Below, in pieces: positions 1 through 55,062 of a stretch of DNA of 55,062 bases (its first letter is position 1; each line of letters begins with the position of its first letter). A model generated the notes under the pieces. The model had not been told where the DNA came from. It was given only the letters and a program-made list of their open reading frames with translations, and made no database searches. Source of the DNA: Bacilli bacterium (GTDB lineage Bacteria; Bacillota_I; Bacilli_A; RFN20; CAG-288); the NCBI GenBank assembly GCA_017470005.1, contig JAFUFH010000090.1:1-55062 (forward strand), written 5' to 3'. A program made the translations under genes and the position numbers.

Positions 1-30
1 AAGACCGCTAAGAAAATCATATCAAAAAAG

Positions 31-89
31 TAGTGGGAAGCACAAATGCCCGTCTTCCTGTCTCATGAGACAGGAAGATATCCCACTAC
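31..89. repeat. Nested inverted repeat, possible minus-strand terminator
   Basis: A 9-bp outer stem (31-39 with 81-89) encloses a perfect 24-bp palindrome (54-77, centre TCATGA). On the minus strand the outer stem is followed by TTTTTT, so it could end transcription arriving from the right. It lies beside a broken IS200/IS605 element and could instead be part of that relic. The strand and role are not decided by the sequence. Confidence 0.5.
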
Positions 90-155
90 ATTGTTTATCT
101 ATTTATTTTCGCATTTAATATGAAAGTTAATATGCTAGACAAGTTGGCAAGACAG

Positions 156-323
156 CTATGACAAAACATATATATTCTGATATAATTTGTTCTTCTTTTT
201 CTTATTGTCTTGTATTTCTAATAATTGATGGATATCTAAATCTTCCATATAAATAACATCATTCTCTTTTACTAGAGAATAAGAATATTTATGTAAAGCA
301 TCATTTACGATATTGTTTCTTCT
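156..323 (-). pseudogene. TnpB transposase/nuclease fragment, middle part, inverted
   Basis: The minus strand reads about 55 codons between two stops (324-326 and 156-158) that resemble the middle of IS605-family TnpB, including a segment like LVKENDVIYMEDLDI that matches the RuvC-II region, where the conserved Glu sits in a VxxEDL context. It has no start codon and lacks the N-terminal part of a protein of about 380-400 residues. It lies in opposite orientation to the C-terminal fragment that begins around 318, so the gene was inverted internally or two copies were joined. It cannot make a working protein. The assignment rests on motif likeness only. Confidence 0.55.
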
Positions 324-557
324 TTAGGAAAGCTTGTTCGATTGTTAACTTATAAAGCCGAAATGTATGAAAAACAAATACATAAGGTGGATAAATATTA
401 TCCTTCCAGTCAGATATGTTCTTGTTGTCAAAAGAGGAACAACGTAGGCGAAAAAGAAATATACCATTGTCAATATTGCGGATTAGTTATAGATCGAGAT
501 ATCAATGCTTCGATCAATATACTTCATCAAGGCAGAACGGCTCAAAGAGAACCTTAA
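297..557 (+). pseudogene. TnpB transposase/nuclease fragment, C-terminal part
   Basis: The frame is open from just after a stop at 294-296. From about 320 it reads like the end of TnpB: a segment like LVRLLTYKAEMY, a zinc ribbon with Cys pairs CSCC and CQYC, and the final RuvC motif DRDINASINIL with its catalytic Asp. About 80 residues remain of the usual 380-400, so the RuvC-I and RuvC-II parts are missing in this orientation and the product should be inactive. A TTG at 342 could start translation but has no convincing ribosome site. The frame stops just before a probable right-end/omega-RNA sequence, the normal order in these elements. Confidence 0.75.
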
Positions 558-681
558 TTCGTGATGATAACTACGGTAGGAACTATCGAAAGTTACGCTA
601 GGGGAGATTGTGTAAGAGGCATCTATTGTCCAGTAATCGATGAACCTAGAATCTTATGACTTCAGTCATGAGAGTGTTCAA
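558..681 (+). ncRNA. IS200/IS605 right end / omega-RNA remnant
   Basis: The stretch after the tnpB stop ends with ACCTAGAATC, a small hairpin (TTATGACTTCAGTCATGA) and GTGTTCAA. This resembles the right end of clostridial-type IS605 elements, where the same DNA also encodes the scaffold of the TnpB guide RNA. The inferred element boundary is about 681, so the following bases would be the guide of a relic omega-RNA. Expression is not shown, and the identification is by remembered likeness to such ends. Confidence 0.5.
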
Positions 682-747
682 TACATTTAAGCGCAATACT
701 TTTGGTTTAGAAAAGATATTCAATTTCTTGTTCTATAAAAAACAAAC

Positions 748-775
748 TTGAAAATCAAAATTATCGAATTATAAT
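748..775 (+). promoter_or_regulatory. tmRNA promoter
   Basis: TTGAAA (748-753), a 16-bp spacer and a perfect TATAAT (770-775) stand 10 bp before the first paired base of tmRNA at 786. Confidence 0.75.
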
Positions 776-785
776 ATTAGCCTAT

Positions 786-1182
786 GGGGGTGTTCCGGTT
801 TCGACAGGCAGGAACGACTTCCGAGTGCAGTGGCTTGGTCTCCTTATCGACCGACACAATTACAAGTGCCAATAAACCTGTTATGTTCCGTGCTCCGGCC
901 ATGATGGCCTGCGCTGCCTAGTCTTAGACTAGCTTCGATCATTCTGGGACCATAGAGTCCCTTTGCACGCCTGACTGAACATCTTTTCAGATTCATGCCA
1001 GTCAGAGTTAAGAATCTGATTAACGCGGGTGCTTCTTTTCCATTCGCGTCGGACACAAGGAAAGATATCCCTAAGACAGTTTGTCATTGTACTGCCTAGG
1101 TAGAATTCGAACAATGAATAAACTGTAGTACTCGTTAGGGATTTCTGTTTGGACGCGGGTTCAACTCCCGTCACCTCCACCA
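786..1182 (+). ncRNA. ssrA: tmRNA (transfer-messenger RNA)
   Basis: This RNA rescues stalled ribosomes and adds a degradation tag to the unfinished protein. The two ends form the tRNA-like acceptor: GGGGGTG at 786-792 pairs with CACCTCC at 1172-1178, followed by A and encoded CCA (1180-1182). The hallmark GGTTTCGAC follows the 5' end and a TTCAACTCC T-loop precedes the 3' end. The tag frame probably resumes at GCC 868 and reads ANKPVMFRAPAMMACAA up to TAG at 919-921, with a second in-frame TAG at 925-927. The length of 397 nt is normal for one-piece tmRNA. Antisense reading frames across it are not genes. The resume codon is inferred from the ending and from the tandem stops. Confidence 0.95.
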
Positions 1183-1195
1183 ATATTAAATGAAC

Positions 1196-1227
1196 CAGAT
1201 TGATACAGTGTGTCAGTCTGTTTTTTT
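1196..1227 (+). terminator. tmRNA terminator
   Basis: CAGATTGATACA pairs with TGTCAGTCTG (one G-U pair and a small bulge) around a GTG loop, followed by seven T, 14 nt after the CCA end. Confidence 0.8.
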
Positions 1228-1237
1228 ATTTCTAGAA

Positions 1238-1266
1238 AATAGAAAAAGGCTCGAAGGTGCCTTTTT
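1238..1266 (-). terminator. Terminator of the phosphatase operon
   Basis: A perfect 8-bp stem, AAAAAGGC (1243-1250) with GCCTTTTT (1259-1266), overlaps the end of the phosphatase gene. T-rich tails on both strands would let it work in either direction. Confidence 0.7.
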
Positions 1267-2359
1267 AATATAAGATTGTTTTTAAGCTATCGATAGTAGA
1301 TTGTTTCACACCGATTTGTAGCATAAATGCCTCAATTTTTTGGGAGAGGTTTTTACCCTCTAATTCATCGATAGCATCTCCATATTCTTCTTTTAGATTA
1401 TCTAATACACGCGGTTTACCAATTTGACCGAGATTGGAGAACAAGTAATCTTTATATAATAAGTTTTGTTCTACTCCGAGTAACCCGTTGATCAAATAAG
1501 AGATAAAACCAGTGCGATCGGTACCGATGGAACAATGGAAATAGATGGGATAATTGTTTTTATCAGCGATGGTCTCTAAACACTTCACATAGGAGGGGTA
1601 GTTATCTTCGATGACAAAGTGAGAACCGCTTCCGTATTCACAAGGACAAGAGACATAATTTACGCCTTCGACAACAGAATATAATTCATCCCCATATCCG
1701 TTATCGGATAAACCGCGCAAATCGATTTCGGTTTTGATCTTCAATTGTTCTTTGAAGACTTTCTCTCCTTCTTCTGTGATTTGTTTGGTTGGTTCTTTCA
1801 CGTTCTTTAAAGAGTAGTTTAATCTTCCTCCACGATAGAGAAGTCCTTGTTTTGTTTTCTTTTCTCCGATTTGATAACCGCCTAAATCTCGAATGTTAGT
1901 GACACCACCGACATCGATAAAACGAGGAGTCTCATCACAAGTTTGGAAACTTGATATAGCACTAGATCCCGTAGAAGAGGAAACATAGTAATAATATTTG
2001 GTGCCAACAAATAAATTATCTAATGTGATCTTTTCTTCTTTTACATTAAAGATAGATTCGCCTTGGAAGGTTTCATCCAAGGCAAGATGGAATTGATAGG
2101 TGTGATTATCATTTTCTTGTTCCCAAGATAATTCTAATTTTTTTGGTTTGCTTCTCTCGTTGCTACCCGCTCCATAATTGTCGATGGAATTGACATCGTT
2201 ATCTAAGATATATCCTTTTTGGAATTCATCATGAAGCTCTACCACTTCAGGAATAGAATGAATTTGGATGGTGTTTTTGCTCGAAGTAGTGGATGGATTT
2301 TGTGGTGCACAAGAAAAAAGAAAGAGCGCTTGTATTAAGAATAGAAGTCCTTTTTTCAT
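1265..2359 (-). CDS. Secreted tyrosine/dual-specificity phosphatase lipoprotein
   Basis: The 364-residue protein starts with a signal peptide ending in a lipobox (LFSC, Cys17), so it should be an extracytoplasmic lipoprotein. A short beta-rich segment (about residues 70-130, fibronectin III-like) precedes a phosphatase domain with the P-loop HCSIGTDRTG, i.e. Cys-x5-Arg, and an upstream IRDLGG typical of the bacterial Y_phosphatase3/LipA group. Those enzymes dephosphorylate phosphotyrosine or phosphoinositides; the substrate here is unknown. It is the second gene of a pair, overlapping the acetyltransferase stop by 4 nt (ATGA type), so it is probably translationally coupled. All catalytic residues I can check are present. 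Confidence 0.85.
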   Translation of the reverse strand: MKKGLLFLIQALFLFSCAPQNPSTTSSKNTIQIHSIPEVVELHDEFQKGYILDNDVNSIDNYGAGSNERSKPKKLELSWEQENDNHTYQFHLALDETFQGESIFNVKEEKITLDNLFVGTKYYYYVSSSTGSSAISSFQTCDETPRFIDVGGVTNIRDLGGYQIGEKKTKQGLLYRGGRLNYSLKNVKEPTKQITEEGEKVFKEQLKIKTEIDLRGLSDNGYGDELYSVVEGVNYVSCPCEYGSGSHFVIEDNYPSYVKCLETIADKNNYPIYFHCSIGTDRTGFISYLINGLLGVEQNLLYKDYLFSNLGQIGKPRVLDNLKEEYGDAIDELEGKNLSQKIEAFMLQIGVKQSTIDSLKTILY

Positions 2360-2841
2360 TTGGTGGTACCTCCTGCCTTTATTTTACAACATCTTTTCAT
2401 CATCAGCCACGTTCTATTATCAAGAGAGATTCTTTCTTGTGTATAAAAATCAAAGCGTTCATAGAAAGAGCGTCGGTTTTCTTGGCATAACAAGTAGATA
2501 TCTTTATCTGTGTTTTCTAGTAACATGTTCATCAGTTCTGTTCCGATTCCTTTTCCTTGTTCTTTTGGACAACAGCAAAGAGATAATAGAAGGATATATT
2601 TTCCTTTCTTATCATTCCTTTTCGGGGATAAGGAAAGAGTAGGAATATCGATAGAATCTGAGATCATATAAGAGAGATAGGATATGACTTTTCCTTCTTT
2701 TTCATAGAGCAGAAATTGATCAGGGAAGAGAGATATTCTTTTCTTTAACGTTTCTCTTTTGCATCTCTCTTTAAAGGAGAAAGTCTCATGCTCTAATTGA
2801 AGCAAAGGGATGATGTCTTTCTTTGTTACGTTTCTTATCAT
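2356..2841 (-). CDS. GNAT-family N-acetyltransferase
   Basis: This 161-residue protein has the acetyl-CoA-binding signature of the GNAT fold, CCPKEQGKGIGTELMNMLLE (Q/R-x-x-G-x-G/A), at about residues 90-110, and a typical N-terminal strand order (MIRNVTKKDIIPLLQLE). The acceptor substrate cannot be told from the sequence. It is the first gene of a two-gene unit with the downstream phosphatase. No Shine-Dalgarno site is seen: TATACT (2848-2853, minus strand) lies 6 nt before the ATG, so the transcript is probably leaderless. Confidence 0.8.
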   Translation of the reverse strand: MIRNVTKKDIIPLLQLEHETFSFKERCKRETLKKRISLFPDQFLLYEKEGKVISYLSYMISDSIDIPTLSLSPKRNDKKGKYILLLSLCCCPKEQGKGIGTELMNMLLENTDKDIYLLCQENRRSFYERFDFYTQERISLDNRTWLMMKRCCKIKAGGTTK

Positions 2842-2847
2842 AGAAAT

Positions 2848-2853
2848 AGTATA
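2848..2853 (-). promoter_or_regulatory. -10 box of a leaderless promoter
   Basis: TATACT on the minus strand ends 6 nt before the ATG at 2841, with no ribosome-binding site between. The expected transcription start falls at or next to the A of the start codon. Confidence 0.55.
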
Positions 2854-3029
2854 AGGCGAAATCGTTTGATTAAAAAGATGAAATCCTCTGTTTAAGGTAA
2901 GTTATTGTTGGATTTTTCCAATCAAAAAAATAAGTTTCAATTTTATTGTTTTAGAGAAGGTTGTTATAAAGATTAGAAGAATAAAACCATTCTATGTTAA
3001 AATAAAACCACAAAAGGATATGTTGTAGT

Positions 3030-4511
3030 ATGAATCACGTTTTTACAAAAGAGCTTCTTCCTTGCTTGCTTTGTTATGATGCCCCTTGTTCCCAACACTG
3101 TAAAGAAGGAATGGATCCTGCAAAGATCATTCGTTCCATCCGTTTAGAAAACAGAATCGGTGGTATGGAAAAGATTCGGGACTGTTGTTTTTCTTGTGAC
3201 GCACCTTGTGAAAAACATTGTGTCTTACATAGAAAGCTTCCTATTAAGCACATCATGGAAAATTTTTATGACTATAAAACCATGCGTAAATTCACCTATG
3301 ATAAAGTAGATCTATCTACAGAAATCTGTGGTATTAAGATTGAGAATCCGTTCTTGCTCTCCTCTTCTGTTGTTTCTTCTTCTTATGACATGTGTAAAAG
3401 AGCCCTTCAAGCGGGATGGGCTGGTGTCTGTTTTAAGACGATTTGCATGATGGATATCCATGAAGCCTCTCCTCGTTTTTCTGCGGTGAAAAGTATCGAT
3501 GGCGCCTTTGTTGCCTTTAGAAATATCGAACAATTAAGCGATCACTCTCTAACAGAGAATTTTGCGATATTCCACCGATTAAAAGAAGAGTTCCCAACAA
3601 AGTTTTTACTTGTTTCTATCATGGGAAGAGATGAAGAGGAGTGGAGATATCTTGCCAAAGAAGCGGAAAAATCTGGTGCCGATGCTTTAGAGCTTAACTT
3701 CTCTTGCCCGAATATGACCGAAGAATTCACAGGAAGTGATGTCGGTCAAATCCCTGAGTTAGTGGAAAGATACACAAGAGTTGTTAAAGAATCTGTCTCT
3801 ATTCCTGTCATCAGCAAACTCACTCCCAATGTCATGACGATGTCTCCTGCCGCAGAAGCCGCCAAAAGAGGTGGGGCCGATGGCATCGCTGCTATCAACA
3901 CCATCAAATCCATCACGGACTTGAATGTCATTCATTCCTTAGATGGTGAAGTCGCTGATTCTAACATTTTGGTAGGAGGTCTCAGCGGTCCTTCTGTGAA
4001 ACCGATCGCCTTACGTTTCATCTCAGAATTATCCCAAAATGAGAACTTAAAAGGTATCCACATCTCCGCTATGGGTGGTATCTATACTTGGATTGATGCT
4101 GCTTCCTTCATCGCCTTAGGAGCAGGTTCATTACAAGTGACTACCGCCGTTATGGAATACGGATATCGAATCATTGATGATTTGGTGGAAGGATTACAGC
4201 TCTATCTTGCTTTCCACAAGCTTTCCTCGGTAAAAGAGTTGCAAGGTGCCTTGCTCAATCGTGTTACTCCTGTGACAGAGATTGAAAGAGATTATGTCAT
4301 TTATCCTAAGTTCATCCGTGAGAAATGCGTCGGATGCGGAAGGTGTTATATCTCTTGCCAAGATGGCGGACATCAAGCGATTAAATTTGAAAATAGAGTC
4401 CCGACACTGGATCCTAAAAAATGTGTCGGATGTCATCTCTGTATCATGGTATGCCCTAACGAATCCGTTGTTTCAAGCGAGATCAAGGTCAAGAAACAAC
4501 CTATTCAATAA
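3030..4511 (+). CDS. preA: PreA-type NAD-dependent dihydropyrimidine dehydrogenase with extra N-terminal Fe-S module
   Basis: Enzymes of this family reduce uracil and thymine (or run in reverse) using FMN and Fe-S clusters. The 493-residue protein begins with a Cys-rich segment: Cys12-x2-Cys15-x4-Cys20-x3-Cys24, then Cys52, 53, 56, 60 and 64. It resembles the Fer4_20 domain that normally opens the PreT partner. A dihydroorotate-dehydrogenase-like TIM barrel follows with the active-site loop LNFSCPNM, and two ferredoxin [4Fe-4S] motifs close it (CVGCGRCYISC and CVGCHLCIMVC). The FAD/NAD(P)H module of PreT is absent and no preT lies nearby, so the electron donor is unclear. An AAAGGA lies 12 nt before the ATG, a rather long spacing. 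It stands alone and ends at a strong terminator. Confidence 0.85.
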   Translation: MNHVFTKELLPCLLCYDAPCSQHCKEGMDPAKIIRSIRLENRIGGMEKIRDCCFSCDAPCEKHCVLHRKLPIKHIMENFYDYKTMRKFTYDKVDLSTEICGIKIENPFLLSSSVVSSSYDMCKRALQAGWAGVCFKTICMMDIHEASPRFSAVKSIDGAFVAFRNIEQLSDHSLTENFAIFHRLKEEFPTKFLLVSIMGRDEEEWRYLAKEAEKSGADALELNFSCPNMTEEFTGSDVGQIPELVERYTRVVKESVSIPVISKLTPNVMTMSPAAEAAKRGGADGIAAINTIKSITDLNVIHSLDGEVADSNILVGGLSGPSVKPIALRFISELSQNENLKGIHISAMGGIYTWIDAASFIALGAGSLQVTTAVMEYGYRIIDDLVEGLQLYLAFHKLSSVKELQGALLNRVTPVTEIERDYVIYPKFIREKCVGCGRCYISCQDGGHQAIKFENRVPTLDPKKCVGCHLCIMVCPNESVVSSEIKVKKQPIQ

Positions 4512-4518
4512 TCAAAAA

Positions 4519-4551
4519 ATGACTCACGTTCATTCGTGAGTCATTCTTTTT
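4519..4551. terminator. Bidirectional terminator
   Basis: ATGACTCACG (4519-4528) and CGTGAGTCAT (4535-4544) form a perfect 10-bp stem with T-rich tails on both strands. It serves preA on the plus strand and the small gene ending at 4550 on the minus strand. Confidence 0.9.
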
Positions 4552-4867
4552 ATTTCTCTTTTTTCTTTTTCTTCTTTTCTGCACGGCGCTGTTGTCGATT
4601 GGTAGGTTCTGCTTTTCCCTTATTGGGTTCGAGATCATATCTATCTTGGGGAAGGACGACGGATTGTTTTCTTGCTTCCGCATAATCTTGCTGGAATTCT
4701 TCAATCGTTTTATCCGGATTTCCTCTTTTTACTTCAATCCACTCCAGTGCCATAGCGGTGTCCCAACGATTGAGCTCTAATGCTTCCAAAGCTTCTTTTT
4801 TAGAAATCTCGTAGGCGCACATGGTCTTGATTAAAGATACTCTTTCTTTTTGATCTTTGGTCAACAT
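4550..4867 (-). CDS. Small hypothetical protein with UBA-like helical start and Lys-rich tail
   Basis: The function is not recognised. Of 105 residues, 1-45 look like a three-helix UBA/TS-N-type fold (a segment like KKEALEALELNRWDTAMALEWIE). The last 15 are almost all Lys, Arg and Glu, which suggests contact with RNA, ribosome or an acidic partner. There is no signal peptide or membrane segment. A clear GGAGG lies 7-8 nt before the ATG at 4867. It forms a one-gene unit ending at the shared terminator. The UBA-like reading is from pattern only. Confidence 0.7.
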   Translation of the reverse strand: MLTKDQKERVSLIKTMCAYEISKKEALEALELNRWDTAMALEWIEVKRGNPDKTIEEFQQDYAEARKQSVVLPQDRYDLEPNKGKAEPTNRQQRRAEKKKKKKEK

Positions 4868-4937
4868 ACTATTTCCTCCGTGAAAATGAACTTAGTAATA
4901 TTTTTCCACTTTTACCCCATAATTATCAACTCTTTTC

Positions 4938-4969
4938 AAAAAAATCGGTCAGAGTAATCTGACCGATTT
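4938..4969 (-). terminator. Terminator of the GH3 operon
   Basis: A 12-bp perfect stem (4942-4953 with 4958-4969, loop GTAA) is followed on the minus strand by a run of T. It closes the operon of genes starting at 9586. Confidence 0.9.
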
Positions 4970-4978
4970 CTATTTCAT

Positions 4979-5422
4979 TTAAGCTTTTTGTTCTTGTTTT
5001 TTATCTAAGAAGCAAACAACGATAGATAAAACCATCAAGAGAGCAAAGATGACAAGGAAGGTAGTGAAGATATTAGAGACAGTCAAAGCGAATTCACCAC
5101 TATCGACGAAGAAAGCAACACCAGTGGCAAGGTCTGCGTAAGGATAGCAAGACATGAAGAGGTGTTGACCAACTCCACATCCATAAAGGATAGTGGAGAT
5201 GATAGCAAGGAATTCGATTTGAGTGAAGCAACATGCTAGAGAGAGAAGTCCACCCACCAAGACGAATAAGAAGGTGAAGAGTGTATTGTCAGGGAAGGAG
5301 ATGTGTCCTCTTACGACGGTGATTTCAATGATCAAGAAGAGGATAGAAGAGATTAAGGCGATGACACCTGTAACGAGTTGAATATAGAACGCTTTGCTAC
5401 GATTCTTGAGAGACAAATTCAT
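4979..5422 (-). CDS. Small four-helix membrane protein, unknown function
   Basis: The 147-residue protein has about four hydrophobic segments (near residues 15-33, 47-65, 70-88 and 113-138) and a short charged C-terminus (LDKKQEQKA). No enzyme motif is visible. Its start lies 1 nt after the stop of the upstream GH3 gene, so the two are co-transcribed and probably coupled. A role beside the membrane-anchored glycosidase, such as chaperone or anchor partner, is only a guess from position. It is the last gene of its operon. Confidence 0.75.
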   Translation of the reverse strand: MNLSLKNRSKAFYIQLVTGVIALISSILFLIIEITVVRGHISFPDNTLFTFLFVLVGGLLSLACCFTQIEFLAIISTILYGCGVGQHLFMSCYPYADLATGVAFFVDSGEFALTVSNIFTTFLVIFALLMVLSIVVCFLDKKQEQKA

Positions 5423-5423
5423 T

Positions 5424-8270
5424 TTATTTATCCTCCTTCTTCAAAACATACTTTAAGACAACATACATAGAAATGCCTGCGAGAGCTAAGACACCTAAAG
5501 AGACATTGAGAGTGATGAGGGCGGGTTTCCACCAAGGAATGGTTTCTTTAACGACAGTGTCTGCGGTCATATCGACAGTCAAATTGGAGTTAGCCATGTT
5601 GTAGAAGAAACGCTTGGCACTGATTCTTGCTTGAGACCAGATGTGTCCGTCTCTTTGTTTGATCAACCAGTTTTTAACTTCGGTGGTTCTATCGGCATCG
5701 TTATTGAACATATCGGTACCCGCATCAACAGCATCACCGGTGAAGATGTAAGAAGAAGCGTCTTTAGAAGAGTCGGTGATAGAGATACCTGTGGTACCCC
5801 ATTCTTCTCTTAAGAGAGTAGTCATCAAGGCTTTGTAAGAAGCGGTAGGGATGACACCTAAACGGTTGTAAGCGGACATGTTAGACATACCAGAACCTAA
5901 GTGAAGAGCACCTTCAAAGGATCTAGTTTCATTTTGTCTTAACACTTGTTCCGTCATGAAGGTAGCAACACCGTGACGGTTGGTTTCTTGATCGTTTCCG
6001 CAGAAGTGTTTGTTCATACCGATGAGACCACCCACTCTCATAGCGGTAGCTTCTTTTTCACCGCAGAGATAAGCGAGAGTAGAGTCTTCAGAGAAGTATT
6101 CAAAGTTTCTTCCACCGTAAGGAGTACGATGCATGTTGCATCCGCCACCATAGACCATGGTAAGACCAAGATACATGGCGTCTTCGGCAAGGAATTTTCC
6201 TCTTTCTTCTAATAAGTCAAGATTGAATGTGGAGGCGGAGAGGTTTTCGGAAGTGTGAAGGACACCACCTCTTTGTAAGCCATCAGGACCATCGACACCG
6301 GTGCAACCAGGATAGTTGATACCATCCTCACTAGCACCGATAGCATCATATCCCATCTTGTCACCATAAAGAGTGGCAAGCATGGTAGGAGTAAGTTGAT
6401 CGATGAAGGTTTCCCATTTCTCATCATCATACTCCACGCCCTTCATTTCGACGAATTTGATGGTGACAGGTTGAGAGTGTTTGAAGTCCTTGTAGTCAGG
6501 AGCATCACTAGGAGTGGTATAGAGTTCCGCACGTGCGGTCATATTCTTCTTTAATTCACCAGAAGTATCACCTTCCGTTGTTAATCCTGTGATTCTTTCA
6601 GGGAAAGTAGACCAATCATCTCTAGTGAGATATTCGACAGCATTTGCTTTGTAATTGTTGATGTTAACTTCAGGGAATTGGTTAGAAACCACTTTATCCG
6701 TATAAGGAGAAGTCGCCCAAGTGGTGTTATCTAAAGCAGCTAAGCTATCTTTGACAACAAGAGCCGCATTTCCGGAAACGGAATTTCCCTTTTCATCTGT
6801 CATGCCAGTGATTCCCATCTTAGCCATGACATTGTTTAAAGCATCGTGAGCGCCATTGCCGATAGAGAAATAATAATCTCCTTTATCAAAGACATAACAA
6901 CCTTTCTTGTTGCTGTCCTTGCCGTTTGTGGCATTCTCATCATATGTAGCGAAAAGATAATCGCTCACTTCGATAGAGACGGTCTCTTCTTTGTTGGGGT
7001 CAAGTTCGCTAGTCTTTGCAAAACCGACGAGCTGAATTGCACTCTTTTGGGCATTTCCGGATTCATAAGGAAGAGATGCGTATAATTGGACGGAATCTTT
7101 TGCCTTGAAAGAACCAGTATTTTTCACTTTGATGCTAGCTTTCAATTTATGGCTAGTCTTATCCCAAGTGATGGATTCTACACTTTCTTCAAAGGTGGTA
7201 TAAGTCAATCCATAACCGAACGAGAACTGCATCTCATCCGCATAATTCCACTGGGTGGAACCAGAGAAGACACCGAAAGGTCCAGAGGCATTGTTTTTGT
7301 TTTGAACTTGATCGAAATATCTTGTTTCGTAATACTTATATCCGACATAGATACCTTCGGCATAAACGACATATTTATCGTGATATAAGGAAACGGGTAA
7401 GTCACCCCAGGAGATATCACCGAAGTTCTGCATAGCAGGAGAAGAGAGAGAGTTTGTGGCATAAGTGTCACTTAAAGATCCCGAAGGAGAGACTTCGCCT
7501 TTGAGCATCTTAGCAACACCAGTCATACCATAGGCGCCAGGATATCCAATCCACATACAAGCATCGACTTGATAGTCATCCAACCAATCTAAGTCCATAG
7601 CGTATCCGGTGTTTAAAAGAACGACAATCTTTTTGAAACCAGAGTTTTTCACCAATTCCATGATCTTCTTTTCACTGTCGTGGAAAGAAAGTTCAGGAAC
7701 TCCATAGCTATCGGTGGTGTCCATGTCATTTGCTTCACCAGCAAAACGGCCAAAGACAACGATAGCGGCGTCTTTGTAAGAATCAGAGATTTTACCGCTA
7801 TAGATATCCGCATCGACTTCTCGGATATCTTTGTCAGAAGGAGAACGACCATTGCTCTTGGTGGCTTCAAAGACATCTTCATTGATGTTGAATCCTTCAC
7901 TCTTTAAAGCATCGTGAAGAGAGACACCGGCGTTAGAAGGTCCACCAGATCCACCATGATAAGTGGCATAAACGGAGGCGTTACCAAAGAGGGTGACATT
8001 CTTTCCATCCTTTAAAGGAAGGGCATTGTTCTTGTTGGTGAGAAGGACGGAGCCCTCTTCTTGAGTGCGGATGATGTAATCTTTCTCCGCAACTAACATC
8101 TCGTCTTTGTTTGCGTAAGCAGAACCGCCACTTTTAGGGGCGTTAGTCGTGATATTTAAAACTCTATTGATATCTGCTTCACGATCGAAAGCGAGAACGG
8201 ACATGAACGCAGTCACGGAGAGCAAGGCTCCGAAAGTGGCACCAAGTCCTTTAAACAAATTTTTCTTCAT
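5424..8270 (-). CDS. Membrane-anchored GH3 beta-glucosidase-like enzyme, permuted domain order
   Basis: The 948-residue protein has a hydrophobic N-terminus (residues 8-28) and a C-terminal membrane helix (about 915-942), which would hold the enzyme on the outer face. The domains run in inverted order. The GH3 C-terminal sandwich comes first (about 60-290, with EEGSVLLTNKNNALPL), then an FnIII-like domain (350-480, FGYGLTYTTFE), and the TIM-barrel catalytic domain comes last (about 610-880). The barrel keeps HRTPYGGRNFEYFSEDS, the NKHF motif (Lys754-His755) and ITDSS, whose Asp833 is the predicted nucleophile. Family members remove terminal beta-linked glucose or related sugars; the exact substrate is unknown. 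It sits third from the promoter end of a unit starting at the repeat lipoprotein (35-nt gap) and carries its own AAGGA site. Confidence 0.88.
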   Translation of the reverse strand: MKKNLFKGLGATFGALLSVTAFMSVLAFDREADINRVLNITTNAPKSGGSAYANKDEMLVAEKDYIIRTQEEGSVLLTNKNNALPLKDGKNVTLFGNASVYATYHGGSGGPSNAGVSLHDALKSEGFNINEDVFEATKSNGRSPSDKDIREVDADIYSGKISDSYKDAAIVVFGRFAGEANDMDTTDSYGVPELSFHDSEKKIMELVKNSGFKKIVVLLNTGYAMDLDWLDDYQVDACMWIGYPGAYGMTGVAKMLKGEVSPSGSLSDTYATNSLSSPAMQNFGDISWGDLPVSLYHDKYVVYAEGIYVGYKYYETRYFDQVQNKNNASGPFGVFSGSTQWNYADEMQFSFGYGLTYTTFEESVESITWDKTSHKLKASIKVKNTGSFKAKDSVQLYASLPYESGNAQKSAIQLVGFAKTSELDPNKEETVSIEVSDYLFATYDENATNGKDSNKKGCYVFDKGDYYFSIGNGAHDALNNVMAKMGITGMTDEKGNSVSGNAALVVKDSLAALDNTTWATSPYTDKVVSNQFPEVNINNYKANAVEYLTRDDWSTFPERITGLTTEGDTSGELKKNMTARAELYTTPSDAPDYKDFKHSQPVTIKFVEMKGVEYDDEKWETFIDQLTPTMLATLYGDKMGYDAIGASEDGINYPGCTGVDGPDGLQRGGVLHTSENLSASTFNLDLLEERGKFLAEDAMYLGLTMVYGGGCNMHRTPYGGRNFEYFSEDSTLAYLCGEKEATAMRVGGLIGMNKHFCGNDQETNRHGVATFMTEQVLRQNETRSFEGALHLGSGMSNMSAYNRLGVIPTASYKALMTTLLREEWGTTGISITDSSKDASSYIFTGDAVDAGTDMFNNDADRTTEVKNWLIKQRDGHIWSQARISAKRFFYNMANSNLTVDMTADTVVKETIPWWKPALITLNVSLGVLALAGISMYVVLKYVLKKEDK

Positions 8271-8305
8271 GAGAGAATTCCTTTCTTTTGCTTAAGGGGA
8301 GGAGA

Positions 8306-9586
8306 TTATTTGGATAAGGCTAAGTATTCTAAGGCGTTAGTGGAAGTGGCGGTGGTGAATTTCTTGGATCCACTAAATTTCTTGGCTTCAAGATATTCGG
8401 CACCAGTTTCATAATATTTGGTTCCAACGACTTCTTGAGAACCGGTTTCAGGATCATATTTGATATCTTTATCGGCGCTCTTTTCTTTCATTTCAGGAGT
8501 CCAGTTGGCGGTATCCACATAGTAAGAAGAGTCATAGGCCATAACAATTCTTGTAGGTTCAGATAAAGTGTAATAAACCGTATCTTCATCTAAATCGTCT
8601 ACTTCAGAAGTGAAAGTTCCGTAATACTTGGTCAAATAGTTATCTCTTTCATTGGCGGTAGCATCATTTCCTTCATCAGGAAGGATGACGGCAGAGAAGC
8701 AAGAAGAGGAGATGGTTAAACAATAAGTGTTATCGTTGAAAACCTTTAAATCTTGATAGGCGAAAGTGGTGAGATAGTAGTTATAAGTAGGTCTCATGTT
8801 GGAATAAGACATCTTGGCGGGAGAGAGGAATTCATTGGAGAGATTCTTGTCGATATCGGTCTTCTTGGTGGCGGGAGCATTGGCGACAGGTTTGTTATCT
8901 TTGGAGAAGACATCTAAGAATTCTAAGGCAGAGTTCTTCTTCGCGGTGGTCAAAGTGACAGGAGCAAACTTCTTAGCTTCAAGATATTCGGCACCAGTTT
9001 CATAATATTTGGTTCCAACAACTTCTTGAGAACCAGTTTCAGGATCATATTTGATATCTTTATCGGCGCTCTTTTCTCTCATAGCGGGAGTCCAGTTGTC
9101 GGTATCGACCGCATAAGCGGAATCATAAGCCATGACGATACGAGAAGGTTCAGATAAAGTGAAATAGACCGTATCCTCGTCTAATTCGTCGACTTCAGAG
9201 ACAAAGGCACCATAATATCTAGTGATATAATTATCTCTTTCATTAGCGGTAGCATCGTTTCCTTCAGCAGGAAGGATGACAGCAGAGAAACAAGTGGAAG
9301 AGATGGTTAAACAATAGGTGTTGTCAGAATAAGTTTCTAAGGTTTCGAAAGTGAAAGTGGTGAGATAGTAGTTATAAGTAGGTCTCATATTGGAATAAGA
9401 CATCTTAGCGGGGGAAATGTAGTTTCCAGTTAACGTGGCTTCTTTTCCTTCCCCGGAAGTAGTATCTTCCTGAGTCGTGGTATTAGGAAGAGTGGTTTCT
9501 CCAGCGGTAGTAGGATTAGAGGTTCCACAGCCAACTAAAGCGATGGAGGCTAGTGCTAAAACGGAAGTAACAAATAGCTTTTTCAT
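8306..9586 (-). CDS. Lipoprotein with two nearly identical tandem domains
   Basis: The 426-residue lipoprotein has a signal peptide with lipobox LVGC (Cys20), a Thr-rich linker, then two copies of a domain of about 170 residues starting with SPAKMSYSNMRPTYNYYL and ending near TGAEYLEAKKF. The copies share long identical stretches, including EGNDATANERDNY and KSADKDIKYDPETGSQ. Each has two Cys in TYCLTISSxCFSAVILP, which might form a disulfide. I recognise no enzyme motif; a glycan-binding or structural role is guessed from the neighbours. It is the first gene of the GH3 operon, with AAAAGGAG before the ATG and a predicted LytTR-controlled promoter upstream. Confidence 0.8.
   Translation of the reverse strand: MKKLFVTSVLALASIALVGCGTSNPTTAGETTLPNTTTQEDTTSGEGKEATLTGNYISPAKMSYSNMRPTYNYYLTTFTFETLETYSDNTYCLTISSTCFSAVILPAEGNDATANERDNYITRYYGAFVSEVDELDEDTVYFTLSEPSRIVMAYDSAYAVDTDNWTPAMREKSADKDIKYDPETGSQEVVGTKYYETGAEYLEAKKFAPVTLTTAKKNSALEFLDVFSKDNKPVANAPATKKTDIDKNLSNEFLSPAKMSYSNMRPTYNYYLTTFAYQDLKVFNDNTYCLTISSSCFSAVILPDEGNDATANERDNYLTKYYGTFTSEVDDLDEDTVYYTLSEPTRIVMAYDSSYYVDTANWTPEMKEKSADKDIKYDPETGSQEVVGTKYYETGAEYLEAKKFSGSKKFTTATSTNALEYLALSK
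8320..9430 (-). repeat. Direct duplication, period about 591 bp
   Basis: Matching DNA stretches recur with an offset of 591 bp (for example AGATATTCGG at 8391 and 8982), equal to 197 codons, and produce the two domains of the lipoprotein gene. The high DNA identity points to a recent duplication or ongoing gene conversion. Confidence 0.85.
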
Positions 9587-9616
9587 GATATAAATCTCCT
9601 TTTATTTGCTTATTAG

Positions 9617-9665
9617 AGCCCCTACGGCTTCTAATCTAGTTAAGAGTTTATAAGACATAGGGGCT
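9617..9665. repeat. 8-bp inverted repeat flanking a promoter
   Basis: AGCCCCTA (9617-9624) and TAGGGGCT (9658-9665) are perfect complements 33 bp apart and bracket the -10 box of the lipoprotein operon. There is no T-run on the minus strand, so it is not a classic terminator for the upstream rhamnosidase gene. It could fold only in read-through RNA. Confidence 0.5.
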
Positions 9666-9712
9666 AGAATTTCTTCAACGGCGAAAATTGACGTTTTGAA
9701 GTCAAAAATTGT
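9645..9712 (-). promoter_or_regulatory. Predicted LytTR operator and promoter of the GH3/lipoprotein operon
   Basis: Read on the minus strand, two direct repeats ACAATTTTTG (9712-9703) and TCAATTTTCG (9691-9682) start 21 bp apart, as LytTR-family regulators require (9-bp half-sites with a 12-bp gap). A -10 candidate follows after 29 nt (TATAAA, 9652-9647) or 31 nt (TAAACT, 9650-9645). No good -35 box is present, as expected for an activated promoter. Confidence 0.7.
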
Positions 9713-9719
9713 TAAAAAG

Positions 9720-12206
9720 TTACTGAACGGTGATGGTGTGAGTACCGTTACTGAGGTGTAACGCTCTCTCTTCTAAGGCGACAGATTCTCCATCGAGAGT
9801 GACTTGATTTCCAAAGGAAGGATCAAGGAGGAGTCTTCCTCCATCGTTAGGACAAGTGACTTGGATGGTGGTCTTTTCTTCTTTTGTTTCTAAAGTAAAG
9901 GAGAGAAGACCATCGGGAGTGGTTGCAGAAGCTTGATAGGAAGAGGAGACTCCGTAAGCGGGTTTGATCTGATAACTTTGGTATCCTGCACTCAAAGGTT
10001 GAATGCCAGCAAAGTATTTGCTCATGACCACTAATGGACCACCCGCCCATCCGTGATTGATGGTTCCAGAATCCGGAGCGGGATCCCACTCTTCCCAGAG
10101 AGTAGAAGCTTCGTATTCAATCATTCCTTTATAACGGGTGAGCATTCTCTGTTTTGCTTCAGTGAAACGATTCATCTTGGCTAAGGCTTCATCCACAAAT
10201 CTTTCCATATAAGGGGATGCGTAAGCCGTATTGACCAAAAGGGAAGTGACTAAGTCATAATCCTTTTCCTTCACAAGACCAGAGAGAACAGCAAGGGCGT
10301 TTCCTCTATCATCATAGGGACGTCTTATTCCATCACTAGTCACAGATGCAAAACCATTTTCGGTTCTATAGATGCTATCAAAGACAGATTGGATGGAGTT
10401 TCTTCTCTGTTCAAAGAGGGTTTTATCTTCGTCTTTCAATTCTCCAACTTCTTTTCCAAGAAGCAGGACTCTCTCTAATGCCCAGTAATACCAGCACTGT
10501 TCCATCAAATCCGAATCGGTATTGTTTCCCCAGTCGACCCAGGGGAATGTACCATTTCGATATTGAACAGTTCCATTTTTATTCATATTCCATAATTTGA
10601 GATAGTTTACATAAATGGGAAGAATGAGCTTCATGGTCTCTTTATCCCCGGTGTGGAGGTAGTAATCATAAGTGGTGATGATACAAGCTAAGTTTTGCAT
10701 CGGGATCTCGTTGGTAGTCTTACTTGGCCAACGGGAAGGAATGACATCCTTCATATCCCCTTCATCTGTGACCCAACCAAGAAGAGAAGTGTAAGTCTTT
10801 TTGGCTAAGGCCCAACCATCGCTATCTAAGGCATAAAGAGTTTCTGCAATTTGGTTAGCGGCATCTCCGGTGTAGGGAGAACGTTCTCTTTCTGGGCAAT
10901 CCATGTAGTTATCTCTCATGCAGATGCGAAGAGTATTGGATGCTTTTTTCCAAAGAGTATCTAAATCTTTGTTATCGGATTGATACTGTCCGGTTTGAAG
11001 AGCGTTGTATCTTGTTTTTCTATAGCCAACTTTGGTGATAGTGATACCCGCAGGGACTTCCATGATGAATTGATAACCGGTTCTATAATAGAGTTGTTGA
11101 TATTCTTGTTTTCCTTCTATGGTGACATAATCGTCCATGAAGGAAGTGGTTCCTTGTGTGGTTTTGGTGTTGGTGTAGAAGGTGATCACTTTTCCTTTTT
11201 CATCTGCTTCTAATTCGAAGTAAGGAAGGAATTGTTGATTCTCATCTAAGGCAAAGGTAAGAATGCTATCGCTGGTGGTTTTCTTTCCTAAGACCGAGTG
11301 TATATCTTCCATGTCTGTCACTTCTTCATCAAAAGCAAAGGGAGGAATTTCACAATAATAAGTGTCACCGAAAGGAAGATTTCCAGGAAGGCAAAGTAAG
11401 CTAGCATCATCCCAGGTGGAATCATCTAAGCTTTCATCGGTGAAATCTTCTTTGAAGGAAGCGTCAAAATAGATATCTCTTTCGGCTAAGAAAGAAGAGG
11501 TGGGGTGATTGGGATATTTCTCCTTGAGGTTAGATTTGTTTCGATAGGCAGCGATTCTTTTGACTTTGGTTTTGGAATCGGAGACGATATGTTCCTCTCC
11601 TAAAGATAAGTCATAAAGAAGACCACCTTGGAAATTCTCTTCATCTTTTTTTGCAGCGATAGAAGAGTTTCCACTTTGTCCCCAGAAGACGACTTCAAAG
11701 ACAATCAGGTTTTCGCCTTGCTTCAAATGAGACGTGACATCAAAATTGGAATAATAAGAGTCATGTTCACTCATACCTCTTTTGATGTTTCCATCTACGA
11801 CAACTAATTTACCGTTGATCCAAACGGTGACTTTATCTGCCGCAGATAAAGAAAGAATCGCTTTAGAAGGAATTTGATTGACCTGGAATTTTCTGCGGAA
11901 AGCAAAATAGGAATCGGCGGGAGTTTTGCTATACCAAATCCATTTAGCTCCATTCCAAGCAGGAGCTTCTTTCTTTAATGAGGATAATTTGGATAGGTAA
12001 GGCAAATGAGAAGTGTCTTCTTTTCCTTCTGGATAAAGATATTCTTCGACTTCTTCCTCGGGGGTAGTAATGCTTTCTTGACTTTCTTCTGTTGAGGTAG
12101 TCGTGGTGGTAGCAGGAGTAGTTTGGCTAGGAGAAGTGATGGCACTTTCCCCACAAGAAGTAAGGAAGGTTAAACTGATCAAGGATAACAAGATTTTCTT
12201 TTTCAT
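9720..12206 (-). CDS. GH78 alpha-L-rhamnosidase lipoprotein
   Basis: It removes terminal alpha-linked L-rhamnose from glycans or plant glycosides outside the cell. The 828-residue protein has a lipobox (LTSC, Cys18) and a Ser/Thr-rich linker (19-50). A sandwich domain opening with AKWIWYSKTP (about 87-200) precedes the (alpha/alpha)6 barrel. The motif DCPERERSPYTGD at 436-448 places Asp436, Glu441 and Asp448 where the known catalytic-site residues lie in the Bacillus GL1 enzyme RhaB (Asp567, Glu572, Asp579). WEEWDP further on suits the family. A beta-sandwich closes the protein. The gene has AAAAGGA before the ATG and its own predicted LytTR operator. The next operon starts just downstream without a clear terminator between them. 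Confidence 0.9.
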   Translation of the reverse strand: MKKKILLSLISLTFLTSCGESAITSPSQTTPATTTTTSTEESQESITTPEEEVEEYLYPEGKEDTSHLPYLSKLSSLKKEAPAWNGAKWIWYSKTPADSYFAFRRKFQVNQIPSKAILSLSAADKVTVWINGKLVVVDGNIKRGMSEHDSYYSNFDVTSHLKQGENLIVFEVVFWGQSGNSSIAAKKDEENFQGGLLYDLSLGEEHIVSDSKTKVKRIAAYRNKSNLKEKYPNHPTSSFLAERDIYFDASFKEDFTDESLDDSTWDDASLLCLPGNLPFGDTYYCEIPPFAFDEEVTDMEDIHSVLGKKTTSDSILTFALDENQQFLPYFELEADEKGKVITFYTNTKTTQGTTSFMDDYVTIEGKQEYQQLYYRTGYQFIMEVPAGITITKVGYRKTRYNALQTGQYQSDNKDLDTLWKKASNTLRICMRDNYMDCPERERSPYTGDAANQIAETLYALDSDGWALAKKTYTSLLGWVTDEGDMKDVIPSRWPSKTTNEIPMQNLACIITTYDYYLHTGDKETMKLILPIYVNYLKLWNMNKNGTVQYRNGTFPWVDWGNNTDSDLMEQCWYYWALERVLLLGKEVGELKDEDKTLFEQRRNSIQSVFDSIYRTENGFASVTSDGIRRPYDDRGNALAVLSGLVKEKDYDLVTSLLVNTAYASPYMERFVDEALAKMNRFTEAKQRMLTRYKGMIEYEASTLWEEWDPAPDSGTINHGWAGGPLVVMSKYFAGIQPLSAGYQSYQIKPAYGVSSSYQASATTPDGLLSFTLETKEEKTTIQVTCPNDGGRLLLDPSFGNQVTLDGESVALEERALHLSNGTHTITVQ

Positions 12207-12232
12207 ATTAAAAGTTCCTTTTTTGTGATAAT

Positions 12233-12300
12233 ATTTTATTTAGGGAAAACACAAACATTTGTTTAAGAACAAAAATTGTATTTATAAAAGCAAAAATTGA
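12233..12300 (-). promoter_or_regulatory. Predicted LytTR operator and promoter of the rhamnosidase gene
   Basis: On the minus strand TCAATTTTTG (12300-12291) and ACAATTTTTG (12279-12270) start 21 bp apart. TAAAAT (12238-12233) follows after 31 nt as the -10 box. The first repeat also touches the divergent promoter of the two-component genes. Confidence 0.75.
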
Positions 12301-12306
12301 TATATA
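12298..12306 (+). promoter_or_regulatory. Extended -10 promoter of the two-component operon
   Basis: TGA-TATATA fits an extended -10 box and ends 14 nt before the ATG at 12321. No Shine-Dalgarno site is visible. Its TG overlaps one LytTR half-site. Confidence 0.45.
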
Positions 12307-12320
12307 AAGATTGAAAAAGC

Positions 12321-13034
12321 ATGGAATTGGTTAAAATTGTCATCCTGGAAGATGAAAAAGAACACTCGGACAAGTTGATTTCTTTCCTGAATCAGTATTC
12401 TCAAGAGACAGGAAAGGTTTCTTTTGATATCCGTCTTTATGAAGCTCCATTGGAATTCATGGAGACCTTCCGTTATGATGCCGATATCATCTTTTTAGAT
12501 ATTCAAATGCCAGGAATGACCGGAATGGATGTCGCCCATGAAATTCGTAAGCAAGACCAGGATGTTACACTCATCTTCATCACGGCTTTAACCCAATATG
12601 CTGTGGAAGGATATTCCGTGCAAGCTGAAGACTATATCTTAAAACCAATTTCTTACCCTGAATTCAAAATGAAAATGGTAAGATCCCTTTCTAGAATCGT
12701 CTTGAAAGGTGGCAAATATCTCACCTTTATCAACAATGAGACCATTCAAAAGGTGTCTTTAGATAGCATCACTTATATCGAGACAGATATGCATCGTCTT
12801 CTTTTCCATGACAACGAAGGCTTTTGCTTTGTCAAACATCAATCCATGAAAGAATGTGAAGAAGAATTAAAAGGAACCGATTTCCTTAGAATCAATTCTT
12901 CCTATTTAGTGAATTTAAGATATGCTGTCAATATCAGCAACGGGGACATGCTTCTCAACGATGGTACCAGACTCAAGATTTCTCGACCGAGAATGTCTGA
13001 AGTTTGCTCTGAATTTGCTCAATTTAAGAAATAG
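12321..13034 (+). CDS. LytTR-family response regulator (AgrA-like)
   Basis: This is the DNA-binding half of a two-component system. Residues 1-125 form a receiver domain with an acidic pocket (ILEDE, Glu10/Asp11), phosphorylation site Asp60 in FLDIQMPG, and Lys108 in ILKP. Residues about 130-235 form a LytTR domain (KYLTFINNETIQKVSL ... FLRINSSYLVNL), the fold that binds paired 9-bp direct repeats. The kinase gene follows after 3 nt. The gene is divergent from the rhamnosidase, and four matching operators lie within 8 kb. It likely activates the glycosidase genes. The transcript leader appears to be very short, with no Shine-Dalgarno site. Confidence 0.92.
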   Translation: MELVKIVILEDEKEHSDKLISFLNQYSQETGKVSFDIRLYEAPLEFMETFRYDADIIFLDIQMPGMTGMDVAHEIRKQDQDVTLIFITALTQYAVEGYSVQAEDYILKPISYPEFKMKMVRSLSRIVLKGGKYLTFINNETIQKVSLDSITYIETDMHRLLFHDNEGFCFVKHQSMKECEEELKGTDFLRINSSYLVNLRYAVNISNGDMLLNDGTRLKISRPRMSEVCSEFAQFKK

Positions 13035-13037
13035 TAT

Positions 13038-14393
13038 ATGACAATCATTTATTTTTTGCGTACATGGGGTGCAATCACTAGCTTTTATACCATGCTCTAT
13101 GAATGGGAAATCATTCAGCATTTGGTATGTATTTTCCTTTTTAATTGGCATCTTCCAAAACGCAAATATACATGGCTTTATTGTACCATCGGAACTGTTT
13201 TGATGCTCGGGTGGGGCTTTTTGCTTGGATTTTTAAGAGATTTGTGGCCCGATTCCAATCTTTTTAAAATCTTCGCTACTCTTTCTTTATATAGTTTCTC
13301 GTTATTTATCACCTTCTTCTGCTATAACGAAAAACATTGGTCCCACGTATTCTTAAGCTGGATTACCGCATTGTGTGTAAGGGAAGTGATTGATGCAGGT
13401 TATGCTCTAATTTGTATGTCTACAGGACAAAACCCACGTCTTGGTATCATTCAGTTTATCGATAATGATATCTTCAATCTAGTGATGTATGATCTCATGC
13501 ATATCGTCTTTGCTATCGCTTTGTATTTCTTGTTGAGAAAACGTATTCATTTGGTGGAAGATCGCTCCATTTCTTTGCGTATCATCATCATTTCATTAAC
13601 GATGTTATTTGCGCTGGTTTTAATCAAAACATTTGTTGTGATCAATTCGGAATCGGCAATACCTTTGTACGGGTGTTGTGAAGCATTAATCTTACTTGTT
13701 TCTGCCCTTCTTTTATTTGTAAGAGCGGACATTTTAAGAGAATCTTCCTTCAAAGTGGAACAAAGAATCATGGATCAAGTTTTAGCCGAAAACAAAAAAC
13801 AATATCAGTCTTTGAAGACCAATATTGATATTGTGAATATGAAAGCTCACGACTTAAAACATCAGTTAGAAAAATACCAAGATAAACTGACCCAAGAAGA
13901 AGTGGAATCCTTAAGAAATGCGGTAGATGTTTATGACAAAGATATCCGTACTGGATCTCCTGTCTTAGATACCGTTCTATATGTCGAGCACCTTGTTTGT
14001 GACAAACATCAGATTCAATTCACCTATCTATGTGATGGGCATCAGTTAGAGAACTTCTCCTCTAGTCAGCTCTATTATCTCTTCTCGAATATCATTGATA
14101 ATGCTATCGATGCTTGCAAGGATGTGCCTGTGGAAAATAGAATCATTTCTTTCAATATTCGACAAAAAGATAATCAAATTGTCATTGATTCTTGTAATTA
14201 TTTTGAGGGATCTAGAAATATTCAAGATGGTGTGATGGAGACGACAAAGAAGAATAAAGCCCATCATGGATATGGATTAAAATCTATCAAGATGATTGTG
14301 GAACAAAACAAAGGTAGTATGAATATTCATACCGAAAATAATATGTTCTTTATGGTAATCAACCTACCGATACCCGAAAAGAAAACGATTTAA
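13038..14393 (+). CDS. GHKL sensor histidine kinase (AgrC-like)
   Basis: The 451-residue kinase has about six membrane helices in residues 8-230, a coiled-coil linker (about 235-265), the phospho-acceptor motif AHDLKHQ (His271), and an ATPase domain of the HATPase_c_5 type with N-box NIIDNAIDAC (351-360) and G-box GYGLKSI (411-417). This is the layout of AgrC and other peptide- or small-molecule-sensing kinases. No AgrD-like peptide gene or AgrB is nearby, so the signal may be a sugar product or a peptide encoded elsewhere. It is the second gene of the pair. Its stop overlaps the stop of the convergent isomerase gene by 3 nt. Confidence 0.9.
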   Translation: MTIIYFLRTWGAITSFYTMLYEWEIIQHLVCIFLFNWHLPKRKYTWLYCTIGTVLMLGWGFLLGFLRDLWPDSNLFKIFATLSLYSFSLFITFFCYNEKHWSHVFLSWITALCVREVIDAGYALICMSTGQNPRLGIIQFIDNDIFNLVMYDLMHIVFAIALYFLLRKRIHLVEDRSISLRIIIISLTMLFALVLIKTFVVINSESAIPLYGCCEALILLVSALLLFVRADILRESSFKVEQRIMDQVLAENKKQYQSLKTNIDIVNMKAHDLKHQLEKYQDKLTQEEVESLRNAVDVYDKDIRTGSPVLDTVLYVEHLVCDKHQIQFTYLCDGHQLENFSSSQLYYLFSNIIDNAIDACKDVPVENRIISFNIRQKDNQIVIDSCNYFEGSRNIQDGVMETTKKNKAHHGYGLKSIKMIVEQNKGSMNIHTENNMFFMVINLPIPEKKTI

Positions 14394-15274
14394 TGATTGT
14401 TTTGATGAGAGTGGAATAGTTTCTGCTCTCTTTTATATTGGCTGATGAAATCAAAGCTTACACAAAGAGATTCGATGGGGTTTTTATGTAAGTAATGTTT
14501 GTGTTGTTCTAAAATGACCGCCTCGACTTCATTCTCTTGATCTTGCTTTAAGAAGGCGAGGAGGTTTAAATTTCCTGTTCCTAGTTCCACCGCTTCATTG
14601 GAAATGATGGGTGTCATGAATTTTTTGTGACTTAAATTTCCGTGATCACAGATGTGATGAAGTTTTTGTCTTTTTCCTAATTTCTTCATGTAGAAAAGAG
14701 CATCCACCCCAGAGATAGAGGGCCAATAGCTATCAAATTCAAAAGAAACATAGTCGGGATCGGTGTTTTCGATGATGAAGTCATAGGCTAATCTATCGGG
14801 AGTAACATGAACAAATTCTACATTATGATTGTGATATAAGAACGTAAGGCCGTGCTCAGATAAGTTCTTTCCTATCTTGTTGAGACGTTCCGCAAGAGCG
14901 AGCACTTCTTTCTTAGAACTATACTCAAATTGATATAAGCCAGTTAAAACAATGTTGTGTGTTTGAAATAAGGTTGCTTCTTTCACCACATCGTCAAGTC
15001 TTTTTTCTAAGGTGTCGATATCTTCGTGAATCGAAAAGACTTTCAAGGAGACTTGATCTAATAACTCTTTCCAATTCATCTTGCCAGAATTCTTGATGGG
15101 CATCCCACTCATGGAAGTTAAAAATTTGACAATCCAGGGGCTTTTTCGAATCATGAAACCATTCAATTCGATGCCATCATATCCAGAAGCTTGGATGATT
15201 TTTAACGCATTGAGTGCATTCTTTTTATTGCTAAGGACTTTCCCTAATTGTAATTGTTGAACACCAAATTCCAT
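14390..15274 (-). CDS. Sugar phosphate isomerase/epimerase-like TIM-barrel protein
   Basis: The 294-residue protein belongs to the xylose-isomerase-like TIM-barrel superfamily (AP_endonuc_2). It has the early segment ASGYDGIELNGF, the HNH pair in LTFLYHNHNVEF, and acidic metal ligands in SFEFDSYW and near its end. No signal peptide is present, so it works in the cytoplasm. Relatives isomerise or epimerise free sugars or inositols, and the neighbours suggest a rhamnose- or glucose-derived product, but the substrate cannot be read. It is transcribed alone from a predicted LytTR-controlled promoter. No terminator is visible on its strand after the stop. Confidence 0.8.
   Translation of the reverse strand: MEFGVQQLQLGKVLSNKKNALNALKIIQASGYDGIELNGFMIRKSPWIVKFLTSMSGMPIKNSGKMNWKELLDQVSLKVFSIHEDIDTLEKRLDDVVKEATLFQTHNIVLTGLYQFEYSSKKEVLALAERLNKIGKNLSEHGLTFLYHNHNVEFVHVTPDRLAYDFIIENTDPDYVSFEFDSYWPSISGVDALFYMKKLGKRQKLHHICDHGNLSHKKFMTPIISNEAVELGTGNLNLLAFLKQDQENEVEAVILEQHKHYLHKNPIESLCVSFDFISQYKREQKLFHSHQNNH
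14407..14434 (+). terminator. Probable terminator of the two-component operon
   Basis: GAGAGT (14407-14412) pairs with GCTCTC (14425-14430), followed by TTTT. It lies inside the 3' end of the convergent isomerase gene. The stem is short, so termination may be partial. Confidence 0.45.
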
Positions 15275-15307
15275 AAGCTGCCTCCCTCTAAGTCTTTATT
15301 TGACAAC

Positions 15308-15375
15308 ATTATAAAAGGAAAAAAGGAATGTTTTTTTCTTTCGTCAATTTCTGTCTTTTTACAATCAAAAATTGA
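15308..15375 (-). promoter_or_regulatory. Predicted LytTR operator and promoter of the isomerase gene
   Basis: On the minus strand TCAATTTTTG (15375-15366) and the weaker ACAGAAATTG (15354-15345) start 21 bp apart. A perfect TATAAT (15313-15308) follows after 31 nt. Confidence 0.7.
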
Positions 15376-15377
15376 TG

Positions 15378-15409
15378 AAGAAAACCCGTCTGCTTTTGCA
15401 AACGGGTTT
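15378..15409 (-). terminator. Terminator of the lipoprotein gene
   Basis: AAACCCGT (15382-15389) pairs with ACGGGTTT (15402-15409), with an inner TGC/GCA step. A short T-rich tail follows on the minus strand. Confidence 0.65.
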
Positions 15410-15434
15410 AGAAAAGGTTTATGAATGAAGCTTA

Positions 15435-16766
15435 TTATCTAGCCATGGTAGCAGTGTGTTCAACACTGTTGGCATCAACATATTTGAAGGAGTAGTTGTT
15501 GAAGGACCAAGTTCCGGTTTCAGTTAATTTATAGGAAGTGAAGTAGAATTTATAAGTACCATCCTTTAAGCAATCAAAGGTGCAAGAGGCATTTTCACCT
15601 TCTTTCACTTCTTGAGCAAAGCTGAATAGGACGTCAGTATCGCCTTCAACAGGTTGATAATTTAAGGCACTAGCGGTGCTCCAAACAGCAGCGGAGCAAA
15701 CAAATCTAGCCTTCAATTGAGCAGAGGCGACAGCAACATAATCGAAGTAAAGAGTGCCTTGAGAGTAGGAAGGGCCTTCTTGTTCACCACCAGATTCTTT
15801 GCCGATCAAGTTAGAGACATCTTCGCAGTAGAAGTTGTATCTAGCAACATAATCACCATAGACAGCTTCTTCCCAAGCGATGGTAGCGGATTTGTTTTCG
15901 GCGATAACAGCTTCACGAGGAGTTCCACCGATGACAACAGTCAACTTTTCCTCTTTGTAAGACCAAGAGATTTCACCCTTAGGATAGTAACCAATCAAAG
16001 CGCCATTTTTATCTAATCTTGCACCATAATCGGAACCAGTGTTATCGGCGAAGAGATAGAGCTTTTCTTTGGTTTCAGTATCTTCAAAGATAGCAGCGTA
16101 TTCTTCAGGTTCAACGAATTTATAGCTGGTTTCTTGGATGAATTCATCTAAAGTTTCATAAGGATCAGCATTGTATTCTAATTTGACAGAACGGCCAGAG
16201 ATACCGATCGGAATGGTGAAATTAGAGATATTTAAGGGAGTTTCATCATCAGAAGCAAAGTTGATGAGGTAAGTGTTCTTACCAGTGATGGGTTGACCAG
16301 TTTGTCCCTTGACACCATCAACGATGTTGACAACGGCTTTGATGCATTCATTATCGTCATCATCAGTAGCGAGGCCCCAGACACCATCAAACCATTTGGT
16401 AAGGTTTTTGTTTTCTTCCGCAGCGGAAGTATCTAAGGAATATATAGAATATCCGTATCCGTCTAACTTACCATCGGCATAAAGATTCAAGATATAAGAG
16501 TAGGCGAAACCGAAGTTGGCCATTTCGGTGTTGACACCAGTCCACTGATATTGAAGAGTGTGTTCTTTTTGTTCTTCTTCAGAATTGGTGGTGTTTTCTC
16601 CCGCAGTAGTGTTAGGGGTGTTTTCTCCCGAAGTAGTGTTAGGGGTGGTCTGTTGAGCAGTAGTTTCTGTGGGATTGGTGTTGCTAGCGGGAGTTTCACC
16701 GCAGGAAGCCATACCGAAAACGGAGATAGTAGAGAGTGCCAATAAGGCTAATCTTTTTAATTTCAT
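15435..16766 (-). CDS. Lipoprotein of unknown function in the glycosidase locus
   Basis: The function is not recognised. The 443-residue protein has a signal peptide with lipobox MASC (Cys21) and a Thr/Asn/Pro-rich linker (about 25-65) containing repeated NTTxGENT units. A long extracytoplasmic region rich in Tyr, Asp and beta-prone stretches follows. Its last third looks like a carbohydrate-binding-type sandwich (a segment like ENASCTFDCLKDGTYKFYFTSY), by appearance only. It follows the second GH3 gene by 85 nt, with AAAGGAGG before its ATG and no promoter that I can see, so it is probably the second gene of that operon. Confidence 0.75.
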   Translation of the reverse strand: MKLKRLALLALSTISVFGMASCGETPASNTNPTETTAQQTTPNTTSGENTPNTTAGENTTNSEEEQKEHTLQYQWTGVNTEMANFGFAYSYILNLYADGKLDGYGYSIYSLDTSAAEENKNLTKWFDGVWGLATDDDDNECIKAVVNIVDGVKGQTGQPITGKNTYLINFASDDETPLNISNFTIPIGISGRSVKLEYNADPYETLDEFIQETSYKFVEPEEYAAIFEDTETKEKLYLFADNTGSDYGARLDKNGALIGYYPKGEISWSYKEEKLTVVIGGTPREAVIAENKSATIAWEEAVYGDYVARYNFYCEDVSNLIGKESGGEQEGPSYSQGTLYFDYVAVASAQLKARFVCSAAVWSTASALNYQPVEGDTDVLFSFAQEVKEGENASCTFDCLKDGTYKFYFTSYKLTETGTWSFNNYSFKYVDANSVEHTATMAR

Positions 16767-16801
16767 CTTTTTATCCTCCTTTAAAATTTGATGTAAGATG
16801 A

Positions 16802-16830
16802 TCGCTCTCTTTTTTGAAAGGAGAGAGCGA
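16802..16830 (-). other. Intercistronic hairpin between GH3 and lipoprotein genes
   Basis: TCGCTCTC (16802-16809) and GAGAGCGA (16823-16830) are perfect complements. No T-run follows on the transcribed strand, so a stability or processing hairpin is more likely than a terminator. Confidence 0.5.
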
Positions 16831-16851
16831 GAACCTTAGGAAAAAACAGAA

Positions 16852-19800
16852 TTAATTACCAGCGACTTGAGTTTCTTTGACTAAGAAGCGTTCTAAGATG
16901 ATCATGGCAATACTAGCCGCAGCGATACCAAAGCCAGCAAAGGTGATGACCTTAAGAACCACGATCCACCAGGATTCAATCGGGATGATGGTGGCAGAGG
17001 AAGTGAGGCCGTTCATAGCGATAGAGTGAGCGATGGATTGGACGATACGTTTGGCGGCAACATGCATACAATGCACGATGGCTTTATCGTTCTCATATCC
17101 ATTGAGAGTACCAGCGGTACCGGAACCATCCCACAAATCTTGACCAGCTAAGACACCCATAGCGATGTCCATATAATCGGCGAAGACAGAACAGTCAGTG
17201 ATGGCAGCACCCTTCATACCCCATTCGTTACGTAAGACATTGGTCATGAGGTTGTAATCAGAACCTGCCCAAACAACACCTAAACGGTTGAAGGAGGTCA
17301 TGACACCTGCACCACCACCTAAGACAGAACCTTCAAAGGCTCTGAGATAGATTTCACGGATACTTTGTTCATTTGCCCAAGTGGAGAGACCGTAACGACC
17401 AGATTCTTGATCGTTGAGAGCGAAGTGCTTTGTGAAGACATAGATACCTCTTTCTTGGATGGCTCTAACTTCGTGTTCTAATGCTTTAGAAGTGAGGAGA
17501 GAGTCTTCAGAGAAGTATTCGAAGTTGCGACCGCAATAAGGAGTTCTGTGAATATTTCCACCAGGACCATATAAACCAGAGGTTCTTATATCCGCTTTAT
17601 TGTCGGCTTTTCCGCAGTCTTCTCCGATGAAGGAGCCCATCTTAGAAATCATGTCGATATTTCTAGTTGCTGCCATGATGTCTTCAGAGGTGTAACCCAT
17701 ACCGGAAGCACCAAATTGTAAGGATTTGGTATAACCTTGAGGACCATTTTCATCATAAGTTCCAGGTAAACCTAAGGAACCGATAGGTTGTGTGGCGTGG
17801 AAGCCATTACCGATGAGCTTATGGAGGTCTTCGAAAGAAGCTTGCTCGACAAGGTCTTGCCATAATTTGGCGCCTTCTTCTGTCTTATGATCTTCAGTGA
17901 TATCTCTCTTTTGGAACATGATAGCGGTTAAACCATTCTGTTGATTGAACTTTTCTAATTCGGTGATGTCAGAATAGTGAGCGGCTTTCATCTTTTCGAC
18001 GATAGCTTTTCTTCCTTCGGGAGTAGCAATCAAACCATCTTCCCACATCTTAGGAGAAATCTTAAGAGTTGGTCTTGTTGAAGCAGTGGGCATTGTTCCG
18101 ACCCAATCTTTACGAGTTAAGTATTTGATAGATTGGTCATCTTTGGTTCCTTCGTACTTGTTTAAGTCGGCGTGATCGAATTGGTTGGTGACTTTATAAC
18201 CTGTCTCTTCAGAAGTGGAACAAGTTGTGCTATCTAATTCATTTAAGGTCCATTTGGCGGTGTTGGCTGCTTTACCTTCCGCATCCATTTTGCCGGTGGT
18301 AGAAGAAGGAGTGTAACCTTTGGCGGCTAAGATATTGTTCAAAGCTTCGTGAGCACCGTTACCAATAGAGAAGTAGTAATCGCCTTTATCTAAGATATAG
18401 GTCTTAGCGAGGTTAGCATCATAAGAGGCGATATCTCTCTTCTTGATGGTGATGTTCACTGTTTCGCTTTCACCCGCTTTGACGATACCCGTTTTGGCAA
18501 AGCCAGCTAATTGAACTGCGGCTTTTTCGACACCATTTTCTCTGTCATAGTCGGTGTAGGGAGTTTGAACATAGATTTCCGCGGAGTTTTTACCATCGAC
18601 GGAACCCTTGTTTTCTACTTTGACAGAAACATCGAAATGGTCACCGTTTTCTTTCACATTGAGATTGGAATATTCCCAAGTGGTATAAGATTCACCAAAA
18701 CCGAAGGGGTAAGCAACATCATCATGATATCTGTATTCACCAGCATTTCCGTTACCTGTGACAAAGTCTTCATAACGGGTTTCATAATACTTGTATCCGA
18801 TGTAGATACCTTCTTGATAAACCATGTAATTCTCATTACATTCACCAGATTTACCCGGTTGATTGTATTGAACCCAAGAAGTCTTGTATTCACCCGTCAT
18901 ACCAGAGGCAGAAGAGTTAGTGAAGGCGTGTAAGCCGAAGTTGATGGCGGCAGGAGAGGTTCTATTGTTATTTAAGAAAGTCTCCGCCAAACGTCCGGAA
19001 GGATTGGTGTCTCCCGCTAAGATAGAAGCGACACCTTCCATACCATGAGTACCAGGGTCACCGATCCATAAGGCGGCATCGATGCCATAGGTGTCGGAAG
19101 TGAGGAAGTCGAGTTTGACTAAGTTAGAACCGTTGAGCAAGACAACAATCTTTTTGAAGACACCGTTGTCTTTGTATTGCTTCAATCCGGTTAACATATC
19201 GATTTCATTCTGATTGAGTCTTAAGTAATCGCCATCGATACCATCGGCGCATTCACTCATCGGTAAGTCGTTACCTTCACCACCAGAACGGGCGATGAAG
19301 ACAAGGGCGACATCTCCGTAATCGGCAAAGGAATCTTCCACTTCTGGAGTGATGACTTCCGCCCAAGGGGCTTCGTTGATACGATATTGATCAATGGTTC
19401 CACCAGAGGTGGCAGCATTGACTCTACGGTATTGAGTCAGATCATTGAAATAGTGGTTGTAGAGAACGTTGTTGGTACACTTTTTCGCAAAGTGTGCATT
19501 TAAACCAGCACGGATGGTGGTAGCTTGAGAGATGTTGACTTGACCAGAACCAGTACCGCCATAGACAGGGTCGACAGAAGAGGTAGAGAACATAGAGAAT
19601 TTGGTTGTCTTAGCTAAAGGAAGGGTATTGTTTTCGTTCTTGAGAAGAACAGCACCTTCGGCTTCTAAGTTTGTGCATAGTTCTTTTTCATCCTCTGCTA
19701 ACTTTTTACTTCCTTCTTCTGTGTTAGGATAGTTGGTTTTGTAGTATTCTGTGTCTTCTTCATTACCACCGGTGTCTTTGATCTCGAATGTTTTAACATT

Positions 19801-19923
19801 CCAAGTACCATCTAATTGGGTTTTGAAGAGGGGGGATACTCCCCAGGCAACAGCACCTACGACACCAAGGAATCCGAAAACAGAGGAGAGGGAGATCCAT
19901 AATGGTGTGTGTTTTTTCTTCAT
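16852..19923 (-). CDS. Second membrane-anchored GH3 beta-glucosidase-like enzyme, permuted
   Basis: The best start is the ATG at 19923, preceded by AAGGAGC; the frame extends upstream but has no ribosome site there. The product is about 1023 residues, with an N-terminal membrane segment (about 8-32) and a C-terminal helix (about 985-1008). The order is again GH3 C-terminal domain (EGAVLLKNENNTLPL), FnIII-like domain (FGFGESYTTWEYS) and catalytic barrel (HRTPYCGRNFEYFSEDS, TKHFALNDQE, and AITDCS with the predicted nucleophile Asp). It is related to the enzyme encoded at 5424-8270 but clearly diverged. It heads an operon with the lipoprotein at 15435-16766 under a predicted LytTR promoter. Substrate specificity is unknown. 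Confidence 0.88.
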   Translation of the reverse strand: MKKKHTPLWISLSSVFGFLGVVGAVAWGVSPLFKTQLDGTWNVKTFEIKDTGGNEEDTEYYKTNYPNTEEGSKKLAEDEKELCTNLEAEGAVLLKNENNTLPLAKTTKFSMFSTSSVDPVYGGTGSGQVNISQATTIRAGLNAHFAKKCTNNVLYNHYFNDLTQYRRVNAATSGGTIDQYRINEAPWAEVITPEVEDSFADYGDVALVFIARSGGEGNDLPMSECADGIDGDYLRLNQNEIDMLTGLKQYKDNGVFKKIVVLLNGSNLVKLDFLTSDTYGIDAALWIGDPGTHGMEGVASILAGDTNPSGRLAETFLNNNRTSPAAINFGLHAFTNSSASGMTGEYKTSWVQYNQPGKSGECNENYMVYQEGIYIGYKYYETRYEDFVTGNGNAGEYRYHDDVAYPFGFGESYTTWEYSNLNVKENGDHFDVSVKVENKGSVDGKNSAEIYVQTPYTDYDRENGVEKAAVQLAGFAKTGIVKAGESETVNITIKKRDIASYDANLAKTYILDKGDYYFSIGNGAHEALNNILAAKGYTPSSTTGKMDAEGKAANTAKWTLNELDSTTCSTSEETGYKVTNQFDHADLNKYEGTKDDQSIKYLTRKDWVGTMPTASTRPTLKISPKMWEDGLIATPEGRKAIVEKMKAAHYSDITELEKFNQQNGLTAIMFQKRDITEDHKTEEGAKLWQDLVEQASFEDLHKLIGNGFHATQPIGSLGLPGTYDENGPQGYTKSLQFGASGMGYTSEDIMAATRNIDMISKMGSFIGEDCGKADNKADIRTSGLYGPGGNIHRTPYCGRNFEYFSEDSLLTSKALEHEVRAIQERGIYVFTKHFALNDQESGRYGLSTWANEQSIREIYLRAFEGSVLGGGAGVMTSFNRLGVVWAGSDYNLMTNVLRNEWGMKGAAITDCSVFADYMDIAMGVLAGQDLWDGSGTAGTLNGYENDKAIVHCMHVAAKRIVQSIAHSIAMNGLTSSATIIPIESWWIVVLKVITFAGFGIAAASIAMIILERFLVKETQVAGN

Positions 19924-19972
19924 ATTTTGCTCCTTTTCATGAAGAAAGACTGGACGTCTTTTCTTGGCTAAT

Positions 19973-20040
19973 ACTTTAATCACTTTGCCAAAAAGAAAAC
20001 GCTCACATTCAAAAATTGTAGGTTCATGAGCAAAAACTGT
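19973..20040 (-). promoter_or_regulatory. Predicted LytTR operator and promoter of the second GH3 operon
   Basis: On the minus strand ACAGTTTTTG (20040-20031) and ACAATTTTTG (20019-20010) start 21 bp apart; the first begins like AgrA half-sites (ACAGTT). TAAAGT (19978-19973) follows after 31 nt. Confidence 0.75.
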
Positions 20041-20093
20041 CGCTCAAAGGGAAAATATATAGTTGAATATATTTATTAATATAAAGATTTAAG

Positions 20094-20123
20094 TAGAAAA
20101 AAAGCTCGGCGTTTCCACCGAGC
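20094..20123 (-). terminator. Terminator of the diguanylate cyclase gene
   Basis: GCTCGG (20104-20109) and CCGAGC (20118-20123) form the stem, followed on the minus strand by TTTTTTT. Confidence 0.85.
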
Positions 20124-20143
20124 GAAAGGAAAGGATTAATTTA

Positions 20144-21619
20144 TTAGGAAGACTGTTTCTTCATGTTCTTCTTTTGAGAATACATGAGAATATCTGCTCT
20201 CTTGAAGACATCCTCTACACAAGTGTCCTGGCTAGGATTGAAGGTAGAGTAGCCTAGAGCGGCAGAGACGGTCTTTGTCAATTGAGATTCGTCATTATTG
20301 AGAGGAGAGGAAACTTCATCGTTGAAATTTTGGATGAGAGCTTCAGCATTCTCATAATCTTTTTCTTTTAAGATGACGACGAATTCATCTCCACCGATAC
20401 GATAAGCGGGAGAGTGAACGAATGTCTTTTGAATGAGTTTTCCTAAGCGGATGAGAGCTTGATCACCTTCGACGTGACCAAAGTCATCGTTGATCATCTT
20501 CAAATAGTTGAGGTCGATCATGGCGATGCCGAAGTGTTGCATCTTTCCTTCTTTGATTTGATCGTTGATTAAGTTTTCATCGCTGGTATAGGCGATCTTA
20601 TTATAGAGCCCTGTGAGAGCATCACTGTTAGCTAAAACGGTGATACGAACGTTTTCTTGCTGAGATTGGATGAGTTGTTCATTGGTTTTGGTAAGCTCAT
20701 CGATTTTGTTGCTGACATCTTCTTCCATTTTGACAAGAGATCTTCCTAAGTCACCGATCTCGTCGTTGACGGTGGTGTTAATCTTAGAGAACTCTTTTCT
20801 TGTCTTTTCTAAGTTGGAACTGTCGTAAGAGCTAGCAATTTTAGTTAAACCTTTTAAAGGCTTAATGATACCGAATTGAGAGATAATTAACGCAAACACG
20901 GACACAACAAGAGCGGTGGACATGGTGTAGATGAAGAGTTGGATGATATTTCCTGCTTGGTGAGCACGGATAACTTTTAAGCTGATATCGGTTGCCATGT
21001 AGCCGATGACTTCATCGTTGTGATAAATCGGTTTTCCTGCGGTGACCAATTGACCAAAGTCGGCATAATCGACAATACTGGCAGGGAAGCCGTTAGCGGG
21101 GTCTTTTCTGATAGCTGCTTTTGCGTCTTCGTTCATCTCATCGATAGATCCGATAGGGCAAGGATCGACTAAGTCTCCGTCGGCGACATAAATACAGTTT
21201 TCATTCTCGATATCGACGAAGGTGATATAGATACAATCAATTTCGTGGGAATTGGCTCTTTCTACTTTTTGTAAGAAGTTGATGAGATCTTTGTAGTTTT
21301 GACTTTCTTCTAGAGTGGTAAACTGTTCCACATAAGCGTTCCAGGCATCAGAACCCCACTCATCATTTCTCGGTTTGGTTTCCGAGTTTTCGTAAATCAG
21401 CTTTACTTCTTCAATCAAATCATGGGCTTTTTGCGTGTCCACTGTTGCCGCTACCGTTCCTGCAAGGGAAGAAGCGATATCTTTGTATTGCTGACGATTA
21501 GAAGAAGAAGAGACCAACGAGAAATAAGCCATTGCAACTTCAACAAGAAGAATGACTAAGACATAAATAAAGATGATGGACTTCGCTTGAATCGTGAAAC
21601 GTAACTTCTTTTTTTGCAT
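20144..21619 (-). CDS. Membrane diguanylate cyclase (GGDEF)
   Basis: It makes cyclic di-GMP from two GTP. The 491-residue protein has a membrane helix (about 13-35), an extracytoplasmic sensor region (about 40-222), a second helix (225-250), a HAMP-like linker (IIKPLKGLTKIASSYD), a coiled coil (about 290-325) and a GGDEF domain with the intact motif at 409-413 (YRIGGDEFVVI). The RxxD product-inhibition site expected at 400-403 reads FVHS, so classic I-site feedback is missing. The gene is alone, preceded by a c-di-GMP-I riboswitch and a terminator, so product feedback seems to act on transcription instead. The sensed signal is unknown. Confidence 0.92.
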   Translation of the reverse strand: MQKKKLRFTIQAKSIIFIYVLVILLVEVAMAYFSLVSSSSNRQQYKDIASSLAGTVAATVDTQKAHDLIEEVKLIYENSETKPRNDEWGSDAWNAYVEQFTTLEESQNYKDLINFLQKVERANSHEIDCIYITFVDIENENCIYVADGDLVDPCPIGSIDEMNEDAKAAIRKDPANGFPASIVDYADFGQLVTAGKPIYHNDEVIGYMATDISLKVIRAHQAGNIIQLFIYTMSTALVVSVFALIISQFGIIKPLKGLTKIASSYDSSNLEKTRKEFSKINTTVNDEIGDLGRSLVKMEEDVSNKIDELTKTNEQLIQSQQENVRITVLANSDALTGLYNKIAYTSDENLINDQIKEGKMQHFGIAMIDLNYLKMINDDFGHVEGDQALIRLGKLIQKTFVHSPAYRIGGDEFVVILKEKDYENAEALIQNFNDEVSSPLNNDESQLTKTVSAALGYSTFNPSQDTCVEDVFKRADILMYSQKKNMKKQSS

Positions 21620-21630
21620 AGTTTTGACCT

Positions 21631-21664
21631 AAAAAAACCAGGGTCACGCAAAGAGTGGCACTGG
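21631..21664 (-). terminator. Riboswitch expression-platform terminator
   Basis: On the minus strand an imperfect stem (CCAGTG-C-CAC with GTG-A-CCCTGG) is followed by TTTTTTT just 11 nt before the cyclase start. Its 3' arm is complementary to part of the aptamer (11 of 12 bases), so the two structures exclude each other. Confidence 0.75.
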
Positions 21665-21682
21665 CTCATAAAAAGTCATAAA

Positions 21683-21756
21683 TGTGCAACTGGCTGCCTT
21701 AAAATTGAGGGCCCTCTAGCTTTGCGTCACCGGATTTCTCCGGGTTTGCCGATAAA
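21683..21756 (-). ncRNA. c-di-GMP-I (GEMM-I) riboswitch aptamer
   Basis: The minus strand carries GGCAAACC, a stem CCGGA-GAAA-TCCGG with a GNRA tetraloop, GGTGACGCAAAGC, a second stem arm around GAGGGCCCTC, and AGGCAGCCAGTTGC. These are the conserved parts of the GEMM-I aptamer in the right order. The aptamer lies directly before the terminator of the diguanylate cyclase gene. Ligand binding would hold GGTGACGCAAAG inside the aptamer, free the terminator and turn the gene off. Confidence 0.88.
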
Positions 21757-21877
21757 AACATCTAGTTAATAATACTTGTGTTGAGAATACCTGTCAAGAA
21801 TTATTTTGGTAATATTTGCATAAATATCATATTTCGGATGTGTTTTTTACAAAAATTAGATAAAAAATACGATTTGC

Positions 21878-21915
21878 ACAAAAAATCTCCCACAGGTTTT
21901 TCTGTGGGAGAAAAA
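21878..21915 (-). terminator. Terminator of glnS
   Basis: TCTCCCACAG and CTGTGGGAGA form a perfect 10-bp stem with a TTTTT loop, followed by a T-run on the minus strand. Confidence 0.9.
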
Positions 21916-21918
21916 GAT

Positions 21919-23580
21919 TTACTGATGAGGTGCGTTAGGGTTGAAAGAAGACTTTAAGGAGCAAGTTCTATTGAAGATGAGATGATCTTTGGTAGAGAGT
22001 TTGTCGGTGCAGAAATATCCGGTACGGACAAATTGGAAGTGATCTCCAGGAAGGGTATCTTTAGCCTCGGCTTCAATGAATCCTTCCTTGACTTGCCAAG
22101 AGTTGGGGTTGAGTCTCTCTAAGAAATTGGTGCCCTTGGTTTCTTCGGTCTCATCAAAGATGAGAACATCGAAGAGGTTGAAGGTGGCCTTTAAGCCAGT
22201 GGAAGCTTCCACATATTGGATGGTGCCATTAGGCTTTCTTCCATCGGTAGAATTGCCTTGCTTGGTGTTGGGGTCATAAGTGGCGTGAACACGGATGATG
22301 TTTCCTTGTTCATCTTTATCCACAGACACAGCTTTGATGAAGTAAGTGTTCATCAATCTGACTTCTGTATCTAAGGCAAGACGTTTCCATTTCTTGTTGG
22401 GTTTGACTTCAACAAAGTCTTCTTTTTCGATATAGATGTGTTTAGAGAAAGTGATGGTGTGAGAACCCAGTTCTGGGTTTTCCATGTTGTTAAGAGCTTG
22501 GAAAGTCTCTGTCTGTCCTTCTGGATAGTTATCGATGACCACTTCTAAGGGATCGATGACAGCCATGAGACGCTTGGCACTCAATTTTTGATCTTCCATG
22601 AGATAGTGATCAAGGATAGAAGCATCGGTGGTGGAGTTGATTCTAGAAAGACCAGTGTAGAGGATGAATTCACGGATAGCAGAAGCGGTGACACCTTTTC
22701 TTCTCAAGCCGACAAGAGTAGGCATTCTAGGATCATCATAACCGGTGACATATTTCCCTTCGACAAGCTGTCTTAAATATCTCTTGGACATGATGGTATT
22801 GGTGATGTTGAGTCTTCCCCACTCGTATTGATGAGGAGCGGGAGACATCTCACATTTTTCGATGACCCAATCATATAAAGGACGATGGTTATCGTATTCG
22901 ATAGAGCAGAGAGAATGGGTGATTCCTTCAAAAGCATCTTGTAAAGGATGAGCGAAATCATACATCGGATAGATGCACCATTTCTTGCCTTGTCTATGGT
23001 GTTCGACATGCAAGATACGATATAAGACAGGATCGCGCATGTTGATGTTAGGAGAGGACATGTCGATCTTGGCACGAAGAGTCTTTTCTCCATCTTTGTA
23101 TTTGCCTGCTTTCATCTCTTCAAAGAGGCGAAGGTTTTCTTCCACACTTCTATCGCGGTAAGGAGAATTCTTACCAGGTTCCGTTAAGGTACCTCTATAA
23201 GCGGTGGTTTCTTCGGGAGAGAGATCATCGACATAGGCTAAACCTTTCTTGATCAATTCGACGGCCTTTTCATAGGTGGCATCAAAATAATCGGAACCGA
23301 AGAGGACTTGATCCGGATGATATCCTAACCACTCGATGTCTTTTAAGATGGCGTCGACATATTCGGCGCCTTCGTTGACAGGGTTGGTGTCATCAAAACG
23401 GAGATTGGTCTTGCCGTTGAAAGCCATGGCCAATTCAAAGTCATTGATGATGGCTCTAGCGTGACCAATGTGAAGATAGGCGTTAGGCTCAGGAGGAAAA
23501 CGGGTCTTGATCTCGCTGACACGACCTTCCTCTAAGTCTTTTTCCATGATGGTTTTAATGAAATTGTTGATCTCTGTCAT
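21919..23580 (-). CDS. glnS: Glutaminyl-tRNA synthetase
   Basis: It charges tRNA-Gln with glutamine directly. The 553-residue length matches bacterial GlnRS. The class I signatures are present: HIGH-type motif PEPNAYLHIGHARA near residue 30-43 and MSK in IMSKRYL. GlnRS-specific features include NLRFDDTNP and EGITHSLCSIEYDNHRPLYDW. The C-terminal beta-barrel anticodon-binding domains are complete. A Shine-Dalgarno-like AGAGG lies before the ATG. It is transcribed alone. Most Bacilli use GatCAB with a non-discriminating GluRS instead, so the gene may have been acquired from Clostridia or Proteobacteria. Confidence 0.95.
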   Translation of the reverse strand: MTEINNFIKTIMEKDLEEGRVSEIKTRFPPEPNAYLHIGHARAIINDFELAMAFNGKTNLRFDDTNPVNEGAEYVDAILKDIEWLGYHPDQVLFGSDYFDATYEKAVELIKKGLAYVDDLSPEETTAYRGTLTEPGKNSPYRDRSVEENLRLFEEMKAGKYKDGEKTLRAKIDMSSPNINMRDPVLYRILHVEHHRQGKKWCIYPMYDFAHPLQDAFEGITHSLCSIEYDNHRPLYDWVIEKCEMSPAPHQYEWGRLNITNTIMSKRYLRQLVEGKYVTGYDDPRMPTLVGLRRKGVTASAIREFILYTGLSRINSTTDASILDHYLMEDQKLSAKRLMAVIDPLEVVIDNYPEGQTETFQALNNMENPELGSHTITFSKHIYIEKEDFVEVKPNKKWKRLALDTEVRLMNTYFIKAVSVDKDEQGNIIRVHATYDPNTKQGNSTDGRKPNGTIQYVEASTGLKATFNLFDVLIFDETEETKGTNFLERLNPNSWQVKEGFIEAEAKDTLPGDHFQFVRTGYFCTDKLSTKDHLIFNRTCSLKSSFNPNAPHQ

Positions 23581-23663
23581 AACTGTACCTCTTCTAAATT
23601 GTGTTTATAAAATAAATACGGGTAATACAATAACAAATATTTTATGAAAAAGAAATGAAAACA

Positions 23664-24107
23664 TCACTTGAGAATGTTATCTAAGATATCTTTTACACAT
23701 TGGCGAAGCTCTTCCACCACTAAAGCATAATTTCCAGAATACCAAGGATCCTCTATCTCGACAATCCCAGGGGAGAAATAAAAGACAGGAAGGCATTTGG
23801 AAAGATTGTGAAAATAGCGTTCTAATCTTCGCTTGTTTTCATAATCCATGTAAAAGAGATAGTCGCACTCATCCAATTCTTTTTGGGTGAGCCAATAGGA
23901 TTCATGAGGATAAAGCTTCACTTTTTGCTTGATGAGCTCTCTCTTCATCGGTGGATAGATGGGATTAGATATCTCTTCGCTAGAGAGAGCTTTAGATGAC
24001 ACTTCAAAGAGAGAGGAGACTCCTCTTCTTTCTGCTTCTTGTCGAAATAGCATCTCCGCAGCAGGAGAACGACAGATGCTACCATGACAAACAAAAATGA
24101 TTTTCAT
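23664..24107 (-). CDS. Low-molecular-weight protein tyrosine phosphatase
   Basis: The 147-residue cytoplasmic enzyme has the N-terminal P-loop FVCHGSICRSP (Cys7-x5-Arg13) and the C-terminal general-acid loop VEIEDPWYSG with the catalytic Asp. These are the two diagnostic elements of the LMW-PTP family. Partners in Firmicutes are often tyrosine kinases of capsule systems or arginine phosphates (YwlE), and neither can be chosen here. The gene is divergent from a glycosyltransferase gene. TAAAAT ends 6 nt before the ATG and no Shine-Dalgarno site is present, so the transcript should be leaderless. Confidence 0.9.
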   Translation of the reverse strand: MKIIFVCHGSICRSPAAEMLFRQEAERRGVSSLFEVSSKALSSEEISNPIYPPMKRELIKQKVKLYPHESYWLTQKELDECDYLFYMDYENKRRLERYFHNLSKCLPVFYFSPGIVEIEDPWYSGNYALVVEELRQCVKDILDNILK

Positions 24108-24113
24108 ACTCTT

Positions 24114-24142
24114 ATTTTAACGAAATTCTTTTCTTTCATAAA
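24114..24142 (-). promoter_or_regulatory. Leaderless promoter of the phosphatase gene
   Basis: On the minus strand TTTATG (24142-24137), a 17-bp spacer and TAAAAT (24119-24114) precede the ATG at 24107 by 6 nt. Confidence 0.55.
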
Positions 24143-24150
24143 GTTTTACT

Positions 24151-24179
24151 TTGACAAGATAATATTTATGTTATTAAAT
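24151..24179 (+). promoter_or_regulatory. Promoter of the glycosyltransferase gene
   Basis: Consensus TTGACA (24151-24156), a 17-bp spacer and TTAAAT (24174-24179) lie 11 nt before the ATG. The leader would be about 4-5 nt with no Shine-Dalgarno site. Confidence 0.65.
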
Positions 24180-24190
24180 GAAATAGAGAT

Positions 24191-25237
24191 ATGAAAATTG
24201 CATTATGTATTCCCATCTATGAACCAAGCGATAAAGTTCTCCCTTTCTTAAAGCAATTTAGAGAAGGAGATTTTGACGCTTTTTTGGTGGTAAATGATGG
24301 TTCAGATTCCAGATTTGATGAGATTTATCAAAGAATCGAAGAAGAGACTCTCTTCCATGTCGTTTCTTATGAGAAGAATCACGGCAAAGGTTACGCTCTT
24401 CGTTATGGATTCACTTATTTGAGAGAACATGTGGAAGATTTAGGATGGATAGAAACTGCAGATGGGGATGGTCAACACACCTATTCGGATATTCTTCATG
24501 TCAAACAAGTCGCTTTTGAAAACCCGGATTCTTTAATTTTAGGAAGCAGAGATATTCATCTTCCTTATGTACCTGACCGGTCTAAAATCGGTAACAAATT
24601 ATCTAACGCTTATTTCTTATGGGAAACGAATCACAATTTAAAAGATACGCAAACAGGACTGAGAGTCATTCCGAAGAAATTATTTCCTATCGCAAATAGA
24701 ACTTACGGAAATCGTTTTGAATACGAGCTCAATTTTTTGACCAATTCTGCCCCGGTTACCCCCTTTGTTGAAGTAGATATTGAGACCGTTTATGAAGGAA
24801 ATAATACCGGAAGTCATTTCCGTCCCATCCATGATACCGTCAGACTTTACCGTATTCCTTTATTGACCAAGGTATTAAGAATCGCTTGTTGGGCTTTAGA
24901 ATTAGTTCTCTTCTTTGTGTTTTCTACTTTTGTTTTCCAAAACGAAGGAAATTTGATGATTTTCGCTTCTAATACTGGGGCATGGTATAGTTCCTATTTT
25001 CTCTTCTTTTTCTTGCTAGTCTTTGCTATCTATCAATGTAAGATGCGTATTACCAGGAGACAGTTATTCCTATTGTTCTATCACTTTGCTACCTATGGTA
25101 TTACTACCCTCTTGCTCTACCTGGTGAAAGACACCCCACTACCACTGACTTTATGGAAGTTCTTCTTCGATGCTGCTCTCTTGACTCTTTGGTTTATCAT
25201 TCATATCATCTCTTATAAAATTCACTTAAAAAAATAG
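24191..25237 (+). CDS. Family 2 glycosyltransferase with C-terminal membrane domain
   Basis: Residues 1-215 form a GT-A glycosyltransferase domain: MKIALCIPIYEPSDKV, VVNDGSDS as the first nucleotide-binding Asp region, and ETADGDGQH as the metal-binding DxD-type motif. It resembles dolichol- or undecaprenyl-phosphate sugar transferases. Residues about 225-345 hold four hydrophobic helices of GtrA type. Together these suggest an enzyme that loads a sugar on a polyprenyl phosphate and helps move it across the membrane for wall or lipid decoration. Sugar and acceptor are not known. It is a one-gene unit closed by a GGCTGC/GCAGCC terminator. Confidence 0.85.
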   Translation: MKIALCIPIYEPSDKVLPFLKQFREGDFDAFLVVNDGSDSRFDEIYQRIEEETLFHVVSYEKNHGKGYALRYGFTYLREHVEDLGWIETADGDGQHTYSDILHVKQVAFENPDSLILGSRDIHLPYVPDRSKIGNKLSNAYFLWETNHNLKDTQTGLRVIPKKLFPIANRTYGNRFEYELNFLTNSAPVTPFVEVDIETVYEGNNTGSHFRPIHDTVRLYRIPLLTKVLRIACWALELVLFFVFSTFVFQNEGNLMIFASNTGAWYSSYFLFFFLLVFAIYQCKMRITRRQLFLLFYHFATYGITTLLLYLVKDTPLPLTLWKFFFDAALLTLWFIIHIISYKIHLKK

Positions 25238-25238
25238 G

Positions 25239-25260
25239 CTGCAAACGCAGCCTTTTCTTT
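25239..25260. terminator. Terminator between convergent genes
   Basis: GGCTGC-AAAC-GCAGCC is followed by TTTTCTTT on the plus strand; AATAAAG-type sequence on the other side makes it weaker for the minus strand. Confidence 0.8.
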
Positions 25261-25261
25261 A

Positions 25262-26173
25262 TTAACAACTTCTTAATGCTTTTTCAATGTAATCAAAGAA
25301 GAGATTCACGTCAATCCCTGTAGCGACTTGGATGTAACTCTCTTTATTTGGTTTGCAACGAGTCTGCCCATACGTGATGGAATCGGAGATATCCACATCA
25401 ACATCCATATGTTCAAAATGAAGAATTTTATCATCGAGTAGACAAGCGATAGTGAGTGGATCGTGAAGAGGTCCACCATCTAGTCCAAACACTTCTTTCT
25501 GTGTCTTATTGAAGAATTTCATCAAAGCGACAAACATCTTAGAAGAGTGAGTTTTAATCTTATCCATTCTTTCGACAATCTCAGGTAGGACCAAGGCTTT
25601 TCTTGTGACATTTAATCCCACCATTCTCATAGGGATTTTGCTATCGAAACAAATCTTAGCAGCTTCGGCATCCGCTAGGATATTAAATTCCGCATAAGGA
25701 GTGAGATTTCCTTTATCGGTGCTTCCTCCCATAGAGATGATTTCTTCGATATGAGGAATGATTTCTGGATACTGAAGAAGGGCGCTAGCAAGATTGGTCA
25801 TAGGACCAGTTGTCACGACAGTTACTTTATCCTGAGAAAGAAGGGTGTCTTTTAAAAAGGTGACAGCATCTCTTTTCTCATACTGAAGATCATATTCGGG
25901 GAACGTAAAACCATCTAAACCGCTCTCTCCATGGATCTCTCCACAATTGAGACGGCTTCTCTTTAAAGGCTTAGAAGCCCCTAAAGCGATAGGAACATCG
26001 CTATGGAGATAACGAGTGACATTTAAAGCGTTTCTTGCGGTTTTTTCTAAGGTTTGATTACCAGAGACCACACTGATACCAAGAAGGGAAAGAGAAGGAG
26101 AGCTTAACGCTAATAAGATAGCGATAGCATCATCGTGTCCAGGATCACAATCTAGAAAGATCTTTCTAGGCAT
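25262..26173 (-). CDS. Inosine-uridine-type nucleoside hydrolase
   Basis: It splits ribonucleosides into base and ribose. The catalytic calcium site DCDPGHDDAIA near the N-terminus is diagnostic (usually DTDPGIDDA). Further family elements are VTTGPMTNLASAL, MGGST, AEFNILADAEAA and the late HDP in GGPLHDPLT. The ATG at 26173 is preferred because it directly precedes MPRKIFLDCDPG and has GAGGATC 5 nt upstream; a longer frame to 26215 lacks a site. It yields about 303 residues, normal for the family. It overlaps the end of the DUF1292 gene by 8 nt, so the two are coupled. Purine or pyrimidine preference is open. Confidence 0.9.
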   Translation of the reverse strand: MPRKIFLDCDPGHDDAIAILLALSSPSLSLLGISVVSGNQTLEKTARNALNVTRYLHSDVPIALGASKPLKRSRLNCGEIHGESGLDGFTFPEYDLQYEKRDAVTFLKDTLLSQDKVTVVTTGPMTNLASALLQYPEIIPHIEEIISMGGSTDKGNLTPYAEFNILADAEAAKICFDSKIPMRMVGLNVTRKALVLPEIVERMDKIKTHSSKMFVALMKFFNKTQKEVFGLDGGPLHDPLTIACLLDDKILHFEHMDVDVDISDSITYGQTRCKPNKESYIQVATGIDVNLFFDYIEKALRSC

Positions 26174-26438
26174 CTTGATCCTCTTGCATTTCCACGAGGT
26201 GGTTATATTCATCAAAAACGGCTTCTATGATCTGTTCATCGGTGACGATATCATAGACTTTCTTTCCATCTTTTCTTTTGTGATAACGGAAAACAAAGGC
26301 CTCTTCATCTTCCATTCCTTCAATGGGTTTTACGGGCTTTAAAATGGCGTAATCTTTGGTGTTGAAAAAGATGGTGGCTAATTCTTCAAATTGGAGTTCT
26401 TCTCCATCTCCTGTCATTAAAGTGATGTATTCATCCAT
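26166..26438 (-). CDS. DUF1292 family small protein
   Basis: The 90-residue acidic protein matches the DUF1292/YrzB family of Firmicutes in size and pattern: an N-terminal ITLMTGDGEE strand pair, TKDYAILKPV in the middle, and EAFVFRYHKR before the end. The molecular function is unknown. AGAGGA lies 9 nt before the ATG. It leads a two-gene unit with the nucleoside hydrolase and overlaps it by 8 nt. In Bacillus this family usually sits near the yrrK/yrzL genes, so the linkage here is different. Confidence 0.8.
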   Translation of the reverse strand: MDEYITLMTGDGEELQFEELATIFFNTKDYAILKPVKPIEGMEDEEAFVFRYHKRKDGKKVYDIVTDEQIIEAVFDEYNHLVEMQEDQDA

Positions 26439-26503
26439 GTGATTAATCCTCTTATAATTAATATAACAAAATCGTAAGAAAGATAGAAAAGGAAAGAATA
26501 GAT

Positions 26504-26512
26504 TGATAGAAT
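26504..26512 (+). promoter_or_regulatory. Extended -10 leaderless promoter
   Basis: TGA-TAGAAT ends 6 nt before the ATG at 26519. The nearest purine-rich GGAAAG lies upstream of the -10 box and cannot be in the transcript. Confidence 0.6.
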
Positions 26513-26518
26513 GTTGTT

Positions 26519-27547
26519 ATGAAAGAAATACAGGAAATCTTCCTTCATCGAAAAGTAGATTTAGAGAAACTATTCTCTTATGGTTTTACAAAACAAGAAA
26601 ACCTTTATGTTTATCCAGTCAATATCATGAATGATGATTTTCGATTAGATTTTTATTTTGATGGAAAAGACTTCACTAGAATCTATATTTATGACAATCA
26701 ATGGGAAGACGAATATTTTGATATCACAAATGATTCTACTTATGAGAATGTGAATTATAAAGTTAGAGAAGAGATAGAGAAGATATTAGAAGATATCAAA
26801 GAGAAATGTTTTTCGATTTCTTTATTTACTTCTCCTCAAGCCAATCGAATTGTCTCTCTTATTCAAAAGAAATGGAATATCTCCCCAGATTTCCCTTGGA
26901 ATGATGAGAATGGGGTGGTGAGAAATCCTGATAATCAAAAATGGTTTGGTCTTTTCATGCACATCGATGCAAAGAGAATGAAATTAGAGAGCAGGATGGT
27001 GGATGTTCTCAATGTCAAAATAGATCCTTTTAAGAATGAAGAAATCCTTTCTAGAAAAGGAATCTATCCCGCTTATCATATGAATCATAAATCCTGGATC
27101 AGCATCATCTTAGATGATACGTTAAGTGATGAGGAAGTGATGTCTTATATTGAGTGGAGTTATCTTTCTGTCTTAGAGGAGAAGAAAGAAAACCAAAGCG
27201 CATTTCTAGTACCTTCGAATCCTTCCATGTTTGATATCGAAAGAGAATTAAAAGAGACAGGCAGTATTCTATGGGAGAATCGGTGCCATGCGAAAGCGGG
27301 AGATGTCGCTTATATTTATTATGGTCAACCTTATTCTTCCATCATGCTTCTATGCAAGATAGAAAAAGTAGGGATTGAGAATCCTTTTCCTACCACGGCC
27401 AAGTCTTGTATGAAACTTGTCTTAATCAAGAAGTTTAAAGAAAAAGAACTTCCATTACAAGAATTAAAGAATCACGGTCTTACTTCCGTACGTTGCCAAA
27501 GAAAAATTTCTCCTTCTTTATTAGATTATTTGAAGATTTTTTCTTAA
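26519..27547 (+). CDS. YjbR/MmcQ-domain protein with extra C-terminal domain
   Basis: The 342-residue protein has a MmcQ/YjbR (DUF419) module in its first 230 residues (SPDFPWND, NQKWFGLFMHI, PAYHMNHKSWISIILDDTLSDEEVMSYIEWSY). A further domain at about 230-342 contains GDVAYIYYGQPYSSIMLLCKIEKV and looks like an EVE/PUA-type nucleic-acid-binding barrel. Free YjbR proteins have about 115-120 residues and bind DNA, so this is a longer fusion. A role in recognising modified nucleic acid is only an inference from the EVE-like part. The transcript appears leaderless. Confidence 0.7.
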   Translation: MKEIQEIFLHRKVDLEKLFSYGFTKQENLYVYPVNIMNDDFRLDFYFDGKDFTRIYIYDNQWEDEYFDITNDSTYENVNYKVREEIEKILEDIKEKCFSISLFTSPQANRIVSLIQKKWNISPDFPWNDENGVVRNPDNQKWFGLFMHIDAKRMKLESRMVDVLNVKIDPFKNEEILSRKGIYPAYHMNHKSWISIILDDTLSDEEVMSYIEWSYLSVLEEKKENQSAFLVPSNPSMFDIERELKETGSILWENRCHAKAGDVAYIYYGQPYSSIMLLCKIEKVGIENPFPTTAKSCMKLVLIKKFKEKELPLQELKNHGLTSVRCQRKISPSLLDYLKIFS

Positions 27548-27645
27548 AAACGAATAAAAAGTAGTTAAAAATAGCTTTATTTTGATTTGTTAAAATTACG
27601 AAAGCGCTTTTATGGCACAAAAAGGATAAAAAGCGAAAAAAACAC

Positions 27646-27674
27646 TTGCACGAGCTTGAAACAATCGATATAGT
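27646..27674 (+). promoter_or_regulatory. Strong promoter of the small basic-peptide gene
   Basis: TTGCAC (27646-27651), a 17-bp spacer and TATAGT (27669-27674). The predicted start of transcription is near 27681, giving a leader of about 117 nt. Confidence 0.8.
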
Positions 27675-27680
27675 ATTCGT

Positions 27681-27776
27681 CCATTCGACACAGCTATCGA
27701 CAGACGAAGACGAGACGATCATAAGTTTCAAAAGTTAACCCCCTTACTTTGTTGGCTCCAGCAGAAAACCGAATGG
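27681..27776 (+). ncRNA. Possible structured 5' leader
   Basis: CCATTCG at the predicted 5' end is complementary to CGAATGG at 27770-27776, just before the ribosome site. Inside lie smaller pairs (ATCG 27696-27699 with CGAT 27716-27719, and CAAAAGT around 27729-27735 with ACTTTG at 27746-27751). The shape of a closed multi-arm leader is suggestive, but it matches no riboswitch class I recognise. Confidence 0.4.
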
Positions 27777-27797
27777 CAATCAAAAAGGAGGTACATC

Positions 27798-27935
27798 ATG
27801 AATTACAACAACACCAAAAAGACAGTGAAGACTTCCAAAAAGAAAGCCACTGCCAAGAGAGAAAGATTCTTCAGCTTATTCAGCGGATTAGTCGTTTCTC
27901 ACATCATGAACGTTTTCGAAGCTAACGACTTCTAA
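27798..27935 (+). CDS. Small basic peptide, 45 residues, unrecognised
   Basis: The function is not recognised. An ideal ribosome site (AAAGGAGG, 6 nt before ATG) and flanking promoter and terminator make this a real, probably well expressed gene. The first 23 residues are rich in Lys, Arg and Thr (MNYNNTKKTVKTSKKKATAK). The rest is hydrophobic to amphipathic (FFSLFSGLVVSHIMNVFEAN). It could be a membrane-active, nucleic-acid-binding or ribosome-associated peptide. There is no cleavable signal or double-glycine leader. It is independent of both neighbours. Confidence 0.75.
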   Translation: MNYNNTKKTVKTSKKKATAKRERFFSLFSGLVVSHIMNVFEANDF

Positions 27936-27956
27936 AACGAAGAATGAAAACAATAG

Positions 27957-27981
27957 CCGCAGGCGTGTTCTGCGGTTTTTT
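27957..27981 (+). terminator. Terminator of the small peptide gene
   Basis: CCGCAG (27957-27962) and CTGCGG (27970-27975) followed by TTTTTT. Confidence 0.9.
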
Positions 27982-28006
27982 CTTTTCAAAAAAGAAAAAG
28001 AGATTG

Positions 28007-28015
28007 TGATATAAT
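28007..28015 (+). promoter_or_regulatory. Extended -10 leaderless promoter of rqcH
   Basis: TGA-TATAAT, a perfect extended -10 box, ends 7 nt before the ATG at 28023. There is no Shine-Dalgarno site. Confidence 0.7.
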
Positions 28016-28022
28016 TTCATAT

Positions 28023-29633
28023 ATGGCTTTAGATAACCTTTCTCTTTCCATCATTGCGGATGAAATCGAAGCGAAGATGCTAGATTGTCAAATAGGCACC
28101 CCATTGGCTCTCAGCCAATATGATTTTGCGTTGCCTTATTCGGATAAGGATAAGGATGGCAATATCAAGAAGGGAAGCTTCATTTTCTCTTTGGATCCTA
28201 CCAATCCTTTTGTCACCTATTCGGAAGAACGTTTTGCAAAGGTTCAGGATAATTCTATTTTCTTCAATTCTTTAAGAAGACTTTCATTATCCAAAGTGAC
28301 TTCTGTCAAGAAGCATAAAGGGGAAAGAATATTAACCATTTCGATGAAGGCAAATCAGAATGACATCTCTGAAATCAACACCGGATATGATTTGATTTTA
28401 GAATTATTCCCAAATCGCCCGAACTGCTATATCATCGCTTATCCTTCCGGAAGAATTCTCTCAGTTTACAAAGAACACACCGATATTGAAAAGGGAATCT
28501 TCATCACTCGTAACGCGATTTATCAATATCCAGATGAAAAAGGTGCTTTGCCAACAAATTTAGAGGACCCGGAACAAGCTAGACCTTATCTTCCTAATGC
28601 GACATTAAGAAGATTGAAACAATATGTTTTGGATGGTCATGATTTAAAAGATACCTTAGTTCGCATGACTACTTCCAAAGATATTTACGTCATTCACAAA
28701 GATATCTTGTCTTTTGATTTTGGGGACAAAGAGGCAAAGAAAGTCCCTGTTCCTCAGCTTTATTCCACTTTTGTCGGTGATCAAAAGAGCATCGCAAAGT
28801 TAGATAAAGTCAAAGAATTGGTCAAGTTGATTGAAAAAGCAATCAAGACAGCCACCAAAAAACTCAATAATCTCGAAAATGATTTAGCGACCGCCAAACA
28901 GAGAATGATTTATATGGAATATGGTCAAATCATTTATCTTTATCAAGGTGAGATTCATGTCGGGGATAAGATGTTAGAAAGAGATGGATATCAAATTCCT
29001 CTTGATCCTAGATGGAACGCTCCCAAAAATGCCAATGCTTATTTTAAAAAGTATCAAAAAGCCAAAGCGGCTTTAAAAATCTTAGCGGATATCATCGTCA
29101 AGACCAAAGATGAGATCACTTATTTAGAAAAGAAACTGATGGAAGCTAAGGATGGAACCCCAAGAGATGTCATGGAATTGAAATCGGAGCTTCTTTCTGA
29201 GGGTTATATCAAGGAAAAACAAGGAAGAAATACGGTTTATAAAGTTTCTAAAAAACACAAATATGAACCTCATTATCTTATCTTGCCTCAGGGTAAGATC
29301 GGTTTTGGTATGAATGGACTTCAGAATGAAGAGCTGACTTTTGAGATTGCCGCTAAGGATGATATCTTCTTCCATGTCAAAGACTATCCCGGTTCTCATG
29401 TCGTGCTTTTAGAAGGCAAGGACAATCAAGATATGAAGACACTTGCATGCGAGTTGTGTCTTTATTTATCACATCTTGATAACGGAACCATTATGATTGC
29501 AAAGAGAAAAGATGTTAAGAAAAATCCCAACAAAATCGGCTTGGTCAACATCTTAAAATATGAGACTCTTGTCGTGAAATTTATCCGTGAAGAATCCCTT
29601 TCTCTTTTTAAAAAGGCTCTCAAGGCAGAATAA
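28023..29633 (+). CDS. rqcH: NFACT protein RqcH (ribosome quality control)
   Basis: RqcH binds stalled large ribosomal subunits and directs addition of C-terminal Ala tails, marking the nascent chain for proteolysis. The 536-residue protein starts with MALDNLSLSIIADEI as NFACT-N proteins do. It has the NFACT-N core (LELFPNRPNCYII), a long coiled coil (about residues 255-385) and an NFACT-R domain (KDDIFFHVKDYPGSHVVL). The older name is fibronectin-binding protein A. It complements tmRNA, also in this window. It stands alone and its transcript appears to lack a leader. A tRNA gene with its own promoter follows. Confidence 0.92.
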   Translation: MALDNLSLSIIADEIEAKMLDCQIGTPLALSQYDFALPYSDKDKDGNIKKGSFIFSLDPTNPFVTYSEERFAKVQDNSIFFNSLRRLSLSKVTSVKKHKGERILTISMKANQNDISEINTGYDLILELFPNRPNCYIIAYPSGRILSVYKEHTDIEKGIFITRNAIYQYPDEKGALPTNLEDPEQARPYLPNATLRRLKQYVLDGHDLKDTLVRMTTSKDIYVIHKDILSFDFGDKEAKKVPVPQLYSTFVGDQKSIAKLDKVKELVKLIEKAIKTATKKLNNLENDLATAKQRMIYMEYGQIIYLYQGEIHVGDKMLERDGYQIPLDPRWNAPKNANAYFKKYQKAKAALKILADIIVKTKDEITYLEKKLMEAKDGTPRDVMELKSELLSEGYIKEKQGRNTVYKVSKKHKYEPHYLILPQGKIGFGMNGLQNEELTFEIAAKDDIFFHVKDYPGSHVVLLEGKDNQDMKTLACELCLYLSHLDNGTIMIAKRKDVKKNPNKIGLVNILKYETLVVKFIREESLSLFKKALKAE

Positions 29634-29724
29634 AGGAGGCAAAGATATTATTCTTTTAGAATAAATAATTTAGAAATACTTGAGAAAAGAGGAAAATATT
29701 CTTATTTTTCCGTTCATGAAATTG

Positions 29725-29753
29725 TTGACTTTGAAGTTGTAATTGTATATAGT
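29725..29753 (+). promoter_or_regulatory. tRNA-Thr promoter
   Basis: TTGACT (29725-29730), a 17-bp spacer and TATAGT (29748-29753), 20 bp before the tRNA. Confidence 0.8.
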
Positions 29754-29773
29754 ATTTAACGCGATTGAAAAAT

Positions 29774-29847
29774 GCCCCCTTAGTTAAGTGGTATAACGGA
29801 TCCTTGGTAAGGATCAATTGCTAGTTCGATTCTGGCTCGGGGCACCA
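29774..29847 (+). tRNA. tRNA-Thr (anticodon GGT)
   Basis: The D arm (GTTA/TAAC), anticodon arm (GATCC-TTGGTAA-GGATC) and T arm (GCTAG-TTCGATT-CTGGC) are intact and CCA is encoded. G1-C72 and C2-G71 fit threonine identity. The two inner pairs of the acceptor stem (6-67 C-C and 7-66 T-T) are mismatched, which is unusual. Confidence 0.85.
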
Positions 29848-29916
29848 CCTTGTTTATAAGTAGTTTATTTATATAAAATTCCGTCGTGTGCAATTCATTA
29901 TGCGGGAGGTTTCTCT

Positions 29917-30741
29917 ATGAGCGCTAACAAAGAAAAGAAGAACGCCAATCGTGCTCATGCCGTAGCTGCATGGGAATGGTTTAAAGAGGCAGCTTGGTTA
30001 CAAGTTTTACTCATCGTCGGCGTTGTCGTCGGTTTGGTTGTCGCTATTCCTTTCGTTGTTCAAGGCATCGTCTCTGCTATCAACAACAACGAATCTGACT
30101 TCTATCAAACTCACCAAATTTATTACAGCGATTTAGAAAAATACATCGCCGGTAATGATACGAACAATTCCAACGGTTTGGTTGGTAAGGGCGAAAGAGT
30201 CTCCTCTGTCTCTGACACTACAGAAGGCTTCGTCGTCATGTTCTACAAAGATAATTGCGATAACTGCGATACTCTTCAAAAGAATGTTGAAACCTGGTAT
30301 AAGAATGCTTCCACCACTTATGGTGAAGGCAAGATTAAATTCTTCACTATCAATGTTGGTTGGGTTCCCGCTGATGAAGCTAAGAGCACTCAATACGAAG
30401 GAACCAAAGAAAAATACGATAACAAATACATCACTCTTGAACAACAACAGATCGTCATTGACAATGTCAAAGATGTCTACTTAGATCAAGATGATGATCA
30501 CAAAGCTTCCGCTGTCACAGAAGATACCCTCAATGCTAGATTAGATACTGGTACTTCTTGTGCTACTCTTCCTACTCCCTTATTCGTCAACTACACCAAA
30601 GATAAAGAAAGCAGTTCTTTCTCCGCTTCTGATCCTTCTAAAGCCATCTTTGGCCCTATCGGTGGCCTTTCTAATAGCTCTGTGGAAGATGTCGCAAAAC
30701 AAATGAACGATATCTACAACTTCCAGATCTATAACAAATAA
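29917..30741 (+). CDS. Membrane-anchored thioredoxin-like protein
   Basis: The 274-residue protein has a short cytoplasmic start, one membrane helix (about residues 28-56) and an extracytoplasmic domain with a thioredoxin-like strand and redox motif FYKDNCDNCDTLQKN (CxNC at about 109-114). Two more Asp/Lys-rich segments and one further Cys (SCATLPTPLFVNY, where TP could be the cis-proline loop) fit the fold. It likely handles thiol-disulfide exchange outside the membrane, but no DsbB-like partner lies nearby. GGGAGG precedes the ATG, and its leader may begin with or after the upstream tRNA. Confidence 0.75.
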   Translation: MSANKEKKNANRAHAVAAWEWFKEAAWLQVLLIVGVVVGLVVAIPFVVQGIVSAINNNESDFYQTHQIYYSDLEKYIAGNDTNNSNGLVGKGERVSSVSDTTEGFVVMFYKDNCDNCDTLQKNVETWYKNASTTYGEGKIKFFTINVGWVPADEAKSTQYEGTKEKYDNKYITLEQQQIVIDNVKDVYLDQDDDHKASAVTEDTLNARLDTGTSCATLPTPLFVNYTKDKESSSFSASDPSKAIFGPIGGLSNSSVEDVAKQMNDIYNFQIYNK

Positions 30742-30762
30742 ACCCTTTATTCGGTACGTAAC

Positions 30763-30787
30763 GGTCAACCTCACGGTTGACCTTTTT
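30763..30787 (+). terminator. Terminator of the thioredoxin-like gene
   Basis: GGTCAACC-TCAC-GGTTGACC followed by TTTTT. Confidence 0.9.
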
Positions 30788-30794
30788 CTTCGTT

Positions 30795-30819
30795 AAAAAA
30801 GGAGTCTTTATGACTCCTT
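30795..30819 (-). terminator. Terminator of the ylbF-rsmD-coaD operon
   Basis: AAGGAGTC and GACTCCTT pair around TTTAT; TTTTTT follows on the minus strand. It overlaps the coaD stop. Confidence 0.8.
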
Positions 30820-31300
30820 AACCTAATTTCTTTTTCATGGCATCTAGAACTTCTTCGGGAACCATGGGAGAGATATCTCCGTGGAGAGAATAAATCTCTT
30901 TTACAGCGGAAGAAGAGATGAAGGCTTCTTCTTTATTTGCCATCAAGTAGACCATCTCTACTTCTGGTTGTAAGTAATGGTTGATTTCATGGAGCTGATA
31001 TTCCATCTCATAATCGGTCACGGCTCTCAAACCACGGATGATGGCTTTGATATCTCTATCGTGAGCGTATTTGACCACCATGCCGGAGAAGCTTTCGACT
31101 TCAAAGCCTTCATATTTAGAAAAGACTTTCTTTGCCATATCGACTCTTTCTTGGGTGGAGAAGAGATAATTTCCTTTTTTGGCGCCGTTGTCTGCGACTA
31201 AGATGATGATTTTATCAAAGAGGGTCTTCGCTCTTAAAGCAATGTCTACATGACCATTGGTGAGCGGATCAAAAGAGCCAGGATAAATTGCGATTCTCAT
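30818..31300 (-). CDS. coaD: Phosphopantetheine adenylyltransferase
   Basis: It catalyses the fourth step of coenzyme A synthesis: 4'-phosphopantetheine plus ATP gives dephospho-CoA. The nucleotidyltransferase motif GSFDPLTNGH (T/HxGH) stands at the N-terminus, IIRGLRAVTDYEME in the middle and the C-terminal ISSSAVKE motif near the end. The ATG at 31300 is chosen because AAGGAGAA lies 7 nt before it and MRIAIYPGSFDP is the usual start; the longer frame begins inside rsmD. It gives 160 residues, normal for the family. The stop of rsmD is 1 nt away, the classic rsmD-coaD pair. Confidence 0.95.
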   Translation of the reverse strand: MRIAIYPGSFDPLTNGHVDIALRAKTLFDKIIILVADNGAKKGNYLFSTQERVDMAKKVFSKYEGFEVESFSGMVVKYAHDRDIKAIIRGLRAVTDYEMEYQLHEINHYLQPEVEMVYLMANKEEAFISSSAVKEIYSLHGDISPMVPEEVLDAMKKKLG

Positions 31301-31301
31301 A

Positions 31302-31844
31302 TCAGTTCTCCTTTCTATATACGGCGACATGTTTTTGTCCGTATCGATATTCTTTCATTTCAAATCCTTCGATTTCTTTATTGGGATAATCTTGTTCAGA
31401 GACGATGATACATTCCGGGGCTAATTGGTCTCTTTCCTTCATATCTAAGATGATATTTGCGTTGATGTTCATCTTGTAAGGAGGATCGAGGAAGATAAGA
31501 TCAAATTTGAGTTCAGAAGAGCGGCGAATAAAGACACGATAATCTCCTAAAAAGGTCTCATATTTTTCTGGTTCAACCCCAAGGTCTTGAATGTTTTCTT
31601 TGAGGACTTGGAAGGTTCCTCTATCCTTATCTACAAAGTAAACTTTTTTAGCACCTCTTGAGATTGCTTCTAAACCCATAGCTCCACTTCCAGCAAATAG
31701 ATCTACGGTAACAGCGTTAATACTTTTATCATGAAGTATGTTAAAGATGGCTTGGCGAACTTTGTCCATGGTCGGCCTGGTCACTTTGCTGTTAGGAATC
31801 TTTAAAAAGCGTCCTTTATAGATTCCAGCAATGATACGAATCAT
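31302..31844 (-). CDS. rsmD: 16S rRNA (guanine966-N2)-methyltransferase
   Basis: It methylates G966 of 16S rRNA with S-adenosylmethionine. The SAM-binding motif is DLFAGSGAMGLEA, followed by the catalytic FLDPPY (N6/N2-type MTase motif IV) about 60 residues on. The start at 31844 is supported by AAAGGAGG 6-7 nt upstream and the standard opening MIRIIAGIYKGR; the longer frame to 31874 has no site. About 180 residues. It overlaps the upstream YlbF-like gene by 4 nt and is followed by coaD. Stop codon is TGA. Confidence 0.93.
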   Translation of the reverse strand: MIRIIAGIYKGRFLKIPNSKVTRPTMDKVRQAIFNILHDKSINAVTVDLFAGSGAMGLEAISRGAKKVYFVDKDRGTFQVLKENIQDLGVEPEKYETFLGDYRVFIRRSSELKFDLIFLDPPYKMNINANIILDMKERDQLAPECIIVSEQDYPNKEIEGFEMKEYRYGQKHVAVYRKEN

Positions 31845-32170
31845 GATAAAACCTCCTTTGTTAATCCATCGCAAAGGGTGTTGATCAGTTTTCTTAATTT
31901 CTGATAATAGAAAAGATATTCTTTCATCAAATCTTGGTTTCTTAATTCATTGTCAAATTGATTGGCTTGTTTCAACAAGGATTGCTTCTTTTCTTCGTCT
32001 TTTTCTTCGTTTGCTAAAAGAAGAAGTTCATCTCTTTTTTGAGCCAAAGCAACACAAGTCTCATCCTCATTGAGAAGAGAATTAAGCTTTTGAATTCGCT
32101 GATAGAGAATAGACTCTCTTACATCTTGAAGGAACTGAGATTCCTCCATCATAAACTGAGTGGATGTCAT
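31841..32170 (-). CDS. YlbF/YmcA-family helical protein
   Basis: The 109-residue protein is almost all helix, with the layout of the Com_YlbF family: QFLQDVRESILYQRIQKLNSLL, then NQFDNELRNQDLMKEYLFYYQKLRKLI. In Bacillus the Y-complex (YlbF, YmcA, YaaT) helps RNase Y process mRNAs; here the linkage to RNase J (700 bp away, other strand) is suggestive only. It is the first gene of the rsmD-coaD operon and ends with TGA. A consensus promoter places the start of transcription about 2 nt before the ATG. Confidence 0.75.
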   Translation of the reverse strand: MTSTQFMMEESQFLQDVRESILYQRIQKLNSLLNEDETCVALAQKRDELLLLANEEKDEEKKQSLLKQANQFDNELRNQDLMKEYLFYYQKLRKLINTLCDGLTKEVLS

Positions 32171-32179
32171 CGTGTAATA

Positions 32180-32208
32180 ATTATAAGTGTATTCCGTATT
32201 CTTTGCAA
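32180..32208 (-). promoter_or_regulatory. Promoter of the ylbF-rsmD-coaD operon, nearly leaderless
   Basis: On the minus strand TTGCAA (32208-32203), a 17-bp spacer and TATAAT (32185-32180); the ATG at 32170 follows after 9 nt without a ribosome site. Confidence 0.75.
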
Positions 32209-32214
32209 AATTTA

Positions 32215-32223
32215 TGTTATAAT
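32215..32223 (+). promoter_or_regulatory. Extended -10 promoter of def, nearly leaderless
   Basis: TGT-TATAAT ends 9 nt before the ATG at 32233. There is no Shine-Dalgarno site. Confidence 0.7.
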
Positions 32224-32232
32224 TTTCTCATT

Positions 32233-32781
32233 ATGAAACTGTTTAAGATTTATACAAATGATGACGAAGTCGTTCATCAAAGAGCTAGCGAAGTCCCTTT
32301 CCCGATTCCAGAAGAGACAAGAAAAACCATCATCGATATGGTGGAATATTTAAAGAATTCCCAAGATGATGAATTCGCTAAAAAGAATGGAATCCGTCCT
32401 GGAGTTGGAATTGCTGCCCCTCAGATTGGTATCTCTGAGCGTTTTTATGCCATCTATTTTGATGATGAAAATGATAAGCATTACGAATACGGACTAGTCA
32501 ATCCAAAGATCATCTCTTCCTCTGTGAAGAAAGCGTATTTAAAATCCGGAGAAGGATGTCTCTCTGTTCCTAAAGATATGCCTGGATATGTGTATCGTTA
32601 TTTCCGTATCACCATCAAGGGATATGATGTTTTAACCGATCAAGAAGTCACTTTGAAATTATCTGGCTATCCTGCGATTGTTTTCCAACATGAATACGAT
32701 CATTTAGACGGTGTTCTTTACACCGATAAAATCGATAAAAAGAATCCTTTCTTTGAGGATCCTGAAGCCGTTGGTATTTAA
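32233..32781 (+). CDS. def: Peptide deformylase
   Basis: It removes the formyl group from new proteins. The three metal-site motifs are intact: GVGIAAPQIG, EGCLS and HEYDHLDG. The start at 32233 gives 182 residues and follows a TGnTATAAT box by 9 nt; a longer frame to 32164 would run through the promoter. The upstream operon on the other strand begins 62 bp away. Insertions (for example DDENDKHYEYG) are typical of type 2 deformylases of Gram-positive bacteria. Confidence 0.95.
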   Translation: MKLFKIYTNDDEVVHQRASEVPFPIPEETRKTIIDMVEYLKNSQDDEFAKKNGIRPGVGIAAPQIGISERFYAIYFDDENDKHYEYGLVNPKIISSSVKKAYLKSGEGCLSVPKDMPGYVYRYFRITIKGYDVLTDQEVTLKLSGYPAIVFQHEYDHLDGVLYTDKIDKKNPFFEDPEAVGI

Positions 32782-32915
32782 TAAATACCAAAATAAAGCG
32801 GTTAACTATTTACATGAAACATTTTATTCACTAGAATATATCTAGCGAAAATTTTTGAAATGAAATCAAATCTCTCTATTTACTTGTTTTGATTTGAATT
32901 TGATGAGGTATATCT

Positions 32916-34604
32916 ATGGCAGAATCGAGAAAATCTATCGCATCCCCAGTCGAGATTTATGCTCTCGGCGGTTTGGGCGAGGTCGGAAAAAACATATATT
33001 GCATAGAAAATGATAAATCGATTTTAATTGTCGATTGCGGTGTTCTCTTCCCGGATAGCAACTTACCGGGTATCGATTACATCATTCCTGATTTCACCCA
33101 CTTAGTGGAAAATCAGCACAAGATCAAAGGCTTGGTCATCACTCACGGCCATGAAGACCACATCGGTGGTATTCCTTTCCTTCTTCAACAAGTGAATGTC
33201 CCTGTCATCTATGCTCCAAGAATCGCTTGTGCTCTCATCCGTCACAAGATTGAAGATGCTAAGCTTCCTTCCTTCACTCCCGTCATTGAATTCCAAGAAG
33301 ATTCACTTCTCACCTTAGGAGACTTCAATGTCGAATTCTTCCATGTCACTCACTCTATTCCTGATTCCTTCGGTTTGTTTATTACTACTCCTCAAGGAAC
33401 CATCTTAGAAAGTGGTGACTTCAAGATCGATTTGACTCCTGTTGATGGTGATTTCAATTTCTCTAAGCTCACTCGCTTTGGAGATAGAGGGATCGACTTA
33501 TTGATGGCGGATAGTACCAACGCCGAAAGAGAAGGTTATACCAACTCGGAAAGAACCGTTATCCGCGGCATCCAGGATGTCTTCTCTGAAGCTAGTGGAC
33601 GTGTTTTAATCTCCACTTTCTCTTCTAACATCTCTCGTATTGAACAGATCATTGAAACCAGTATCAAATTCAAACGTAAGATAGTCGTCTTTGGTAGAAG
33701 TATGGAAACCAATATCCAGGCGGCAAGAGAATACGGATATATCAAAGTTCCCGATGATTCTTTTGTTTTACCTCAAGATTTAGATATCTTACCTCCCAAT
33801 CAAGTCACTATCCTTTGTACAGGTACACAGGGTGAACCGATGGCGGTTTTATCTAGAATTGCTCGTGGCGATCACAAATTTATCCGCGTCTATCCTGGCG
33901 ATACCGTGGTCTTCTCTGCATCTGCAATTCCTGGAAATACTTCCGCAATCAATGCGTTGATCAACCAGCTCACTCGTTTAGGGGCTTCCGTTGTCACCAA
34001 TTCTGTCTTATCTAACCTTCACGCTTCTGGTCACGCTTCTAGACAAGAGATGCGTCTGTTACAAAAGTTAGCTAGACCGAGATACTTCATGCCGATTCAC
34101 GGCGAATATAGAATGTTGAAATTACACGCTAGAATCGCTGTGGAATGCGGATTAGAGAAAGATCACACTTTCGTTTGTGAAAACGGAGATGTTCTTACTC
34201 TTGTCAATCACAAAGTCTCTCGTGGAGGCAATGTAACTGCGGATTCTATCTATATTGATGGTAAGAGCACTGTCGGTATTTCTAACTCTGTCATCAAAGA
34301 TCGTTCTACTCTCATCAACGAAGGTGTTGTCGGTGTCTTCTTGGTCATTAATTCTAAGAAGAATACCTTGATGGCTATGCCTGTGGTGGAAAGCAAAGGC
34401 TTCATCTCTTCTAACAAGAAGGGTTTACAAAAGAAAGCTTCTGAAATCATCGGAATAGAAGTTCAAAGAGTTCTCACTTCCGGTCAGAAGGTGACTTATG
34501 CGGAATTGAAGAGTACCATCAAGAGTGTCACATCTCACTTCCTCTATCGTGAAGCTAGACGCACTCCGATGGTTATCCCTGTCATCATGAATGTAGGGGA
34601 ATAA
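32916..34604 (+). CDS. rnj: Ribonuclease J
   Basis: RNase J is a 5'-3' exonuclease and endonuclease of RNA decay and rRNA processing. The 562-residue protein has the beta-lactamase fold metal motif HGHEDHIGG, a beta-CASP domain (STNAEREGYTNSERTV, TCTGTQGEPMAVLSRIA), the late HASGHAS and MPIHGEYRML motifs, and a C-terminal domain. GATGAGG lies 8 nt before the ATG. The next gene, maf, starts 5 nt after its stop, so they share a transcript. With one copy here I cannot tell J1 from J2. Confidence 0.94.
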   Translation: MAESRKSIASPVEIYALGGLGEVGKNIYCIENDKSILIVDCGVLFPDSNLPGIDYIIPDFTHLVENQHKIKGLVITHGHEDHIGGIPFLLQQVNVPVIYAPRIACALIRHKIEDAKLPSFTPVIEFQEDSLLTLGDFNVEFFHVTHSIPDSFGLFITTPQGTILESGDFKIDLTPVDGDFNFSKLTRFGDRGIDLLMADSTNAEREGYTNSERTVIRGIQDVFSEASGRVLISTFSSNISRIEQIIETSIKFKRKIVVFGRSMETNIQAAREYGYIKVPDDSFVLPQDLDILPPNQVTILCTGTQGEPMAVLSRIARGDHKFIRVYPGDTVVFSASAIPGNTSAINALINQLTRLGASVVTNSVLSNLHASGHASRQEMRLLQKLARPRYFMPIHGEYRMLKLHARIAVECGLEKDHTFVCENGDVLTLVNHKVSRGGNVTADSIYIDGKSTVGISNSVIKDRSTLINEGVVGVFLVINSKKNTLMAMPVVESKGFISSNKKGLQKKASEIIGIEVQRVLTSGQKVTYAELKSTIKSVTSHFLYREARRTPMVIPVIMNVGE

Positions 34605-34609
34605 AGATT

Positions 34610-35179
34610 ATGATCATTCTAGCGAGTCAATCTCCTCGTCGTAAGGAGATATTAAAAGAAATATTAGGCGATGTCGAATTCACTTGTGTGCCTTCTTCTT
34701 TCGATGAAAGAAAAGTGCACGAAAAAGATTGTCGAAAGCTTTGTTTAGAAGAAGCGAGAGGCAAAGGAAGAGAAGTCGCTCTTGCTCACAATCAAGATAT
34801 CGTCATCTCTTCGGATACGATGGTCTCCTTCAAAGGGGAACAATTAGGAAAACCTAAAGATTATCAAGACGCCTTCAACACGCTTCAAAAACTCAGTGGA
34901 GAAAGCCATGATATCATCACGGCTTATTGCATCTTCGTCAACGGCGTGGAAGTCAGACACAGAGTTGTTGTAGCAAAACTCTTCATCGAAAAGATGGCGG
35001 ATGTGGAGATCGAGATGTATTTAGATACAGGTTCTCCTTTCGATAAAGCGGGAAGCTATGGAGTTCAGGATAAAGACTTCATCAATTCCAAAATCTTACA
35101 AGGTGATATGTACACCATCATGGGACTTCCTCGTTATGAATTAGAGGATGACCTTGTCGATTTAGGTATCATTGAATAG
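34610..35179 (+). CDS. maf: Maf-type nucleoside triphosphate pyrophosphatase
   Basis: It hydrolyses non-canonical or canonical NTPs and has been linked to arrest of septum formation. The N-terminal SQSPRRKEIL signature and SSDTMVSFKGEQLGKPKD motif define the family, and GSYGVQDKD near the end completes the active site. 189 residues is normal. It follows rnj by 5 nt and ends at a terminator. Confidence 0.92.
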   Translation: MIILASQSPRRKEILKEILGDVEFTCVPSSFDERKVHEKDCRKLCLEEARGKGREVALAHNQDIVISSDTMVSFKGEQLGKPKDYQDAFNTLQKLSGESHDIITAYCIFVNGVEVRHRVVVAKLFIEKMADVEIEMYLDTGSPFDKAGSYGVQDKDFINSKILQGDMYTIMGLPRYELEDDLVDLGIIE

Positions 35180-35180
35180 A

Positions 35181-35204
35181 ACCCAGCAACGGGTTCTTTT
35201 TTCT
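35181..35204 (+). terminator. Terminator of rnj-maf
   Basis: AACCC-AGCAAC-GGGTT followed by CTTTTTT. Confidence 0.75.
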
Positions 35205-35240
35205 GCACAAAAAAAGATATAACCATCACAGTTATATCTT
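35205..35240 (-). terminator. Terminator of the nadK operon
   Basis: AAGATATAAC and GTTATATCTT form a perfect 10-bp stem followed on the minus strand by TTTTTTT. Confidence 0.85.
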
Positions 35241-35255
35241 AAGTTGTTTATGTTT

Positions 35256-35651
35256 TTATTGTTTGATTTTGTCGACGTTTTCTTGAAGAAGTTTTGAAAA
35301 TTCTTCGCTCTTAGAACCGACGACAAGGACCACTTTGTTTCCCATGTACATCGCGCCTTGGAAGTGAGAGTCGATCTCTTCTTTATTCACGGCGAGAGGA
35401 TCGTTGACTTCGATGGTGACTCTACTACCTCTTTGGGTGATGCCTTTGATGTTTTCATTTCCACCGAAGCAAGAAGCGAGGGCACTTGCGGTTTCTGCAA
35501 CGACTTTATTGGCTTGTTCTTCACTCTCTTGAATCTTTTTGTTCTTTGCGATTTTGACGATGATGAAGACAACAACAGCCGCAAGAAGTGCGACACCTAA
35601 AGCGATGAGAAGGTAAACATAGATGGGTAAACCAGTATCATTTGGACTCAT
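35256..35651 (-). CDS. Membrane-anchored, degenerate PTS EIIB-like protein
   Basis: The 131-residue protein has one membrane helix (about 9-34), a Lys-rich stop, and a domain at about 50-130 that looks like the glucose-family EIIB fold: ALASCFGGNENIKGI, RVTIEVNDP, then a GAMYMGNKVVLVVG ending. Where true EIIB has the phosphorylated Cys (IDACxTRLR) this protein reads ITQRGSRVT, with Arg at that place. It cannot carry phosphate in the normal way and may instead sense or scaffold. It begins 1 nt after the nadK stop. The fold assignment is moderate. Confidence 0.7.
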   Translation of the reverse strand: MSPNDTGLPIYVYLLIALGVALLAAVVVFIIVKIAKNKKIQESEEQANKVVAETASALASCFGGNENIKGITQRGSRVTIEVNDPLAVNKEEIDSHFQGAMYMGNKVVLVVGSKSEEFSKLLQENVDKIKQ

Positions 35652-35652
35652 A

Positions 35653-36435
35653 TTAGTCTTCCTTTCCTGAGATATTCTTTCTCAAACGTTTGGTTTGTGT
35701 GATTTTCTTGAAGTGAAGAAGGGAGATATTCTTTCCTTTATCTCTGGTGAAGTGGAACACTTTTCCAGCGCAATCTTCTCTCTTTCTTCCTCCATCGATA
35801 TAACAATCAATCTCTCCTTTTTGTACTTCGACAGTGAGAACTTGGTCGCTTTGGAGAATCGCTTTATTGATGGGATTTAATGAGAGAGCATTATAACAAG
35901 GAGCAATGATTGCATATTGATAAATGTCCGGTTGTCCGATGACCACAGGGGATCCTAAAGAAGTGAGATAGCCGGTGGTTCCAATGGGAGAAGAGACCAC
36001 GATACCATTGCAACGGATGTTGGTCAAAGGTTCTCCGTTGATGTAGAGATTTAGGAAGCAAGTCTCTCCCGATTGAATGGCGACATCATTGACAAAATCA
36101 TGGACTTTGCCATCGATGTTCACTTGTAAGAGAGGAAGTTCCATCATCATAGGTTCATGATGGAGGATGTTATCTAAGAATTCTTCTAATTCCTGAATTC
36201 CATAGTCGGAATAGAAGCCCAAATGTCCAGTGTTGATAAGAACAAACATGCCCTTCTTTTGATGGAAATGAATCGCTCTCATCAAAGAGCCATCTCCCCC
36301 TAAAACTATGATGAGAGAAGGGTCTTTTTCGTTGTATACAAAACCATGTTCTTCTAAGCAAGAACGGATATGGTTTACATGTTTGGCATTTTCTTCAGGA
36401 TTGCGAGAATGAATGATAAAGTCTGTGGATTTCAT
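35653..36435 (-). CDS. nadK: NAD kinase
   Basis: It phosphorylates NAD to NADP. Diagnostic motifs are GGDGSLMRA (GGDG) with the catalytic Asp, LINTGHLGFYSD, NDVAIQSG and the glycine-rich SSPIGTTGYLTSLGSP. 260 residues suits the short Gram-positive type. The transcript starts near TATAAA 12 nt before the ATG, so its leader is only a few nt. It is followed immediately by the EIIB-like gene and is divergent from the CYTH gene. Confidence 0.93.
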   Translation of the reverse strand: MKSTDFIIHSRNPEENAKHVNHIRSCLEEHGFVYNEKDPSLIIVLGGDGSLMRAIHFHQKKGMFVLINTGHLGFYSDYGIQELEEFLDNILHHEPMMMELPLLQVNIDGKVHDFVNDVAIQSGETCFLNLYINGEPLTNIRCNGIVVSSPIGTTGYLTSLGSPVVIGQPDIYQYAIIAPCYNALSLNPINKAILQSDQVLTVEVQKGEIDCYIDGGRKREDCAGKVFHFTRDKGKNISLLHFKKITQTKRLRKNISGKED

Positions 36436-36503
36436 CGTTTTGTTTTCTTTATATTTAACGAGATATATTGTATCATATTTATGTATGGAAAAGAGGTTTT
36501 AAT

Positions 36504-37094
36504 ATGTCTAGTAATAACATTGAAATCGAAAGTAAGGTACTCTTATCAAAAGCGGATTATGAAAAAATTGTTCGCAGAATGAATTTTCCTGAAAATGATC
36601 AAGTGCAAACCAACTATTATATGGATAGTGATGAACGCATCTTGAAGAAATACGGAATGATTCTTCGTATTCGTCAATCTGGCGAAGTTTTTGTCTTCAC
36701 CATGAAAGCTCCTTTGAGTGAAGGTTTGTTGGAAAAGAACCAAAATCTCACCGAGAAAGAAGCGGATTCTTTGATCAATCACGGTTTGTTCCCTAGAGGA
36801 GAAATCCAGGATTTCTTAGAGATGTTACAAATCAAACCTGCCTCCTTGAAAGTCTTAGCTACTTTGACCACCACAAGAAAGATCATGGACTTCAAAGGTA
36901 CCACTTTAGATATTTCTAAAAATGTCTACGGAAATCGTGTCGATTATGAATTAGAATGCGATTCTGATTCCGCTATCCGTTCTGAAACGATGTTGAAGAA
37001 CATCTGTGAACAGTTTGATATCCGTTTTAAACTCAACACACTCTCCAAAGAAAACAGAGCCATCAACGCCGCTTTAGAAGACGCTAAGAAATAA
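36504..37094 (+). CDS. CYTH domain protein (triphosphate tunnel metalloenzyme)
   Basis: The start at 36504 is preferred: AAAGAGG lies 7-8 nt before it and the protein then opens SSNNIEIESKVLLS, giving the CYTH signature ExExK (EIESK) near the N-terminus. Other tunnel residues (RIRQS, FTMKAPL, TLTTTRK, YELECD) are present. 196 residues. Bacillus relatives (YjbK) hydrolyse inorganic tri- or polyphosphate; in that genus the gene is linked to nadK and relA-type genes, and nadK is divergent here too. It is transcribed alone. Confidence 0.88.
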   Translation: MSSNNIEIESKVLLSKADYEKIVRRMNFPENDQVQTNYYMDSDERILKKYGMILRIRQSGEVFVFTMKAPLSEGLLEKNQNLTEKEADSLINHGLFPRGEIQDFLEMLQIKPASLKVLATLTTTRKIMDFKGTTLDISKNVYGNRVDYELECDSDSAIRSETMLKNICEQFDIRFKLNTLSKENRAINAALEDAKK

Positions 37095-37100
37095 AATACA

Positions 37101-37124
37101 TGCCCTCAATTGAGGGCATTTTTA
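37101..37124 (+). terminator. Terminator of the CYTH gene
   Basis: ATGCCCTC-AATT-GAGGGCAT followed by TTTT. Confidence 0.85.
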
Positions 37125-37127
37125 AAG

Positions 37128-37162
37128 TAAAAATGTCTATCCCAAGCTAGGATAGACATTCT
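37128..37162 (-). terminator. Terminator of the SGNH lipoprotein gene
   Basis: AATGTCTATCC and GGATAGACATT form an 11-bp stem with TTTTT after it on the minus strand. Confidence 0.85.
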
Positions 37163-37168
37163 TTATAT

Positions 37169-38050
37169 TTAGAACAGATGATTGAGAAGGTAGGCTTCAA
37201 AGTAGGGCATCCACCAGTGAAGATAACCGGCCTTCTTAGGATGGATAGGATCGCTTGTGGCCCAAGAATAGAATTCGTCAGAGACCACAGAGTTGAAGGC
37301 TTCATCATAGAACATGTCGATGACACCGCAATCGTATCCTTTTCCTTGATAGTCTTTGACGATATCTTTGACATTGTCGACTAATTTAGCGTAGTTGGTG
37401 CCAGTGGGGTTAATGTTTTTGCGTTTTCCTTCATCGGCAAAATAAGAACCAGAATAGAAATAGATCGGGCAATCCCAGGTTTCCTTGACATATTCGATGA
37501 TGAATTCGACCGCACCTAAAGTGGTAGCGGTATTCTTTTGCCCATCGTGAACACCCATGTTTGCAACAGCTTCGTTTCTTGCGTCGTTAGTGGAGATTTG
37601 ACAGATGAAAGCATCGACATATTTCTCTTTTTTGAACGCGGTAGAACGAAGTAGACGATTGACATAAGAATTATCGCCTTCATTCTTAACATATAAGGTG
37701 GTACCAGAGACGGCTTCTTTTAAGCATTTTGCTCCAGTCTTGGCGGAAAGATATTCGGCCATAGCTACACCCTGAGAGGAAGCTCCATAGGTGACAGAAG
37801 AACCTAAGAAGAGGAAAGTCATGGCACCAAGAAGATGATCTTCTACCTGTTTCACGGTAGAGACATTAAAGGCGCTATCGTTGGCATCGAGAGACATGTC
37901 GGCGTCATCGATGGTGTATTCGGGTTTGTATTTTTCTTCTACGGGTTGAGAAACTGTGGTGTTTTCCTGAGTGGTAGTTGCGGGTTGTTCACCGCAAGAA
38001 AAGAGAAGGGGAAGAAGGGATAAAGTCGCAATCAATTTTTGTTTTTTCAT
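37169..38050 (-). CDS. SGNH/GDSL hydrolase lipoprotein
   Basis: The 293-residue protein has a signal peptide with lipobox LFSC (Cys19) and a Thr-rich linker. Its SGNH esterase domain has block I FLGSSVTYGASS (catalytic Ser), an SGTT segment, block III QISTNDARN and block V SDPIHPKKAGY (Asp-x-x-His). It likely removes acyl groups, for example acetyl groups of glycans, outside the cell. It is a single gene with GAGGTAAC before the ATG and lacks the LytTR repeats of the glycosidase locus, so it seems to be regulated separately. Confidence 0.85.
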   Translation of the reverse strand: MKKQKLIATLSLLPLLFSCGEQPATTTQENTTVSQPVEEKYKPEYTIDDADMSLDANDSAFNVSTVKQVEDHLLGAMTFLFLGSSVTYGASSQGVAMAEYLSAKTGAKCLKEAVSGTTLYVKNEGDNSYVNRLLRSTAFKKEKYVDAFICQISTNDARNEAVANMGVHDGQKNTATTLGAVEFIIEYVKETWDCPIYFYSGSYFADEGKRKNINPTGTNYAKLVDNVKDIVKDYQGKGYDCGVIDMFYDEAFNSVVSDEFYSWATSDPIHPKKAGYLHWWMPYFEAYLLNHLF

Positions 38051-38144
38051 AGTTACCTCTGCTTTGTTTACTTTGAAATTATCTTAAGATAATTCTCCAA
38101 AAAGGAACAAAAAAATACATATCCGCCCGTTTTGTTTTCGTAAT

Positions 38145-38174
38145 TTGAAAAAAGTCCCTCTTTGGGAGAGACTT
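38145..38174 (-). terminator. Terminator of the ATP synthase-to-spx gene array
   Basis: AAAGTC-C-CTC pairs with GAG-A-GACTTT around TTTGG; TTTTTT follows on the minus strand. Confidence 0.75.
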
Positions 38175-38677
38175 TAATCGCATTCCGAACAATCTTGGCA
38201 GACTTCCGCTTTACTTTCTTCTTGGATTTGATTTTTCTTATCGCTGAAGCGATGGAGACATTCTTCTTTGTCTTTACAATTGGCGCAAGTCTCAGCGGCG
38301 ATACGTTTAGCTTCTAAGATAGCGCGTTTGTTTCTTTCAAAGATTTCGATCTCATCCAAATTGTATCCGACTTGAATCTTATCGTCATCCACGATGATAG
38401 GACGCTTTAAGACAGTAGGGTTTTCTTGAATGAATGCGACAAGCTCTTTGACGGACATGGAATCTACATCTAAGTTTTGTTCTTTGAAGATTTTACTTCT
38501 TGTAGAAATGATTTCATCGGTTCCATCTAAGGATTTGTTCAGCATTTCTTTGAGATCTTTTTCGGTGATTTTATGGCGGAGAATGTTGATTTCTTTATAA
38601 GGGATCTCTTGGTGATCAAACCAAGCTTTTACTTTTCTACAAGAAGAACAGCTAGGCGAAAGATAAATTTTAATCAT
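38174..38677 (-). CDS. spx: Spx-family regulator with Cys-rich C-terminal tail
   Basis: Spx binds the RNA polymerase alpha subunit and redirects it under disulfide stress. The core of about 120 residues has the redox switch Cys10-x2-Cys13 (SPSCSSCRKVKAWF), TRSKIFKE and LKRPIIVDDDKIQVGYNLDEI. Spx from Bacillus has about 131 residues; this one has 167, with an added tail containing Cys131, 134 and 140 and Cys160, 163 and 166. That tail could bind zinc or act as a second redox switch. AAGGAGG precedes the ATG. It follows pgsA by 2 nt. Confidence 0.85.
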   Translation of the reverse strand: MIKIYLSPSCSSCRKVKAWFDHQEIPYKEINILRHKITEKDLKEMLNKSLDGTDEIISTRSKIFKEQNLDVDSMSVKELVAFIQENPTVLKRPIIVDDDKIQVGYNLDEIEIFERNKRAILEAKRIAAETCANCKDKEECLHRFSDKKNQIQEESKAEVCQDCSECD

Positions 38678-38679
38678 CG

Positions 38680-39459
38680 CTATTCCTCCTTATTCTCATC
38701 GACCATGATGACAGGCTCATCTTCGATGGTATCTTTATTTTCAATGACATCCGTTGTGCCATCTGTATGTTTAATAAAAGTGACTTCATCATTACCGTTT
38801 TTAAGGACTTTGAAGAAAAGAGTAAAGTAAGCAATCCAGGAGAAGAGCATGGGGATGATACCGAAAGTAGCAATTCCATCAAAGCAATAATGGGCAAGTA
38901 CAAAAGTATCGGGATTGTTCAGTGGATAAGAGTAAAGGATGAAGGGACCAGCAAGAATCAACGTGGCGATGACAGCATAGAGGATAAAAGAAGATACTTT
39001 TCCATGCCATCTAGCTTGACCGAAAGTCTTGTTTCTTCTGGTGAGGATGAGCGTTTCAAAGAACATGAAGATTTCTTTGACTAAGAAGACAGCAAACATC
39101 ACCCAGATAGAGGCGAACATGTGATAACGAATGAGAATGGCTAAACCTGTTCCAAATTGCAATAACTTATCGGCGATAGGATCTAAGACTTTACCAAGAT
39201 TGGAGATTTGATTGAATCTTCTTGCGATGAATCCATCCACAAAGTCTGTATAAGCGGCAGTGACTAAGATAGCGATAGCGATATAAGTAGTTCCTAAAGG
39301 GTTGGGGAGAATATTTTCGGGTAAAAGATAAATCACTAAAAAGATGACCACTAAAATAATGCGGAAATAACAAAGAATATTCGGTACTAAAAGGACATCT
39401 TCTTTGCGGAAATATTTTTTGAGAACTGCTTTAAATATATTATTATCGCCTTTGGTCAT
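38680..39459 (-). CDS. pgsA: CDP-diacylglycerol-glycerol-3-phosphate 3-phosphatidyltransferase
   Basis: It makes phosphatidylglycerophosphate, the first step to phosphatidylglycerol. The CDP-alcohol phosphotransferase motif DGFIARRFNQISNLGKVLDPIADK (DGxxAR-x8-GxxxDxxxD) starts near residue 74, and about five membrane helices follow the expected pattern. At 259 residues it is longer than usual (about 180-190). The extra part is an acidic C-terminal extension (DGTTDVIENKDTIEDEPVI) plus an N-terminal stretch. GAAGGTGA lies before the ATG and a TATAAT box upstream suggests a promoter of its own. It leads into spx. Confidence 0.88.
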   Translation of the reverse strand: MTKGDNNIFKAVLKKYFRKEDVLLVPNILCYFRIILVVIFLVIYLLPENILPNPLGTTYIAIAILVTAAYTDFVDGFIARRFNQISNLGKVLDPIADKLLQFGTGLAILIRYHMFASIWVMFAVFLVKEIFMFFETLILTRRNKTFGQARWHGKVSSFILYAVIATLILAGPFILYSYPLNNPDTFVLAHYCFDGIATFGIIPMLFSWIAYFTLFFKVLKNGNDEVTFIKHTDGTTDVIENKDTIEDEPVIMVDENKEE

Positions 39460-39506
39460 TTCTTCACCTTCAAATTAAACAAATAAATTATAGCAATTAA
39501 ATAAAA

Positions 39507-40289
39507 CTATTCAAATAAAATGGAACTAAAAGAGATGTTTTCTTGCAAATTTTGAATATTAACATATTCAATATGTTTCAAAAGTAGCCCTTGAGGTTCC
39601 GCTCTAAGCTTTGGATACTTCTCTTCTTTTCCTTGTAAAAGGTTAGAGATGGTCTCTAAAGATACTTTTCCTCTGCCATATTGAAGGGCAGCTCCTACCA
39701 TGAATCGAATCTGATAGCGAAGGAAGCTTTTTGCTTTAAAATGCAAATATAGGATACCGTCTCTTTCCCTGACGGAGATCTCGTCCACACTTTGAATGGT
39801 GTTTTCTTCTCCTTCCGGAGTAGAAAAAGCACGGAAATCATGTAATCCGACAAAAAGAGATAACGCTTCTTCTATCTTTTCTTTGGAGATAGAGAAAGTA
39901 GGAACGTAAGAGATGGGATTTAAAAGGGGATTTCTTTTCTCTGGAAGTTGAATGAGATAAAGATATTCTTTATAGAGACAAGAATAGCGGGCACTGAAGT
40001 CTTCGTCGACTTCTCTCACATCCTTGATCAACACGTCAACTCCTAATCTCCTTTGAAGGAAATATTTTAAGTGATCCAAATTGCTACCATCAGGGCAAGA
40101 GAAAGAAATGCCATAGTCAAGAGCAGAAACACCTCTATCTAATCTAGAAGAGATGGTGACTTTAATTTCCTGATTAAAAATCAAGGATAAAGCTTCTTCA
40201 AAGTCTCCTTGAATGGTTTTATCTTTCTTCTGTTTTTGCGTGCCAAAGTAATCTTTTCCGTAAAAGGCAATTCGAATCAATACTTTCAT
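39507..40289 (-). CDS. truA: tRNA pseudouridine(38-40) synthase
   Basis: It converts uridines 38-40 in the anticodon arm of many tRNAs. Family motifs are IAFYGKDYFGTQKQ, the catalytic Asp in SSRLDRGVSALD, YLYLIQ and FRAFSTPEGEENT, and FLRYQIRFMVGA near the end. 260 residues is normal. It starts 1 nt after the ecfT stop, the usual position of truA in Firmicutes. Confidence 0.94.
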   Translation of the reverse strand: MKVLIRIAFYGKDYFGTQKQKKDKTIQGDFEEALSLIFNQEIKVTISSRLDRGVSALDYGISFSCPDGSNLDHLKYFLQRRLGVDVLIKDVREVDEDFSARYSCLYKEYLYLIQLPEKRNPLLNPISYVPTFSISKEKIEEALSLFVGLHDFRAFSTPEGEENTIQSVDEISVRERDGILYLHFKAKSFLRYQIRFMVGAALQYGRGKVSLETISNLLQGKEEKYPKLRAEPQGLLLKHIEYVNIQNLQENISFSSILFE

Positions 40290-40290
40290 A

Positions 40291-41154
40291 TTATTTTAGT
40301 TTTGGTAATGTGATTTGTAAGGCGGAGAAGAGATCATAAGGGAAGATGGCAAGAAGGATTGCTCCTGTTAAGAAGGAAGCGGCAAGGAAGAGAGAAATCG
40401 TGTCAACAATCGACCAGTGTGTGGTCTTATATTTGGTTCTTTTTGCGTTCGGGTCATAGCCTCTTGCTTCCATAGCGTCGGCTAATTGACCAGAGCTAGT
40501 GAAGGCGGATACAAATAAAGGAATGATGAGGGAGACGATGGATTTGACTTTATCTTTGATTTTACCCTGTTTGTAATCCACACCACGGCTTGCTTGGGCT
40601 TTGATGATTCTATCGGCTTCTTCTTGAAGGGTAGGAACAAAGCGGAGAGCAAGGGAGAGAGCCATGGCGAATTTATGAATCGGAATTCGTATGAGGGAAA
40701 GAGGAAAAAGTAGGAATTCAAGAGCATTTGTTAATTCTAATGGTTTTGTAACACAAGTGAAGATATTGGTCATCATCAAGACAAGAACCAAACGAGCAAA
40801 GATGAAGATGACATTCATGATGCTTGACCAATAGACAGGGAAGTCGTTGATAGAGAAGGCGATATCTCCCGTCTTAGTAGCGGGGAAGAAGACATTGATG
40901 ATAAGGATGATGAAAATCATCAACCATATAGCTTTCAAGGCTCTAAAGATGGTTCCTACGGATACCTTTCCGATGATACAAAGTATCACGAGAATCAAGA
41001 ATAAGAACAAGTCGACCACCAAATTCATGTAAGTTGTTCCATAATCTAGGAAAACAGAGACCATGAAGATGATCATCGTAATGAGTTTTACTCTCGCATC
41101 CATGTGGTGTAAAAGAGTGTTAAAGGAGGTATATTTACCTAATTTGGTATTCAT
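40291..41154 (-). CDS. ecfT: ECF transporter transmembrane protein EcfT
   Basis: EcfT couples the two ATPases to vitamin- or metal-binding S components. The 287-residue protein has about five membrane helices and two Ala-Arg-Gly-type coupling motifs, KAQASRGVD and DAMEARGYD, which contact the ATPases. It overlaps ecfA2 by 4 nt and is followed by truA. No S component is in the window, so the module is probably shared by several substrates. Confidence 0.94.
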   Translation of the reverse strand: MNTKLGKYTSFNTLLHHMDARVKLITMIIFMVSVFLDYGTTYMNLVVDLFLFLILVILCIIGKVSVGTIFRALKAIWLMIFIILIINVFFPATKTGDIAFSINDFPVYWSSIMNVIFIFARLVLVLMMTNIFTCVTKPLELTNALEFLLFPLSLIRIPIHKFAMALSLALRFVPTLQEEADRIIKAQASRGVDYKQGKIKDKVKSIVSLIIPLFVSAFTSSGQLADAMEARGYDPNAKRTKYKTTHWSIVDTISLFLAASFLTGAILLAIFPYDLFSALQITLPKLK

Positions 41155-42068
41155 TGTTTCCCTCCTTTCACTCTCGCGATTTCCTCCGCAAGAGTAGAGG
41201 TACTTCTAATGTTCTCTAATCTTATGGGCATTCCTCTTTCTATCAGAGACATAGCAAAGGAGAAGACGATAGGAGGTTCAATAGAAGAAGAGGATAAGAA
41301 TTCCTTATCTTGGAAGAGTTTTAAAGGAGTGCTATCTAAGACCACTTTACCTTGATCTAGAACAATGACTCTAGAACAAGTTCTTAAGACGACATCCATT
41401 TGGTGGGTCGCTAAGATGATGCTCTTTCCTTGATCATATAAATCTTGAATGAGATGGAAGAATTCTCTTTGTCCTCTCACATCTAAACCAACAGTTGGCT
41501 CATCTAAGACAAGAATATCAGGTTCCATCGCTAAAATACCAGCGATGGCAACTCTTCTTTTTTCTCCGCCAGAGAGCTCGAAAGGAGAGCGTTCATAAAA
41601 AGATTCATCCAAATGAACCATCGTTAAAGCTTTCTTTGCTTTTTCGATGGCTTCTTCCTCAGTGCAACCGAAGTTTTTAGGGCCGAAAGAGACATCTTTG
41701 AGAACGGTCTCTTCAAAGATTTGATATTCTGGGAATTGGAAAACGATACCGACGGTTTTTCGGATTTCTTTCACTTGAGGAAGTTTCTTCTTGTGAAGCT
41801 TCTTCATCTTTCGATAATTCACTTTTCCATTCTTTTTTACTTGAACAGGAAAATCAAGAACATGCTCGTTGATTTGAACTCTTCCACTGTCAGGAAGAAG
41901 CAAAGCGTTGAGGTGTTGAATGAGAGTAGACTTTCCAGACCCAGTCTTACCGATCAGAGCAGTAAAACAATGGTCATCAAAAGTGAGGCTGATGTCTTCA
42001 AGAGCTCTCTTGCTATCAGGACGATTGAGGTTATAAGTGTAATACACTTGGTTTAATTGGATGGGCAT
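41151..42068 (-). CDS. ecfA2: ECF transporter ATPase EcfA2
   Basis: This is the second energizing ATPase of the shared ECF module. Walker A GKTGSGKST, Q-loop region VFQFPEYQIFEET, signature LSGGEKRRVAIA, Walker B ILVLDEPT and the switch His in ATHQMD are intact. The 305 residues include a C-terminal extension. Its start overlaps ecfA1 by 16 nt and its end overlaps ecfT by 4 nt. The YYTYNL opening is typical of the A2 type. Confidence 0.94.
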   Translation of the reverse strand: MPIQLNQVYYTYNLNRPDSKRALEDISLTFDDHCFTALIGKTGSGKSTLIQHLNALLLPDSGRVQINEHVLDFPVQVKKNGKVNYRKMKKLHKKKLPQVKEIRKTVGIVFQFPEYQIFEETVLKDVSFGPKNFGCTEEEAIEKAKKALTMVHLDESFYERSPFELSGGEKRRVAIAGILAMEPDILVLDEPTVGLDVRGQREFFHLIQDLYDQGKSIILATHQMDVVLRTCSRVIVLDQGKVVLDSTPLKLFQDKEFLSSSSIEPPIVFSFAMSLIERGMPIRLENIRSTSTLAEEIARVKGGKQ

Positions 42069-42931
42069 AACACCTCCAATAATTCTTCATCGTTCTTTAC
42101 TTCCGGAACATCCACGCCATTTTTTCTTAAGACTTTGGCAAGCTTGTGAGAGAAAGGAATATCGAGATGAATGCTTCTCAATAAGTCGTCATTTTCAAAA
42201 ACAACTTCGGGTCTATCATCCAAAATGATTTCCCCGTGATTTAAGACTAAAACACGGTCAGAATCATATGCGTCATCAATTTCGTGCGTGATGGTAAGAA
42301 TGGTCAAATCGGGATCCTCTTGTTTTCTTTCTTTGATGATAGCGCGGATTTCTTTTTTACCTTTCGGGTCAAGCATGGCTCCGGCTTCATCAAGGATTAA
42401 AATCTTAGGGCGTCTTGCGATAGCCCCAGCGATAGCCACTCTTTGCTTTTGACCACCAGAAAGATTGGAAGGTTCACTTTTTAAATATTCTTCCATATCG
42501 ACTTTTCTTGCACAATCTTCGATGATGGCATCCATATCTTTATAGGGAACTTGATTGTTCTCTAATCCAAAAGCGATATCATCTCTCACGGTAGAACCGA
42601 TGAATTGAGAATCGGGGTTTTGAAAGACAAGACCGATATCTTTTCTCAAGATCAGAGCGTTTTCGTCGGTCATTTTCACACCAAAAATATAGATGTCACC
42701 TTCGTTTTGAACCAAGATGCCATCAATCAATTTCGAAAGAGTAGATTTTCCGCTTCCATTGTGACCGATGATAGAGACTCTTTCTCCTTTTTTGATATCG
42801 ACACTGACGTTTTTGACGTTGAGTTTTCCCGTTTCATAGCCAAAAGAAAGGTTACTTAGATAGATGGCGCTATCTAAGGGGATGTTCTCATCGCGCTTCG
42901 TCAGTTCTAATTCTTTCTTCTTACTTCTCAT
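42053..42931 (-). CDS. ecfA1: ECF transporter ATPase EcfA1
   Basis: This is the first ATPase of the module. Walker A GHNGSGKST, FQNPDSQFIGSTVRDDIAFGLEN (the A1 hallmark after the Q-loop), signature LSGGQKQRVAIA, Walker B ILILDEAGAMLDP and THEIDDA are present. Note Glu-Ala-Gly-Ala in place of the usual Glu-Ala/Pro-Thr after Walker B, known in this subfamily. About 25 charged residues precede the first strand, and it overlaps the upstream small membrane protein gene by 11 nt, indicating tight coupling. Confidence 0.94.
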   Translation of the reverse strand: MRSKKKELELTKRDENIPLDSAIYLSNLSFGYETGKLNVKNVSVDIKKGERVSIIGHNGSGKSTLSKLIDGILVQNEGDIYIFGVKMTDENALILRKDIGLVFQNPDSQFIGSTVRDDIAFGLENNQVPYKDMDAIIEDCARKVDMEEYLKSEPSNLSGGQKQRVAIAGAIARRPKILILDEAGAMLDPKGKKEIRAIIKERKQEDPDLTILTITHEIDDAYDSDRVLVLNHGEIILDDRPEVVFENDDLLRSIHLDIPFSHKLAKVLRKNGVDVPEVKNDEELLEVLCPSN

Positions 42932-43145
42932 TCTTATGGTTCTCTTTGTGGAACTTGCGGATTTGATAAATCCAGTAAGCAGCTAATCCAAGGAGATATA
43001 AACTACCCCAAACCACCGCAAAAATCCAGGATTTATCTGGAATATTTGTTTCGTTAGCGATGGTGAATAATAACGCGAGGACCATCAATGCCACCAAGGT
43101 GATGACAATGGTAGAAATCGCACATCTAATTGTCGGAAATTTCAT
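42921..43145 (-). CDS. Small two-helix membrane protein
   Basis: The 74-residue protein has two hydrophobic segments (about 9-32 and 40-61) and a basic, His-rich C-terminal tail (QIRKFHKENHKNEK). I do not recognise it. It overlaps the ecfA1 start by 11 nt and follows comEB by 3 nt, so it is a true member of the operon. A link to ATP synthase or to the ECF module is open. Confidence 0.65.
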   Translation of the reverse strand: MKFPTIRCAISTIVITLVALMVLALLFTIANETNIPDKSWIFAVVWGSLYLLGLAAYWIYQIRKFHKENHKNEK

Positions 43146-43148
43146 AAA

Positions 43149-43625
43149 TTAAAAGCGAATCTCAGGGATTTTACCCTCATAATGTTCATAAACGATGCCA
43201 GCCATGTCTAACATTCTTCTAGCAGCAACTTCATCATCGGTATCATGGTATTTATCGGAGAGATAAACAATCTTCTTGATACCAGATTGGATGATGGCTT
43301 TGGTGCATTCATTGCAAGGGAAAAGAGTGACATAGACAGTGGAGCCTTGCAAATTGTGATTGGAATTTAAAATCGCGTTAAGTTCTGCGTGGCAGACATA
43401 AGGGTATTTGGTTTCAATTCTAGGTTTACCAGAATCAGAACCTGCCCAAGGGATACAGTGATCATCCACGCCATGAGGCATACCGTTATAACCTAAAGAG
43501 AGGACTTTGTGATCATCTGAAACGATGCAAGCACCCACTTTGGTATGAGGATCTTTGCTTCTTAAAGAAGATAAGATGGCAATAGACATAAAGTATTCTT
43601 CCCAGGAAATGTTATCAAATGTCAT
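43149..43625 (-). CDS. comEB: Deoxycytidylate deaminase family protein (ComEB-like)
   Basis: It deaminates dCMP to dUMP for thymidylate synthesis. The zinc and catalytic motifs are CHAELNAI (His-Ala-Glu) and FPCNECTKAI (PCxxC), with KDPHTKVGACIV at the start. The ATG at 43625 is chosen because AAGGAGG lies 6-7 nt before it; an in-frame ATG at 43643 would abut the atpC stop without a site. About 158 residues, normal size. It follows atpC in the same operon. Confidence 0.9.
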   Translation of the reverse strand: MTFDNISWEEYFMSIAILSSLRSKDPHTKVGACIVSDDHKVLSLGYNGMPHGVDDHCIPWAGSDSGKPRIETKYPYVCHAELNAILNSNHNLQGSTVYVTLFPCNECTKAIIQSGIKKIVYLSDKYHDTDDEVAARRMLDMAGIVYEHYEGKIPEIRF

Positions 43626-43643
43626 AATGGACCTCCTTTTCAA

Positions 43644-44057
43644 TTAGTGTAAGTTATTGGAGATAGAGAGACGATTGAGCGCTCTCTTGAGTTTGATCTC
43701 CGCACGGTAATATTCTCTTTGAGATTCGGCTTCTTCTAAGGCTTTTTCGGCGTTTTCTTTGGCTCTTAAGGCTCTTTCTTTATCGATATCTTCGGCTCTT
43801 TCAATGGAGTTTACCAAGAGGTAAGCTGTGTTTTCTTTTTGAACGACTTGGATTCTTCCTCCACCGATAGAATAGATGTGGACATGACCATTTTCGTTGA
43901 CTGTGAGTGGAGAGATTTCTAGTTTAGCAATCAAGTCCGTGTGATGGGGGAGAATACCTAATTGCCCTTTCTCTGTGGTCACGTTAAAAGAGAGGACGTT
44001 ACCGTCAAAGAAAGTCTTATCCGCTAAGAGGATTACAAGTCTCATTTCACTAGCCAT
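43644..44057 (-). CDS. atpC: ATP synthase epsilon subunit
   Basis: This 137-residue rotor subunit regulates F1. It has the N-terminal beta-sandwich (LVILLADKTFFDGNVLSFNVTTEKGQLGILPHHTDLIAKL) and a C-terminal two-helix hairpin rich in Ala, Glu and Lys (RALRAKENAEKALEEAE). It follows atpD by 14 nt as the last atp gene. Confidence 0.93.
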   Translation of the reverse strand: MASEMRLVILLADKTFFDGNVLSFNVTTEKGQLGILPHHTDLIAKLEISPLTVNENGHVHIYSIGGGRIQVVQKENTAYLLVNSIERAEDIDKERALRAKENAEKALEEAESQREYYRAEIKLKRALNRLSISNNLH

Positions 44058-44071
44058 TTTTTAGTCCTATA

Positions 44072-45484
<1,413 letters not shown>

Positions 45485-46357
45485 TTATTCTTCTTTCTTT
45501 CCTGCGTTGGCGCCAGCCACAACCTCGGTGATTTCCTGAGTGATGGCGTTTTGACGGGATTTGTTGTATTGCAATTGTAATTGTTTGACGATTTTGTCTG
45601 CAGCATCGGTTGCCGTTTCCATGGCGTTGCGGCGAGATGCTAATTCTGATAGTTCACTTTCTATCAGTCTTTGATAAATTTGAGAATCGATGCTATAGGT
45701 GATGACATTCTCTAATACCGTATTAAGATCTGGTTCAAAGAGAGGTTCATAATCATAACTATCTTTTCTAAGAGATAGAGCTTCTACATCCAAGGGCAAT
45801 AATGTGTGGAGGGAGGGGAGGAAGGTCATGGAGTTTTTATATTGGGTGTAAACAAGGACAACTTTTTGATATTTCCCGCTCTTGTAATCTCTGACAATGG
45901 AATGGCGAAGTCTTCTGACTCTCGACATTCTGAATTCCTCTAACAAATGGATATATTCTTCGTTGATTTCGACTTCTTTGTTCTTATAGTGGGTATAGCC
46001 CTTTGTTCCAATCAAATAAAGGCCGTCTCCTTCTTTCAAGATAGGATCGAGAGTCTTAAACAAGGAATAGTTATAAGCACCGCAGAGTCCAAGAGAAGAA
46101 GTGACTAAGATATAAAGCGTCTTTTCTCCTTCACTCTCTTTGATATAAGGGTTAGAAGAGAGCTCCTCAAAAGGAACACTCTCGAGAGTGGTGATCAACA
46201 TGCGCTGCATCTGAGAAGAATAAGGGCGACTTTCATCATAGTATCTTCTCCACCTTTGATATTTCACGGTGGCGACAAGTTTCATCGCTTTGGTGATTTT
46301 CTCGGTGGATTTGATGGTCGCAATTCTTCTCCTTGTGTTGACTAAGGATTCTGCCAT
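45485..46357 (-). CDS. atpG: ATP synthase gamma subunit
   Basis: This is the central rotor shaft, 290 residues. The N-terminal helix (RRRIATIKSTEKITKAMKLVATVKYQR) and C-terminal helix (ESELSELASRRNAMETATDAADKIVKQLQLQYNKSRQNAITQEITEVVAGANA) form the coiled coil inside alpha3-beta3. The middle domain carries SSLGLCGAYN. It starts 6 nt after the atpA stop. Confidence 0.96.
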   Translation of the reverse strand: MAESLVNTRRRIATIKSTEKITKAMKLVATVKYQRWRRYYDESRPYSSQMQRMLITTLESVPFEELSSNPYIKESEGEKTLYILVTSSLGLCGAYNYSLFKTLDPILKEGDGLYLIGTKGYTHYKNKEVEINEEYIHLLEEFRMSRVRRLRHSIVRDYKSGKYQKVVLVYTQYKNSMTFLPSLHTLLPLDVEALSLRKDSYDYEPLFEPDLNTVLENVITYSIDSQIYQRLIESELSELASRRNAMETATDAADKIVKQLQLQYNKSRQNAITQEITEVVAGANAGKKEE

Positions 46358-46363
46358 GTTAGA

Positions 46364-47869
46364 TTATCTTTCTAAACCTGCCTTGATTGCTTCCACTGCT
46401 TCGTCGATGAGAGCTTTGGTCTCATCCTTTAATAATTTGGTCTCTTTGAGAGAAGTGTAGACTTCATTGTGATTAGAGTGGAGATATGAGCGGACACTTT
46501 GAAGGACATTTTGAATCTGAGCGAGAGGAACATCGTCGAGTTTCTTAGATTGAGCGACATAGATATCGATGACTTCATCCTCCATAGAGAGAGGAGAATA
46601 CTGTTTTTGTTTTAAGACTTCCATCAACACAGCACCGTGATTGAGGATGTTTTTGGTGGTGGCATCTAAGTCAGAACCAAAACGAGAGAAGTCTAACATT
46701 TCGTTGTAGTTTGCAAGTTCAATCTTCAAAGAAGAGGCGACACTCTTCATGGCTTTGATTTGGGCTGCAGAACCGACACGAGAAACGGAAAGACCGCTGT
46801 CGACAGCAGGTCTTTGACCAGCGTTGAAATAATCGGTGGTCAAGAAAATCTGACCATCGGTGATAGAGATGACATTGGTAGGAATGTAAGCAGAGATATC
46901 GCCAGCTTGGGTTTCAACGATAGGTAAAGCGGTAAGAGATCCGCCACCTTTTTCATCGCTGAGCTTACAAGAACGCTCTAATAATCTAGAGTGTAGATAG
47001 AAGATATCACCAGGATAGGCTTCTCTACCAGGAGAACGCTTCAACAAGAGAGACATGGCTCTATATGCGACAGCGTGTTTGCTTAAATCATCGTAGATGA
47101 TGAGAACGTTTTTGCCTCTTCTTTCCCAATATTCACCGATAGCGGTAGCCGCATAAGGAGCAACATAAAGCATCGGAGCGGTCTCGGAAGCGGAGGCGTT
47201 GACGATGACGGTGTGATCCATAGCACCGTGGTCTTTCAACTTTGCCACAATCTGAGCAATAGTGGAGTTTTTCTGACCGATGGCGCAATAGATACAAATG
47301 ACATCTTTTCCGTTTTGGTTGATGATGGTATCGATAGCGATAGCAGTTTTACCAGTTTGACGGTCACCGATGATCAATTCTCTTTGTCCTTTACCGATCG
47401 GAATCATAGAGTCGATTGCTTTGATACCAGTCTCTAAAGGTTCAGAGACACTTTGACGGTCCATGATAGAGGGAGCATTGGCTTCGATAGGATAATAATC
47501 ATCCGCTTCAATCTCTCCTAAACCATCGATAGGAGCACCAAGCGCATTGACGACTCTTCCCATCATCTTATCTCCGACAGGGACAGAGACAACCTTTCCG
47601 GTGAGCTTGACGCTATCGCCTTCATAAATGTCGGTATCTTTTCCTAAAAGAACACAACCGACACTGTCTTCATTTAAGTTTAAGACCATACCATAGACAT
47701 TATTTTCGAATTGTAAAAGCTCACCATACATGGCTTTGTCTAGTCCGTAAACGGTGCAGACACCATCGCCGACAGAGATGACGGTTCCGACGTCGCTAGT
47801 TTCAATTTTATCGTTGTATGAGCTGATCTCTTTTTTGATCAGATTTGTGATTTGATCGATATCTGCCAT
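46364..47869 (-). CDS. atpA: ATP synthase alpha subunit
   Basis: This is the non-catalytic nucleotide-binding F1 subunit, 501 residues. Walker [33 protein letters not shown] and [23 protein letters not shown]-type sequence (here [16 protein letters not shown]) are complete. It follows atpH by 20 nt and precedes atpG by 6 nt. Confidence 0.97.
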
Positions 47870-47889
47870 ATTGTTTTCCTTTCCTCAGG

Positions 47890-48429
47890 TCACTTCTCGT
47901 AGACGAGATTGTCCCTGACGCGGTTGAGCTTTGTGTCGATGGAATAGTCGTAGAGAGTATCCTGTACATAAATCTTCATGCCAGCGATGACTCGTTTGTC
48001 GATGAGAACCTTGAAGATGACTTTCTGAGAATACTTCTTTTCGAAGTTTTCTTCGATTCTCTTCAACGTCTCTTTCTTGAGGGGGAAGGGAGTATAGATT
48101 CTTCCTTCTAAGACACCTTGTTCTTGGTTGTAGCATTCTCGATAATGTTTGAGAATATCTGAGAAATGATAGATCGCTTTTTTCTTGATCATCACTTTGA
48201 TAAAAGCGATGACATCTTGATCTAGCCAAGAAGCGAAGTGTTGGTCCAAGGATGTTTCTTTTTCTTTTTTGGTCACCTTGGGAGAAGAGAGAATCTTTAG
48301 ATATTCTGGAGTCTTTTCAAACACAAGCGAAAGCTCTTCGAGATCCTTTAAATAGGTCTCGATCTTACCTTGCTCCTTGCCTAAGGAGAAGAGAGCGATG
48401 GCATAGTGTTTGAGCAGATTCTGATTCAT
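47890..48429 (-). CDS. atpH: ATP synthase delta subunit
   Basis: This stator subunit links F1 to the b dimer. The 179 residues have the OSCP/delta pattern: LLKHYAIALFSLGKEQG at the start and a C-terminal domain ending KVLIDKRVIAGMKIYVQDTLYDYSIDTKLNRVRDNL. It starts 5 nt after atpF. A second overlapping frame on the same strand is a shadow. Confidence 0.93.
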   Translation of the reverse strand: MNQNLLKHYAIALFSLGKEQGKIETYLKDLEELSLVFEKTPEYLKILSSPKVTKKEKETSLDQHFASWLDQDVIAFIKVMIKKKAIYHFSDILKHYRECYNQEQGVLEGRIYTPFPLKKETLKRIEENFEKKYSQKVIFKVLIDKRVIAGMKIYVQDTLYDYSIDTKLNRVRDNLVYEK

Positions 48430-48434
48430 GAGAA

Positions 48435-49034
48435 TTAATCCTTGTCCTCAAGGTTCATCTTATCGATGAAATCATTGACCACTTTTTCATTGTCTTCTTC
48501 ATCAATCTCACGCCCGAGGATTTCCTTGGAAGCCATGATGGCGCTCTTGACGATGGTATCGTGAGCTTCACGCTCGATTTCCTTCTTTCTCTCTTGAGCA
48601 TCTCTCTCGCCTTGTTCACGGATGTTGTTAGCAACATCGTTAGCGTCAGCGATGATCTGTTCAGCAGAAAGCTTTGCTTCTTTATTGGCATCATCAACAA
48701 TCTGTTTGGCTTGGAGACGGCTGTCTTTGATATTTTGAGCAGCAATCTCTCTATCTTTTTGAGCTTCTTGATTGTTGAGTTTGCTCTCTTCGATGTTCTT
48801 CTCGACATAGTCTTGACGATCTTTGAGTTTTTGTTTGATGGGTTTATAGAAGAATTTGAAGAACACCAAAACCATGACTAGGAAAGCACCTAGTTGAGCC
48901 AAAGTGATATAGAGGTTAGGAACAACATTTCCCACCCCTTCTTCAATGGCGTTAGAAGCGGCTTGCATATCGCAGGAAGTAAGTGCAAGCGGAAGGACGA
49001 TGAACAATGAAAGAGAAGCAATCTTCTTTTTCAT
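48435..49034 (-). CDS. atpF: ATP synthase b subunit with lipoprotein signal
   Basis: This is the peripheral stalk subunit, 199 residues. It begins with a signal peptide and lipobox (LALTSC, Cys21), then a linker, a membrane helix (about 46-66, LAQLGAFLVMVLVFFKFF) and a long charged coiled coil to the end. Usual b subunits have about 160-170 residues and no signal peptide. A lipid-modified b subunit was described in Mycoplasma pneumoniae, so this feature supports a Mollicutes-related lineage. It lies between atpE (16-nt gap) and atpH. Confidence 0.93.
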   Translation of the reverse strand: MKKKIASLSLFIVLPLALTSCDMQAASNAIEEGVGNVVPNLYITLAQLGAFLVMVLVFFKFFYKPIKQKLKDRQDYVEKNIEESKLNNQEAQKDREIAAQNIKDSRLQAKQIVDDANKEAKLSAEQIIADANDVANNIREQGERDAQERKKEIEREAHDTIVKSAIMASKEILGREIDEEDNEKVVNDFIDKMNLEDKD

Positions 49035-49050
49035 GTTTTTCCTCTAAATA

Positions 49051-49353
49051 TTAGGCTTGGAAAGTTCCAGGGCCAGCGACGAAGATGAGAAGAATGGCTA
49101 AGACTAAGCCGTAGATAGCGACAGTCTCGCACAAAGAGACGCCTAAGATCATGGAAGAACGAAGGGTCTTGCTTGCTTCAGGATTTCTAGCCATACCTTT
49201 GATGGCGTTAGAGACAACTAAACCTTCGGCGATGGAAGAGAGACCCATGGCCAACATGATGATACCGATGCCAAGATATAAGAATCCGGCGGCAGTGAAG
49301 ACGTTGTCTGCGGCTCCTTCAGCTAAGAATTTGAATGAGTTAAGTAAGTTCAT
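49051..49353 (-). CDS. atpE: ATP synthase c subunit
   Basis: This forms the membrane rotor ring. The 100 residues hold two helices joined by the polar loop ARNPEA. The ion-binding carboxylate is Glu76 in helix 2 (SLCETVAIYGLV). Helix 1 has a second Glu, Glu43, exactly 33 residues earlier, at the place of Gln32 in the Ilyobacter sodium c ring. A longer N-terminus (about 20 residues) precedes helix 1. The ion used, proton or sodium, is not certain. Confidence 0.95.
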   Translation of the reverse strand: MNLLNSFKFLAEGAADNVFTAAGFLYLGIGIIMLAMGLSSIAEGLVVSNAIKGMARNPEASKTLRSSMILGVSLCETVAIYGLVLAILLIFVAGPGTFQA

Positions 49354-49365
49354 TTTCAGCCTCCT

Positions 49366-50196
49366 TTATTGATTGGCTTCTTGCACCGATGCCTTTAATG
49401 TGATGGCTTTTGCGACTTCGTGTTGTGCTTCTTCTACGGGTGCTTCCTGCGCGATGTCCATCATAGTGATCATCACGAACACGAGAGTCTGTATAAAACC
49501 ACTGAATAAATCGAAGTAAGCGTGCATGAAGGGCATTATGACAGGGGATGCAATCAAACCAAAGCCTCCGGCGATCCCGTTTAAGGCGTTGTAGAGTAAC
49601 GTCATGATACAGAATCCTGCAAAGGCGTTACCGAATAAACGGATACCGAGAGATAACATAGGAACAAAGTTTGTCATCAAAGGTAAGAGAGGAGGGAAGG
49701 TAAAGACAAATTGTTTCCAATAAGCAAAACGTTGCGTACGAATCTTGGTCACTTCAATCAAGACGACCGTGAGGAAACCAAGAACAAGAGTGAAAGCAAG
49801 ATTGGTGAAGGGAGCAGGAAGAGGAGTCCACATGGTTTTCTCATTGAGAAGATAGCCATCCGCGGAAGGACCTAAGGCAAAGAAGATAGGGAAACCGATC
49901 ATTCCCACAAAGAATCCTAAGAAGATATAGAGAGCTAAAGGAATGATATAAGCGGCAAAATTAGAGAAATATTTTGGGCAACCCATCAATTCCGAAATCT
50001 TGCTGTCTCCAAATTCCACGATGTATTCAGCGATATTGACAATGCCTCTTGGTTTATCGAGAGGAGAGTACTTCTTTTGTTTGAAATAAACGACAAAAGA
50101 AAAGACGATGATGCCAAGCATCACGATCATAGAAGTGATGAATTGGGGTGAAATCATCTTGATGAAATCACTGTTCAACAATCTGCCAAAATCCAT
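49366..50196 (-). CDS. atpB: ATP synthase a subunit
   Basis: This is the stator ion channel, 276 residues and about six membrane helices. The essential Arg lies in LSLGIRLFGNAFAGFCIMTLLYNAL. The C-terminus has a helix rich in Met/Phe (SGFIQTLVFVMITMMDIAQEA) and a short tail. It follows the AtpI-like gene by 4 nt and precedes atpE by 12 nt. Confidence 0.95.
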   Translation of the reverse strand: MDFGRLLNSDFIKMISPQFITSMIVMLGIIVFSFVVYFKQKKYSPLDKPRGIVNIAEYIVEFGDSKISELMGCPKYFSNFAAYIIPLALYIFLGFFVGMIGFPIFFALGPSADGYLLNEKTMWTPLPAPFTNLAFTLVLGFLTVVLIEVTKIRTQRFAYWKQFVFTFPPLLPLMTNFVPMLSLGIRLFGNAFAGFCIMTLLYNALNGIAGGFGLIASPVIMPFMHAYFDLFSGFIQTLVFVMITMMDIAQEAPVEEAQHEVAKAITLKASVQEANQ

Positions 50197-50200
50197 GGAA

Positions 50201-50740
50201 TCAGTTATCTTTCTTTAAAGCGAAATTAAAGATTACATTTATTATATATATAATGATTATTTCTATAAAGGGTATAAATATATAGTAAACGCTTACACCC
50301 TCTTTCACACTTTCCACTAGGCCCCAAAGCAGAGAAGGAAGGAGGGTAGCTAAGAGAATTAATAAGAATCTTAAGAAGATAGAAAGACCGATATAAAACC
50401 CTAAGTGATAATCTTTTTTCTTGAACATATCAAAGGTGAGATATAAAGGAATCAAGAACAAAGAAGGATAGGTGACAAAGAGAAGAACAAAATATTTTTG
50501 TAAAACAAGAAAGAGAATTGAAAAAGAGAGAACGAGAGCGTAGAGTACGATGAAGGTAATGGTAAGTATTCTTTTCTGGTTTTTCATTTTTAATATATAA
50601 CATATTAACACGAAAGGAAAAATATATAAATTTAAATTTATATATTCTAAAGAGGAAACGATTTGGGCAAAAAAGAGAAGAGGAGAGATAAAAAACCAAA
50701 AAAATAAGAAAAAACAATTGACACGGGATAACCAAATCAA
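50201..50740 (-). CDS. AtpI-like membrane protein at head of ATP synthase operon
   Basis: The 179-residue protein has about five hydrophobic segments and very AT-rich codons. Its position directly before atpB matches AtpI, a helper for c-ring assembly, but the sequence is too diverged for a firm name. The start is uncertain: the frame opens at a TTG (50738-50740) that lies inside the divergent tRNA-Val promoter and has no ribosome site. The next in-frame ATG is about 50 codons on (MKNQKR) and would remove the first two helices. Confidence 0.6.
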   Translation of the reverse strand: MIWLSRVNCFFLFFWFFISPLLFFAQIVSSLEYINLNLYIFPFVLICYILKMKNQKRILTITFIVLYALVLSFSILFLVLQKYFVLLFVTYPSLFLIPLYLTFDMFKKKDYHLGFYIGLSIFLRFLLILLATLLPSLLWGLVESVKEGVSVYYIFIPFIEIIIIYIINVIFNFALKKDN

Positions 50741-50746
50741 TATAAT
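50718..50746 (+). promoter_or_regulatory. tRNA-Val promoter
   Basis: TTGACA (50718-50723), 17-bp spacer and TATAAT (50741-50746): a full consensus, 11 bp before the tRNA. It overlaps the start of the divergent ATP synthase operon. Confidence 0.9.
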
Positions 50747-50757
50747 TATCTAGCTTT

Positions 50758-50833
50758 GGGCATTTAGCTCAGCTGGGAGAGCATCCGCTTGACGTGCGGA
50801 AGGTCACAGGTTCGAGCCCTGTAGTGCCCACCA
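50758..50833 (+). tRNA. tRNA-Val (anticodon GAC)
   Basis: Complete cloverleaf: acceptor GGGCATT/AGTGCCC, anticodon loop TTGACGT giving GAC, T-loop TTCGAGC, and encoded CCA. Confidence 0.95.
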
Positions 50834-50848
50834 TTCAAAGCAAAGCTA

Positions 50849-50877
50849 AACCTCACGGCAATTGTGAGGTTTTTTTC
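50849..50877 (+). terminator. Terminator after tRNA-Val
   Basis: AACCTCAC (50849-50856) and GTGAGGTT (50864-50871) followed by a T-run. Only a few bases separate it from tRNA-Ser. Confidence 0.85.
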
Positions 50878-50883
50878 TTTTCT

Positions 50884-50975
50884 GGAGCAGTACCCAAGCG
50901 GCTGAAGGGAATGGTCTTGAAAACCATCAGTAGGTGAATAGCCTAGCGAGAGTTCAAATCTCTCCTGCTCCGCCA
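50884..50975 (+). tRNA. tRNA-Ser (anticodon TGA)
   Basis: Acceptor GGAGCAG/CTGCTCC, anticodon loop TTGAAAA giving TGA, a long variable arm (TAGGTGAATAGCCTA) typical of tRNA-Ser, discriminator G and encoded CCA. Confidence 0.95.
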
Positions 50976-50988
50976 CGTAAGAAGAATA

Positions 50989-51020
50989 ATTCTGATACGA
51001 TAAAAAGTGTCAGAATTTTT
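50989..51020 (+). terminator. Terminator after tRNA-Ser
   Basis: ATTCTGATAC (50989-50998) pairs with GTGTCAGAAT (51007-51016, one G-T pair), followed by TTTT. Confidence 0.8.
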
Positions 51021-51170
51021 CATTTTTAAGCCATTTTTTAATAAAAATGCTGAACAAAGTCGCGCTATTGGCTTCATTTTTTATTTTCGTCTAAAAAGTT
51101 GGAACGAATGGAAACGTCAAAAAATGAAAGGTGCTAAATATAAAAAGCCACACAGTGAACTTGTTTGGTT

Positions 51171-51176
51171 TATAAT
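51171..51176 (+). promoter_or_regulatory. -10 box of a leaderless promoter
   Basis: TATAAT ends 8 nt before the ATG at 51185; there is no Shine-Dalgarno site between. Confidence 0.6.
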
Positions 51177-51184
51177 TAGTTCAT

Positions 51185-52756
51185 ATGAAATATCTTGTAA
51201 AAGTACCTTTTGTTAGAATTTGGGCTAATCTTTTCATCTTTAAAGGAAAAGAAACAACTAAGCAGTATGGAAGCGATCTTGGCCTTTATACAATTTTTGC
51301 TATAGTTTTAATAGCTATATGGCAACTTAATTTTACTGAGTTAATGCCAACGATGGATGCTGCCGCTGTGTCAACCTTTGTGATTTGCTACATTGTAGTC
51401 ATTCCTTTGATTTCTATGACTTCAAGAAGGTTCTATACAGTAGGCTTACCATGGGGTTTGTCATTCTTGATTTTGGTTCCTCTTTTAGGGTATTTTTGGA
51501 CCGCAATTGTATCATTAAGTGCTAATTCCACAGAAGAATCACAGATAAAAACAACAAAAAATAGAGTTAAAGCACCAATAATTGCGGCTTCTATTGCATC
51601 TCTTCCAGCATCATTTGTTTCCACCATTGTTTTGTTAATTTTTTTGGTGATTCTTTCTTTATTTATTCCATATCATATTCATCGCCCAGCAGTTCTAAAT
51701 CAAACTAGTGATGTTTTCAAAGATGAAAATGGCATTGTCTATTTTGTTCAAAACGATTTTTTGTTTTATTACAATAACGATGACAATAAAACGCCACATC
51801 TTTTCAATCGTAAAGATGATAATGGCGATTGGTTGAATCCCCGTGGATTAGTTCGTGACAATAATTATTTTTATTATTTTTTGGATGATGGCAATAGTGG
51901 CGGGCAAACTAATTATTGGCTAAGAATTTATGATAAACAATTTGAACTCATAGAGACCATTATTTTTCCGGATGACATGTATATTTTTGGTAAGTGTACG
52001 GCTAATGGGCTTCTTTACTATGTTCTCAGTGAAAAAAATACTTTGACCGAAGATTCAAAAGATGTCATTCCAGGGAAGAGATCTTTGTATAGTTATGATG
52101 CTTCTACAAAAGAAACAAAATTAGTTTTTGAAGACATCAAAAAGAACACCTCGGTAGAAGATAACGGAGTCAGTCTTTTCTATAATAACTCTTACCATCT
52201 TCAAGTGATTTCTGAGAAAACTAGTTTGGATAATTGGTGGGACAAAGAAAAGAGAGTTTCCCATAGATACTTTGGAGATTTATTTGATTTTTATTTATAC
52301 AATGGCAATATTAATGCAACAATCCATGGAGAAGATTATTCTTTTGAAGTAGATAAAAGAATTGACACGCTTTGTTCGAATGCTTTTTTGATTGACAATA
52401 AAGTTGTCTTTGGAGCATACAATTACGTAGAAAATAAAAAATGTGGAAACTATTCTGGCTATTATTGTATCTGCAATCAAGGCGAGGCTTTTTTATTCAA
52501 ATTAGATTTAGACACTAAAGAATTAGAAAAAATGGGCGAATATGAAAAAGGCACCTTCCTAATTGATTATGATTTAGATGGCGCTAAATATTACTTCGAT
52601 GGTGGCCTTTATATTAACAATGAATTCTACAGGGAATGCGAAAAAATAGAGCCAGGTCCGATTGAAATAAAAAGAGGCGAAAGTTATTTCAGATCAGAAG
52701 AGAGAAAACTAGATTATGACGTGTCCTATTTAAACGGAGAATTCTACGGAATTTAG
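51185..52756 (+). CDS. Membrane protein with large extracytoplasmic beta-rich domain, unrecognised
   Basis: The function is not recognised. The first 170 residues hold about four membrane helices. The part around PLISMTSRRFYTVGLPWGLSFLILVPLLGY faintly resembles DUF805 proteins. The remaining 350 residues are rich in Tyr, Asn and Asp, with repeated strand-turn units (NNYFYYFLDDGN, NGLLYYVLSEKN, DSKDVIPGKRSLYSYD) that suggest a propeller-like sensor or binding domain outside the membrane. The codons are more AT-rich than those of neighbours, and the gene stands between tRNA genes and an orphan antitoxin, so it may be acquired. The transcript is probably leaderless. Confidence 0.7.
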   Translation: MKYLVKVPFVRIWANLFIFKGKETTKQYGSDLGLYTIFAIVLIAIWQLNFTELMPTMDAAAVSTFVICYIVVIPLISMTSRRFYTVGLPWGLSFLILVPLLGYFWTAIVSLSANSTEESQIKTTKNRVKAPIIAASIASLPASFVSTIVLLIFLVILSLFIPYHIHRPAVLNQTSDVFKDENGIVYFVQNDFLFYYNNDDNKTPHLFNRKDDNGDWLNPRGLVRDNNYFYYFLDDGNSGGQTNYWLRIYDKQFELIETIIFPDDMYIFGKCTANGLLYYVLSEKNTLTEDSKDVIPGKRSLYSYDASTKETKLVFEDIKKNTSVEDNGVSLFYNNSYHLQVISEKTSLDNWWDKEKRVSHRYFGDLFDFYLYNGNINATIHGEDYSFEVDKRIDTLCSNAFLIDNKVVFGAYNYVENKKCGNYSGYYCICNQGEAFLFKLDLDTKELEKMGEYEKGTFLIDYDLDGAKYYFDGGLYINNEFYRECEKIEPGPIEIKRGESYFRSEERKLDYDVSYLNGEFYGI

Positions 52757-52819
52757 GCTATTTTTGGGGTGTACGGGTTTTGTATCAAAATGGTGCTTTC
52801 AACCCAGTATAAATCGTAT

Positions 52820-52849
52820 AGAGTGATACCTTGTGGTATCGCTCTTTTC
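52820..52849 (+). terminator. Terminator of the membrane protein gene
   Basis: AGAGTGATACC-TTGT-GGTATCGCTCT (one G-T pair), then TTTCC. Confidence 0.75.
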
Positions 52850-52983
52850 CTTTATTTCATCTTAAATAACAGATACTGCCTGAGATAACATCAAGGTGCT
52901 TTTTTACCATCTTTATTTAGTTTCTTCGGTAGAGAAAAGCGGAATAACATTCATTTATATGTTTGTTTTTACTAGGACTTGTA

Positions 52984-53013
52984 TTGACAATGTAATGATA
53001 ATAGTTTTATAAA
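52984..53013 (+). promoter_or_regulatory. Promoter of the antitoxin gene
   Basis: TTGACA (52984-52989), 18-bp spacer and TATAAA (53008-53013). The gene then has AGAGAGGA before its ATG. The 170 bases before this promoter hold nothing I can identify. Confidence 0.7.
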
Positions 53014-53043
53014 GTAAATATCAAGATATAGAGAGGAATAAGT

Positions 53044-53331
53044 ATGGCTTTATTGCAAATAAGAGTTGATGAAGAATTGAAAAATCAAGCTAATGCAATT
53101 TTTAATGAACTAGGGATTGATTTATCTACGGCTGTAAGAATGTTTTTGAAAAAAAGCGTGTTAGAAGGAGGTATTCCTTTTGATACTAAAGTGGACCAAT
53201 TGACATTAAACGCCATTTTATCTGTAGATAAGATGAGGACCACATCTGAAAACAACGGGAATTCTGACATGAGTTTAGATGAAATAAATAAAGAAATTAA
53301 GTTAGCAAGAAGGGGAAGAAAAAACTCTTAG
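53044..53331 (+). CDS. RelB/DinJ-family antitoxin, no adjacent toxin
   Basis: The 95-residue protein has the RelB/DinJ ribbon-helix-helix signature: LLQIRVDEELKNQANAIFNELGIDLSTAVRMFLKKSVLEGGIPFD. It should bind DNA as a dimer and normally neutralises a YafQ/RelE RNase. No toxin frame follows: the next gene is on the other strand 28 nt away. The C-terminal part, which usually wraps the toxin, is present but diverged (LARRGRKNS end). It may be a remnant, a stand-alone repressor, or paired with a distant toxin. Confidence 0.8.
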   Translation: MALLQIRVDEELKNQANAIFNELGIDLSTAVRMFLKKSVLEGGIPFDTKVDQLTLNAILSVDKMRTTSENNGNSDMSLDEINKEIKLARRGRKNS

Positions 53332-53348
53332 CTAAAAAAGCTAAGAGT
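53318..53348 (-). terminator. Terminator of the endonuclease gene
   Basis: ACTCTTAGCT and AGCTAAGAGT form a perfect 10-bp stem; TTTTTT follows on the minus strand. It overlaps the end of the antitoxin gene. Confidence 0.85.
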
Positions 53349-53359
53349 AAATAAGACAG

Positions 53360-54808
53360 TTAAGCTTGTAAGGTGTAAAGACCTAAATCAGCAGAAGGAT
53401 CGCTGCTATAACCTTTCCAAGTGGCGTGACTTTGATCGGATAAGACAAGGTAGACGTCCTGTTCTCCTAAAAGAACTGCTTTGCCATTATTGATACTCAC
53501 TTTCCATTTGATGGAGCCGTTATCGGTAGGAGTGTTTCCGATTCCGATAGAATAATGGTCCGTGTGATAATGGAAGAGATATCCTTTTTCGGTAGAGAAG
53601 GTGTAATAATCACCTTCTTTTTTCACGTTGAATAAGCAAAGATTGTTGTGGGTGTTTATCTCGTTATTTTTGGGATTCTCTACAGCGGTAGAAGAGAGAT
53701 ACCAAGGTAAGTTTTGACTGATAGCAGTGTCTTTTAAAGCAGCATAGGAAGTACTGACATCTTGATAATTAGAGACAATAGCAACTTTTGAACCATCTAC
53801 TAGTTTGTCGACAGAAGAAATACGGTTATAAACATTGCCTTCTGTTTCAGAAGAACCGCCGCCTTGATAAGAGGAAGTACGGATATCGTTAGAATCCCAG
53901 ATGTAATTGGCTAATTGTGGATGGTCGATGAAAGGATTTCTACCAAAGCCTTCTTTGTAAAGATATTCGTTTCTCTTCTTTTCTTGATCCGTGACAGGAT
54001 AGGTGTTGTTCCAAGAGATGAGAAGGTCAAGTCTACCCATAGTTTTTTGACTTGTTGAATCGTTAGGATTATTGCTTAAGGAAAGGCCGTGAGATTTTTG
54101 ATAACGAGCGCAGGTGTAGAAGATGATTCTCGCACATTCTCCACGAGCAGGCTCATAACCTAAAGAAGCAGGATCGAAGGTTTTTGCCCCAGCTAGACCA
54201 TAGAAATTGTTGCCTCTATCGGAGTTTTCGTTAGAGAGGGCAGGACGTAACATATGAGGATCTGCGCCAGGTCCACTCTTTCCCACGCCTCTAGAATTCG
54301 GCCAAACATGTTCTTTATTGATAGAACCGCTACCGACTGTCGAAGCGACAGCATCATTAGGTCCATGATAGAAAGGAATGACTTTTTCTCCCTTATTATC
54401 GATGGAGTCACTGTATGTTAAGACATTGTTATTTTGAGAATAACCGATGGTTTTGTGTCCGGTTGCATTGATTAAGGGAACAAGAGCATCCAACATATTT
54501 TGACCATAAAGGTTTAAATCTAGAGTGTTCCAATAGGAAAGAAGTTCGATGTCTTCTTGCTCAACCTGACTATCTGTTGCAGAATTGCTTTCACTATCTT
54601 TTTCAGAATTTGCAGTAGTAGAATCTTCTTTTGTTGTTTCTTCAACTGAGGTGTTTTCACTAGTTGTAGTATCAACTGTGCTATTCTCTGTTGTCGCAGT
54701 TGTACTTTCTGAGGTGTTTTCACTTTGAGGAGTAGAAAGACCTGTTCCTTGGCAGGAAACAAGTAAGAATAAAGAGAAGAGAGCGGATGTAAAATAATGC
54801 TTTTTCAT
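53360..54808 (-). CDS. Endonuclease I-type secreted nuclease lipoprotein
   Basis: The start at 54808 is preferred: GAAGGTAG precedes it and the protein then opens with a signal peptide and lipobox (LVSC, Cys19); the longer frame adds an unlikely N-terminus. A Ser/Thr/Glu-rich linker covers about 22-80. The core at about 90-300 is an endonuclease I (EndA, His-Me finger) domain with KEHVWPNSRG, DPHMLRPAL, NSDRGNNFYG and GECARIIFYTCAR. It should degrade DNA or RNA outside the cell, for nutrients or defence. The C-terminal 120 residues form a separate domain of unknown role. It is a single gene. Confidence 0.88.
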   Translation of the reverse strand: MKKHYFTSALFSLFLLVSCQGTGLSTPQSENTSESTTATTENSTVDTTTSENTSVEETTKEDSTTANSEKDSESNSATDSQVEQEDIELLSYWNTLDLNLYGQNMLDALVPLINATGHKTIGYSQNNNVLTYSDSIDNKGEKVIPFYHGPNDAVASTVGSGSINKEHVWPNSRGVGKSGPGADPHMLRPALSNENSDRGNNFYGLAGAKTFDPASLGYEPARGECARIIFYTCARYQKSHGLSLSNNPNDSTSQKTMGRLDLLISWNNTYPVTDQEKKRNEYLYKEGFGRNPFIDHPQLANYIWDSNDIRTSSYQGGGSSETEGNVYNRISSVDKLVDGSKVAIVSNYQDVSTSYAALKDTAISQNLPWYLSSTAVENPKNNEINTHNNLCLFNVKKEGDYYTFSTEKGYLFHYHTDHYSIGIGNTPTDNGSIKWKVSINNGKAVLLGEQDVYLVLSDQSHATWKGYSSDPSADLGLYTLQA

Positions 54809-54926
54809 ATGAACTACCTTCGTGCTTAAAAATATTATCTCACTTAAAGAAATCAAATTCACTATTTATTGATAGTCATTACTCATAAATATTAAAATTC
54901 CCTGTTTTTGCTGCTGTTTTCCATCG

Positions 54927-54960
54927 AAAAAAGACAGAACTCAGATTGTCCTGTCTTTTT
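54927..54960. terminator. Hairpin with T tails at the right end
   Basis: AAAAAGACAG and CTGTCTTTTT (54951-54960) are perfect complements around a 13-nt loop, suitable for termination in either direction. The bases from here to 55062 hold no gene I can support. Confidence 0.6.
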
Positions 54961-55062
54961 CTGTTGTGAAAGGTTCTGTCATCGACAGTTTCCTATTTTT
55001 TGCTTTCCTTCGTGCCTCTCATGTTCTTCCTTACGAGCATAGTAAACGTGTTTCCGAACAGA

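Follow-up and report, generated by a model that had tools for sequence, protein, structure and literature searches.

The window analysed here, a stretch of 55,062 nucleotides, contains between positions 4979 and 19923 a cluster of genes for glycosidases and other surface proteins. An earlier note had placed a LytTR regulator and its kinase in the middle of this locus, and the domains found in the two proteins (receiver, LytTR and GHKL-type) bear this out. The genes are:

4979..5422, minus strand: small membrane protein encoded at the end of the operon behind operator 1; family members adjoin GH3 genes in the related loci L110 and L113
5424..8270, minus strand: permuted GH3 protein (C-domain, Fn3-like domain, N-domain) with N- and C-terminal membrane segments
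8306..9586, minus strand: lipoprotein, no function assigned, lipobox LVGC
9720..12206, minus strand: GH78-type alpha-L-rhamnosidase, a lipoprotein with lipobox LTSC
12321..13034, plus strand: LytTR response regulator (receiver and LytTR; PF00072 and PF04397 above cut-off)
13038..14393, plus strand: GHKL (HATPase_c_5) histidine kinase (PF14501 above cut-off)
14390..15274, minus strand: xylose-isomerase-like TIM-barrel protein, cytoplasmic
15435..16766, minus strand: lipoprotein, no function assigned, lipobox MASC
16852..19923, minus strand: permuted GH3 protein with N- and C-terminal membrane segments

The kinase has 5-7 hydrophobic membrane segments and lacks a sizeable extracellular domain. 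The start of the last-listed GH3 gene is likely the ATG at 19923 rather than the GTG at 19983. The top-scoring solved relative of the permuted GH3 proteins is the B-glucosidase PDB 5k6l, and the idea that these proteins are dead sensors was not supported, since nearly all aligned members keep the TD motif with its putative catalytic aspartate. The match to GH78-type enzymes is the sole pointer to rhamnose in the substrate. No dedicated transporter was seen between 4979 and 19923, where the two lipoproteins are without a known domain. The region combines glycosidases, surface proteins, a regulator and a shared operator, as in a glycan-utilisation locus, with a predicted common control.

The candidate for this shared operator is a double site of the form CARWWWTTG-N12-CARWWWTTG with a 21-bp period, of which the window has four copies, all on the minus strand. 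These are given below along with the accompanying elements, of which the -10 hexamers and the terminator-like stem were read directly from the sequence:

9682..9711, minus strand: predicted operator 1, CAATTTTTG-N12-CAATTTTCG, upstream of the lipoprotein-GH3-membrane protein operon (9586 to 4979)
9645..9650, minus strand: -10-like TAAACT, 31 nt after operator 1
12270..12299, minus strand: predicted operator 2, CAATTTTTG-N12-CAATTTTTG, in the divergent rhamnosidase/regulator gap, upstream of the rhamnosidase
12233..12238, minus strand: -10-like TAAAAT, 31 nt after operator 2
15345..15374, minus strand: predicted operator 3, the weakest, CAATTTTTG-N12-CAGAAATTG, upstream of the sugar isomerase-like gene
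15308..15313, minus strand: -10 TATAAT, 31 nt after operator 3
15382..15409, minus strand: intrinsic-terminator-like stem (AAACCCGTTTGCAAAAGCAGACGGGTTT then TTTTCTTC) that ends the gene at 15435, just upstream of operator 3
20010..20039, minus strand: predicted operator 4, CAGTTTTTG-N12-CAATTTTTG, upstream of the GH3 gene (19923-16852) and the lipoprotein gene 16766-15435
19994..20007, plus strand: cre-like box located between the -10 hexamer and operator 4; its sequence AGAAAACGCTCACA has one mismatch against TGWAANCGNTNWCA
19973..19978, minus strand: -10-like TAAAGT, 31 nt after operator 4

The earlier note had described four such minus-strand sites with repeat starts 21 bp apart and nothing comparable elsewhere in the window, and on both points our scan agrees: the sites lie where they had been placed, and these four are the only CARWWWTTG pairs in the window (shuffle mean 0.08; 0 of 100 shuffles reached four). 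The repeat motif as worded there holds for sites 1, 2 and 4; against the stricter half-site CARTTTTTG sites 2 and 4 are perfect and site 1 has one mismatch. Site 3, with a weak second half-site, has three mismatches to it, which is the background level, and fits only the wider CARWWWTTG, with no mismatch. As this wider motif was picked post hoc, with site 3 and an orthologous locus already in view, it provides no independent test of site 3, whose standing as a putative operator rests on the widened motif and on geometry. The spacing from the second repeat to the -10 hexamer is exactly 31 nt at all four sites; the earlier note had claimed this for three of them and had left site 1 with TATAAA at 29 or TAAACT at 31, the latter being the hexamer taken here. 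Matches to the -35 element, judged by eye, are poor at these promoters, and sigma-70 promoters were not enriched in a generic promoter scan, as would be expected if the -35 elements are poor. Site 2 can also be read as a plus-strand direct repeat, and was considered as a promoter element of the regulator gene. The 31-nt geometry would then set the -10 within the regulator gene itself, so that site 2 points to the rhamnosidase; this rejection applies to the 31-nt geometry and not to other autoregulatory geometries.

The genome-wide scan for the double site that the earlier note had proposed found it nearly, though not wholly, confined to the locus. In the 1.93-Mb genome, CARTTTTTG pairs with at most one mismatch occur only at sites 1, 2 and 4, and the wider motif has one extra perfect pair, on an unlinked contig (C79), which is either a chance match or a non-local target. 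The genome encodes eight LytTR proteins. The module on contig C19 has TTTCACGMAA pairs at its own three promoters only, and the two best GGTTATGCA-type pairs fall at the promoters of the module on contig C6. Paralogous regulators with their own, different and equally local phased repeats are what would be predicted if each regulator owns its operators.

In the nearest orthologous locus, L109, the regulator is 67% identical to that of the window, the gene order is the same and the rhamnosidase promoter reads CAGAATTTG-N12-CAAATTTTG, followed after 31 nt by TAAAAT, so that the 21-bp and 31-nt geometry is kept with different bases. Phased operators were also looked for, and not found, ahead of the operons in L110 and L113 that encode a lipoprotein and a GH3 protein. 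More generally, the regulator is a member of a LytTR subfamily that is linked to GH3 genes of the domain-permuted, membrane-anchored type: a GH3 gene lies nearby in 40/40 loci of this subfamily from families other than that of the window, as against 0/20 control loci of more distant LytTR regulators. The LytTR-kinase-GH3 module recurs at dozens of places in relatives, with several per genome. Pairs of half-sites matching in at least 8/9 positions at 21 bp were detected in 17 of 47 GH3/rhamnosidase promoters (shuffle mean 0.97, maximum 3) and, in other families, 21-bp pairs in 11 of 47 GH-module promoters (mean 1.45, maximum 6); the held-out loci include near-identical orthologs from one genus, hence these counts are not fully independent. 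This excess is sharp at 21 bp, the count at other spacings being about 1, and across 29 operators the -10 boxes cluster 35-38 nt from the centre of the second half-site. At the thresholds used, a clear phased pair was seen in fewer than half of the module promoters.

The half-sites differ between modules and are common to several promoters within some of them; such sharing across the promoters of one module is statistically clear in only a few modules (7 of 36, with 1.8 expected). Where two regulators are 45-60% identical their half-sites match in at least 8/9 positions in four of five pairs, as against 4-8% of pairs at 30-40% identity. Half-site similarity hence increases with regulator identity. 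Within the locus a cre-like box is present at operator 4 only. Across relatives, cre boxes were found at 23/47 and 34/47 GH promoters, with about 5 expected, and the genome encodes a CcpA-like protein (under the curated cut-off) and an HPr kinase (HprK, over the cut-off). This enrichment at GH3/rhamnosidase promoters suggests that the promoters of the GH modules may serve sugar catabolism.

Taken together, we consider it highly probable that the four phased repeats are operators of the local LytTR regulator, the locus being one of a family of paralogous LytTR-kinase-GH3 modules. The proposal that the local pair controls the rhamnosidase, both GH3 operons and the isomerase gains support from the geometry, the conservation in L109, the near-confinement of the motif and the motifs of the paralogs. 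This gut-type bacterium appears to turn on cell-surface glycosidases via a two-component system of the same locus, whose regulator recognises paired DNA tags. The membrane kinase (13038-14393) would phosphorylate the regulator upon a glycan-related signal, and two regulator molecules would occupy both half-sites, on the same helix face and just above the poor -35 regions. As the geometry suggests, the bound regulator may then recruit RNA polymerase to each of these four proposed targets. The cre box suggests that CcpA could repress at least the main GH3 promoter if better sugars are available. Each paralogous module would keep its own half-site, and the modules would consequently be largely insulated from each other. 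That a whole gut clade runs surface glycan digestion by many mutually insulated LytTR-kinase pairs with their own operator codes, with the membrane-anchored GH3 of each module as co-sensor for a kinase that itself lacks an extracellular domain, is a more tentative extension that we regard as possible but rather doubtful.

Among the alternatives, an unlikely though not negligible one is quorum sensing, with an AgrC/ComD-like pheromone kinase and an AgrA/ComE-like regulator inducing surface glycosidases at high density. The combination of a LytTR regulator with a GHKL kinase that has 5-7 membrane segments but lacks an extracellular domain is indeed typical of peptide sensing. However, AgrB (PF04647) was unmatched in this 91%-complete genome, in a search with a weak positive control, a pheromone gene has no space beside the pair (114 bp upstream and an overlapping convergent gene downstream), and the steady GH3 linkage and the cre boxes suit nutrient control better. 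This alternative addresses the signal and is compatible with the operator claim. We deem it improbable that the regulator is a repressor of these genes instead of an activator: nothing speaks directly for it, even if site 2, near the start of the regulator gene, could repress that gene, and the operators lie above the -35 region as in proven LytTR-activated promoters (PMC6193735), with -35 matches that are poor. Slightly less probable still is that the repeats belong to another regulator, global or a LytTR paralog, which the local pair merely adjoins. The eight LytTR proteins of the genome furnish candidates, but the motif is nearly confined to the locus, other modules have different local motifs, and half-site similarity follows regulator identity even between rhamnosidase and GH3 promoters across genomes. 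A chance similarity among A/T-rich promoters, to which the A/T-rich half-site and the weak site 3 might point, is hardly credible given a count never reached by shuffles, the exact 21-bp phase and 31-nt spacing, and replication across families.

If the repeats are indeed operators of the local regulator, a rule readable from sequence (two half-sites phased at 21 bp, with the -10 box 31 nt further on) would connect the LytTR systems of these uncultured bacteria with the glycosidases that they target. A single genome would also supply several regulator-operator pairs that have diverged naturally, as material for studying the evolution of LytTR specificity. LytTR systems are chiefly associated with virulence, competence and bacteriocins. 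The present findings suggest a further role for them, the local control of glycan loci in Gram-positive gut bacteria; this role was already intimated in 2010, and we found no follow-up in the literature searched.

With its receiver-LytTR regulator, adjoining GHKL kinase and approximately 9-bp repeats with a 12-bp gap, the locus falls among the LytTR two-component systems. AgrA, ComE and VirR systems likewise combine a receiver and LytTR domain, a polytopic GHKL kinase and phased direct repeats, and the locus resembles them in all three respects; their targets are virulence, competence or bacteriocin genes, whereas those predicted here are glycosidases. The contrast with Agr extends to the lack of an AgrB match in the genome and of a pheromone gene beside the pair. 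Bacteroides hybrid two-component systems offer a parallel in that each glycan locus has a local regulator of its own, drawn from many paralogs; they differ in the DNA-binding domain and the sensor, the kinase of the window being without a large extracellular domain. The pair is not a LytTR regulatory system (LRS), as its partner is a histidine kinase instead of a membrane inhibitor and its regulator has a receiver. In proven LytTR promoters the 9-bp repeats are separated by 12 bp and lie some 8 bp above the -35 (PMC6193735), and the operators of Streptococcus mutans HdrRM and BrsRM share the geometry of the four sites; for BrsR, 8+6+17 gives the same 31 nt to the -10, and half-sites vary between the S. 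mutans systems with the geometry kept, as here (PMC6193735). HdrRM and BrsRM have a membrane inhibitor and autoregulation of bacteriocin/competence genes, in place of the receiver-LytTR regulator, kinase and glycosidase targets of the window.

On the glycan side, the earlier note had called a LytTR-run, rhamnose-directed locus unfamiliar, which is only partly so. In Butyrivibrio proteoclasticus B316, LytTR regulators near secreted GH3 proteins with a C-terminal membrane helix were noted in 2010 for PUL7, 21 and 33, in a brief remark of the genome paper whose authors proposed a common function (PMC2914790); that remark is without operators, a rhamnosidase link or a family-wide analysis. The Roseburia gpPUL Ros-7 also lists a LytTR regulator and kinase, in a locus that is directed at arabinoxylan and includes ABC/GPH transport and AraC, the entry describing no operators (PMC5320581). 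The rumen permuted GH3 enzymes GlyA1 (PMC5104943) and BrGH3A (PMC11233000), from enzyme-focused papers, share the reversed domain order with the GH3 proteins of the window, which are in addition membrane-anchored and tied to a regulator. The LytTR-GH3 linkage and the LytTR promoter geometry were thus both already known, and the locus in the window is a variant thereof.

The earlier note had described four minus-strand double sites with repeat starts 21 bp apart and had seen no such repeat elsewhere in the window. We confirmed all four; a search with CARWWWTTG, a wider motif derived from the ortholog's sites plus operator 3 itself, recovered exactly these double sites and none besides in the window (shuffle mean 0.08). 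The -10-like hexamer proved to lie exactly 31 nt after the second repeat in every case, including operator 1, where it is TAAACT.

Predicted operators (with the hexamer 31 nt after the second repeat) and an adjoining stem
9682-9711, minus strand: operator 1, TAAACT; heads a lipoprotein-GH3-membrane protein operon
12270-12299, minus strand: operator 2, TAAAAT; precedes a GH78-type rhamnosidase lipoprotein gene
15345-15374, minus strand: operator 3, TATAAT; precedes a sugar isomerase-like gene
15382-15409: terminator-like stem, read from the sequence, directly before operator 3
20010-20039, minus strand: operator 4, TAAAGT; precedes the second GH3 gene, followed by a lipoprotein gene

The half-site (one 9-bp repeat) of these operators is CAATTTTTG. 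Across the 1.93-Mb genome (91% complete) the stricter pair CARTTTTTG-N12-CARTTTTTG matches, with at most one mismatch, only operators 2 and 4 (both perfect) and operator 1 (one mismatch); operator 3 differs from it at three positions, and chance matches of that quality are common. The double site is thus nearly confined to the locus, and its reading as a set of local LytTR operators is supported as a prediction of binding. The exception is a fifth perfect CARWWWTTG double site on another contig (C79:14017-14046, equal to L004:1500-1530; CAAAATTTG-N12-CAATTTTTG). It is intergenic and lies about 45 bp ahead of a gene whose 313-aa product is secreted and membrane-anchored; TAATAT follows the site after about 32 nt. 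It is a possible fifth target outside the locus, or else a chance match.

The nearest regulator (67% identity) comes from isolate RUG810, where a contig of 4.8 kb encodes it (L109, apparently the same contig as L059, given identical length and match coordinates). Gene order there is as in the window, namely rhamnosidase, regulator, kinase and the apparent tail of a gene resembling that for the 15435 lipoprotein, and the rhamnosidase promoter reads CAGAATTTG-N12-CAAATTTTG, 31 nt, TAAAAT. Hence the operator geometry is kept though the bases differ.

In the window the regulator and kinase genes lie on the plus strand in between the glycosidase-locus genes. The kinase is without a sizeable extracellular domain, and a profile search of the window's own genome (91% complete), with a weak positive control, did not find AgrB. 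Both GH3 proteins have a permuted domain order with membrane segments at both ends. By sequence the isomerase-like protein (14390-15274) comes nearest to the sugar phosphate isomerase/epimerase-like PDB entries 8tct, 8tcs and 8tcd, a possible pointer to its sugar chemistry. The rhamnose label for the locus is tentative; its basis is the assignment of one enzyme to its family and the fact that such genes recur (rhamnosidase genes also occur in L120, L178, L181, L189, L196 and L205). GGDEF proteins (window 20144-21619; L103:1832-2920) are encoded near two GH3-LytTR modules of this genome, and window 53360-54862 encodes a relative of a secreted Endonuclease_1 protein found within the GH3-LytTR module of L118 and L123.

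Of greater importance than the locus itself is that it belongs to a large set of LytTR-GH3 modules, each with predicted operators of its own. The window genome encodes eight LytTR proteins, and a genus relative has up to 19 matches to the window's regulator, receiver-only partial ones counted. Of 40 loci sampled from the window's family, 35 carry a GH3 gene, and the remaining five are cut off at a contig edge. A second set came from other families within the class, with similarity to the regulator as the sole criterion; here GH3 is present in 40/40 loci, versus 0/20 loci of more distant LytTR regulators (a few of these control contigs being short). Between GH3-linked and distant regulators lies a gap in score (E ~1e-67 or better versus ~1e-57 or worse, the window genome aside), and the former therefore look like a real subfamily. 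In L110 and L112 (G009) the genes for regulator and kinase run towards each other with overlapping ends instead of forming an operon. In the L114 and L115 modules a sulfatase adjoins GH3, which suggests a sulfated glycan as substrate.

Repeat pairs (at least 8/9 bases matching) were sought in promoters of GH3/rhamnosidase-type operons against shuffles. At spacing 21 they occur in 17/47 first-set promoters, three of them the window's own (shuffles 0.97, maximum 3), versus five at spacing 22 and about one at each other spacing. The second set, which was collected once the test had been fixed and includes some near-identical orthologs, gave 11/47, other spacings yielding about one (shuffles 1.45, maximum 6). 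Across 29 operators, -10 hexamers (at least 5/6 matches) cluster 35-38 nt from the second half-site centre, equivalent to the window's 31 nt.

The half-site differs between modules of the window genome: CAATTTTTG in the window, TTTCACGMAA on C19, GGTTATGCA on C6, CCASTTATWCC on C10 and AARTAAGTCAA on C13. At up to three mismatches the C19 motif occurs genome-wide in three places, all in the C19 locus (L105; TTTCACG-type operators at C19:20566, 25696 and 35142), each upstream of a glycosidase-type gene, these being a GH3 gene and members of a family that weakly matches a GH20-associated domain. The two best C6 matches (an overlapping reverse-strand one aside) are in the C6 module, upstream of GH3 and a Big_2-domain gene; at two mismatches three unrelated places also match. 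Half-site similarity climbs with regulator identity, reaching at least 8/9 in 4/5 pairs at 45-60% identity versus 4-8% of pairs at 30-40%, in small numbers of non-independent pairs. A half-site common to different promoters of one locus passed a corrected test in 7/36 cases (1.8 expected), three of the seven being the window's own promoters.

A cre box (at most two mismatches) is present in 23/47 first-set GH promoters versus 30/167 others, and in 34/47 second-set GH promoters (5.3 expected) versus 22/184 others; 19/47 GH3 promoters of L172-L211 (second set) match TGWAANCGNTNWCA perfectly. At operator 4 there is a one-mismatch cre (19994-20007), and the window genome encodes HPr kinase and a CcpA-like protein under the curated cut-off. 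This fits a role in sugar catabolism under catabolite repression.

The earlier note knew of no LytTR-run, rhamnose-directed glycan locus of this kind. The LytTR-GH3 neighbourhood is in fact already on record from three Butyrivibrio proteoclasticus loci (PMC2914790), and a LytTR regulator appears among the genes given for one Roseburia locus (PMC5320581); the operators and the module family were not found described in the literature searched, which covered subscription journals thinly. The geometry of the window's operators equals that of Streptococcus mutans LytTR promoters, where for BrsR an 8-bp gap, a hexamer and a 17-bp spacer make up 31 nt (PMC6193735).
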